From positions 1 through 35,536 of the IMG/VR virus record IMGVR_UViG_3300028840_002094: a DNA stretch of 35,536 nucleotides; one strand, written 5' to 3'. The DNA comes from a virus. The notes beneath the pieces are model-generated. The model saw only the letters and a program-made list of their open reading frames with translations, was not told the DNA's origin and ran no database searches. The translations under genes were made by a program, and so were the position numbers. Of the stretch, positions 1 through 35,536 are shown in pieces. The stretch's first letter is position 1, and the number at the start of each line of letters is the position of its first letter.

Positions 1-10
1 GGGACAAGAA

Positions 11-3000
11 ATGAACTACGAACTAGAGCGCATAAAACTATCAGCCAAATGCAACCACAACAACCAACCTATTGCATGGCCCAAGCAAGTTGAGCCCCGC
101 ATTCTCTGCGTAGTAGGAGAGTCCCTCGGCAAGGACGAACTAGCTGCCATAAACGACCCAGGCATCCTAGACAAGTACTTCGTAGGTGCAGCGGGACATC
201 TCCTTAATAAACTCCTCAACGAGAGTAATCTAATCCGTGCCTCAATGCACATCACTAACGTAGTCAAAGTCTATATCCCTTCAGTCACAGACAAGGAAGC
301 CTATCTAAACAGCGTCGGGTTGTCTATAGAAGACTTCCTGCCGTTGCTCACAGCCGAGCTACAAAAGGTCCAGCCCAGTGCCATCTTAGCGACGGGCGCA
401 ATCGCAATGCAAGCCATCACAGGCAAGACAGGTATAACAAAGTGGCGTGGATCGTTGCTCGACTGTGTACTTGAAGGGGTGGATTGTATGGTCGTGCCTA
501 CATTCCACCCCTCCTACCTACAGAGGGGACAGATGAAATACTACCCTTATGTGAGGAATGACATAAAACAATTCGCCCAGGTTGGGTATGGATTCAGAGA
601 ACCAGAGCCCTCATTTATCCCCCTTATAGACCCATCCCTTACTGAAGCCTTAGACTATCTAAGTGACATATATCTTAACTCAACCCATACTTGCTTCGAC
701 ATAGAGACAGTAGGTGCGGAGAAGATAACCTGCATAGGGTGGACTAAGGATGAGAATAATTGCATCAGCATCCCATTCAGATATAAGGGGTTGAAGAATA
801 GATGGTCCGAGCCTGAGCAGATTATGTTATGTCATGCCATGAGGGAGGTGTATGGGAAGGCAGGACTTGTGAAGATAGGCCAAAATATGCACTACGACAT
901 GCACTTTCTTCAACCTCTATTTGGCTTCCCTGCCGAGCCACTGTTTGACACTATGTACGCTCATTCACTCATCCACGTAGACGCTAAGCATGACTTAGGC
1001 TTTCTCACCTCTGTCTACACCGACCTACCCTACCATAAGGACGAGAATAAAGACTGGGAAGCTAAATCAATCCCCCATGACGAGGCACTGTGGGGATACA
1101 ATGCTAAGGACGTTATAGCTACTCATAGAGTGTATATAAAACTAAAAAAAGACCTAGAAGAGTACGGCTTGTATGACTTCTTCACTGGCTACGTCATGCC
1201 TTTCAGACGTGTATTGTTTGAGATGGAACATAGAGGACTAAGGGTTGATCTCAAGCTCAGGGAGGAGTGGCAGGACTTCGTGCGGGATGAAGAGCTTCCA
1301 GTTGCCCTAGAGATATTAGAAAAAATGGCAGGCGAGCCTCTCAACCCTAATTCCTCACCCCAAGTAGGAAAGTACATAGAAGAAAAGCTCAAAATCAAAG
1401 TCAGGCGCACTGCTAAAGGAAACTACACCGTAAAGGAAGAAGTCCTAGAAGCCATGATCGCTCGTAATCCTAAGCACCGAGAGCTGCTAAAGCAAATCTT
1501 ATGCACTAGAGTGCTAAAATCTAAAGACCTAGGCACCTACCTTACAGCTCCCCTTAGTGCCGATGGACGCATGCGTACTGGGTTCGGCACAACCATAACT
1601 GGACGCCTGACATCTAAGGCAAACCACAAGGGAGAGGGTACTAATCTCCAGAACCAACCTAAGAAGTTTAGACAAATGTACCTCCCTGAGAAAGGTCATG
1701 TCTTTCTAGAGCCTGACCTCTCCCAAGCTGAAGCACTAGAAATGGCATTCCTTATGCGGAACGAAGAACTAAAGAAACGTATGCTAGGTGGGGAGAAAAT
1801 ACACAAAATAGTAGGAGAATGGATATATGGAAAACCAGGAGACAAACTCACAGATGAAGAATATCTCACTAGCAAACGGTGTGTGCACGGATGTGTGGAT
1901 GACCTGACTGAAGTACTTACACCAAATGGGTGGCTACCAATAGGGCAATCACAAGGTCGGAAGATAGCACAATGGGACGCTAAGACCTGGAACATCACAT
2001 TCAATAAGCCTATTATACTACGCTCGTTTAATTATGATGGACCTATGGTGCAATTAACACAAGGATATTTTAACCAGTGCCTTAGTCCAGCACACAAAAT
2101 GCCACACTGGCAAGTAAAATACGGTAGACAGAGAAAAGAAGTCCACGGCCCTACAAGAGACATATTGGCTGCACAATTCTCCCATAGACGTAATTCCTAC
2201 AAACTACCACTAAGTGGAACATTTCAAGGCACAGGCGTGATTAGTTCCTGGGATGCTAGATTACTAGTTGCCGTTCAGGCTGACTGTAGTGTTAGACCCT
2301 ACGGCGCGATAGAAGCCAATTTTGTGAAGGATAGAAAGATAATTAGGCTAGTACAAATACTAAACGCATTAGGAGTAGACTATACTACCTATCCCTATAA
2401 ACATAATCGAAAGAGCGCAAAGTCTTTCTACATACCACCTCAACCAAAAACTAAGAGACTAATGAGTTATTTAGATAAAAGAAAACAGTTCCAATGGAAG
2501 TTACTGCACGACACTAGTCATGTCTCCGCAACCGCGTTCTTGGAGGAACTAAGTTTTTGGGACGGAAGACAGAATTCAGAGGACTCGTGGCAATATTACA
2601 CAACATCCCTACAAAATGCAGAGTTTGTATCGACTCTTGCACACTTAACGAACAAGCGTGGAATAATAGCACGCAGACAGAACTATTGGGAAGAACAAAG
2701 AACTAAAGACCTATTTACAGTAAGCATCTCTAATTACCCACTAGGAGACTTAACTGAGATGGTTACAGGCAAGACACGAACATCTGACAAAATATTTTGC
2801 CCAACAACCAATACAGGATACTTTTTAATACGACGCAAGGGACGCATTTCTATAACTGGAAACTCTAATTATGACATGGGGGAACAAAAGTTTGCGACAG
2901 TCATTGGGAAGCCTGTCAAGGACGCTAGAGAATTTAGAGAACACTATCATAGGGTCGTCCCCACCCTCAAAAGGTATCACTTGGAAGTTCAAAATAAACT

Positions 3001-3349
3001 TAATGACACAAGACGTCTCGTCACCCCTTATGGTAGAATACGAGTTTTCACTGGACGCCTCGATGACGAAGCATTTAGGTCAGGTTATGCTCAAATACCT
3101 CAATCAACTGTTGTCGACACAATCAACCTGGGTACATTAGGGTTGTGGTTATGTAAGCCCGATGAGGTCTATATAGCTACACAGGTGCATGATAGTATTC
3201 TTATCAGCACACCTCCAGAGCTAGTAGAAGAGTTGAGTGAGCTGATTAAACTGCATTTGGAGACTTTAAGAGAACATGAGGTTGAAGGAGACATGCTTAC
3301 AATCCCTGTAGATATAGGCAAGACTAAAGAGAATTGGTACGGTCATTGA
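11..3349 (+). CDS. polA: UDG-like / 3'-5' exonuclease / family A DNA polymerase fusion, interrupted by an intein
   Basis: Phage replicative DNA polymerase; 1112 residues as translated, about 788 after removal of the intein. Residues 1-190 resemble a family 4 uracil-DNA glycosylase domain (GES near 36-38, FVGAAG at 57-62, ITNVVK at 81-86, HPSYLQR at 166-172). The DEDD proofreading exonuclease follows: D230/E232, N292/D296, and Y363/D367. The PolA palm and fingers show motif A (PDLSQAEALE, D569), motif B split by the intein (K622/R623 ... SNYDMG from 952) and motif C (QVHDS, D1061). All the catalytic acids I looked for are present, so proofreading and synthesis should both be active. A UDG-Exo-PolA order is known for phage SPO1 polymerase. 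The N-terminal cysteines expected for a family 4 Fe-S cluster are not obvious, so glycosylase activity is doubtful. It heads the + strand replication block; its last bases overlap the next small ORF. Confidence 0.95.
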   Translation: MNYELERIKLSAKCNHNNQPIAWPKQVEPRILCVVGESLGKDELAAINDPGILDKYFVGAAGHLLNKLLNESNLIRASMHITNVVKVYIPSVTDKEAYLNSVGLSIEDFLPLLTAELQKVQPSAILATGAIAMQAITGKTGITKWRGSLLDCVLEGVDCMVVPTFHPSYLQRGQMKYYPYVRNDIKQFAQVGYGFREPEPSFIPLIDPSLTEALDYLSDIYLNSTHTCFDIETVGAEKITCIGWTKDENNCISIPFRYKGLKNRWSEPEQIMLCHAMREVYGKAGLVKIGQNMHYDMHFLQPLFGFPAEPLFDTMYAHSLIHVDAKHDLGFLTSVYTDLPYHKDENKDWEAKSIPHDEALWGYNAKDVIATHRVYIKLKKDLEEYGLYDFFTGYVMPFRRVLFEMEHRGLRVDLKLREEWQDFVRDEELPVALEILEKMAGEPLNPNSSPQVGKYIEEKLKIKVRRTAKGNYTVKEEVLEAMIARNPKHRELLKQILCTRVLKSKDLGTYLTAPLSADGRMRTGFGTTITGRLTSKANHKGEGTNLQNQPKKFRQMYLPEKGHVFLEPDLSQAEALEMAFLMRNEELKKRMLGGEKIHKIVGEWIYGKPGDKLTDEEYLTSKRCVHGCVDDLTEVLTPNGWLPIGQSQGRKIAQWDAKTWNITFNKPIILRSFNYDGPMVQLTQGYFNQCLSPAHKMPHWQVKYGRQRKEVHGPTRDILAAQFSHRRNSYKLPLSGTFQGTGVISSWDARLLVAVQADCSVRPYGAIEANFVKDRKIIRLVQILNALGVDYTTYPYKHNRKSAKSFYIPPQPKTKRLMSYLDKRKQFQWKLLHDTSHVSATAFLEELSFWDGRQNSEDSWQYYTTSLQNAEFVSTLAHLTNKRGIIARRQNYWEEQRTKDLFTVSISNYPLGDLTEMVTGKTRTSDKIFCPTTNTGYFLIRRKGRISITGNSNYDMGEQKFATVIGKPVKDAREFREHYHRVVPTLKRYHLEVQNKLNDTRRLVTPYGRIRVFTGRLDDEAFRSGYAQIPQSTVVDTINLGTLGLWLCKPDEVYIATQVHDSILISTPPELVEELSELIKLHLETLREHEVEGDMLTIPVDIGKTKENWYGH
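1892..2863 (+). mobile_element. Intein with LAGLIDADG endonuclease domain inside polA motif B
   Basis: In-frame 324-residue insertion at host residues G627/S952. It starts with Cys628 in CVDDLTEVLTPNGW, a typical intein block A. A block B-like segment has SPAH at 692-695 in place of TxxH. It ends ISITGN followed by Ser952 as the +1 nucleophile. The penultimate residue is Gly, not the usual His, a tolerated but less common C-terminus. The centre holds two LAGLIDADG-like helices: LLVAVQADCS (acid D758) and FLEELSFWDG (acid D851), so the homing endonuclease may still be active. Removing it restores a polymerase motif B reading KRCVHG-SNYDMG, as in other phage PolA enzymes. Insertion at a catalytic motif is typical of inteins. 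Boundaries follow from the block A/G motifs and from extein continuity. Confidence 0.93.
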
Positions 3350-3528
3350 TATATAGGATTCTACATATTTTAGCATTGAGTATAGGACTAACACTAGTTG
3401 GTCTATCATACCTAGCAGTATGCCTAATAACCCTAATCGAGAGGAGACTAAAATGCCCCACGGACAACTTAAACCACCACCAAGAAAACCCCTCATCAAA
3501 CCACCACCTGACACGGCCATCATCTTAG
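3334..3528 (+). CDS. Small single-pass membrane protein, possible
   Basis: A 64-residue ORF starting at TTG, overlapping the last codons of polA. It contains one strong hydrophobic segment (about residues 9-33, ILHILALSIGLTLVGL), then IERR, then a polar His/Asn/Ser-rich tail. An AAAGAGA stretch just before the TTG could act as ribosome binding site; a TTG at 3346 is an alternative start. The tail overlaps the zinc-ribbon gene in another frame, so the C-terminal half may be constrained by that gene. Function unknown. The main support is that two more tiny membrane ORFs occur in the same + strand block. Confidence 0.4.
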   Translation: MVRSLIYRILHILALSIGLTLVGLSYLAVCLITLIERRLKCPTDNLNHHQENPSSNHHLTRPSS

Positions 3529-3680
3529 AGGAGAGATGTCCGTTTTGCAATCGTGACTTCATACTAGAGAAGGGTGGTTCTGTGTGCTGCCCATGTGGTT
3601 ACACTATAGCCATGGAGGAGGAAGACGGATGGAAGCTCTATTGCAGTGCCCCGAGTTCGGAGTTATTCAACACTGGCTAG
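3453..3680 (+). CDS. Small zinc-ribbon protein
   Basis: A 75-residue protein. I chose the ATG at 3453 rather than the in-frame ATG at 3420 because GAGAGGAG lies at ideal spacing before it. The N-terminus is proline- and lysine-rich (PPPRKPLIKPPP). The second half has CPFC, then CCPCG and a final C, spaced like a zinc ribbon (CxxC ... CxCG). Such small ribbons in phages commonly bind nucleic acid or act as adaptors for replication or transcription complexes. The exact role here is unknown; the position between polymerase and ATPase suggests a replication or early function. Confidence 0.7.
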   Translation: MPHGQLKPPPRKPLIKPPPDTAIILEERCPFCNRDFILEKGGSVCCPCGYTIAMEEEDGWKLYCSAPSSELFNTG

Positions 3681-3751
3681 ACTGCCCATTGGTGTGGTGG
3701 AGTGTAGTATTGTTATTGGTGTGTTTCATAATTGAAAGGACAAGACGATGA
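3629..3751 (+). CDS. 40-residue single-pass membrane peptide
   Basis: The ATG at 3629 is preceded by GGAGGAGG at good spacing, a strong ribosome binding site. The peptide ends at a TGA that overlaps a following ATG (ATGA at 3748-3751). It has a polar N-terminus (MEALLQCPEFGVIQHWLDC), one hydrophobic helix (PLVWWSVVLLLVCFII) and a basic end (ERTRR), so the C-terminus is probably cytoplasmic. It overlaps the end of the zinc-ribbon gene. The ATG at 3748 opens a 16-codon frame (to 3798) that overlaps the start of the ATPase and could couple its translation. No family recognised. Confidence 0.6.
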   Translation: MEALLQCPEFGVIQHWLDCPLVWWSVVLLLVCFIIERTRR

Positions 3752-3772
3752 ACTGGAGCTGCGTTTTAGAGT

Positions 3773-4993
3773 ATGCCTTTACTAACGACAAAGCGTGAGT
3801 TTGCCAACTGGATAGAAGCATACAGAGAATATACCCAATATCAAGAAGCATGTGGAAAGTTTCATACATGGATAGCCCTCAGCACGATAGCCTCAGTAGT
3901 TAGACGCAATGTATGGCTAGATAGAAAACAATGGAAGTTGTTTCCTAATCTTTATGTGGGAATAATTGGCCCCACCGGAGATGGCAAGACCACAGCAGCA
4001 GACATTAGTGTCGAGATACTAACAGAGCTAAAGCTGAATCAAAAACTTGAAGTCGTGCAGGAGAGGGCTACTTCTTTTTATGTCCTAGAGCTAATGCAAC
4101 AGCTCACTAACAAGGTAGGGTCTGCCTGTTTTACTCTATATGCACCAGAGATGAAGAACTTCATGACTGACATGAACAAGGGTGAGCTAGTTACTATACT
4201 CACTTCTTTCTACACCTGTCCGTCCTATAGGGAGTATAGAACTAAGACACAGATTAAGGATGGTGATTACTACAAGTATAAGGAAATATGTATCAACGTC
4301 CTGGCTTGCTCTACTCCTGAGTGGCTCACTATGGGGACTAGTGCTGAAGATGTCTACGGTGGATTTACTGGTAGATTCATCTACGTCTACAATGCTGGCT
4401 CGACTAGATCATGCCCATTTCCTGAGGATGACATTCCTCAACATGTCCTGGATATGAAACCCCGCCTGATTCATGACCTCCAAATAATAGGCAACCTAGT
4501 AGGTAACTTCGTCATAGACGACGATGCTAAGATGATCTATAGGGTGTGGTATGAGGACAGGATGAAGGAATGCACCGATGAAAGACTCAGAGGTTATTAT
4601 TCTAGAAAACGAGACACGGTCCTAAAAGTAGCCATGCTCCTTAGTCTAGCCACCAAAAATGCACTAGAGATAACCGTAGATGACATGAACGCAGCGTGGA
4701 AAACACTAGCAGACGTAGAGCAAAAAATGGGAGATGCCTTTGCAGGAATAGTAGAAGATCCTGCCTTGAGATATCAAGACCTAGTCACAGCACAGATAAG
4801 TACATCACCAGGGATGCAGATTAGCAGAGCAGAGCTGTTGAGGAAAAACTACCATAAGTTCGACTATGTAGTACTAGATAGAATAACTACAAACCTACAC
4901 GGCAGGGGGATAATAGAGGTGACTAACCAACGGGCTAAGGGAGGCAGGATAGAGATAATGTATAGGATGATTGATGTGGATGGGACTACATAA
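3773..4993 (+). CDS. P-loop ATPase, DUF3987-like / phage helicase-primase-type
   Basis: A 406-residue protein with a clear Walker A motif GPTGDGKTT (residues 66-74). A buried strand near 128 (FTLYAPEMKNF) may supply the acidic residue. A GGFTGRFIYVY segment near 199-209 looks like an arginine-finger region. The overall arrangement resembles the DUF3987 family of phage and plasmid ATPases, often found with primases or helicases. The C-terminal 80 residues look like a winged-helix tail (RAELLRKNYHKFDYVVLDRITTNL split over a turn). It is probably the replicative helicase/loader partner of the polymerase. The ribosome binding site is weak; a 16-codon ORF overlaps its start, so translational coupling is possible. 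Its stop (TAATG) overlaps the next tiny ORF. Confidence 0.8.
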   Translation: MPLLTTKREFANWIEAYREYTQYQEACGKFHTWIALSTIASVVRRNVWLDRKQWKLFPNLYVGIIGPTGDGKTTAADISVEILTELKLNQKLEVVQERATSFYVLELMQQLTNKVGSACFTLYAPEMKNFMTDMNKGELVTILTSFYTCPSYREYRTKTQIKDGDYYKYKEICINVLACSTPEWLTMGTSAEDVYGGFTGRFIYVYNAGSTRSCPFPEDDIPQHVLDMKPRLIHDLQIIGNLVGNFVIDDDAKMIYRVWYEDRMKECTDERLRGYYSRKRDTVLKVAMLLSLATKNALEITVDDMNAAWKTLADVEQKMGDAFAGIVEDPALRYQDLVTAQISTSPGMQISRAELLRKNYHKFDYVVLDRITTNLHGRGIIEVTNQRAKGGRIEIMYRMIDVDGTT

Positions 4994-5076
4994 TGAGGAA
5001 CATAAAAGCGATAATAGGAGCTATTCTAAGTATAGCGTTTTTGATTTTCTACTATATATTAATCTTGTGTAATTGA
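4993..5076 (+). CDS. 27-residue membrane peptide
   Basis: A tiny ORF whose ATG overlaps the ATPase stop (TAATG), so it is probably translated by coupling. Sequence is MRNIKAIIGAILS followed by IAFLIFYYILILCN: a short basic N-terminus and one hydrophobic helix that fills the rest. It ends 18 bases inside the 3' end of the convergent 1016-residue gene. No family recognised. Possible roles include membrane anchoring or exclusion; this is speculation. Confidence 0.45.
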   Translation: MRNIKAIIGAILSIAFLIFYYILILCN

Positions 5077-8000
5077 AAGTCCTGGGAACCTGGGAGGAAA
5101 CGGAGGACGCCTTATTGGTTCTATATACCTACCTAGTCCAATGTCTGCTACATTACCACCGCGTGAATACGCACGCTTCATCTTAGCAGCCTGTCTGATA
5201 CCAGGGACACCTATAAACGTACCGACCACCTGTAAGACATCACGGGCAGGAACCTTCCTCCCTCCACTCTTAGCTTGATACCAGTTAATAAAGTCTGTGG
5301 CTTGGTCTACAGTAGGACCTGCGACTGACGTACCATATCTAAATGAGGAGGCAGGAAATGGCATAAGCTCCGCACACTCACCCATTGCGGACAATAGTGC
5401 CCACCTCCAACTAAGTCCTTCCTCTAGTCTCTCCTTAAACTTCCTTATTGGTGCACCGAATGGTGAGGTCATACCCATTGCGTCTTCGTAGAACATATTG
5501 ACTAGAGCGGTGGTCACAAAGTACTTAGCCATTTGACTGGCTCTTTGAGCCTTAGACTTAGGCACTCTCTTTCCCAGGATATCATGGAAAAAGAAATTAG
5601 CATCGTTAATGACAAAGGTCTGAAACATCGTGAGTGATCTACCGAACGCAGTACGTTGAGCAGGAGAGATGTCTAGGGGTGAACTGCTGGCTTGCGTTCT
5701 ATTTACGACATCATCAGCGAATCTAATGGCTTGCTCCTCACCTACCTTCATTCCTTTAGCTTTCCTATAAGCACCCTCCCACGTAGCTAATGCAGTGTAG
5801 AAATCAAGCGTTTGAAGTGGCTTCATGCCTTTTCTTCCAATCCATTCAGCGAAGGGGTAAAAGTACTGCCCTTGTTTCATTCCGGCGTATACTTCCTTAG
5901 TGAACAACTCTTGCGCCCTACCCATCAATACACGAGACTTCCCCATAGCTCTGTTCTTCAGTCCTGGATCGAGTAAACTCATTATGCCCTTTAAGGTATT
6001 TACTGGACCTATTTCTACTACGGAGTTCCTAATAGCAGACGGTTGAATAAAAGCTGACCTAACATTGAAGCTGAGCAACGCGTAGCCAAAGTGACTATTC
6101 ATTCTCTTGAGCTTATTTGTAACTTCCGGTCCCCAAATCTTATCAGTACCCTCAGGCATCCCCGCAGCGTAGTTCAACCAGTCCTGTAACATGGCATAGT
6201 TCCCTGGCATCCTTTTCTGTGGGTCGTATATCTTAGGTATCCGCTTTCCATCTGCGTCTACCTTAAAATTCCCGTCCTTCTTCATCTGCCACCCAACTTG
6301 CCAAGGCTGGAGTAAGTCTCTGAGGTGGGAAATAGTAGGGGTCATATGTATATGACGCGTAGAGTACCTTAAATACCTCCTGATTAGTTCCTTAGCATCA
6401 ATGAGAGGTTTATATCTAGCTTGTGTTCTGGGTTCCAAGAACGGTGCATGTGTAGCTCTAGGACGGACGAATTGGTCCATAGCCTTCTGCACCTGCCCTG
6501 GCTCTATGCCTACGTAGCCCAGTCCGAAGGTCTGCATATAATTAGCAGCCTGTGCAAACGTGAAGTAGTTCTTTACTTTAGGCATAGGTTTAAGTCCTGC
6601 CATCGCACGTGCATCATTGATTTGTGTATACTGGCTTTCTAGTATTTCCCTTAATGCTAAATAAGCGTTGTGCTCGGCAGGACGTTTAGTGGCGAAACTA
6701 TTGAGGAGGTCACGAATGTATTTCTTGCTACGTCCTGCCTTCAGCAAAAGCCTTCGACCATTAACCTGTCTAGCGTAAGCAAACTCCGCAATCCTCTCCG
6801 ACGCACCTAAAGGCAAACCCTTAAAGATATCAGTAACTCTCCGATTAAGAATGTCTAAATGTAGCATAGCCCTGTGTTCTGCTATTTTCATTGGCCAGTA
6901 GAACAAGTTAACCGCATCAGGACCCATTTCTGCTATCTGTCTGTTAGACGTAAGTAATTGCTTTCTAACATAAGGCCAAAATGTACGCAACTCTGGGTCC
7001 TTCATATCGCGGATTATGTTTAACTCCAGCACAGTTCGACCAGTGTTTACTTTACTGCCTCCAGACCCCTGCACCTTCAATGCTGCGTCGATCCTGAGTA
7101 TGGCATTCTTGCTTAGATTAGGATGTCTTGCCTTGTAGTCCTCTGCTATTGATTTATAAATCTCACCTACAGTTGGATTTTGTACTTCTACGGCCTGAGG
7201 CATGACGTCATGATAGGCGAATCTACTAGTCTGATTAGGCTTAGAATCTACCTTCACCCATACATCACCAGACTTATCTATGTGTGAAACAATCCCTGCT
7301 TCACCCTTAGCGAAGACTCTCATTCCTTTCTTCAAATCAGGGAACACTACATCCTTATAACTTAACCCCTTCTGCCTGAGTTTAAGCATAAAGTCCTCAA
7401 ACTGGGCTAGGTCCTTTAGCTGTCTAGCCTCCTTAGCTGTCTTGCCCTGTCCTAGTGTATAAATAAAACCTATAGCAAAGTTCCTTGCAGCACCCCTTAC
7501 GTCTGTAGGGTCCTCTGCCAACGACTGAGCAGCGAACAGCGATCCGACACCAGGAGCGTAAAACGCACGTCTGGCGTACTTCCCGAACTTAAAGATAGGT
7601 CCCATAGCAGCACCCATCCCAGTGCCTTTTAGAAAACCTGGCATGCCTTCTTGCATTCCGCCATGAAAACCACCTACTGCACCCAATGATATACTAGGGT
7701 GGGTCTTCATAGCCATTAGTGGAATTAGGTCCGCGAATCCATCAGTGAGACCGAAAGAAACTTCTTCCCAAAAACCCTCAGGCTGGTAGTCCGATGGAGG
7801 ACCGAATGTCTTGCTCAACCACTCAAATGCCATCTGTGGTTCCATACCTGTGTACTGTCCTACTACGTCAGCAGCTTTCTGAAACTCATCCATCCATCGC
7901 TTAGTCCCATGAGCAGCACCATAAAAAGGAGCCCTCATGCCACGTACTTGACGTCCTGTCCACTCAGCCACACTGAAGGGCTTATCAGGTATAGGCTCCT

Positions 8001-8109
8001 CAGCTAGACGTCTAGCAACTTCTCCATGCCTCCTAGCTAACTCTTCATAGTCAACCTGGGCAGGTTCAGTACGCTTTCTTGCTAATGCTTCATAGTCTAT
8101 ATCAGCCAT
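5059..8109 (-). CDS. Large internal virion protein (LPD38-like)
   Basis: A 1016-residue protein, last gene of the late operon. The N-terminus has two short repeats, IDYEALARK and VDYEELARR. Residues about 670-840 (SHFGYALLSFNVRSAF, then a second block with DDVVNRTQASSSPLDISP and a FQTFVINDANFFFHD segment) match what I remember of the large polyvalent protein-associated domain LPD38. That domain is seen in giant internal or ejected proteins of short-tailed phages. A Gly/Ala-rich hydrophobic stretch near 145-190 could insert in a membrane. It follows two other probable internal virion proteins, as T7-type inner-core proteins do. Likely role: packaged in the particle and ejected with the DNA. 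No lysozyme or transglycosylase motif was recognised. Start ATG at 8109 has GCAGGAG upstream. Confidence 0.7.
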   Translation of the reverse strand: MADIDYEALARKRTEPAQVDYEELARRHGEVARRLAEEPIPDKPFSVAEWTGRQVRGMRAPFYGAAHGTKRWMDEFQKAADVVGQYTGMEPQMAFEWLSKTFGPPSDYQPEGFWEEVSFGLTDGFADLIPLMAMKTHPSISLGAVGGFHGGMQEGMPGFLKGTGMGAAMGPIFKFGKYARRAFYAPGVGSLFAAQSLAEDPTDVRGAARNFAIGFIYTLGQGKTAKEARQLKDLAQFEDFMLKLRQKGLSYKDVVFPDLKKGMRVFAKGEAGIVSHIDKSGDVWVKVDSKPNQTSRFAYHDVMPQAVEVQNPTVGEIYKSIAEDYKARHPNLSKNAILRIDAALKVQGSGGSKVNTGRTVLELNIIRDMKDPELRTFWPYVRKQLLTSNRQIAEMGPDAVNLFYWPMKIAEHRAMLHLDILNRRVTDIFKGLPLGASERIAEFAYARQVNGRRLLLKAGRSKKYIRDLLNSFATKRPAEHNAYLALREILESQYTQINDARAMAGLKPMPKVKNYFTFAQAANYMQTFGLGYVGIEPGQVQKAMDQFVRPRATHAPFLEPRTQARYKPLIDAKELIRRYLRYSTRHIHMTPTISHLRDLLQPWQVGWQMKKDGNFKVDADGKRIPKIYDPQKRMPGNYAMLQDWLNYAAGMPEGTDKIWGPEVTNKLKRMNSHFGYALLSFNVRSAFIQPSAIRNSVVEIGPVNTLKGIMSLLDPGLKNRAMGKSRVLMGRAQELFTKEVYAGMKQGQYFYPFAEWIGRKGMKPLQTLDFYTALATWEGAYRKAKGMKVGEEQAIRFADDVVNRTQASSSPLDISPAQRTAFGRSLTMFQTFVINDANFFFHDILGKRVPKSKAQRASQMAKYFVTTALVNMFYEDAMGMTSPFGAPIRKFKERLEEGLSWRWALLSAMGECAELMPFPASSFRYGTSVAGPTVDQATDFINWYQAKSGGRKVPARDVLQVVGTFIGVPGIRQAAKMKRAYSRGGNVADIGLGRYIEPIRRPPFPPRFPGLSITQD

Positions 8110-8113
8110 TCAA

Positions 8114-9187
8114 CTACTCCTGCGGGGCCTCAGGCACGATCCAACCTAGTGCTGTTATCTCAGCGTCCACCTCAGCCTTAGATTTCAACTTTAGAGCCTC
8201 CTGGTATGCTGGCCACGGGTAGACTCCTTTACTCCCAGTAGCAGGCTTCGGTGGAGGACCAAGGCCCTTCACATCTTCAGCTCGTATTTTTCCAAACTTA
8301 GTCACAGCCAAGGCCATAGCATCTGTAGGGGACATACCATAGACATGTTCTAGCAATTTAGCTGCTTCTAAGGGACCCATCTTAGTGTCACCTACTCTTA
8401 ACTCGTAGACGTAAACCTTCCTGCCTTCTAGTCCTACTCCCTTGAGTATTTTATCTACTGCCCCTGTGCGCTCAAACTCGTGCTCTATTATTTTGAATGG
8501 TACGGCAGTCCGCTCAGAGGCACCCATAGTATTGAAGTTTCTTAGATCGTATGGAGTTAATCTCTTATCTGGCGATGCTAGTTGTCTATCAGCCACAGCC
8601 ATTGCTACTTTGCTAGGCATCATACGCTCACCGTGGCTTGGGTAACGTTCGGTCTTAGTCCTGCCAAACTTCCAATCACGTTTCAAGAACTCTGGAACCT
8701 TACTCATCGGGACAGGAGTCCAATCCCCCATAGTAGGATCGTGCATGTAGATGTTTTCTTCACTACTTGGAGTAGGCGCTTCCTCATTGGTCACATGAAC
8801 GGCCTGAGTGTCCCTGTCCATGAGTGCATGGTAGACTTTCCCGTTCTTTAGCACCTTTATAGCAGACACGTTCTTCTTAGTAGGCTGATCCATCTGATGC
8901 TGAAGGTAGTCTATCCTCTTCTTCCTAAGTTCATCAGCCCAACTAACCTCCTCTCTAGGAGGAATCATCAGACCAACTCCCCTCAGATGGATGCCCTCTC
9001 CTGTAGGACTCCCCTTCCCCTTAGGTGCAAGTCTCCATCCCTGCTTACTGAGGTTAACGAAGGTACTAAGAATCAGCTTGTCTTTCTCCGTCTCCAGCTT
9101 AGTCTCCTTACTACCAGTCTCACTGGCACTTTGCAAAGCACCAGTTGCCATAGCCCCAGGTATACTAATTGAACCTGCTAAGCTCAT
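8114..9187 (-). CDS. Virion-associated protein, probable internal/ejection protein
   Basis: 357 residues from the ATG at 9187, preferred over the GTG at 9202 because GGGAGG sits just upstream. The start overlaps the previous gene's stop (ATGA), so the two are coupled. The N-terminus is Gly/Ala/Ser-rich (MSLAGSISIPGAMATGAL). The rest is mixed alpha/beta with many charged residues and no motif I recognise. It lies between a helical protein and the 1016-residue internal virion protein, the place where short-tailed phages keep ejection proteins. Function is inferred from position only. Confidence 0.5.
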   Translation of the reverse strand: MSLAGSISIPGAMATGALQSASETGSKETKLETEKDKLILSTFVNLSKQGWRLAPKGKGSPTGEGIHLRGVGLMIPPREEVSWADELRKKRIDYLQHQMDQPTKKNVSAIKVLKNGKVYHALMDRDTQAVHVTNEEAPTPSSEENIYMHDPTMGDWTPVPMSKVPEFLKRDWKFGRTKTERYPSHGERMMPSKVAMAVADRQLASPDKRLTPYDLRNFNTMGASERTAVPFKIIEHEFERTGAVDKILKGVGLEGRKVYVYELRVGDTKMGPLEAAKLLEHVYGMSPTDAMALAVTKFGKIRAEDVKGLGPPPKPATGSKGVYPWPAYQEALKLKSKAEVDAEITALGWIVPEAPQE

Positions 9188-9912
9188 CCCCAATCCTCCC
9201 ACATATCGTAGTAATCCTTCTCATCCTGCTCACTCACCAAACCCTCTCTTGTAGTAGTAGTGGGTCGATAAGTACCAGAAGGTGTATTTATCACCACACT
9301 AGGACTAGTCTTCGGAGGATTTAGAATATCCATAAGGTACTTCATTTGTGCCTGAGCATTTTGAGCATTAGACATCATAGCATTAAGTCCTAGTTCGACA
9401 TTCTGACTAGGCACCTGTAGCTGAGCGCCCTGGCTGAAGATAGTAGGTAAAGTACCTCTGGCATACTGGGTTAGTTCGCTCTTCATATTCTCCCTGGTGG
9501 TAGACTTCAAGTTAGCAGCGTCTCTAATAGCCTTCGCTCTTTGGTCCTGTGTCTTTACAGCTAGGTCCTTCAACAGACGTAGCTTAGCTGCTCCAGTCGC
9601 AGTGTCACTAATCATCCTCATACCTTTGCGCTCAGCCTCAGTGATCTGATCCATTGTGTCTTCAAGTTGTGCCTCTACATTAGTGTCAAGTGCTCTAAAG
9701 GCAGGCTCCAGGGACGAGTAGTCTCCACTCATAATAGCCTGAAGGTTAGCAGCTATTTGTCGCTTGTTGACCATATCTAGTTTGTAGACTTTGCTCAAAC
9801 GTCTCTCTGCCTTTTCTACTGCTCTTCCAGCCTCACGCCCTCCCTTCAAACTCTCGCTCAGACCAATGCCACCTATTGCCACATTAGCCCATTTAGCTAA
9901 GTCAAAAGCCAT
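9184..9912 (-). CDS. Helical virion protein, probable internal/ejection protein
   Basis: 242 residues, strongly helical, with long heptad-like stretches in the first 150 residues (RAVEKAERRLSKVYKLDM, then a region with TEAERKGMRMISDTATGAAK). A Gln/Asn/Ala-rich helix follows (MMSNAQNAQAQMKYLMD), then a disordered Thr/Pro/Ser tail ending EKDYYDMWEDWG. A short hydrophobic N-terminal segment (ANVAIGGIGLSESLKGG) is present. This resembles the alanine/glutamine-rich helical proteins ejected by T7- and P22-type phages (compare gp14 or gp7-like proteins) in style only, not by a specific motif. Start ATG has TAGGAGG upstream. Confidence 0.5.
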   Translation of the reverse strand: MAFDLAKWANVAIGGIGLSESLKGGREAGRAVEKAERRLSKVYKLDMVNKRQIAANLQAIMSGDYSSLEPAFRALDTNVEAQLEDTMDQITEAERKGMRMISDTATGAAKLRLLKDLAVKTQDQRAKAIRDAANLKSTTRENMKSELTQYARGTLPTIFSQGAQLQVPSQNVELGLNAMMSNAQNAQAQMKYLMDILNPPKTSPSVVINTPSGTYRPTTTTREGLVSEQDEKDYYDMWEDWG

Positions 9913-9922
9913 CTTAAACCTC

Positions 9923-10213
9923 CTACTCGTAATACTTCCCTAGACTAGTGGTAGTCAAACTCCCACTAGTGTTTACTCCAACTCTCCAATAATTAGTGCC
10001 ATCGGACAGGACAAGACCCTTATTAGAGTTTATATGCACTATATCTCCATCGCTAACCATTCTGTCATAAATGTGTGGCTCTCCTCTCAAGCCTTCCATT
10101 TTATCTAGTCTATCCGCCATAATGGAGAATATCTTATTACACTCAATGACTATCAAGTCATTACTCAACCCACCAGTTGGGATTTGATAAGGTCCTCGTC
10201 CGTAGTCTGTCAT
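9923..10213 (-). CDS. Small virion protein of unknown function
   Basis: 96 residues; the ATG overlaps the stop of the tail/stopper-like gene (AGATGA), so translation is coupled. The first half is polar with one amphipathic helix (NDLIVIECNKIFSIMADRLDKM). The second half looks like a small beta domain (DGDIVHINSNKGLVLSDG). This suggests a small tail component made together with its upstream neighbour. No family recognised. Confidence 0.5.
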   Translation of the reverse strand: MTDYGRGPYQIPTGGLSNDLIVIECNKIFSIMADRLDKMEGLRGEPHIYDRMVSDGDIVHINSNKGLVLSDGTNYWRVGVNTSGSLTTTSLGKYYE

Positions 10214-11328
10214 CTCACTTCTACCTCACTTATACTGCATGTACTTGGCTGCCTCGTACCTGCTGCTTCAAGGACTATGACACACTGACCACCTTTTATC
10301 TTGGGATCTACCTTGTGCCATGTGGTCCTGTCTGACTCCCCCAGGCCAGAGTGTTGCTTAGCATATCTATTAACCCCATCCACATAAAAGGTAATACTCC
10401 AAGTTCCCTTCCCGTCGATCCTGTATTCTTTGATGAAATCCAGACTAGGCTCCTCTACACTAGTGATGTGTCCTTTCTTATTCTCTGCCCAACTAAGAGG
10501 CTTACCCAGTCTGTAGGCTCTGGATACAAAGGCAGGAGTAGGGGTGTCGTCGGCATTCCTAGTAGAGTGGCCTATCTTGTATACGGAGAATGGAGTCGTG
10601 TCCTCACCTAACCTAACTCTAGACCCATAAATCTCACCATCCTCTTTATTAGAGTGAAGACAATCAGTATCTATATCGTGCCTCTCCCAAGTTTGATTAG
10701 TCGGTGTGTGCATTACATCAAGTACGAGAAGCCTGTTCACAGTGGTACCTAAGGAGCTAGACAGGGGAATCTGTAGATAGTACTTCCCATTAAGAAAGCA
10801 AGCCCTAGCATCATCTTTAGCACCATCCCAATTTACTACATCGACCCAAGTACTACTTAACTTTCCGAATGTCCTAGATATGCTATCACTTACCCTAGTA
10901 GATTGAAGCCCGTTGAACTTATAAACTCCATCGCTACCAAGGAAGTATATGCCGTCCGGTCCCACGGCAGGAGTCCATCTCCCATAAGCACCTACATGGG
11001 AGTTTGTCTCACCAGGTGTGAATACTTCAGTAGTTTCCCCATAGAGTCTCGACACTCCTGCACTCTGGATGAAGAAAAGAATCCCATGCATTACTACTAA
11101 GTTAACTACCTTTCCGAATGATCTTTCTAGGTCTAGATAATTAGTACTAGCCACATTGTCTGGTTTATCCTTTTCAGTGTACCAGACGCGATATGGGTAA
11201 TTAGAGTCCCCACACATCCACAGGCGATTCTTATAAGAAGCAACACAATCTACAGTAGGCGGAGTACCTTGGTCGTCATTCACAGCACTGTCTAGATCAG
11301 CGTCGGCTAAGGTGTCGTCATCTGTCAC
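10210..11328 (-). CDS. Tail/stopper-like protein, C-terminal part (frame-disrupted)
   Basis: 372 residues, beta-rich, opening with an acidic TD-rich linker (SVTDDDTLADADLD in the extended frame) and then repeated beta segments: YKNRLWMCGDSNYPYRVWY, GKVVNLVVMHGILFF, VGPDGIYFLGSDGVYKF. This is the layout of beta-propeller-like phage tail tip or stopper proteins. The only in-frame start is a GTG overlapping the upstream stop (GTGA), with no ribosome binding site. The frame stays open upstream of that GTG (RKTIPDNSS). I therefore read it as the second half of a single protein with the next entry, separated by an apparent -1 frameshift around 11330-11360. It ends overlapping the 96-residue gene. 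Confidence 0.6.
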   Translation of the reverse strand: MTDDDTLADADLDSAVNDDQGTPPTVDCVASYKNRLWMCGDSNYPYRVWYTEKDKPDNVASTNYLDLERSFGKVVNLVVMHGILFFIQSAGVSRLYGETTEVFTPGETNSHVGAYGRWTPAVGPDGIYFLGSDGVYKFNGLQSTRVSDSISRTFGKLSSTWVDVVNWDGAKDDARACFLNGKYYLQIPLSSSLGTTVNRLLVLDVMHTPTNQTWERHDIDTDCLHSNKEDGEIYGSRVRLGEDTTPFSVYKIGHSTRNADDTPTPAFVSRAYRLGKPLSWAENKKGHITSVEEPSLDFIKEYRIDGKGTWSITFYVDGVNRYAKQHSGLGESDRTTWHKVDPKIKGGQCVIVLEAAGTRQPSTCSISEVEVR

Positions 11329-11945
11329 ACTAGAGTTATCAGGAATGGTCTTTCGTCTGCTACGGCAGAGGTGACAATTCCCGAGGCAGGAGATGGATCG
11401 GACTCTATCCCAGTATCGGCGTCGTAAAAGGTATAAACATAAGTATAATTTCCTGCTGCTATACTTCCACCACTCCCTAATGAGGTAGCCCTGAGGGGCA
11501 CGCTGGGTGCATCAATACCCCAAGTTACATTAGACGTGCCATTATCACAAGCCATAGTCACACCATCAGTATAGTAGGTGTAGGTTCTGGTGGCTAAGTT
11601 AGGTCGCATGGAGGCAAATGAGACGTGTTTGCCTGATTGCATAGCGCTGCTGAGCAGAGTGTTGGAGTTATCTATTGACTTATACCTATAAAGATAAGTA
11701 CCATAGGTGTAGTAGATCAGATAAGCTCCTGTCCCCTCGATTTCTACTCTGTAGAGATTACTAATAGCACTAGTGATAGTCTGACCAGCGAAGAATGAGT
11801 GCTCCTCCTGTAGGTGTCTGCATGTTAGATCACCCACTACATCTAGGCTGAGATCGACCATCTTGAACACAGCATCACCCCTCATATTAGCCTGAGAAGC
11901 TGCATTCTGCCAACCTTGTTTGAAGTCGCTAATGAGAATACTCAC
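11325..11945 (-). CDS. Tail/stopper-like protein, N-terminal part (frame-disrupted)
   Basis: 206 residues starting at GTG with TAGGAG upstream. N-terminal segment SILISDFKQGWQNAASQANM is followed by beta strands (HLQEEHSFFAGQ, VEIEGTGAYLIYYTYGTYLY). A fibronectin-like stretch near the end reads AAGNYTYVYTFYDADTG. The frame then stops at LITLV, where related tail proteins normally continue through a second half. The next ORF supplies that half in the -1 frame. The join also looks short: the segment that usually follows the fibronectin-like strand seems reduced, but I am going on memory for this. Could be a real split gene, a programmed frameshift or an assembly error. Confidence 0.6.
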   Translation of the reverse strand: MSILISDFKQGWQNAASQANMRGDAVFKMVDLSLDVVGDLTCRHLQEEHSFFAGQTITSAISNLYRVEIEGTGAYLIYYTYGTYLYRYKSIDNSNTLLSSAMQSGKHVSFASMRPNLATRTYTYYTDGVTMACDNGTSNVTWGIDAPSVPLRATSLGSGGSIAAGNYTYVYTFYDADTGIESDPSPASGIVTSAVADERPFLITLV

Positions 11946-12124
11946 AAATATCTCCTATTAAAAATCCTCTTTATACTCTCACACTCAGTCTTGAATATCT
12001 CATACAACAAACTAGCTTTATCACTGTCCCTTGCATCCCCGTCTTTAGCATAACACATAGCCAGGACTCCATGAATAATCACTGGAATATAGCTACACAT
12101 CCTACAGGACCATCCACAAAACAC
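11942..12124 (-). CDS. Adaptor-like protein, C-terminal tail in shifted frame
   Basis: 60 codons from a GTG that lacks a ribosome binding site. The segment IIHGVLAMCYAKDGDARD followed by KASLLYEIFKTECESIK looks like the helical C-terminus of head-tail adaptor proteins (compare KYALFECYLGEPGRAADA in the neighbouring 393-residue adaptor). It overlaps the end of the 288-residue ORF by 46 bases in the -1 frame. I read it as the true C-terminus of that protein, disconnected by a frameshift. Its stop overlaps the GTG of the next gene. Confidence 0.5.
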   Translation of the reverse strand: MFCGWSCRMCSYIPVIIHGVLAMCYAKDGDARDSDKASLLYEIFKTECESIKRIFNRRYL

Positions 12125-12945
12125 ATATCAGTACTGGAGGTATCTACGTCCTCTACATAAGCATCTACAATAATACCCACTTCTTGGTTGAAGTCCTGCT
12201 CCGTGTCTACGTCATCCACGTAGGCTTTTATTCCACATCCTAATGTGTAGTCCTGTACCTCGCTAACTCCTGCTGCACTAGCATACAAGCCATAGACTAT
12301 GCCATCTATGGAGTCAGGAAACAGGTACTCAGCATTAGAGGTCGTATCGTAGCTAGTCTCAGAGTCCAAGTCTCCAGAGGCAGCATCTATGAAGAACCTC
12401 CACCTAGTATTATCTGGCTCCCTTACAATGAATCCTGTACTCACCCCTGTCGGACTAGCTGTAGCGTTCAACCCCGTCGTTAGCTCACCATCATCCACCG
12501 TTATATCATACACAGCAGTACCGCTGACTATCTGAAGCTCCGTGAAGCCCCCTTCTAGTCCATCTGCCAATGAATTAGGAACGGGCACGAACCTCAACAA
12601 CGCATCATCCGCGTCCCCTATCACAGTACACGCCTTAGCAGTCCCCGTACCAGCATCTAACCAGTCACTATCTACTAGGTCTAGATCTGCAAATGTGACT
12701 ATGTCTGTCTGAGCTCCATCAAACGTTACATAGTAAGTTTGGAGAAAATCATCAGGCAATTCACACTCCCCACTGGAATTGGCTATTCGTAAGGACATCT
12801 TGTCTACAATAAGGGTTCGCTGGGAGAACTCCCTCAATATAAGCCTAAGATACTCAAGGATCTCTGCCTTAGTCCATAACGTACTATAGGTAAAGTCCTC
12901 TTGTAGAATATCTGCTACATGGTCTATTAATGTGTCTGCGTTCAT
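12079..12945 (-). CDS. Head-tail adaptor-like protein (C-terminus frame-disrupted)
   Basis: 288 residues. N-terminal helices are typical of adaptors (NADTLIDHVADILQEDF, WTKAEILEYLRLILREF). The central part is an acidic beta domain rich in Asp/Thr/Gly, including the repeated pair KAYVDDVDTEQDF and DAYVEDVDTSST. The frame ends MCFVDGPVGCVAIFQ, without the C-terminal helices of the family; these appear in the -1 frame just downstream. It is the third adaptor-like gene in a row, so it probably contributes to the connector between portal and tail. Start ATG has AGGAG upstream. Confidence 0.65.
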   Translation of the reverse strand: MNADTLIDHVADILQEDFTYSTLWTKAEILEYLRLILREFSQRTLIVDKMSLRIANSSGECELPDDFLQTYYVTFDGAQTDIVTFADLDLVDSDWLDAGTGTAKACTVIGDADDALLRFVPVPNSLADGLEGGFTELQIVSGTAVYDITVDDGELTTGLNATASPTGVSTGFIVREPDNTRWRFFIDAASGDLDSETSYDTTSNAEYLFPDSIDGIVYGLYASAAGVSEVQDYTLGCGIKAYVDDVDTEQDFNQEVGIIVDAYVEDVDTSSTDMCFVDGPVGCVAIFQ

Positions 12946-14123
12946 TCCGACTCCTGCCTTTTTCTTGTAATTAGGTCAGATATAAACTCCGGTGGAAATG
13001 GCTCGTAGTCTCTGCCCTCAGGAAATCTTGCCTTCAGATACGCTATGAATTGGTCCATCCTGTCTACAAATTCCTTATATTGAGCAACAGCATCCGCTGC
13101 CCTACCAGGCTCACCTAGATAACACTCAAACAGCGCATATTTCACCAACATGTCATGAAACTGTCTAGGCAAGCTAGGCTCGTCTGTATCGCTGCTCATA
13201 CTGTCAGGTTCCACTGCACAAAGGCTAGTAATATTCATCTCATGGTCAGGAGTAGAATCGTGGGTCAAAGGAGCAGGCAACACACTAATGTATTCGTAGG
13301 CGTTATGGAATGGACTAGATATTGCATAATACATACCTTGGTCAGCCTTCGTCCCTATCCAATCAGTAGAATAAAACTCGCTCTCAGCATGGCTAATAGG
13401 ATGTATCCTAAGGTTAGCAGAAGTGCTGGCTTCCTCCATAGACATGTACAAAGGTGCTATAATTCCCTGCTGCTTTTGATAAAACTTAATACTGTCAAAG
13501 TAAGCAGTAAATTCTGGAGTATCATCACCGAAACATCTAATAGAAACCTCCGTCGTGTTAGCTGGAATTGTAGCCTCGTCAGTGTATCTAACCCACCCAC
13601 CATTTGTTGCCTGTAACTCAATCCCACTGGTATCCAGCACATTGTCACCAGCGTCATCATACGCCTGCACGTCTAGATTCACTTTACCAGTTGTATAAGC
13701 CGTCACATATATGTATCCCTCTATTACATATGTGAGTCCTGCAGTCACAGGGACGGAAGTTTGTTTCCTCCCGAATGCAACATTACCACCACAGACCAAC
13801 TTTAGTGAGTACGAACCTCCGATTGCATATGTAGTACTTGCCTCGGCTGTGTCGCCTGCCCCTGTAGTGCCTTGTGTGGCCCAACTAGTTAGGTCACCAG
13901 TCTCAAAGCCACCATTACTTAATAATGTCTTGGCTCCACCGAGACTAGCGAAGTTTCTAGTCCCAGCTAGATTAACGTCTAATCTACGAACGTCGTATAG
14001 TGACATCCCCGCGATTAGTGCATAACCACGGTTGATAATAGTACCCAACAATGTTGAAGTACGATAAACCCCTTCACCTTCTAGCTGAGTCTTAACTATG
14101 TCCCTTATCTTACTGAATTGCAT
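12942..14123 (-). CDS. Adaptor-like protein with inserted carbohydrate-binding-like domain
   Basis: 393 residues. The N-terminal helices (residues 1-50) and C-terminal helices (RQFHDMLVKYALFECYLGE, then DAVAQYKEFVDRMDQF) match phage head-tail adaptor organisation. Residues about 66-216 form an inserted jelly-roll-like module. It opens LLSNGGFETGDLTSWA, continues GGSYSLKLVCGGNV and VTAGLTYVIEGYIYV, and ends TAYFDSIKFYQ. This is the pattern of CBM4/9-like or galactose-binding domains. The insert could face outward and bind glycans or stabilise the neck. The start overlaps the preceding reading frame's vicinity without an obvious ribosome binding site, so coupling is likely; its stop overlaps the next gene's start. 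Confidence 0.7.
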   Translation of the reverse strand: MQFSKIRDIVKTQLEGEGVYRTSTLLGTIINRGYALIAGMSLYDVRRLDVNLAGTRNFASLGGAKTLLSNGGFETGDLTSWATQGTTGAGDTAEASTTYAIGGSYSLKLVCGGNVAFGRKQTSVPVTAGLTYVIEGYIYVTAYTTGKVNLDVQAYDDAGDNVLDTSGIELQATNGGWVRYTDEATIPANTTEVSIRCFGDDTPEFTAYFDSIKFYQKQQGIIAPLYMSMEEASTSANLRIHPISHAESEFYSTDWIGTKADQGMYYAISSPFHNAYEYISVLPAPLTHDSTPDHEMNITSLCAVEPDSMSSDTDEPSLPRQFHDMLVKYALFECYLGEPGRAADAVAQYKEFVDRMDQFIAYLKARFPEGRDYEPFPPEFISDLITRKRQESE

Positions 14124-14126
14124 AGC

Positions 14127-15023
14127 TTAGTCCACGTCGTGTCTTGTCCAGTAATTATTATCCCACACCCTAGGCTCGCTAACGTCTAGGACTCTCCTCG
14201 GCAATGAGGCTGTACGGAGATCCTCTAGCACTAGGTCCCTGATAGCATCATTGTAGTCCTTCCTAGCGTCCCTAGCCAGACCTACAAAGGCAGGATTTTG
14301 AGTAATTACATAAGTCAGTCTGTAGCAATCCCATAAAGCTCCTGCCTCCAGGACTTGAGAATCAAACACAGGCTCATCATCATCGGAGCTCAAATCACTC
14401 ACAGTTTTCTTAAACTCCACAGTCACAGTGTAATCCGAATCAGGAATAGGCCATATCTCAAATGTAATAACCCCTGTTGCCTTAGACTTAGAGAACACAG
14501 CATAGTGCTGAGGTTCGCCAGTACTGTCACGTTGTGGATCAATCCTGTCAAGATACAACCTAGAAACCTCAGTCACGTCATTATCATGCTTAATCCTCAG
14601 TATCTCATTAGCATTAGAGATAGAGTACATGGTCTTCTGTGCCGTGAAGTCCTGCGAGGTAGCATCATCTTCAGCGTAAGCAGCTTCTAGGACTATAGTA
14701 GTGTTATCGGTCACACTACTCACAATATAAGGCTGCTTATTAGACCCTACTCTAAACATCCACCCAGTGTCGATCAAATCATCATCGCTCCATGTAGTGC
14801 TAGAGCCAGTGACCGTAGTACTTCCCTGAGTAACAGCGCAGCTCTCTGTGCTAGCATTAGTGACCTGTTCGTAGAGTCTAAGCGTAAGGCTATCCCTAAG
14901 AAACTCCCAATCCTCTTTCCTGATGATATCCTGATAACGGTCATTGATGCGCTCAGCAATCACTGGGACGCTGAGGTCAGGACAAAACTTCTTCAAATTG
15001 AGCTTCATCTTTCTGAAGTTCAC
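14127..15023 (-). CDS. Head-tail adaptor-like protein
   Basis: 298 residues from a GTG at 15023 that has TTGGAGG eight bases upstream; the internal ATG at 15008 is less well placed. N-terminal helices (VPVIAERINDRYQDIIRKE) lead into a beta domain (TQGSTTVTGSSTTWSDDDL, then a GWMFRVGSNKQPYIV strand). The C-terminal helices read EAGALWDCYRLTYVI and GLARDARKDYNDAIRDLVL. This helical-beta-helical layout is that of phage adaptor proteins that dock on the portal. It is the first of three adaptor-like genes. A hairpin repeat lies just upstream in its leader. Confidence 0.7.
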   Translation of the reverse strand: MNFRKMKLNLKKFCPDLSVPVIAERINDRYQDIIRKEDWEFLRDSLTLRLYEQVTNASTESCAVTQGSTTVTGSSTTWSDDDLIDTGWMFRVGSNKQPYIVSSVTDNTTIVLEAAYAEDDATSQDFTAQKTMYSISNANEILRIKHDNDVTEVSRLYLDRIDPQRDSTGEPQHYAVFSKSKATGVITFEIWPIPDSDYTVTVEFKKTVSDLSSDDDEPVFDSQVLEAGALWDCYRLTYVITQNPAFVGLARDARKDYNDAIRDLVLEDLRTASLPRRVLDVSEPRVWDNNYWTRHDVD

Positions 15024-15041
15024 TTATCTATCCTCCAATAA

Positions 15042-15078
15042 AGTACTAACCGGTTCATAAAATGAACTGCTTCGTACT
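15042..15078 (-). repeat. Leader hairpin repeat, copy 1
   Basis: Inverted repeat whose core is GTTCAT-AAA-ATGAAC (15053-15067), flanked by AGTAC and GTACT (15042-15046 and 15074-15078). A near-identical element occurs at 33898-33938. Both copies touch the stop codon of the upstream gene and lie just before the ribosome binding site of the downstream gene. It may be an RNA processing or stability element, a weak terminator or a protein-binding site; there is no U-tract. Confidence 0.75.
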
Positions 15079-15349
15079 ACACTCTAGGGTTGGTAACAGT
15101 CCGCTGCAACTCATAAAGACCAACCGCACTAGCCCCAACCATTAATCCGTAGATACAAGCGTCTACGATTGTTACTATGTTCCAGGGTATGCCTTTGTAA
15201 GGGATAGAAAGAATCCCTAGCCCAATACCAACGAGCACTGCGAGTACTGCTTTGTACTTGTCAGAGAATGGAACGAGCTTGTAGACTATACCGAGTATTA
15301 CTGTCAGTATCACGGGCAGGGCATAGGCACCAAATTTAATTTCCTGCAT
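15077..15349 (-). CDS. Holin-like small membrane protein
   Basis: 90 residues from the ATG at 15349, preferred over 15364 because AAGGAG sits at the right distance before it. Three hydrophobic segments: ALPVILTVILGIVYKLV (about 9-25), YKAVLAVLVGIGLGILSI (about 32-49) and a third from IVTIVDACIYGLMVG (about 57-80). A short polar tail follows. Size, three membrane spans and position after the peptidase and lipoproteins fit a holin that permeabilises the inner membrane for lysis. It follows the 52-residue ORF with a one-base gap (TAA A ATG). Confidence 0.65.
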   Translation of the reverse strand: MQEIKFGAYALPVILTVILGIVYKLVPFSDKYKAVLAVLVGIGLGILSIPYKGIPWNIVTIVDACIYGLMVGASAVGLYELQRTVTNPRV

Positions 15350-15350
15350 T

Positions 15351-15509
15351 TTAGTCTCCTTCATAAGCCTCAGGCATCTTTACCTTTAAGGCTCTAATTT
15401 GTTCCGGTGTTGGGTTGTCGGTTTCTAGACTCTTGATGATTTTAATATAAACCTCTGGCCCTTTAGCAAGCAAGAGTTCAATTAACGCAAGTGTTAAGGC
15501 AGGGTCCAT
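15351..15509 (-). CDS. 52-residue conserved-looking small protein
   Basis: ATG at 15509 follows AAGGAGG at good spacing. The product is MDPALTLALIELLLAKGPE followed by VYIKIIKSLETDNPTPEQI and a short tail ending EAYEGD. It is helical, soluble in appearance, with a PTPEQI turn. Small proteins of this look, with a hydrophobic helix, a 'KGPE' turn and a 'PTPEQI' motif, are common beside phage holins. No function is established. It sits inside the lysis cassette between a lipoprotein and the holin. Confidence 0.7.
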   Translation of the reverse strand: MDPALTLALIELLLAKGPEVYIKIIKSLETDNPTPEQIRALKVKMPEAYEGD

Positions 15510-15510
15510 T

Positions 15511-15888
15511 TTAGTCCTCCTTCTCTAAAAGATAAGGTTTAACCAGATTTAACAAGGTAGATAAAGCCTCAGATGCAGCAACTACTTGCAACTCTAGCTG
15601 TTCATCACTACCTAAATGTCCGGACTCCTCGTACTTAGCTAACGCCTCTACTGCTGCGTTGTGAGCATTAGCGAACTGTCTACCTATGTCGAATGCTTCT
15701 GCCTTTTGGCCATCTGTAATCCTGCCCTGTCTGTGCAGGTCAATAACTGTGCTTATGGCTGTTTCGTAGCTGGTTTGGGAGACTGCCAATAAGTCATAGG
15801 TAGTCTTGACGTACCCTATATTATAAGCACACCCAATCAGCATCAGTAAAGCTGCCACTCCATATAATAATCTCTTATGTCTCGCCAT
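15511..15888 (-). CDS. Small lipoprotein in lysis cassette (possible outer-membrane spanin subunit)
   Basis: 125 residues from the ATG at 15888 (GAGGAG upstream), inside the end of the peptidase gene. It has a lipoprotein signal peptide: MARHKRLLYGVAALLMLIGC, with the lipobox cysteine at position 20. The mature part is helical (TYDLLAVSQTSYETAIST, FDIGRQFANAHNAAVEALAK) and would lie in the periplasm. A lipoprotein next to a peptidase and a holin suggests a spanin-type role in outer membrane disruption. The mature part is longer than a typical Rz1, so this is tentative. Confidence 0.65.
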   Translation of the reverse strand: MARHKRLLYGVAALLMLIGCAYNIGYVKTTYDLLAVSQTSYETAISTVIDLHRQGRITDGQKAEAFDIGRQFANAHNAAVEALAKYEESGHLGSDEQLELQVVAASEALSTLLNLVKPYLLEKED

Positions 15889-16336
15889 TGATAAACTCCT
15901 CACAAGTTAAAGATTTAACCAACAAGCTCCTAGGATGCACCTGTAGATGCAGATGATACCCCCTACCAGTATCATGAAACACACAAACCCTCATCTCTGG
16001 TCTCTGTGGATCATATCTCCAACAATGATTAAAGGCATCTCTTATTTCCTCAGGTGAGACTCCAAAGATACTCACATATTCTCCATCCTCTGTTTGTCTG
16101 TGGGACCTCAAATCAAAAGCCCTAAGTGGATTGGTTATATGAATACCTGAGTCGCCAGGGTGAATCTTAGTAGGTCTCCACGAAGACGTTACAACTAAAT
16201 TATTCCCATGATCCGTGTGCAAGGCGAATGTACTCCACACTAGAAGCTCCAGCAGTTTAGGATGCCAAGGAACGTGGAACATTCTACCGAGGACTTTATG
16301 ATTCTTATAACCTATGGCTGACCCGTAGATACTCAT
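15875..16336 (-). CDS. Endolysin, peptidase M15-like (D,D- or L,D-peptidase)
   Basis: 153 residues. It has the M15/D-Ala-D-Ala carboxypeptidase-like metal site: SSWR at 51-54, GIH with H66, FDLRS with D75, and YHLHLQ with H128/H130. These are in the order and approximate spacing of the zinc ligands and catalytic region of small phage M15 endolysins. It should cleave peptide stems or cross-links in peptidoglycan. There is no signal peptide, so release should depend on the holin. AGGA precedes the ATG; the 3' end overlaps the following lipoprotein start by 14 bases. Confidence 0.8.
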   Translation of the reverse strand: MSIYGSAIGYKNHKVLGRMFHVPWHPKLLELLVWSTFALHTDHGNNLVVTSSWRPTKIHPGDSGIHITNPLRAFDLRSHRQTEDGEYVSIFGVSPEEIRDAFNHCWRYDPQRPEMRVCVFHDTGRGYHLHLQVHPRSLLVKSLTCEEFINGET

Positions 16337-16344
16337 GACTAATC

Positions 16345-16848
16345 CTAAGTCGAAGGATGAACAACTTCAATATCAATACCAAATATGCGTTTCATATCCT
16401 TCCTAGCCCTCTCTTCAAACTTCTCCATATCACCCAATTCAAAGCAATGGTCTCTGACATTGTAAGGATACCTCTGTACTAGCATTTGGTCATCCACTAT
16501 ATAAATCACATCTACATAGTCCAAACACCTACAACCACGTACTTTTTTTCCTTCATCTGTTCCGACGAATACGGCGTTGGCGTACAGGAACCTAGCATTA
16601 CTGTTGGGATTCTTGTAATATACATCCTCTCCAACTGGTGCGTACATTATCACAGGTCCCATTCTCATTTGTGCCATTAGTGGTTCTCTATGCACCTCTT
16701 CCCAAGTGTTGATAACCTCAGCAGGATCAACTCCACACATATAACTATACTCGTTAGTTTCAACAACTTGCACAACCTGTTGGGCCTTCTCCTGCCCTAA
16801 GCAGCCGACGGACAAACTAAGTAAGACAAAAAACAAAAACCTTAACAC
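16345..16848 (-). CDS. Lipoprotein in lysis cassette
   Basis: 167 residues if started at GTG 16848, which has AAAGGGG nine bases upstream; a TTG at 16857 is too close to that site. The signal peptide MLRFLFFVLLSLSVGC ends in a lipobox cysteine at position 16. The mature part is an alpha/beta domain with several cysteines (YMCGVDP, GCRCLDY, DHCFEL). These could form disulfides in the periplasm. Could take part in lysis, exclusion of other phages or envelope modification; no family recognised. Confidence 0.65.
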   Translation of the reverse strand: MLRFLFFVLLSLSVGCLGQEKAQQVVQVVETNEYSYMCGVDPAEVINTWEEVHREPLMAQMRMGPVIMYAPVGEDVYYKNPNSNARFLYANAVFVGTDEGKKVRGCRCLDYVDVIYIVDDQMLVQRYPYNVRDHCFELGDMEKFEERARKDMKRIFGIDIEVVHPST

Positions 16849-16864
16849 ATTAATCAACCCCTTT

Positions 16865-17245
16865 CTATGGATTATTTCCCTCCGTCCTTCGCTGCATCAT
16901 TAGTTTATTTAAAATCTCCAGAATCTTCTCCTGCTTAACTCCCTGCTTTTCCAACTGCCTCTTGATATAACTTATGTCCTGCTGCATCACAGCCACATTC
17001 TTGTCTAAGACCTTAGTAATTTGCTCACAATTCTCGATCTTTTTACTCTTATCTTCCTGGCTTCTGCTATACGCACTAAAAGTAAGAGTCGCCACAACCG
17101 CTCCCACTGCAACTATCGCACTTAAACTACTAATTAGAGCTTTCATACTTACCTTTCTTGAGATGTCTGTTCTCAACTCCTTACAAGCGCTGTTCATAGC
17201 TTTAATAAGACTCTCTCTACAATCCGGATTTGGACATTCTGTCAT
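16865..17245 (-). CDS. Membrane-anchored coiled-coil protein (XhlA- or i-spanin-like)
   Basis: 126 residues from the ATG at 17245, chosen because GGAGG lies just upstream (GTG at 17260 is an alternative). N-terminus has CPNPDC, then a helix, one membrane segment (about 36-60, ALISSLSAIVAVGAVVATLTF) and a C-terminal coiled coil (QQDISYIKRQLEKQGVKQ, KILEILNKLMMQ). One membrane span with a long coiled coil fits a spanin-type or hemolysin XhlA-type lysis accessory protein. It opens the lysis cassette, directly after the large exported protein. Confidence 0.55.
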   Translation of the reverse strand: MTECPNPDCRESLIKAMNSACKELRTDISRKVSMKALISSLSAIVAVGAVVATLTFSAYSRSQEDKSKKIENCEQITKVLDKNVAVMQQDISYIKRQLEKQGVKQEKILEILNKLMMQRRTEGNNP

Positions 17246-17253
17246 ACAACCTC

Positions 17254-20200
17254 CTACCACCTTCCACTCAAGAAGGCACGACGACCCTTGGGCTCTATAT
17301 GACCACTTGCACCTATTGTGTCGTCCATTGACCTATCATACAAATCACTATACACAGTACTTATAGCATCTCCTGTACCAAGTAGGCTAGTACTTAGTGG
17401 CCTGTAGTCTACAGCACTAACCAAATTCGCCACATTAGCTACCTCAAAAGTACAGGTAGCTGCTGCTGCATCATCAACCGTCCCACCGTCACCCTCTATT
17501 GCTGCTTCTGTTTCCTGGAAAATACAGTAATAAGGATATAAGGTCTTCCCGTTTGCAAGATCACAGTCCACTATAATAGAATTCCTAAGCCCATTACCTA
17601 CACCGCTGTCAGTAGTCTCATCGACATCCAACACACCCAAGATCGTGAAATGTCGTACCGACACTCCTGTGTGTCCAGCAGGAATCTTGACTGTGCTACC
17701 ATTAGGCACTACTGAGGTGTCGTTGATGCTGTTCTTCCCCAATTCGACCGTGCTTCCGTAGATAATGTTCTTAGTATGTGCTCGGTTAGCTCCTACTCCA
17801 TCACCATCGTTCCATTTGATGTTTCCTGTGAGCTGGTGTCCCTCTCCATCATATTCAGTTGTTTCTGCATACGCAGACCAATCAAATCCTGTACCATCGT
17901 CGCAATCCTCAGATTGTCTGAAATAATCCCCATCAATCGGATATCCAGTCCAATCTGACGGATCTGCTGTATCAATAAACACAAGAGCATTCGTACTGAA
18001 AGGGGCAGCGAGAATAATATTTCCGCCTGACGGATCGGCTGCCCCCAGGGTGTAGACGATTTCATTCAAACTTTGATCAATGACCTTTGTTGTACCGTGG
18101 ATAAAACCCGTATCCTCGGCGACCCCTTCCGCCTGGAGGTCTAAATCGCGGTCACCCTCTTGAATCACCCTTGCGAAGACTAGAGTATGAGTTCTCAGTC
18201 CGTCAAAATACTCGAACTCTTCTTTGTCCGGGTAAGTTGAATCAGTTCCAATTTTTAGGTTACTGACTGGGCCTTCATTAAAATACAACTCATCCCCATC
18301 AGATGCCACACATAGATGGCAAGTTTCACCTTCAACATAGGTCGTTTCCGCTGCGATCTCCGCACCAAATACCCTATACGTGCAGGTGTTGTCTATCGTC
18401 ACACTTTGGTACATCGTGACGGTTAGGGTGTCCGTGGCTGCGACGAAATCGGTCACAATTCCGTAATAGCTAACACCACCCTTCACCACGATAATAGCGC
18501 TGTCGTTCCAATAGTCGTCTGCTTGAGTTAGGGCATCATCCACAAGAGTCGTACCACTTCCGCTGTCAGCCGTGCCAGTCTTGTAATCGCAATGCGTGAA
18601 TGATGCTACTGTGGGTGAGGTCGTATCAATTTCGATAGCAGCATTATCATTAAGATTGTGTCCTGCTGGAATGGAGACATCAGCATCAATCGAATCGTCA
18701 CCGCCGATTGTGATTGAGGTAATTGATAAGTCTGCACTCGTCATACCAGCGATGATTTTGTAGCCAGCATCAGAAGTCGTCTCTAAGTAATGCCGAGAAC
18801 TGGCTGAATCCGCCGCCGAAAATTTTAATTTAAGATCGTCATCTCCGGTCTCCGCTGTGGCATAGCTCTCAATAGTCGAGTTAGCACCATCAGAGAGGGT
18901 AACATTGACAGGGTTTCCATCGGCGTCAACGAAATCGATCCAGATCTGCAGGGAGTCGTCAATACCGTAAGTGCCATCTATGCCGTCAATGTCGCCTATC
19001 TCGCCAGCGCTATAGCGGTGGATGTCTCTCAGCGCATATAGATCCCTGGATGAATCGGTAGACGCTATTATGAGGTCTATGTGTTGGTCAACAGCCTCCC
19101 CACAGCCCGTGTATTCACCTATGGTTAGGGTTGCAAATTCGATTTGCCCAATTGCCTCGTCACCATCAATGATTTTCTGGACTCCATTGACCAGAACCTC
19201 TCGATACTCAGTACTATAATCCCATGCAACTTCGATCCAATACGTTGTTCCCTGAGTGTCCAGTGTATTATTTGCAGCTTCGACAACAACATTATGGCCC
19301 CCGCTGTCGTCATCAACCCAACGTAGCGTTAAGGTTTCCGTGTCCGACATATGCAGTACCAAATAATTACTAGCGTCCTCATATAAACGCATTATGCCGC
19401 AGGCGGCGTGAAACGTAGTCCATCTAAATCCTATTAATATACGTCCCTCTGACGAGCTGGTAATAGCTGAAGGCACATCAATTGTAAAATCATCACCTGC
19501 CGTTGGACAGTCTAAACCGTTGGTGCCCTCTAGCCCTGCATCCGAATTTATCGTTGCTCCACTATCAATAGTGCCCGTTGAGTCATCATCATTTTTTTCA
19601 TACGTTGCGTGGAGAGTATAGGTCGAGCCCTCAAGACTTCCATCATCAAAATTGATCCAAAGCTCAATATCACTGGCTTCTTCGGACGGTGTAGTTTCCT
19701 CTATCGTGACTGTGCATGTAAACTGTATTGCGTCTTCGCCTTCGTTGTCTACGGCATCCAATGTCACGGTATAGACTGTAGGATAGCTACCAGGATCGGG
19801 ATATGTCATCGTACCAGGGTCTTCGTCAGTTGAAATCATACGCATGGTAACATCATCAAAGAATGCGTACTGACTGCCATCCTCGACCGTGTCCCACGCC
19901 CCTAAGAAAATGTAAGTTGTTGTTGCAGTTGCGGTGAAGTCGAAACTCAGGTGCACCCACTCTCCCTGTGTGACGATAATGTCACGATCATATCCCAGTT
20001 CGTAGCCGCCAGTGGCATTTCCCGCACAGATAATCATACCACCATCTATATTTGCGGTTTTTACATAACCTGAAACGCGGTATTTAGCTCCGATCTCGGT
20101 AGTAATCGCCTGATATGCCCCCGCCGTAGCTCCCTCATCGGTAATCTGCAATGAGTATGTGTCACCGTGGACATAATCAGCGTCCGTATTGTATTTGGTT

Positions 20201-22242
20201 AGGGTGCTATTATTTGCCGTCCAATTTACTGTGGGGTTGGTTTCCATCGTACCGTCTGTCAGATATTCGATCCCAAAATCCCACAGTTGAGAGGCTACCG
20301 ATCCGTCATCGCTAATAGTTGCCGACCATGAGGTTTCGTTCCACCCTGCCCCACCATCAGCATAAAGCGTGGTACTCCCAGGGCTGACATCGCTGATTAC
20401 TGGCCTGGGATTATGCGGAAACTCTCCATATTGAAATGCGCCGATATCCCAAATCTTATCCGCTGGACACTCACCATCAGGACACCAATAAACTTCAGCG
20501 TCATCCTCCCATGTCTTAGACTCTGAGAGAGTCAAGGTATTAGGCGTCGAGGTAACATCACGGTCGGTTATAGTCACAGAAAAATCAGCGGTCGCCCCTG
20601 GATTATTAACATAAATCGTATCGGCGGTCGCGCCAGGGATCGACCAACCAGGAAAGAAATACTTTGCATCCTCTACTGGCATTGTAGTCCCTGACCCGCC
20701 TCCAGGGTCATTAGTCAATGTCAAATAGGTAGCATTATTGATTAAATCCGAGGAGCTTCCAGGGCGCAAAAAGGTTGTATCACGATTGGCATCATCGGTA
20801 GACTCGAATAGAGTACTAGCTGTTTGAGATGTTGCAATATTACCAGATACATAAGATGGCACTGCTGCCTCCAGCGCTGCCAAACCACCGTCTGACAAAT
20901 CATACGTGGTCCACGCCCAACGAATTGCTGGATATGCTACCGTATAATGATATCCACCCTCTTCTACGGTTGGCGCGACATAATTCTCTATTGATGTCGT
21001 AAATAAATTATTGATAACTTTTAAACTGGTTGGTGGTCCTAATTGCCCATTGAACCAACCATAAGCCCATAGAATATAATTATAATCTCCATTTGCTCCA
21101 CCGCTGATAGCAGTATAGCTATCATCACCTGATTGACGAACATTTACAAAAGCGTTGTTTTTCCAGATATTATCTATAAGTGTTTGGTTTCCAGCACTTT
21201 GATATCGGTAGTATCTAAGGCCACCCTCTTCGCTGTTATATCCAGTATTATGATACGTTCGCACATATTGAACTTGCGTTGTAGACAAATAAGGCCAGTA
21301 TGTATATCCGGCAACGTCCCAAATAATGTTTCCCCGAAAAATCTGATACGGTCCTCCAGCAGCTAGACCAAAACCGTCCTTACTCTTTTCAGTGTCAGAA
21401 CAGGTGCCAGAAGTATTTGTATCTGTGTCCCAAATGTAATTACCCTCGCAAACGACATAACTAAAATTTGCCAAAAATGACAATGCGTGGGCTGTTCGAT
21501 TTCTGACGTAATTACCTTTGAACAATAAATAGTCCTGTGTTGCACCACCTCCTAAAATAACAGGTAGGGACTGTGCTGCATCCAGAAACCAATTACCTTC
21601 AATACGCCATTTTTCCGCGCTCGTCAGACATAAATTAGTGACGGGCCTATCTTGGCCATCGCCGCTGCAAGAATCACCCACCCACTGATTTGTCGAATTG
21701 TTGAATGTACCCGACCAATACTCCGGTTTATGGTGAAACGTGCAGTATAGCACCTGACCATAAGCAGAGCCGCCCAGAACTCGAAACCCAGTATAAGCGT
21801 CCGAATCCTTGAGAGTACAATATTGTGCAGTTATATGATCGGCATTATCGAGATAAACCCAAGACCCTCCACAATCATCAAAATCCAAACTGTCCAGTGT
21901 AATATAGTCTTTATTGGATATATTGAAGCCATGAGAAGTAGTAGAGATCAAAGTCGAAGAATCATAAGGACTATAAGTAATAACACTACCCTCAGACCCT
22001 GAGACTGGAGGAATGATAGTGGAGTAAATAGTTCCGCAGACTTTAACCGTGACGCCAGCCAAATCAGCAAAATTGCCTGTCCCCCCATTATGCGTAGCTA
22101 CTGATGCCCTATTAGCGTAACTACCACCGAAACCATCACCGGCAGCAGTCTGGGCAACATAATATGGTCCTGCTCCCCACATTTGCCAGCATAGGCAAAA
22201 CACAAAAGCTAAAGCAAAGAATATCAAAAATATTTTTTTCAC
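17254..22242 (-). CDS. Giant exported multidomain protein: beta-helix, Ig/PKD-like, CBM-like and LamG-like domains
   Basis: 1662 residues. A Sec signal peptide opens the protein (KKIFLIFFALAFVFCLCW). Residues about 25-600 look like a right-handed parallel beta-helix (DYITLDSLDFDDCGG, HITAQYCTLKDSDAY, FLLFKGNYVRN-type rungs), as in polysaccharide-degrading tailspikes. Next come an Ig/PKD-like domain (about 612-655), a CBM4/9-like module (about 657-800, TNPTVNWTANNSTLTKY to AFFDDVTMRMI), another PKD-like strand set (about 805-855) and a LamG-like jelly roll (about 857-1062, LWINFDDGSLEG to LIIAS). The last 600 residues are more beta-sandwich and a short helix-like repeat. It may be a surface-glycan binding or cutting protein. 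A cleavable signal is unusual for a virion tailspike; it may be exported to the cell surface. Start is GTG, overlapping the upstream stop. CTAG-poor compared with flanks. Confidence 0.7.
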   Translation of the reverse strand: MKKIFLIFFALAFVFCLCWQMWGAGPYYVAQTAAGDGFGGSYANRASVATHNGGTGNFADLAGVTVKVCGTIYSTIIPPVSGSEGSVITYSPYDSSTLISTTSHGFNISNKDYITLDSLDFDDCGGSWVYLDNADHITAQYCTLKDSDAYTGFRVLGGSAYGQVLYCTFHHKPEYWSGTFNNSTNQWVGDSCSGDGQDRPVTNLCLTSAEKWRIEGNWFLDAAQSLPVILGGGATQDYLLFKGNYVRNRTAHALSFLANFSYVVCEGNYIWDTDTNTSGTCSDTEKSKDGFGLAAGGPYQIFRGNIIWDVAGYTYWPYLSTTQVQYVRTYHNTGYNSEEGGLRYYRYQSAGNQTLIDNIWKNNAFVNVRQSGDDSYTAISGGANGDYNYILWAYGWFNGQLGPPTSLKVINNLFTTSIENYVAPTVEEGGYHYTVAYPAIRWAWTTYDLSDGGLAALEAAVPSYVSGNIATSQTASTLFESTDDANRDTTFLRPGSSSDLINNATYLTLTNDPGGGSGTTMPVEDAKYFFPGWSIPGATADTIYVNNPGATADFSVTITDRDVTSTPNTLTLSESKTWEDDAEVYWCPDGECPADKIWDIGAFQYGEFPHNPRPVISDVSPGSTTLYADGGAGWNETSWSATISDDGSVASQLWDFGIEYLTDGTMETNPTVNWTANNSTLTKYNTDADYVHGDTYSLQITDEGATAGAYQAITTEIGAKYRVSGYVKTANIDGGMIICAGNATGGYELGYDRDIIVTQGEWVHLSFDFTATATTTYIFLGAWDTVEDGSQYAFFDDVTMRMISTDEDPGTMTYPDPGSYPTVYTVTLDAVDNEGEDAIQFTCTVTIEETTPSEEASDIELWINFDDGSLEGSTYTLHATYEKNDDDSTGTIDSGATINSDAGLEGTNGLDCPTAGDDFTIDVPSAITSSSEGRILIGFRWTTFHAACGIMRLYEDASNYLVLHMSDTETLTLRWVDDDSGGHNVVVEAANNTLDTQGTTYWIEVAWDYSTEYREVLVNGVQKIIDGDEAIGQIEFATLTIGEYTGCGEAVDQHIDLIIASTDSSRDLYALRDIHRYSAGEIGDIDGIDGTYGIDDSLQIWIDFVDADGNPVNVTLSDGANSTIESYATAETGDDDLKLKFSAADSASSRHYLETTSDAGYKIIAGMTSADLSITSITIGGDDSIDADVSIPAGHNLNDNAAIEIDTTSPTVASFTHCDYKTGTADSGSGTTLVDDALTQADDYWNDSAIIVVKGGVSYYGIVTDFVAATDTLTVTMYQSVTIDNTCTYRVFGAEIAAETTYVEGETCHLCVASDGDELYFNEGPVSNLKIGTDSTYPDKEEFEYFDGLRTHTLVFARVIQEGDRDLDLQAEGVAEDTGFIHGTTKVIDQSLNEIVYTLGAADPSGGNIILAAPFSTNALVFIDTADPSDWTGYPIDGDYFRQSEDCDDGTGFDWSAYAETTEYDGEGHQLTGNIKWNDGDGVGANRAHTKNIIYGSTVELGKNSINDTSVVPNGSTVKIPAGHTGVSVRHFTILGVLDVDETTDSGVGNGLRNSIIVDCDLANGKTLYPYYCIFQETEAAIEGDGGTVDDAAAATCTFEVANVANLVSAVDYRPLSTSLLGTGDAISTVYSDLYDRSMDDTIGASGHIEPKGRRAFLSGRW

Positions 22243-22655
22243 ATTCCAACTCCCATTAAGAGAAGGTTTCGTCTAACAAACGTCGCTGCGAATATTGGTT
22301 CAGCCCCAAATAGGTATGCCGTAACGTCAACGTCACTATCCGCAGCATTCGGTGATTTAACCTTTAGGACGATTGCCTCATTCGCTGGCACCGGCAATGG
22401 TGCTGTCCAGACCATGATTCTTGTCGCAGAGGAGAACTGGATCTGCACCGGATCAGGTTGGATGGTCTGAGAGCCAATCGTAATTGTAAACTCAAACAAT
22501 CCACCCGAACCGTCTAAATCCTTCACTCCATCTCCCAGTTTAACATATCCTTGAACCAGACATGGACTCCCCACATCTGGCGTGTGAGTCAAGACAACAA
22601 CCTGGCTTGTCAAGTCTCTGTCTGCGTTTTCGCTGTCTAAAAGGCTCGTTCCCAT
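22239..22655 (-). CDS. Small beta-sandwich protein, paralogue B
   Basis: 138 residues. Shares DSENADR, LTSQV, KLGDG, KDLDGSGG, TITIG, QTIQPDP, PVPANE and LKSPNAAD with the gene just upstream, so the two are tandem duplicates. Mostly beta strands; likely a small surface or fibre-associated domain. It has an extra C-terminal tail (PIFAATFVRRNLLLMGVGM). The ATG overlaps the upstream stop (TAATG); no good ribosome binding site is seen, so coupling is likely. Its stop overlaps the GTG of the giant protein. Confidence 0.75.
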   Translation of the reverse strand: MGTSLLDSENADRDLTSQVVVLTHTPDVGSPCLVQGYVKLGDGVKDLDGSGGLFEFTITIGSQTIQPDPVQIQFSSATRIMVWTAPLPVPANEAIVLKVKSPNAADSDVDVTAYLFGAEPIFAATFVRRNLLLMGVGM

Positions 22656-23014
22656 TATGATAGATCATAAAGATATGCAGTTGTGTCAACATCGGTGTCC
22701 GCTGCGTTCGGTGATTTTAGTTTCACCACTACCTCCTCATTAGCTGGAACGGGGAATACTGAGCTGAACACCGCTGCCCGTACCGCCGTAGAAAACCAAA
22801 CGCCTTGAGGGTCCGGCTGGATTGTTTGACCCCCTATTGTGATGGTAAGTTCAAACTGACCACCACTGCCATCAAGATCCTTGGCTCCGTCACCTAGCTT
22901 AATGTACGCTTGACAAAGAGTGTTCTGTGTCGCACTAGGTGTATCGGTTAAGACCGTTACCTGAGAAGTAAGGTTCCGGTCTGCGTTTTCGCTGTCTAAT
23001 TGAATAACTGACAT
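22655..23014 (-). CDS. Small beta-sandwich protein, paralogue A
   Basis: 119 residues, starting with GGAGATAAT before the ATG. Beta-rich with the same DSENADR ... KSPNAAD backbone as its downstream copy. No signal peptide. It lies between two large exported proteins, suggesting a shared role in the same surface structure, such as a subunit that binds or trims them. Family not recognised. Confidence 0.75.
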   Translation of the reverse strand: MSVIQLDSENADRNLTSQVTVLTDTPSATQNTLCQAYIKLGDGAKDLDGSGGQFELTITIGGQTIQPDPQGVWFSTAVRAAVFSSVFPVPANEEVVVKLKSPNAADTDVDTTAYLYDLS

Positions 23015-23015
23015 A

Positions 23016-24761
23016 TTATCTCCAAGGTGAAGGCCATGCGCCTTGAGCGGGTTGAAGCTCTAAGTGCCAATCAATAGCACCGTCTACCGTTATGTTGTCA
23101 AGGACTAGGGTTTCGTAGCCAGATTTGGATATTGTGAATTTGTGGGGAGAATAGGTTTGTGAAGCCGGAGAGCCACTATTGTTATACCATCGTTTGTATT
23201 TAATTTTTTGTTGGCTTATCGTCCCATCTGCCGCCGTGCTCTGAGTCGTAAAGGCAGCACTCCCCCCCGTAGTTTCACAGGCTACCGAAGCCCCCTGTAA
23301 GTTATTTCCGTCTTTATCTGAGACATGGATATCACAAGTATATTGTTCATAAATATCTGCTGTCCAAGTGAGTATGTCAAAATTAAACGTAAAGTTTGGA
23401 TTTGTGAAAAAGACATCAGCGGTTACCGCTGTCTTGATGTTTGTTCCTATGGAACGATCATCTTGCACTGTGACATTGGATATTTCAGTATTTTCAGGCG
23501 CGAATTCCATTAAAAGAGCACATCCATAATAATCGCCTATCAAAATATCATCTGCTGTGATTACTGCTTTTACAGCCCATGTGCGTGTGCAAGTTGTAAA
23601 TTGAACTCTTTTATAAGTCGATGCTGTTGTAGTAACTACTTTTTTAAAGCCTTCAAACCGACAATCGGCAAATTCGGATGAGGCATTATCAATATTTACA
23701 ATACCGTTGTCATCATTGTCATTCCGTATAATAGACGCATAAAAAAGACAAATACCATCTAATTCTAAAACGGCAGACCAGGGCGCAGCATTGTTAAGCG
23801 CTAGAACAGATCCAGAAGTTGATGTGTCCGATCCTTGCTTTAATCCCATTTTAAAGGTGGCTGCTGCCGTAACCTGTAAGTTTAACGTAGGTGCCGTCGA
23901 AGCAATAGAAACATATTCTAAGCTACTCGCAAAATAAGTGCTTGTGCTACCGTCGCCGATATTAAATCTACAATCCAATAAATATTGCCCATTACCATAA
24001 TCCCAAATTACGCCCCAAATGGGTTGGTCCACTTTTCCCGTGTTTGTGCCGTCATAACCCGTGAAGGTCAGCATAGCTATTTGACCATAGGGTAACGTAG
24101 TCCAAAACGTGTTATGCCCCCCAGAGCTATCAATCTGTTCTGTCTGGTAAATTCCAACAATATCCCCTGTTGCATACGAATTAGTGTTATTGTTGGTCAT
24201 CGTAATGCTGACACCCTCAGAAATTGAGGCTATTGTGTCGGTCTCATAGGTCGAGGGAGCAGAAATATCAATGAGGATAACCGTGTCACCTACCTGATAG
24301 AGATGCGTAAGGTCAGCCACAGGTACAACTTTTTGACCAGAGGCGCTTGCCCCCGTCATTGGACACCAGACAGCCGTAGTTCCAAAGATATCAATTGCCT
24401 CATCCCCGCTTGCTGCGGCTCCCCCATTGGCATCCGTGGTTATGGCAAGGCGTAAAGCCTTAAACTCTACAGGCCGGACAGGATAGGTAAGGGTTAAATC
24501 GGTGTCAGCCGCTATTGCTGTCGCTGCCTTGAGTTCCGCACCAGACGCAATCGTACAGGCAGTAGTTGCTGCGGTCCTATCAGCATGGACAAAATCGTCA
24601 AATTCCGCTGGTGTTCCAGAAGTTCCACCCGTAACCTGTACCGTATTAGTACTTTCCGTATACGTCCACGTTCCGGTAGCGAAAACAGGCACCGCAAAAA
24701 AAAGCGTGACAAAAATTGTCAGAAGTGCTAATTTGATTTTCATGCTACTCAAAATCCTCAT
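23016..24761 (-). CDS. Exported beta-helix-like protein with C-terminal carboxypeptidase-regulatory-like domain
   Basis: 581 residues. A Sec signal peptide is clear (KIKLALLTIFVTLFFAVPVFA, with cleavage after FATG-type Ala). The body is beta-rich, with repeated rungs such as AVLELDGICLFYASIIRND and NIDNASSEFADCRFEGFKK. This suggests a beta-solenoid. The last 100 residues (CDIHVSDKDGNNLQGASV ... FTISKSGYETLVLDNITV) look like a carboxypeptidase-regulatory-like or Ig-like domain. Together with the giant downstream protein it suggests an exported surface-fibre or glycan-acting system. An alternative start is the ATG seven codons in. CTAG-poor. Confidence 0.65.
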   Translation of the reverse strand: MRILSSMKIKLALLTIFVTLFFAVPVFATGTWTYTESTNTVQVTGGTSGTPAEFDDFVHADRTAATTACTIASGAELKAATAIAADTDLTLTYPVRPVEFKALRLAITTDANGGAAASGDEAIDIFGTTAVWCPMTGASASGQKVVPVADLTHLYQVGDTVILIDISAPSTYETDTIASISEGVSITMTNNNTNSYATGDIVGIYQTEQIDSSGGHNTFWTTLPYGQIAMLTFTGYDGTNTGKVDQPIWGVIWDYGNGQYLLDCRFNIGDGSTSTYFASSLEYVSIASTAPTLNLQVTAAATFKMGLKQGSDTSTSGSVLALNNAAPWSAVLELDGICLFYASIIRNDNDDNGIVNIDNASSEFADCRFEGFKKVVTTTASTYKRVQFTTCTRTWAVKAVITADDILIGDYYGCALLMEFAPENTEISNVTVQDDRSIGTNIKTAVTADVFFTNPNFTFNFDILTWTADIYEQYTCDIHVSDKDGNNLQGASVACETTGGSAAFTTQSTAADGTISQQKIKYKRWYNNSGSPASQTYSPHKFTISKSGYETLVLDNITVDGAIDWHLELQPAQGAWPSPWR

Positions 24762-24821
24762 ATTATGGGCCTTAGCTGTCGTTTTAATTGTGCTTATTTA
24801 TCAGCGAGTACGATGGAAAAA

Positions 24822-25151
24822 CTAGGGTCTCCACTGCCATAAATCAACCACCTCAGAATCCGCCAAAAAAGCAGCCTTAAGGTCTTCAAACATATCTTCC
24901 CACCGAAGTATAGCGTTTTTAAGATTGTCAGGCACAAGCGCAAATGACCCGCTTGTCTTGATTTCTTGCATTCTAGCTAGTGTCTCGTTGCAAACATTCG
25001 TTGCGTCCTCAAGCACTGCCCTTGCCTCAATGATGTCCTGATTTTGCTGAGTCTGCTCAAATAGCGCCCCGTACTCTGTCGCTGCGTCTTGAGCATACGC
25101 AACACCGCCTAACATCAATACAATCGCTAATACTGCCAAAAATCTTTTCAT
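24822..25151 (-). CDS. Small exported protein
   Basis: 109 residues with a clear Sec signal peptide (MKRFLAVLAIVLMLGGVAYAQ, cleavage after AYA). The mature part is a helical, acidic periplasmic-sized domain (YGALFEQTQQNQDIIEARA, ATNVCNETLARMQEIK) containing one Cys. AGGAGC precedes the ATG. It is one of four signal-bearing proteins in a short cluster. No family recognised. Confidence 0.65.
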   Translation of the reverse strand: MKRFLAVLAIVLMLGGVAYAQDAATEYGALFEQTQQNQDIIEARAVLEDATNVCNETLARMQEIKTSGSFALVPDNLKNAILRWEDMFEDLKAAFLADSEVVDLWQWRP

Positions 25152-25161
25152 TTGTTTGCTC

Positions 25162-25485
25162 CTATCCTAAAGCCTTATAAAATACAGTGACTTTCAACGT
25201 CCCACCCCCAGCCACAATCTCCACAAAGCACCCAGTCCCGAATCTAACTACAAACCCTAATAAAGCACCATTCAGACCTAGTGCAGACGCATCTAGCGAA
25301 TTAGTCGAAATGACCTCACTGCCACTATTGTCTAACCCATCATAAATAGCCACACTAGGATCATTTACACCATCCATATCACCAAGCATAAAACCACCAA
25401 ATAAGCACGGTCCACTACACACTATCCCATCCGCTGTCTTTATGCTGTAGTCTAACTCTCTCATTGAGGGATTCAGAAAGACCAT
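25162..25485 (-). CDS. Small beta-rich structural or decoration-like protein
   Basis: 107 residues from the ATG at 25485 (GGGAGG upstream), overlapping the previous gene's end; the longer ORF to 25560 has no support. Contains SGPCLFGGFMLG, VAIYDGLDNSGSEV and CFVEIVAGGGTLKVTVFYK, a pattern common in small phage head surface or fibre proteins with a G/D/S-rich beta fold. Family guess only. Confidence 0.6.
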   Translation of the reverse strand: MVFLNPSMRELDYSIKTADGIVCSGPCLFGGFMLGDMDGVNDPSVAIYDGLDNSGSEVISTNSLDASALGLNGALLGFVVRFGTGCFVEIVAGGGTLKVTVFYKALG

Positions 25486-25898
25486 TTTATTCCCTCCCAA
25501 TAGGGTGAAAAGTACAACATTAAGAGGAGAAACATAAGAGCCCAATAGAATAGGTGCCACCTAACCCTTGTCCTCTCACTATGCTCCTTATAAGCACGCA
25601 GGTCATAGAGCTGCTGAATCACCTCAGGACGTGTTATATTACGCTCTTCTTCATAGGCTTTTATGTGGTCCTCTTTATTCTTGTCGGCGAGGATCTCCAA
25701 GGCAAGTTGCCAAGTTCTCCACGCCAACCGACTAGGCTTGATGGGCTTCTCTTCTCTCTCCTCATAAATCCTATCAGCAGCAGCTTTTATGGCAACTTCA
25801 GTTATGCCACGCTTCTTATAGATGCGAAGCCCCTCGTCGACCACCTTCCCAATATGCTTACTCTGAGAAGCATAAAACTCCTCAACTTCTCTCCTCAT
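25473..25898 (-). CDS. Helical protein with C-terminal membrane anchor
   Basis: 141 residues. The first 110 are helical and charged (REVEEFYASQSKHIGK, KAAADRIYEEREEKPIK, IKAYEEERNITRPEVIQQL). One hydrophobic segment near the end (HLFYWALMFLLLMLYF) is followed by a short tail. Topology suggests a cytoplasmic helical domain anchored by a C-terminal membrane span. AGGTGA precedes the ATG. No family recognised. Confidence 0.6.
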   Translation of the reverse strand: MRREVEEFYASQSKHIGKVVDEGLRIYKKRGITEVAIKAAADRIYEEREEKPIKPSRLAWRTWQLALEILADKNKEDHIKAYEEERNITRPEVIQQLYDLRAYKEHSERTRVRWHLFYWALMFLLLMLYFSPYWEGIKWSF

Positions 25899-25906
25899 AA
25901 TGTCAC

Positions 25907-26281
25907 CTACTGTTTAAGGTACTCTACCCACACCGTCGCCGTACCACCAGTCGTCAGGTTCATATAGCAACCATCGCTGTCAAAGTAGAGTGGATAGGTC
26001 CAGTTCCGGCCACCATAGTAGTCAGCAGCCAGGACGGTTATCTTATACTGATCCGTTCCACCATTACCGTTCTCAAGCTCTACTGTACAGTTGTTTGCTC
26101 CGTCTGTCATTATGTTTATCGCTGTGATCGCACAAGAACCATCCGAAACTGAACCGTCTGCTGTGAAGCTAGTCACCATTGAGGTAGGTTGACTAGGCCC
26201 TGTGTATGGAGCCATTACCACCAACCCTACAGCGATCAGGAAAGTAAAGCAAACCATTAGTTGTGTAATTCTATTCCACAT
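25907..26281 (-). CDS. Small exported or membrane-anchored beta-rich protein
   Basis: 124 residues from an ATG with AAGGAGGGAG upstream. The N-terminus has a hydrophobic signal-like segment (LMVCFTFLIAVGLVVMAPY). The rest is a small beta domain (GANNCTVELENGNGGTDQY, then YFDSDGCYMNLTTGGTAT) with two cysteines that may pair. Probably exported. It lies between the small structural gene and the helical anchored protein. No family recognised. Confidence 0.6.
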   Translation of the reverse strand: MWNRITQLMVCFTFLIAVGLVVMAPYTGPSQPTSMVTSFTADGSVSDGSCAITAINIMTDGANNCTVELENGNGGTDQYKITVLAADYYGGRNWTYPLYFDSDGCYMNLTTGGTATVWVEYLKQ

Positions 26282-26294
26282 CTCGACTCCCTCC

Positions 26295-26657
26295 TTAATT
26301 CATCGCTAGCCATGCTGTTACAGCGACAGAAGCACTCTGTGTCTCAGTCATCTGTATCCGCATGAACCTAGCAGCCTCAGGACTAAAAGTGAAGATTTCA
26401 TAGCTCTGCCCACTAGCACCAGGATAATTAGTGCAAATATCCGCTGCCCCCGCAGGAGTCACCCAACTGGCAGCAGCATCGTTCCTTAGCTGGTATTTAG
26501 CTGTGACACTAGCACCCGCCCCAGTGACGTAGATTTGCATAGCGAAGTTTCCACCAATGGCCCTCGCACCTAGGTCTATGGGGTTAGAGTACGCTGTACC
26601 CGCAGCAGCTATAGATGAGGCGAAGATTTTCGTTACATAGGTGTCTCTGATAGTCAT
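26295..26657 (-). CDS. Small beta-rich structural protein
   Basis: 120 residues, no signal peptide, Ala/Gly/Thr-rich with alternating strands (YVTKIFASSIAAAGTAYSN, AMQIYVTGAGASVTAKYQL, FTFSPEAARFMRIQMTE). The composition and the small beta-sandwich look resemble virion surface or fibre-associated proteins. TTAGGAG precedes the ATG. It follows the O-antigen ligase-like gene. Confidence 0.6.
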   Translation of the reverse strand: MTIRDTYVTKIFASSIAAAGTAYSNPIDLGARAIGGNFAMQIYVTGAGASVTAKYQLRNDAAASWVTPAGAADICTNYPGASGQSYEIFTFSPEAARFMRIQMTETQSASVAVTAWLAMN

Positions 26658-26667
26658 TTCAAAACTC

Positions 26668-28248
26668 CTAATCTCGATGTTGCACGGTGTGTAAATAACC
26701 GTCTTTAATATGGCTGAGGTTTTCTAAGTTCTGTCTACATGGCGTGTATGAGGGCAGGAAGGTCAAAGCCTCCTTAAAACACGCCTCTGCATGGTTTAAG
26801 TGTTTGGACATCATAAAAGCTACTCCAAGTATGTTCCACACCTCCCATATACGCTGAGTACCGTCGAAGTTGTGGAGTATGTAGGAGGCATGTTTGAGTA
26901 CTTCCCAGGATCGTCCCTGTCTTGCCCAGAACAAGCAAGCCTGCATTCGGGCAGAGCAAGAGCTTGACTTGAAACTGAGCGGTTGTCCTGGCGGAGCCTT
27001 CATCCTTAGGTGCTTCAGATAGCTATGGTAGGCTATATCAAAACAGAACTCACTCAAAGAATACTGAAGCACTAAGAGGAGCATCACAATACCCACCCAC
27101 AGTGTCCCACCAGGCACGCTGAATGAAGAACCCATCACGCTGCCCATGCTAAGCACGATAAGCCCCCAGTACATACCATTAGTTGATCTCAGAGTGTGGA
27201 AGTGCATAGTTCCACCAGCCACTATAAACCCCACTATAGCAGCAGTCACGTACATATTAGGAGCGAGCACAATGGCACCGATAATGGGAGCTAACATCAG
27301 AATTAGTCCAACAAACCCCCAATCAACTATCCATTGCAACATATCACTGTGTGCTCTAGTAGGCCACGGAGCCTCGTAGTTGTGAGACATCAAGAACCTA
27401 CCATTGGACTCCTCATTTAACTGACGCTGCACGAAGGGAACTGCAACCCCGAACATGTCCGCACCTAGGCCGAAGATTGGTTTCTTCAAGGCTTGTCTCA
27501 TAGCTACCTTCCAGTAGTTCCTACGCTCCTTAGCAGTATTTACCTTGAATAACTCTGGTCTATAAGCCCTAATAGCTATTGAACCCACCACCAACCCGAG
27601 AGCTATAAGCCCCCACAACAAAGTACTTCCTAAACCTATAGCTAGGACAACTCCCCCAACCAAGGTGCCTAGGAAGACTCCCCTTGCCTTAGTCAGCCAT
27701 ATCGTTACCAGTAACACAAGGGAACTAACAAACCACCAAGGACTATGGTAGCTAACTAAAAGCAAGGAGAGGAAAAAACAAATCAACAAAAATCCACCAT
27801 GTTGAAGCGTATTACCATGAGATCCTATGCACTGTGTAGGAAGACTAGGCTCTCCGAATGGGTCGAGTTTTCTAGTCTGAAGAATACCAAATACCGCACT
27901 AAGCAATCCACTCGATACTAGAATCATCAGCCCATATAAGCTGTACTTGAGGTGCATACAGACTATGAGCGTAGCTATGAGTGGAATAGTATTTGTGAGG
28001 GCCTGCTTGGGACGAGGGGAGTTCACAGCGCACAAAAGCCACCACACCATAATTGCTCCTAGTAGTCCAACTACCTCGCCACTCAAACTAAAACTGGCAC
28101 CCCACAGTGCATCGCTAAAAAGCAGGCCGACGGAGGACAGCCCGATGAACAAATCACGAGGAGTCGTGTACGTACTCACACATAATGGTCCTAGCATAAG
28201 CACGTTGTAGATTCCTATGATTATATAGGGTGCCAGTTCACTTAGCAC
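26668..28248 (-). CDS. O-antigen ligase/polymerase-like (Wzy_C/WaaL type) membrane protein with C-terminal TPR
   Basis: 526 residues with about ten or more membrane segments (first 130 residues and 150-230, then 310-400). Features of the O-antigen ligase/polymerase superfamily are visible: TKARGVFLG (R189) at the start of a span, a large loop with NYWKVAMRQALKKPIFGLG (to G260), and RAHSDMLQWIVDWGFVGLI (H300) leading into the next span. The last 100 residues form TPR-like helical repeats (ACLFWARQGRSWEVLKHAS and NHAEACFKEALTFLPSY), as in some ligases and oligosaccharyltransferases. It could polymerise or transfer O-antigen or other glycan in the host envelope, changing the phage receptor or excluding other phages. 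GTG start at 28248 overlaps the previous gene; a later start cannot be ruled out. Confidence 0.75.
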   Translation of the reverse strand: MLSELAPYIIIGIYNVLMLGPLCVSTYTTPRDLFIGLSSVGLLFSDALWGASFSLSGEVVGLLGAIMVWWLLCAVNSPRPKQALTNTIPLIATLIVCMHLKYSLYGLMILVSSGLLSAVFGILQTRKLDPFGEPSLPTQCIGSHGNTLQHGGFLLICFFLSLLLVSYHSPWWFVSSLVLLVTIWLTKARGVFLGTLVGGVVLAIGLGSTLLWGLIALGLVVGSIAIRAYRPELFKVNTAKERRNYWKVAMRQALKKPIFGLGADMFGVAVPFVQRQLNEESNGRFLMSHNYEAPWPTRAHSDMLQWIVDWGFVGLILMLAPIIGAIVLAPNMYVTAAIVGFIVAGGTMHFHTLRSTNGMYWGLIVLSMGSVMGSSFSVPGGTLWVGIVMLLLVLQYSLSEFCFDIAYHSYLKHLRMKAPPGQPLSFKSSSCSARMQACLFWARQGRSWEVLKHASYILHNFDGTQRIWEVWNILGVAFMMSKHLNHAEACFKEALTFLPSYTPCRQNLENLSHIKDGYLHTVQHRD

Positions 28249-29161
28249 TTTTCTTCACCGTCCTCTTCTTAGCTTTCTTAGGTTTCTTAGGACTAGTAAC
28301 CTCTCCGTTAGGTTGATGTCCTGCCTTCACATTCTTCACCTGGGCCTCTATATCACCCATCTTAGCATCTATCTCGTCATGATAAGTGTCCAGGGGAGCA
28401 AAAACATCCTTTCCCCCTGTGTACTCATAAACAGTAGGATCACCATTCCTCCATGCAAATTCAATCCACCTACGTCTGAGGTGACGTTTTAGAAACTCAG
28501 GCTGTCCTACAGTGGGGCTACAAGTCATTACGACATGTGATTCTATCATTTTCTCCCAGTGGTCTTGGTCAGGAGGCTTCTTATACTGCTTAGTGGGGCC
28601 GAGTGCCCTTTCCATCTCAGTACAGTAGCGCTTCAGAATAATAGGACAATCTCCAAGTCCTATCTGCTGCATTTTAGCCTTCAGTTGAGCGTAGCACTCC
28701 TCTCCTGCCTTCTTAGTCTGATTGTACCAATATGCGCCGTAGAACTTCCTCGTATAAGACCTAACTTCTATTCCACACTTGCAACTCACCCCTAGGGTTG
28801 CTTGAAAGGCTTCCATAATGAAGAGTTGCTTCAGCGTGAGTGGAGTGATGACTACCTTCCAGCAATCTCTACATTGCTGAGGCACGAAGTTAAGTACTCC
28901 GAACATAAGATGCCAGTAGTCACAGTGTCTCCACCCATCTATATTTCTGTGAATCCAAGGAGTGTTCCACGCCAAGAAGCTCCCACTTTTAGCCATACCA
29001 CTCTGAATGATCCGTCCATCTACCGTGATGGACAGGGTTCCGTTCTCGAATAACGGGAGCAACTTCCCTATGATGTCGTTCCTCACCAGGCTATCGTAAT
29101 AACTGCCTGGCTCCACGTGCCTGTATTTTAAGCTAGTACTTATCTCGTCTACACTACTCAT
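28238..29161 (-). CDS. Cys- and Lys-rich protein of unknown function
   Basis: 307 residues from the ATG at 29161, chosen because GGAGGAG lies just before it. The upstream in-frame ATG (29209) lies beyond a hairpin in the leader. Cysteines come in pairs: CRDC near 121-124 and CKCG near 150, plus several single ones, suggesting a zinc-stabilised fold. Mid-region helices read EECYAQLKAKMQQIGLGD. The C-terminus is a highly basic tail (SPKKPKKAKKRTVKKSAK) that could bind DNA or anionic polymers. It sits after the decoration-like proteins and before the ligase-like gene. No family recognised. Confidence 0.6.
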   Translation of the reverse strand: MSSVDEISTSLKYRHVEPGSYYDSLVRNDIIGKLLPLFENGTLSITVDGRIIQSGMAKSGSFLAWNTPWIHRNIDGWRHCDYWHLMFGVLNFVPQQCRDCWKVVITPLTLKQLFIMEAFQATLGVSCKCGIEVRSYTRKFYGAYWYNQTKKAGEECYAQLKAKMQQIGLGDCPIILKRYCTEMERALGPTKQYKKPPDQDHWEKMIESHVVMTCSPTVGQPEFLKRHLRRRWIEFAWRNGDPTVYEYTGGKDVFAPLDTYHDEIDAKMGDIEAQVKNVKAGHQPNGEVTSPKKPKKAKKRTVKKSAK

Positions 29162-29177
29162 TGTCTCCTCCGTGTGA

Positions 29178-29200
29178 GGCACCCCCATGAGAGGGGTGCC
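29178..29200 (-). other. Strong stem-loop in leader of the Cys/Lys-rich gene
   Basis: GGCACCCC and GGGGTGCC form a perfect 8-bp stem (29178-29185 with 29193-29200) with the loop CATGAGA. It lies between the small decoration-like gene and the chosen start at 29161. There is no U-tract on the - strand, so it is not a classical terminator. It may protect the head-gene mRNA from 3' exonucleases or reduce read-through. Confidence 0.6.
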
Positions 29201-29220
29201 ACTAGACATTCAAAGGTTGA

Positions 29221-29493
29221 TTATTGTCCGATATAGATAATATCAAAAGTCGAACTTGCAGCCATTGCAGACTCGGACGCCCCCTCCTTTACAGTGATGG
29301 TGTTTCCACTGTATGTACAAAGGTTCGTCGTGCCTGCCTGGTCCGCCCTCGGATTGATCCACGCCACATGCACAGTGTCGACTGGGGCACTAAAGGTAGT
29401 ACCGGAGCCATTACCTGTGAAAGTGTAAGCACCGACCTGCATATTACCCATTACGGTATGAAAAAGTTTAGTTCCAGTAGGTAGAGCTGCCAT
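29221..29493 (-). CDS. Small head decoration-like protein
   Basis: 90 residues with GGAGG before the ATG. Beta-rich and compact (GNMQVGAYTFTGNGSGTTF, VDTVHVAWINPRADQ, YSGNTITVKEGASESAM) with a low-complexity Ala/Ser end. Small beta proteins just downstream of the capsid genes are often decoration or cementing proteins. The assignment rests on position and fold look only. Confidence 0.55.
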   Translation of the reverse strand: MAALPTGTKLFHTVMGNMQVGAYTFTGNGSGTTFSAPVDTVHVAWINPRADQAGTTNLCTYSGNTITVKEGASESAMAASSTFDIIYIGQ

Positions 29494-29508
29494 TTGTGCA
29501 CCTCCTTC

Positions 29509-30240
29509 CTATGGGGCTATGGTTAGATAGTTTAAGTTGTACTCAGTGTCTACGTTCGTAGCGTCCACGACAAGACCATAGGTCTGGATAATGGACGAAG
29601 CTGTTACGGCCAAATTCTCACCAAAGTTGGTCCCATTTGTGCTGAGGATTGACCCAACCGCGTCTGAACCTCCGCTCAACGTACAGCATATACCCCACGT
29701 TTGACACCAGAAATAGTAATCCGCCGTTACTGCGATCAAAGGCACGCCGACCACGAACTTCGTCTGTGCAGCCTGCACTACAACCTTAGTCCACGGATTG
29801 TAGGCAAGAGAGGCTTCTGACGTTCCACTCGCCACTACAGCGGTTACCAATGGGTCATAGAGGTGTACTAAGGTATGAGATGCACTAGAGGGATGAGCCT
29901 CCGTATAACGTACCTTGTAGTACTGACCCTGTCCTGTCCCGTCATTCACATAGAAGTAACCTTCCTGGGTGCTGGTGGTTTGAGCACTAGAGGTCTTGAG
30001 TCCAACACTCGTGGCCCCGATAGCAGCAGCATACACTTGCTTATTGGTCTCTACTGCACCAACAGCAGTTACGTACTTGCCAATGGCCAATGCAACAGCA
30101 CCATTCCGTGCATACCGGAAGGCACGTCCGTCACTGAGCCTCAAAACGTCCCCAAGTCTATACTTCGGAGTTGAGGACTCCTCGTAAATCCCCTGCTTTA
30201 TGATATTGATTCCAGGGGTGTTATGAAAACCTAAAGGCAT
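29509..30240 (-). CDS. Head surface / decoration-like protein
   Basis: 243 residues directly after the capsid gene, ATG with AAGGAG upstream. N-terminus HNTPGINIIKQGIYEESST resembles capsid-associated proteins of short-tailed phages. The rest is beta-rich with Ala/Thr/Ser strands (GDVLRLSDGRAFRYARNG, KFVVGVPLIAVTADYYFW) and ends NVDTEYNLNYLTIAP. The YYFWCQTWGICC segment has a Trp/Cys-rich strand. Probably coats or stabilises the head. A strong hairpin lies between it and the capsid stop. Confidence 0.6.
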   Translation of the reverse strand: MPLGFHNTPGINIIKQGIYEESSTPKYRLGDVLRLSDGRAFRYARNGAVALAIGKYVTAVGAVETNKQVYAAAIGATSVGLKTSSAQTTSTQEGYFYVNDGTGQGQYYKVRYTEAHPSSASHTLVHLYDPLVTAVVASGTSEASLAYNPWTKVVVQAAQTKFVVGVPLIAVTADYYFWCQTWGICCTLSGGSDAVGSILSTNGTNFGENLAVTASSIIQTYGLVVDATNVDTEYNLNYLTIAP

Positions 30241-30272
30241 AATTTATCTCCTTCGTCTATGGGCAGACTCTA

Positions 30273-30292
30273 GCCCCCATTGGCTTGGGGGC
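30273..30292 (-). other. Stem-loop downstream of the capsid gene
   Basis: GCCCCCA and TGGGGGC pair (30273-30279 with 30286-30292) around the loop TTGGCT, 11 bases after the capsid stop. No U-tract follows in the - direction. Likely an mRNA-stabilising or read-through-limiting structure at the end of the most highly expressed virion gene. Confidence 0.6.
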
Positions 30293-30302
30293 AGGAGCTC
30301 CA

Positions 30303-30979
30303 CTAGCTAATTGATTTAATGTATCCTTGCCACCTAGGCGCAACGCAACACAAAGCACCCGCAAAAAGGAGTTGTCTCACGACAGCATCTTGATTAAGGG
30401 GCACCTTCTTGTCGGTCCACACCATATTGCGCTTAGAATGCACGACCATTTTCCAATAATCCGTATTCAGGAAGAAAGCATATCCTGAAGGACAATGGGC
30501 GTCGACCACGACTGTGGCCTGGTTGAAGTTAATCCCAGTGAAACCCGCAGCAGCCAGACCAGGAGTAGCGGTCATATTATTGCGCTGTTGCGGCTGGACT
30601 CTAAGCCAGAGTTTATCGAATACGTCCTGCGTTGTGATGATGAGGTCAGGGTGAATACTGCCGTCTGAACAATCACCATACATTCCTTGGAACATATCCA
30701 TACTAAAGGCGCCACCAGTGGAGTTCACGTTGCCCTGCCACCAACTATAGGTAGCCTTGGCAATCTCTCCATAGGTCCCGCTTGTGGCAATAGCCAAGAC
30801 CAGCGGAACAAGGGCCTTATTGATTTGGGCTGTGGAGAAGATGGTCTGAGAAAACTCCCTAGTCAGGGTCTTCTGTGCATTCTCCATCTTGGTCTGGACA
30901 ATACTCAGCACTTTCTCATCACCTTCTACCTTTAAGGTTGTCTCACCATCCAAGGTCACGTTCACGTCAGTTATGTTAT
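30303..30979 (-). CDS. Major capsid protein, exon 3
   Basis: Third coding piece of the capsid gene, about 225 residues. In the spliced frame it begins YNITDVNVTLDGETTLKVE and runs to the stop at 30303. Segments fit a HK97-fold-type or P22-coat-type phage capsid: EKVLSIVQTKMENAQKTL, SGTYGEIAKATYSWW, HPDLIITTQDVFDKLW (a typical capsid segment), NFNQATVVVDAHCPSGYAF and RQLLFAGALCCVAPRWQG. The stand-alone frame would start only at a GTG inside the exon with no ribosome binding site, so it is not a separate gene. The join with exon 2 at 31684/30979 (TTG T|AT AAC) restores one continuous frame. Confidence 0.88.
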
Positions 30980-31683
30980 CGTAGAGTCATTTAAACACTA
31001 CTTCTTACGATTTCTCGCAAGCTCGGACTATATCTTCCCTTTCGGGGCGGGCACTCGTGTTGGACTTATTGGTTATAGCATCCTCGTCCATTAGTCTCTG
31101 AACCTTCCACTCTACTATGTTAGCTATATTCGAGTGGCTTGGCTGCTGATTGTCCTCAGCCACACTGTTAGGATATCCCAGCAGTTCACCCGCTTTGTCT
31201 ACATGACCAGCTCCCTTATTCAAAGCACGTATTACATGGTAAAATGCTGCTCTCTTGAGTGTCTCACCGTGCGGAGTCTCTCTCCACCTTCGCCACCCAG
31301 AAGTCTCATAAAACATGATACCTAGTTCCACTTGTGCTTTCTTTACACGTACCCAAGGTCTTAACACACTAATGATAGCATAGGCAGTCTTACCTCCAGC
31401 TTGCCAATACCCCATTTTGCCACAGTATAAAGTATCGTTGATCTTATTCACTACATTGGACCCAGTCACATGACCTAAGCCTACCACAGACTGACACCAA
31501 TCCAAGATCCAACGATCCTGCTGCACTATCTGGAATCTCAGCATGTATGAAGGGTTCTTTAAACCACCATAAACATGAGGTTTGGGTTTCAACTTACCTA
31601 TAGTAAGAGTCCCCTCACCGTCGAATAAGCCTCCGATGTACGCTAATTCAAGTTCACTAGCCATGAGGTTGCCTCGTAATTTG
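30980..31683 (-). ncRNA. Group I intron 2 in the capsid gene (ribozyme with embedded LAGLIDADG gene)
   Basis: 704 bases. P1 is visible: exon ...GTTGT|C pairs with GGCAAC a few bases downstream, with the U.G wobble at the splice site. The core follows late: GACAATCAGCAGCCAAGCC (P3/P4 region, 31136-31154), AGACTA (31092-31097) and GATATAGTCC (TAGTC at 31026-31030) forming P7, then a P9 hairpin CTTGCGA-GAAA-TCGTAAG (31004-31021). The intron ends with G30980 (omega G) before the exon ATAACATA. Cutting there gives Leu-Leu-Tyr-Asn in the capsid frame; every other omega-G choice leads to a stop. The ribozyme core overlaps the 3' part of the endonuclease gene. Confidence 0.88.
31005..31664 (-). CDS. 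LAGLIDADG homing endonuclease in intron 2
   Basis: 219 residues from the ATG at 31664, just after the P1 helix. The single LAGLIDADG motif reads LAYIGGLFDGEGTLTI (about 7-22, with conserved DGEG). One motif means it should act as a dimer. The C-terminal third is the translation of the ribozyme core: EDNQQPS comes from the P3/P4 sequence, and QRLMDE from the P7 5' strand. The stop lies in the P9 hairpin. That C-terminus is probably non-essential for DNA cutting. It should promote homing of the intron to capsid genes lacking it. Confidence 0.9.
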   Translation of the reverse strand: MASELELAYIGGLFDGEGTLTIGKLKPKPHVYGGLKNPSYMLRFQIVQQDRWILDWCQSVVGLGHVTGSNVVNKINDTLYCGKMGYWQAGGKTAYAIISVLRPWVRVKKAQVELGIMFYETSGWRRWRETPHGETLKRAAFYHVIRALNKGAGHVDKAGELLGYPNSVAEDNQQPSHSNIANIVEWKVQRLMDEDAITNKSNTSARPEREDIVRACEKS

Positions 31684-31880
31684 ACAACAGTTTCCAGTCC
31701 CACTTGGCCAGCGTGGTGGTCTCTATCTGACTTACATCAAACGTGTCGAGCCCACTATACCAACCGTGAGGGAGTTCTCCATACAGGACAGGCTGTGCTA
31801 CCTTGTCGCCTGAATCGTACACTACCTTCGATTTGCTCATTCCTGTAGGCAATATGTTATCGACAGGCTTTTTATCCTGC
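31684..31880 (-). CDS. Major capsid protein, exon 2
   Basis: Middle coding piece, about 65 codons. Reads ...QDKKPVDNILPTGMSKSKV, then VVYDSGDKVAQPVLYGELP, then TLAKWDWKLL at the intron 2 border. The YDSGDKVAQPVLYGEL segment is typical of the P22-like capsid N-terminal region (DGGxxIxQPLxYGE). The 5' edge is uncertain: exon 2 may start at 31880 (GT|G CAG), 31883 (GT|A AGG CAG) or 31860 (G|AT AAC). The longer versions match the residue spacing I expect before the DSG segment. No ribosome binding site, so it is not a separate gene. Confidence 0.82.
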
Positions 31881-32542
31881 CTTCTTACGCTTTCACGCAA
31901 GTTCAGACTATATCATACCTAGTGAAGTAGGTCCGGGCGCTCTTGCGCAGAATTACTGTTGGGACTCGTCTGCGTAGTCGTTACACGTTCCTCAGAACCT
32001 ATGCCCTCTGAGGCTTCGCTCGGTGTTAACATATCCAAGAACTCTCCTACAAGTGGACTTAGTCGTTCACCGAATTCACCCGATTTTCCATGAAAGGTCA
32101 TCGACTCCCGTCGATTTAACAGACCCATAATTTGTGCACCTAACTCACGCAACCGTAGTTCATATGGAGTAAGTTTAACTGCACCTCTAGGTCTGTGACC
32201 GAAGCAGACATCATAAAACCATATAGCAAATTCAGCCCGTTGTTTCTTGGCACTCAAGTAAGGTAATAATTGCTGCAACACTAAAGCAGCTTTCGACTGC
32301 CAAATGCCAACTTCGAAGACATCGCCATGACGCTTTGCCTTCACACCACAGAGCTTGGCAAATCGGTCTACACACTCTTTACTCTGCATGCCTACCTTTA
32401 TCCCCATCGTAACGTGCTTACGTCTTAGCCTGGGGATGTAGCTCTGTGTGATTCTAATAGTTCCCTCTCCGTCAAAGAGTCCAGCTAAATATGCTATTTC
32501 TGTTTCGTTCATATTCACTACCTTCCACGCGGCCCTTAATCG
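31881..32542 (-). ncRNA. Group I intron 1 in the capsid gene (ribozyme with embedded LAGLIDADG gene)
   Basis: About 662 bases (680 in an alternative model). A P1 candidate pairs exon CGGT|C with GGCCG, giving the U.G wobble after GT at 32543. The P7 strands are GCAGAC (31968-31973) and GTCTGA (31903-31908), within the group I signature GATATAGTCTGAAC. A P9 hairpin CTTGCGTGAAAGCGTAAG (31884-31901) copies that of intron 2. The 3' end is less certain: omega G may be 31881, 31884 or 31861. The first two keep the canonical P1 and a full-length capsid; the last mirrors the intron 2 end (hairpin GGCAGG...CCTGTC then G) but needs an unusual 5' site. The core overlaps the endonuclease 3' end. Confidence 0.82.
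31919..32512 (-). CDS. LAGLIDADG homing endonuclease in intron 1
   Basis: 197 residues from the ATG at 32512 (a GTG two codons upstream is possible). Motif IAYLAGLFDGEGTIRIT near residues 6-22 with the catalytic DGEG acid; one motif, so it is probably a homodimer. The body (VTMGIKVGMQSKECVDRFA, DVFEVGIWQSKAALVLQQL) is typical of this family. The C-terminus (TPSEASEGIGSEERVTTTQ) is the translation of the group I core, not a functional domain. Its relation to the intron 2 enzyme is limited to the motif region by eye, so the two introns were probably acquired separately. Confidence 0.9.
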   Translation of the reverse strand: MNETEIAYLAGLFDGEGTIRITQSYIPRLRRKHVTMGIKVGMQSKECVDRFAKLCGVKAKRHGDVFEVGIWQSKAALVLQQLLPYLSAKKQRAEFAIWFYDVCFGHRPRGAVKLTPYELRLRELGAQIMGLLNRRESMTFHGKSGEFGERLSPLVGEFLDMLTPSEASEGIGSEERVTTTQTSPNSNSAQERPDLLH

Positions 32543-32598
32543 ACCGGAATATATTTGTCACGGACGTGTGCGTCTATCTCGTCATATGTCAAAGCCAT
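32543..32598 (-). CDS. Major capsid protein, exon 1
   Basis: The capsid start: ATG at 32598 with GAGGAG upstream, reading MALTYDEIDAHVRDKYIP then V at the intron border. The MALTYDEI...KYIP opening is typical of the N-terminus of this capsid family. The genomic frame stops two codons later (GTC GAT TAA) inside the intron. The exon is only about 19 codons; without splicing no capsid could be made. The full spliced protein would be about 303-310 residues depending on the intron 1 junction model. Confidence 0.85.
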
Positions 32599-32620
32599 TC
32601 CAGTTCTCCTCAGTTAGTTA

Positions 32621-32638
32621 GTTTAAGTAGTCTTAAAC
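32621..32638 (-). other. Stem-loop between scaffold and capsid genes
   Basis: Perfect 7-bp inverted repeat GTTTAAG / CTTAAAC with the loop TAGT. It overlaps the scaffold stop codon (32633-32635) and ends about 20 bases before the capsid start. AT-rich, so of modest stability. Possibly an RNA processing or expression-balancing element between scaffold and capsid. Confidence 0.45.
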
Positions 32639-33433
32639 GGCCCCACCTATGTCCCTGAGGGCCGCTTCCGTTGCCTCTTCATACGTCTTAGGGCGATCTG
32701 TGCGAGTTTTTACAACCACTTGCTTGCCACCTTGCACTGCGGCACCTGCCCGTAGTTTCTTAGCCTCCTCAGCCACCCTGCGATCAACCTCGGCCTGAAT
32801 TAGGTCTTCTTGATGAAGGTCCCTATAGGCTTTCTCAAGATCAGTATATCCTTCCTTGAGTGCGTGGTCTAGGATTGCCTTCTTGTCTATCTCAGTGCCG
32901 TATTTGGCCTGCAAACCAACCAGTTGATCCTGGTAGACAAACATACGATCCGTCTGTTTGCGTGATTTGTTCACACCATCTGCGACCCCTGCTATCTGAC
33001 CCTCTAGTTGCTTTATCCTGTCTTGTAGTGCCGTCATTGCTGCTAAGTAGCGCTGATCTAGGGGAGCACCCTTGTCATCCCCAGCATCAGGGGTGTCTTT
33101 GCCTCCCCTGTCATCACCACCCTTATCGTCACTACTCACTGAGAATAAGTCCTGTAAAGGATCATCATTAGTGTCATCACTATCACCCAACCCGTTGTAC
33201 CAGTCGCGCCACTGCTTGAGTTCTTGTTCCATCGCTCCAGCAGCTTTTAGCTCCTCTTTCCACTTGTCCTCCCTCTCAGCAAAGGTCTTCTTTTCCTCTG
33301 CGAGAGTTTGGGTCTTACGAGTGTAGTCAGCCAACATACTTTTGTAGATCGGCTTCACCTCGTCGGGCAGGGTTTCAGGGTCTATGTCTGTGAATTTCAC
33401 ATTTTGGTTATCGTTTTTGTCCTTGTCTGCCAT
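32633..33433 (-). CDS. Scaffolding protein
   Basis: 266 residues, ATG with AAGGAGAG upstream. Highly charged, helical and coiled-coil (KTQTLAEEKKTFAEREDK, YLAAMTALQDRIKQLEGQI), with a low-complexity Asp/Gly/Lys linker in the middle (SDDKGGDDRGGKDTPDAGDD) and a basic C-terminal region (KKLRAGAAVQGGKQVVVK) followed by a short helix. This is the usual picture of a phage scaffold: acidic helical body and a basic helix-turn-helix-like end that contacts the coat protein. It lies directly before the capsid gene, as scaffolds do. Confidence 0.85.
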   Translation of the reverse strand: MADKDKNDNQNVKFTDIDPETLPDEVKPIYKSMLADYTRKTQTLAEEKKTFAEREDKWKEELKAAGAMEQELKQWRDWYNGLGDSDDTNDDPLQDLFSVSSDDKGGDDRGGKDTPDAGDDKGAPLDQRYLAAMTALQDRIKQLEGQIAGVADGVNKSRKQTDRMFVYQDQLVGLQAKYGTEIDKKAILDHALKEGYTDLEKAYRDLHQEDLIQAEVDRRVAEEAKKLRAGAAVQGGKQVVVKTRTDRPKTYEEATEAALRDIGGAV

Positions 33434-33450
33434 AGTTCTCTCCTTCGTTG

Positions 33451-33465
33451 TTCCACCATGTGGAA
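33451..33465 (-). other. Short stem-loop before the scaffold gene
   Basis: TTCCAC / GTGGAA pair (33451-33456 with 33460-33465) with a three-base loop, in the gap between the 127-residue gene and the scaffold start. Its stem is short; likely a minor leader structure. No promoter was recognised in this 60-base gap. Confidence 0.35.
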
Positions 33466-33497
33466 TCTCGGGACCTCCGTTAATTAAAGGTCATTGA

Positions 33498-33881
33498 TTA
33501 AAAACTCGGTGGCCTTGCAGACAGCCTACTCGCCTTGGCACGACCAGACTGGAGCTGTGCTTGTTTCATTGCCACCTTGCCTTCTTCTTCTAGTCCATAG
33601 TGTTTCGTTACATCCAGGAAAGCCTTCTGGAGCAGGGGGTCGATAATTGCCCTAACTGAAGGGTCTATCTCCGCCGCTTTCCTAAAGGCCATACCACCTT
33701 GCATAATCAACTGGACTGCTTGTTGTTCTTGTGGTGTGTCTATTCCTGGACCACCTAAACCTTGCTGTACTGCACCCACCTCAGGAGGGACCTGCATACC
33801 TTCATCGGCACCCTCAGGCAACTCCCTAGCACCCAGTTGGCTTAGTGAGTCGTACTGTCCTTCCAAATCACCATTTGGCAT
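33498..33881 (-). CDS. Small helical virion-assembly protein, unknown
   Basis: 127 residues. Acidic/Gly/Pro-rich N-terminus (NGDLEGQYDSLSQLGARE), then a helical part with PQEQQAVQLIMQGGMAFRK and ALDVTKHYGLEEEGK-type helices; ends with Ala/Arg/Ser. Sits between a Gly-rich protein and the scaffold. Such small proteins before the scaffold may be head assembly or portal-associated factors. A hairpin repeat and AGAGGAG precede the ATG. Confidence 0.6.
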   Translation of the reverse strand: MPNGDLEGQYDSLSQLGARELPEGADEGMQVPPEVGAVQQGLGGPGIDTPQEQQAVQLIMQGGMAFRKAAEIDPSVRAIIDPLLQKAFLDVTKHYGLEEEGKVAMKQAQLQSGRAKASRLSARPPSF

Positions 33882-33897
33882 TTCTGTTCTCCTCTAT

Positions 33898-33938
33898 AGA
33901 GTACTTAACGGTTCATAAAATGAACTGGTTAGTACTCT
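33898..33938 (-). repeat. Leader hairpin repeat, copy 2
   Basis: Long imperfect inverted repeat: AGAGTACT (33898-33905) pairs perfectly with AGTACTCT (33931-33938), then AAC/GTT, then the core GTTCAT-AAA-ATGAAC (33911-33925), for a stem of nearly 20 bp. It starts next to the stop of the 228-residue gene and ends just before the ribosome binding site of the 127-residue gene. Same core as copy 1 at 15042-15078. Confidence 0.8.
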
Positions 33939-34625
33939 TTATTTGGCTGCACCGTAGAAGGGTGGTAGGCCATATTTGCGCTCTAGACTAGAACGCTTCT
34001 CCATAAATCGCTCGGCAGGATCGAGTACTACAGAGTCCCTCAAACCTAGCTCTCCTAATCTGCCTTGCTCCCACTCATAACGCTTGGTTGCCTGCTCCGC
34101 ACCGATTAGGCGTTTTATTCTATTTAGTTCATCTAACTCCGCTAACTCATCTACGTCCTCGCCTAGGTCGAGCTCTTCCTCCACCTCAGGCAGGGTCTCT
34201 ACTACTTGAGTAGGTTGGCGTACTATACGACGACCTCCTACTGTGGTGGCACCTGGTCCTCCTGCTTGGTCTCCTACTGGAGTGGCAGGCGTGGGCTGAG
34301 CACCTAGAGCTTCTAGTCCTTTAGAGCCACCATACAAAATACCCATAGGCATAGGAAAGGCTATAGCTGCTAGTTGTTGTACTGTCTCAGACGCACTATC
34401 CACTGTTGAAGGTGTAGAGGTGCTAACATTCCCTGCGACGCTACCTGGGCCAGCAAAAGGGCCAGTTGGACCACCTGGGATTCCTCCAGTACTTCCACTA
34501 GGTGCACCACCTATGCTAGTTCCTGTCCCGCCTGTGGAGGCTCCACTGAATTGACCATCCACAACGCCAAAGTCAGCACCTATTGTTGCGCCGCCGTCTC
34601 CTCCATCTCCACCTGGTCCGCACAT
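33939..34625 (-). CDS. Gly-rich virion protein of unknown function
   Basis: 228 residues, ATG with AAAGGAG upstream, overlapping the end of the previous gene by 46 bases. The first 110 residues are extremely Gly/Ser/Thr/Pro-rich and probably flexible (GGDGGDGGATIGADFG, STGGIPGGPTGPFAGPG). A short hydrophobic patch (LAAIAFPMPMGILYGG) follows, then an acidic stretch (EEELDLGEDVDELAELDEL) and a charged helical C-terminus (RYEWEQGRLGELGLRDSV). No family recognised; the position after the portal suggests a head or neck role. Confidence 0.6.
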   Translation of the reverse strand: MCGPGGDGGDGGATIGADFGVVDGQFSGASTGGTGTSIGGAPSGSTGGIPGGPTGPFAGPGSVAGNVSTSTPSTVDSASETVQQLAAIAFPMPMGILYGGSKGLEALGAQPTPATPVGDQAGGPGATTVGGRRIVRQPTQVVETLPEVEEELDLGEDVDELAELDELNRIKRLIGAEQATKRYEWEQGRLGELGLRDSVVLDPAERFMEKRSSLERKYGLPPFYGAAK

Positions 34626-34918
34626 TCGTTTGTCTCCTTTAAAGATTTAAGAAAGTACATTCTCTTATTAGTCATACCATAAGGCAGGGCACCTACTCTG
34701 TGTAGCAGTCTCATAATGTGCTTGTTCTCTAGCTTAGTCCACGTTACCCAGCCCTTTAGCTTAGGATTAGCGAGGATGAGGTTTTCTAGCCTCAACACTG
34801 CTGAATAAACCTGCCTCTTCTCCTTGAATGATAACTCTTTAGAGCTATTCATAAGCGGAGAACCTATCTCTACCCACCCAGCCTTTAGTGGTTTGACTAA
34901 TAGAGATCCTGTCATCAT
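34580..34918 (-). CDS. Small protein after portal, possibly GNAT-like
   Basis: 112 residues; ATGATGA overlaps the portal stop, with GGGGAGAAC upstream. The segment TWTKLENKHIMRLLHRVGAL followed by YGMTNKRMYFLK resembles the C-terminal strand-helix-strand of GNAT acetyltransferases found just after the portal in some short-tailed phages, but the family's acetyl-CoA loop (Q/RxxGxG/A) is not visible. The protein is short for a full GNAT. Alternatively it is a small portal-associated factor. Confidence 0.5.
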   Translation of the reverse strand: MMTGSLLVKPLKAGWVEIGSPLMNSSKELSFKEKRQVYSAVLRLENLILANPKLKGWVTWTKLENKHIMRLLHRVGALPYGMTNKRMYFLKSLKETNECADQVEMEETAAQQ

Positions 34919-35536
34919 GTTCTCCCCGCAGGACTAGCTCCTGGCTGATGAGGGAATTGGGATTTCTTGTCTCCCATCATAGGGTTGACTTCCATATCGT
35001 CGGGATCTTGCTTTTTCATTTTTGTTCGCTTCAGCACCTCTGTCCTGTGTGGGTACTCTAAATCCTCCAGCAGCGCTTCATCATCTATGACTTCCATCTT
35101 TCTGAGCTGCATAGATTCTATCCTACGCTGAGTCTTAGCAAGTCCTAGTGAGGAGCCAGGTTCTATCTTGAAGCTAACGTCTTTCCATGCTCCCTTCTTC
35201 CTGTTGCCTATTTCCTTTAGCAACTCGGAGCTAATCTCCACCTGTCCGTCCGCTGACTTATTAGCTTGTGCGTCTAGCATAGGCATAATACGCTCAGGCG
35301 AGTAGAATTGGAATATCCTAGACATTAGCTTCCTACCTACTCTAGCGTGTACTTGCTCGGAGGCCCTAGCTCTTAGTCTAATAAGTGCCTGTGCCATCAT
35401 TTGGAGACTCTCCACACCTACCCCAGAGCTTATCTGCCCAGAGGCGATGCCTTTGACTACATCAACCATGCCAGTGATCTTATCACCCTTGATGCCTAGG
35501 TCTTGGAGTACTTGGAGTACATAAGTGGGCAGGGGG
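34915..35536 (-). CDS. Portal protein, C-terminal part (cut by window edge)
   Basis: The frame is open to the right edge of the window, so the true start lies outside; an ATG at 35469 is internal. Visible: LPTYVLQVLQDLGIKGDKI then MVDVVKGIASGQISSGVGV, then SLQMMAQALIRLRARASEQ, then VGRKLMSRIFQFYSPERIM. The GIASGQISSGVGVESLQ loop followed by long helices is typical of the portal stem/crown in tailed phages. The tail end (MEVNPMMGDKKSQFPHQ) is polar and probably disordered. The terminase genes are presumably just beyond this edge. Confidence 0.75.
   Translation of the reverse strand, partial: PLPTYVLQVLQDLGIKGDKITGMVDVVKGIASGQISSGVGVESLQMMAQALIRLRARASEQVHARVGRKLMSRIFQFYSPERIMPMLDAQANKSADGQVEISSELLKEIGNRKKGAWKDVSFKIEPGSSLGLAKTQRRIESMQLRKMEVIDDEALLEDLEYPHRTEVLKRTKMKKQDPDDMEVNPMMGDKKSQFPHQPGASPAGRT

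Follow-up and report, generated by a model that had tools for sequence, protein, structure and literature searches.

The major capsid gene of this phage is interrupted by two group I introns, probably mobile, each with an endonuclease gene of its own, and as recorded it shows a separate loss of 37 nt; we hold this reading with high confidence. The window, ie the whole stretch of 35,536 nucleotides that was analysed (IMG/VR virus record IMGVR_UViG_3300028840_002094), carries the gene on its minus strand as three coding blocks, at 32598-32543, 31849-31684 and 30967-30303. The introns, their junctions (placed by homology), the endonuclease genes and the missing codons are all apparent at the level of sequence. 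The five main segments are as follows.

32543 to 32598, minus strand: exon 1, MALTYDEIDAHVRDKYIPV, 56 nt, with a Shine-Dalgarno sequence, GAGGAG, just upstream
31850 to 32542, minus strand: group I intron 1, 693 nt, with an Rfam RF00028 core at 32156-31884
31684 to 31849, minus strand: exon 2, 166 nt, from alignment with the relatives L001, L091 and L093
30968 to 31683, minus strand: group I intron 2, 716 nt, with an Rfam RF00028 core at 31243-31004
30303 to 30967, minus strand: exon 3 with the stop codon, from the phrog_9953 and Pfam SU10_MCP matches

Exon 3 alone matched phrog_9953, 'major head protein', with an E value of 2e-30, and Pfam SU10_MCP with an E value of 3e-7. The protein of exons 2 and 3 together scored 191 bits against NCBIfam NF033394 (phage major capsid protein, cut-off 80 bits) and covered profile positions 33-310 of 311. 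A full-length match to this profile was not reached in the window, as the recorded sequence offers no in-frame join for the N-terminal part; the proteins of L091 and L093 cover positions 1-310. The AlphaFold model of the L091 protein (mean pLDDT 81) matches HK97-fold capsids, and on that model the gene is an HK97-fold major capsid gene of a phage. No relative of the capsid protein was found in a search of 84,980 bacterial and archaeal genomes.

Both insertions are absent from the three close relatives, in all of which the N-terminus is complete. The L091 capsid protein is uninterrupted, 307 amino acids long and 71% identical to the window protein; that of L093 is also uninterrupted, and that of L001, 76% identical to the window protein, has its intron elsewhere in the gene. 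An earlier interpretation made from the letters alone (the sequence-only reading) had proposed two LAGLIDADG-bearing group I introns within the capsid gene, and the Rfam matches, the similarity of the nucleases to I-MsoI and I-CreI and the comparison with these three relatives, a check it had itself suggested, all bear this out. The finding it had named as contrary, relatives carrying the intervening sequence as protein, is contradicted, since the close relatives lack the insertions. It is very improbable that there are no introns, with the intervening sequence forming part of the protein or with separate genes lying around free-standing endonuclease genes: the capsid frame is interrupted by stops, two ribozyme cores are present, and exactly these segments are absent from the relatives with the residues at the junctions intact.

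The coding blocks were compared with L001 codon by codon. In exon 1 the same residue is found at 17 of the first 18 codons, nine of these by way of synonymous changes; the one left over is the initiation codon (ATG versus GTG). Exon 2 has 26 codons with synonymous changes only versus nine replacements, and exon 3 has 93 versus 55 with a changed residue. This excess of synonymous changes indicates that the capsid protein has been under selection and that the gene was intact until recently.

The Rfam group I models, which the sequence-only reading had recommended running on the minus strand, detected both cores. That of intron 2 scored 66.1 bits against RF00028 (E 8e-15), above the curated cut-off of 50 bits; that of intron 1 scored 48.3 bits (E 9e-11) over the full model length, 1.7 bits below the cut-off. 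A single core was found by this search within intron 1. Both introns hold an extra 30-40 nt between the 5' strand of P7 and the 3' strand of P3, and when a group IA assignment was sought in both through P7.1/P7.2 folding, the folds were no better than those of shuffled sequences. The following elements were located, P1 by sequence and fold, P7 by the Rfam alignment and P9 by the Rfam alignment and fold.

32530 to 32546, minus strand: P1 of intron 1, CGGU/C...GGCCG, with the pair U32543.G32533
31668 to 31688, minus strand: P1 of intron 2, GUUGU/C...GGCAAC, with the pair U31684.G31672
31906 to 31914, minus strand: 3' strand of P7 in intron 1, GATATAGTC
31026 to 31034, minus strand: 3' strand of P7 in intron 2, GATATAGTC
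31884 to 31901, minus strand: P9 hairpin of intron 1, CUUGCGU-GAAA-GCGUAAG
31004 to 31021, minus strand: P9 hairpin of intron 2, CUUGCGA-GAAA-UCGUAAG

The P9 hairpins are near-identical, as had been noticed before, and the closing U.G pair of intron 1 is A-U in intron 2. The P1 with its U.G wobble, the P7, the P9 and the omega G earlier described for intron 2 were all recovered, and the P1 U.G pair and the omega G are found at both introns, the latter as the last base of each (...TTG/ and ...CTG/, the slash here and below marking the splice point). Intron 2 has the junctions CTGTTGT/CAAATTACGAGGCAAC at its 5' end and GATAACATAACTG/ACGTGAACG (CTG/ACGTG) at its 3' end. Its removal gives CTGTTGT/ACGTGAAC, read as KLL/YVNV, with residues identical to those of L001 and found likewise in the intron-free relatives, so that the claim of an exactly restored frame at this junction holds. 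The corresponding junctions of intron 1 are CCGGT/CGATTAAGGGCCG and GATAACATATTG/CCTACAGGA. Its 3' end, GATAACATA-TTG/, parallels the GATAACATAACTG/ of intron 2, and the layout is alike at both ends; an AGG adjoining P1 could pair with the CCU at the start of the 3' exon, a possible P10. The first nine bases of exon 2, CCTACAGGA, correspond to L-Q-[D] in the alignment with L001, L091 and L093, and removal of intron 1 gives CCGGT/CCTACAGG, ie KYIPV-LQ, which matches the KYIPVLQD of L001 up to LQ. The strength of the P1 stems was rejected as statistical proof, not being significant alone and serving as support only: stems of similar quality occur at 38% and 18% of the U's on the minus strand and are thus common by chance. 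Because stems this good are not rare there, the placement of the junctions rests on homology. Skipping of exon 2 was also considered, and the join of exon 1 to exon 3 is out of frame.

Each intron contains one LAGLIDADG gene.

31919 to 32512, minus strand: LAGLIDADG gene of intron 1, 197 amino acids, I-MsoI/I-CreI-like, its 3' part overlapping the ribozyme core
31005 to 31664, minus strand: LAGLIDADG gene of intron 2, 219 amino acids, I-CreI-like, its 3' part overlapping the core through P9

The intron 1 nuclease matched phrog_5046 (E 7.5e-18) and an I-MsoI chain (E 3e-8), and the intron 2 nuclease matched phrog_5046 (E 5e-14) and an I-CreI-derived chain (E 5e-6); matches to Pfam LAGLIDADG_1/_3 stayed below the cut-off. 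There is a single LAGLIDADG motif in each (LAGLFDGEG and IGGLFDGEG, respectively), and the two proteins share 28% identity over 131 aligned positions. Among the viral contigs searched, no relative of either endonuclease was found. Over the ribozyme cores the frames remain free of stops for the last 72 codons in intron 1 (p ~0.02) and the last 94 in intron 2 (p ~0.005), from which the overlap of both frames with the cores is probably genuine. Endonuclease frames that overlap intron cores are known (PMC3984707).

Elsewhere in the window, an ORF for a family A DNA polymerase (11-3349, plus strand) has an N-terminal uracil-DNA-glycosylase-like domain at about residues 33-187. Around residues 625-955 it also has an apparent intein of about 330 residues (CVDDLTEV...ISITGN/S), inserted in a conserved region around KRCVHG/SNYDMG, where the Pfam and PHROG matches break. 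A gene for an O-antigen ligase-like protein (Wzy_C, E 4e-11) is located among the phage virion genes at 26668-28248 on the minus strand. The gap that separates the capsid gene from the following one (30241-30302, minus strand) contains a hairpin-like G+C-rich sequence together with the string GTCTGCCCATAGAC, conserved with the matching gap in L001.

The sequence-only reading had expected that a full capsid protein would result once both introns were removed. This is not the case for the sequence as recorded. Joined at the P1 and omega-G sites, exons 1 and 2 read ...KYIPVLQE and then a stop: the frame is shifted and ends at a TGA, and 37 nt, accounting for 13 conserved residues, are absent.

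31840 to 31841, minus strand: point of the missing 37 nt (13 residues, DAFYYSFPLMVQL in L001), from alignment with the relatives

The recorded sequence across this point is CAGGAATGAGC. In the window LQ is followed by GA and next by ATGAGC (MSK), and the TGA of the shifted frame overlaps the ATG at the deletion point (GGAATGAGC). Between LQ and MSK the relatives have D-AFYYSFPLMVQL (L001), D-QFYYSTPLMAQL (L091) and D-QYFKSNPLWTQL (L093), a segment that reads DxFYYSxPLMxQL in two of them, and none of the other relatives aligned (77 of 77) has a gap in the 13 columns. In the L091 model these residues complete the first helix and make up most of the second, with pLDDT of about 85-89. After splicing, the recorded copy would therefore lack about 13 conserved codons and hence encode no complete capsid protein.

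The segment was sought across the whole window, by tblastn with the peptide and by a scan of all frames, and nothing convincing was found. It could in principle be supplied by a micro-exon inside intron 1, which would then be two tandem introns and not one. Small exons and exon skipping are known in phage group I systems, and tandem introns with a micro-exon between them have a precedent in phage phiNIT1 (PMC11878797). However, the best 13-residue match in intron 1 scores only 4, where the close relatives reach 33-45, the top score of the entire window (20) comes from inside another gene, and one ribozyme core only was found in intron 1; we regard a micro-exon as extremely improbable. Alternative pairs of U/ and G/ ends within a few tens of bases were also tried, and in-frame joins exist, each of them short of at least 11 of these residues. 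Since the missing codons cannot be recovered by any splice choice nearby, we read the 37-nt loss most probably as a deletion that arose recently in this genome or as an error of assembly, and not as a feature of splicing.

The second of these, in which exon 2 is intact in the phage and 37 nt were dropped from the contig, is one branch of our preferred explanation and is given slightly less than an even chance. The exons are conserved on both sides of the loss, and the N-terminus is complete in three close relatives. Against it, neither N's nor a long repeat are seen at the site, and where there is no repeat it is rare for a short-read assembler to drop 37 nt. Other genes look intact, and the open frames of the remaining long genes in the window speak against an assembly of poor quality overall. 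No other record of the genome turned up. Should the assembly be in error here, the sequence-only reading would be fully right.

We think it unlikely that the phage tolerates a real loss and makes a working shortened capsid from the spliced message, through a restart at ATGAGC or a small shift of a splice site. In favour of this, exons 2 and 3 are open and conserved, and the stop and start overlap as ATGA. A 5' site moved 4 nt downstream (CCGGTCGAT/) would give KYIPVD-PTGMSKSK, and a 3' site moved 8 nt downstream KYIPV-MSKSK, both in frame and bounded by U and G; the former forfeits the P1 pairing seen at CCGGT/, however, and the latter the ending common to intron 2. All such variants are without at least 11 residues that are present in every relative and lie within two predicted helices. 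As for the restart, ATGAGC has no well-spaced Shine-Dalgarno sequence, and the conservation of exon 1 is that of coding sequence. It is more doubtful still that the loss is genuine and that intron 1 acts in the control of capsid expression, either with a 22-codon leader followed by termination and restart at ATGA or with an alternative splice giving a shortened N-terminus.

The preferred explanation, two introns and a separate loss, would work as follows. Two independently mobile introns, each with a LAGLIDADG endonuclease of the I-CreI/I-MsoI type, would occupy two conserved sites in the capsid gene. We infer, from what known phage introns do, that they self-splice from the late transcript by two transesterifications, using the U of the 5' exon paired with G in P1 and the omega G at the 3' end. 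The endonucleases would cut the intron-free alleles of co-infecting relatives, and the introns would thereby be copied in. The 37-nt loss in the recorded gene, sited right after the intron 1 junction, would be separate from the introns.

Other members of the capsid family have introns of the same general kind. The L001 gene has its own group I intron at a third site (5366-6360, V209/Q210), with a junction AGGGT/...ACTG/GCAACC that restores the capsid frame as LRVQPQQ. In L076, a more distant relative, an intron at a fourth site (about 3239-3990, within ST-Y-QR) has the junction AGCACCT/...CAACAGTG/ATCAACGC and restores STYQRYSG in frame. Their Rfam scores, 25.5 and 25.8 bits respectively, are below the cut-off, yet in both the junctions that restore the frame are clear. 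The U/...G/ junction and the combination of a group I intron with a LAGLIDADG gene are shared with the window; the insertion sites differ. The L001 intron encodes a 269-amino-acid nuclease of LAGLIDADG_2, a different subfamily from both nucleases of the window, and the LAGLIDADG gene of L076 is antisense. One capsid family has thus been invaded at four or more different sites, which makes capsid genes of podovirus-like phages a recurrent target for introns, joining the usual targets polymerase, terminase and reductase.

Two introns in one late virion gene had been called unusual in the sequence-only reading, which is overstated in view of Twort orf142 and LittleE (PMC3706429 and PMC11878797). 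That reading was correct that the introns are close together, although they are separated by 166 nt (exon 2) and not by 180-200 bases. The major capsid gene of mycobacteriophage LittleE contains an intron whose splicing was shown by RT-PCR and N-terminal sequencing (PMC3706429). As in the window, it has an I-CreI-related LAGLIDADG gene, a U before the intron and a G at its end; unlike the window, there is one intron only, the endonuclease gene is antisense and the phage is unrelated. Orf142 of Staphylococcus phage Twort is interrupted by three group I introns and shows exon skipping (Landthaler and Shub 1999, as cited in PMC11878797). It is likewise an abundant virion gene with several group I introns, but it is a tail tube and not a capsid gene, and exon skipping in the window would be out of frame. 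In the Bastillevirinae, some genes contain two or three group I introns together with genes for endonucleases, and splicing has been shown with cDNA (PMC11878797). Several endonuclease-bearing introns per gene are found there as in the window; the genes, however, are those for DNA polymerase, terminase and nucleotide functions, and the nucleases are mostly HNH. The kind of arrangement described here is thus already known, from the LAGLIDADG-bearing capsid intron of LittleE and the multi-intron phage genes such as that of Twort. To these the window adds a clear example in which a major capsid gene holds two group I introns, both endonuclease-bearing and 166 nt apart, and it illustrates that genes spliced on paper need to be checked against intron-free relatives, a check which here exposed 13 missing conserved residues.
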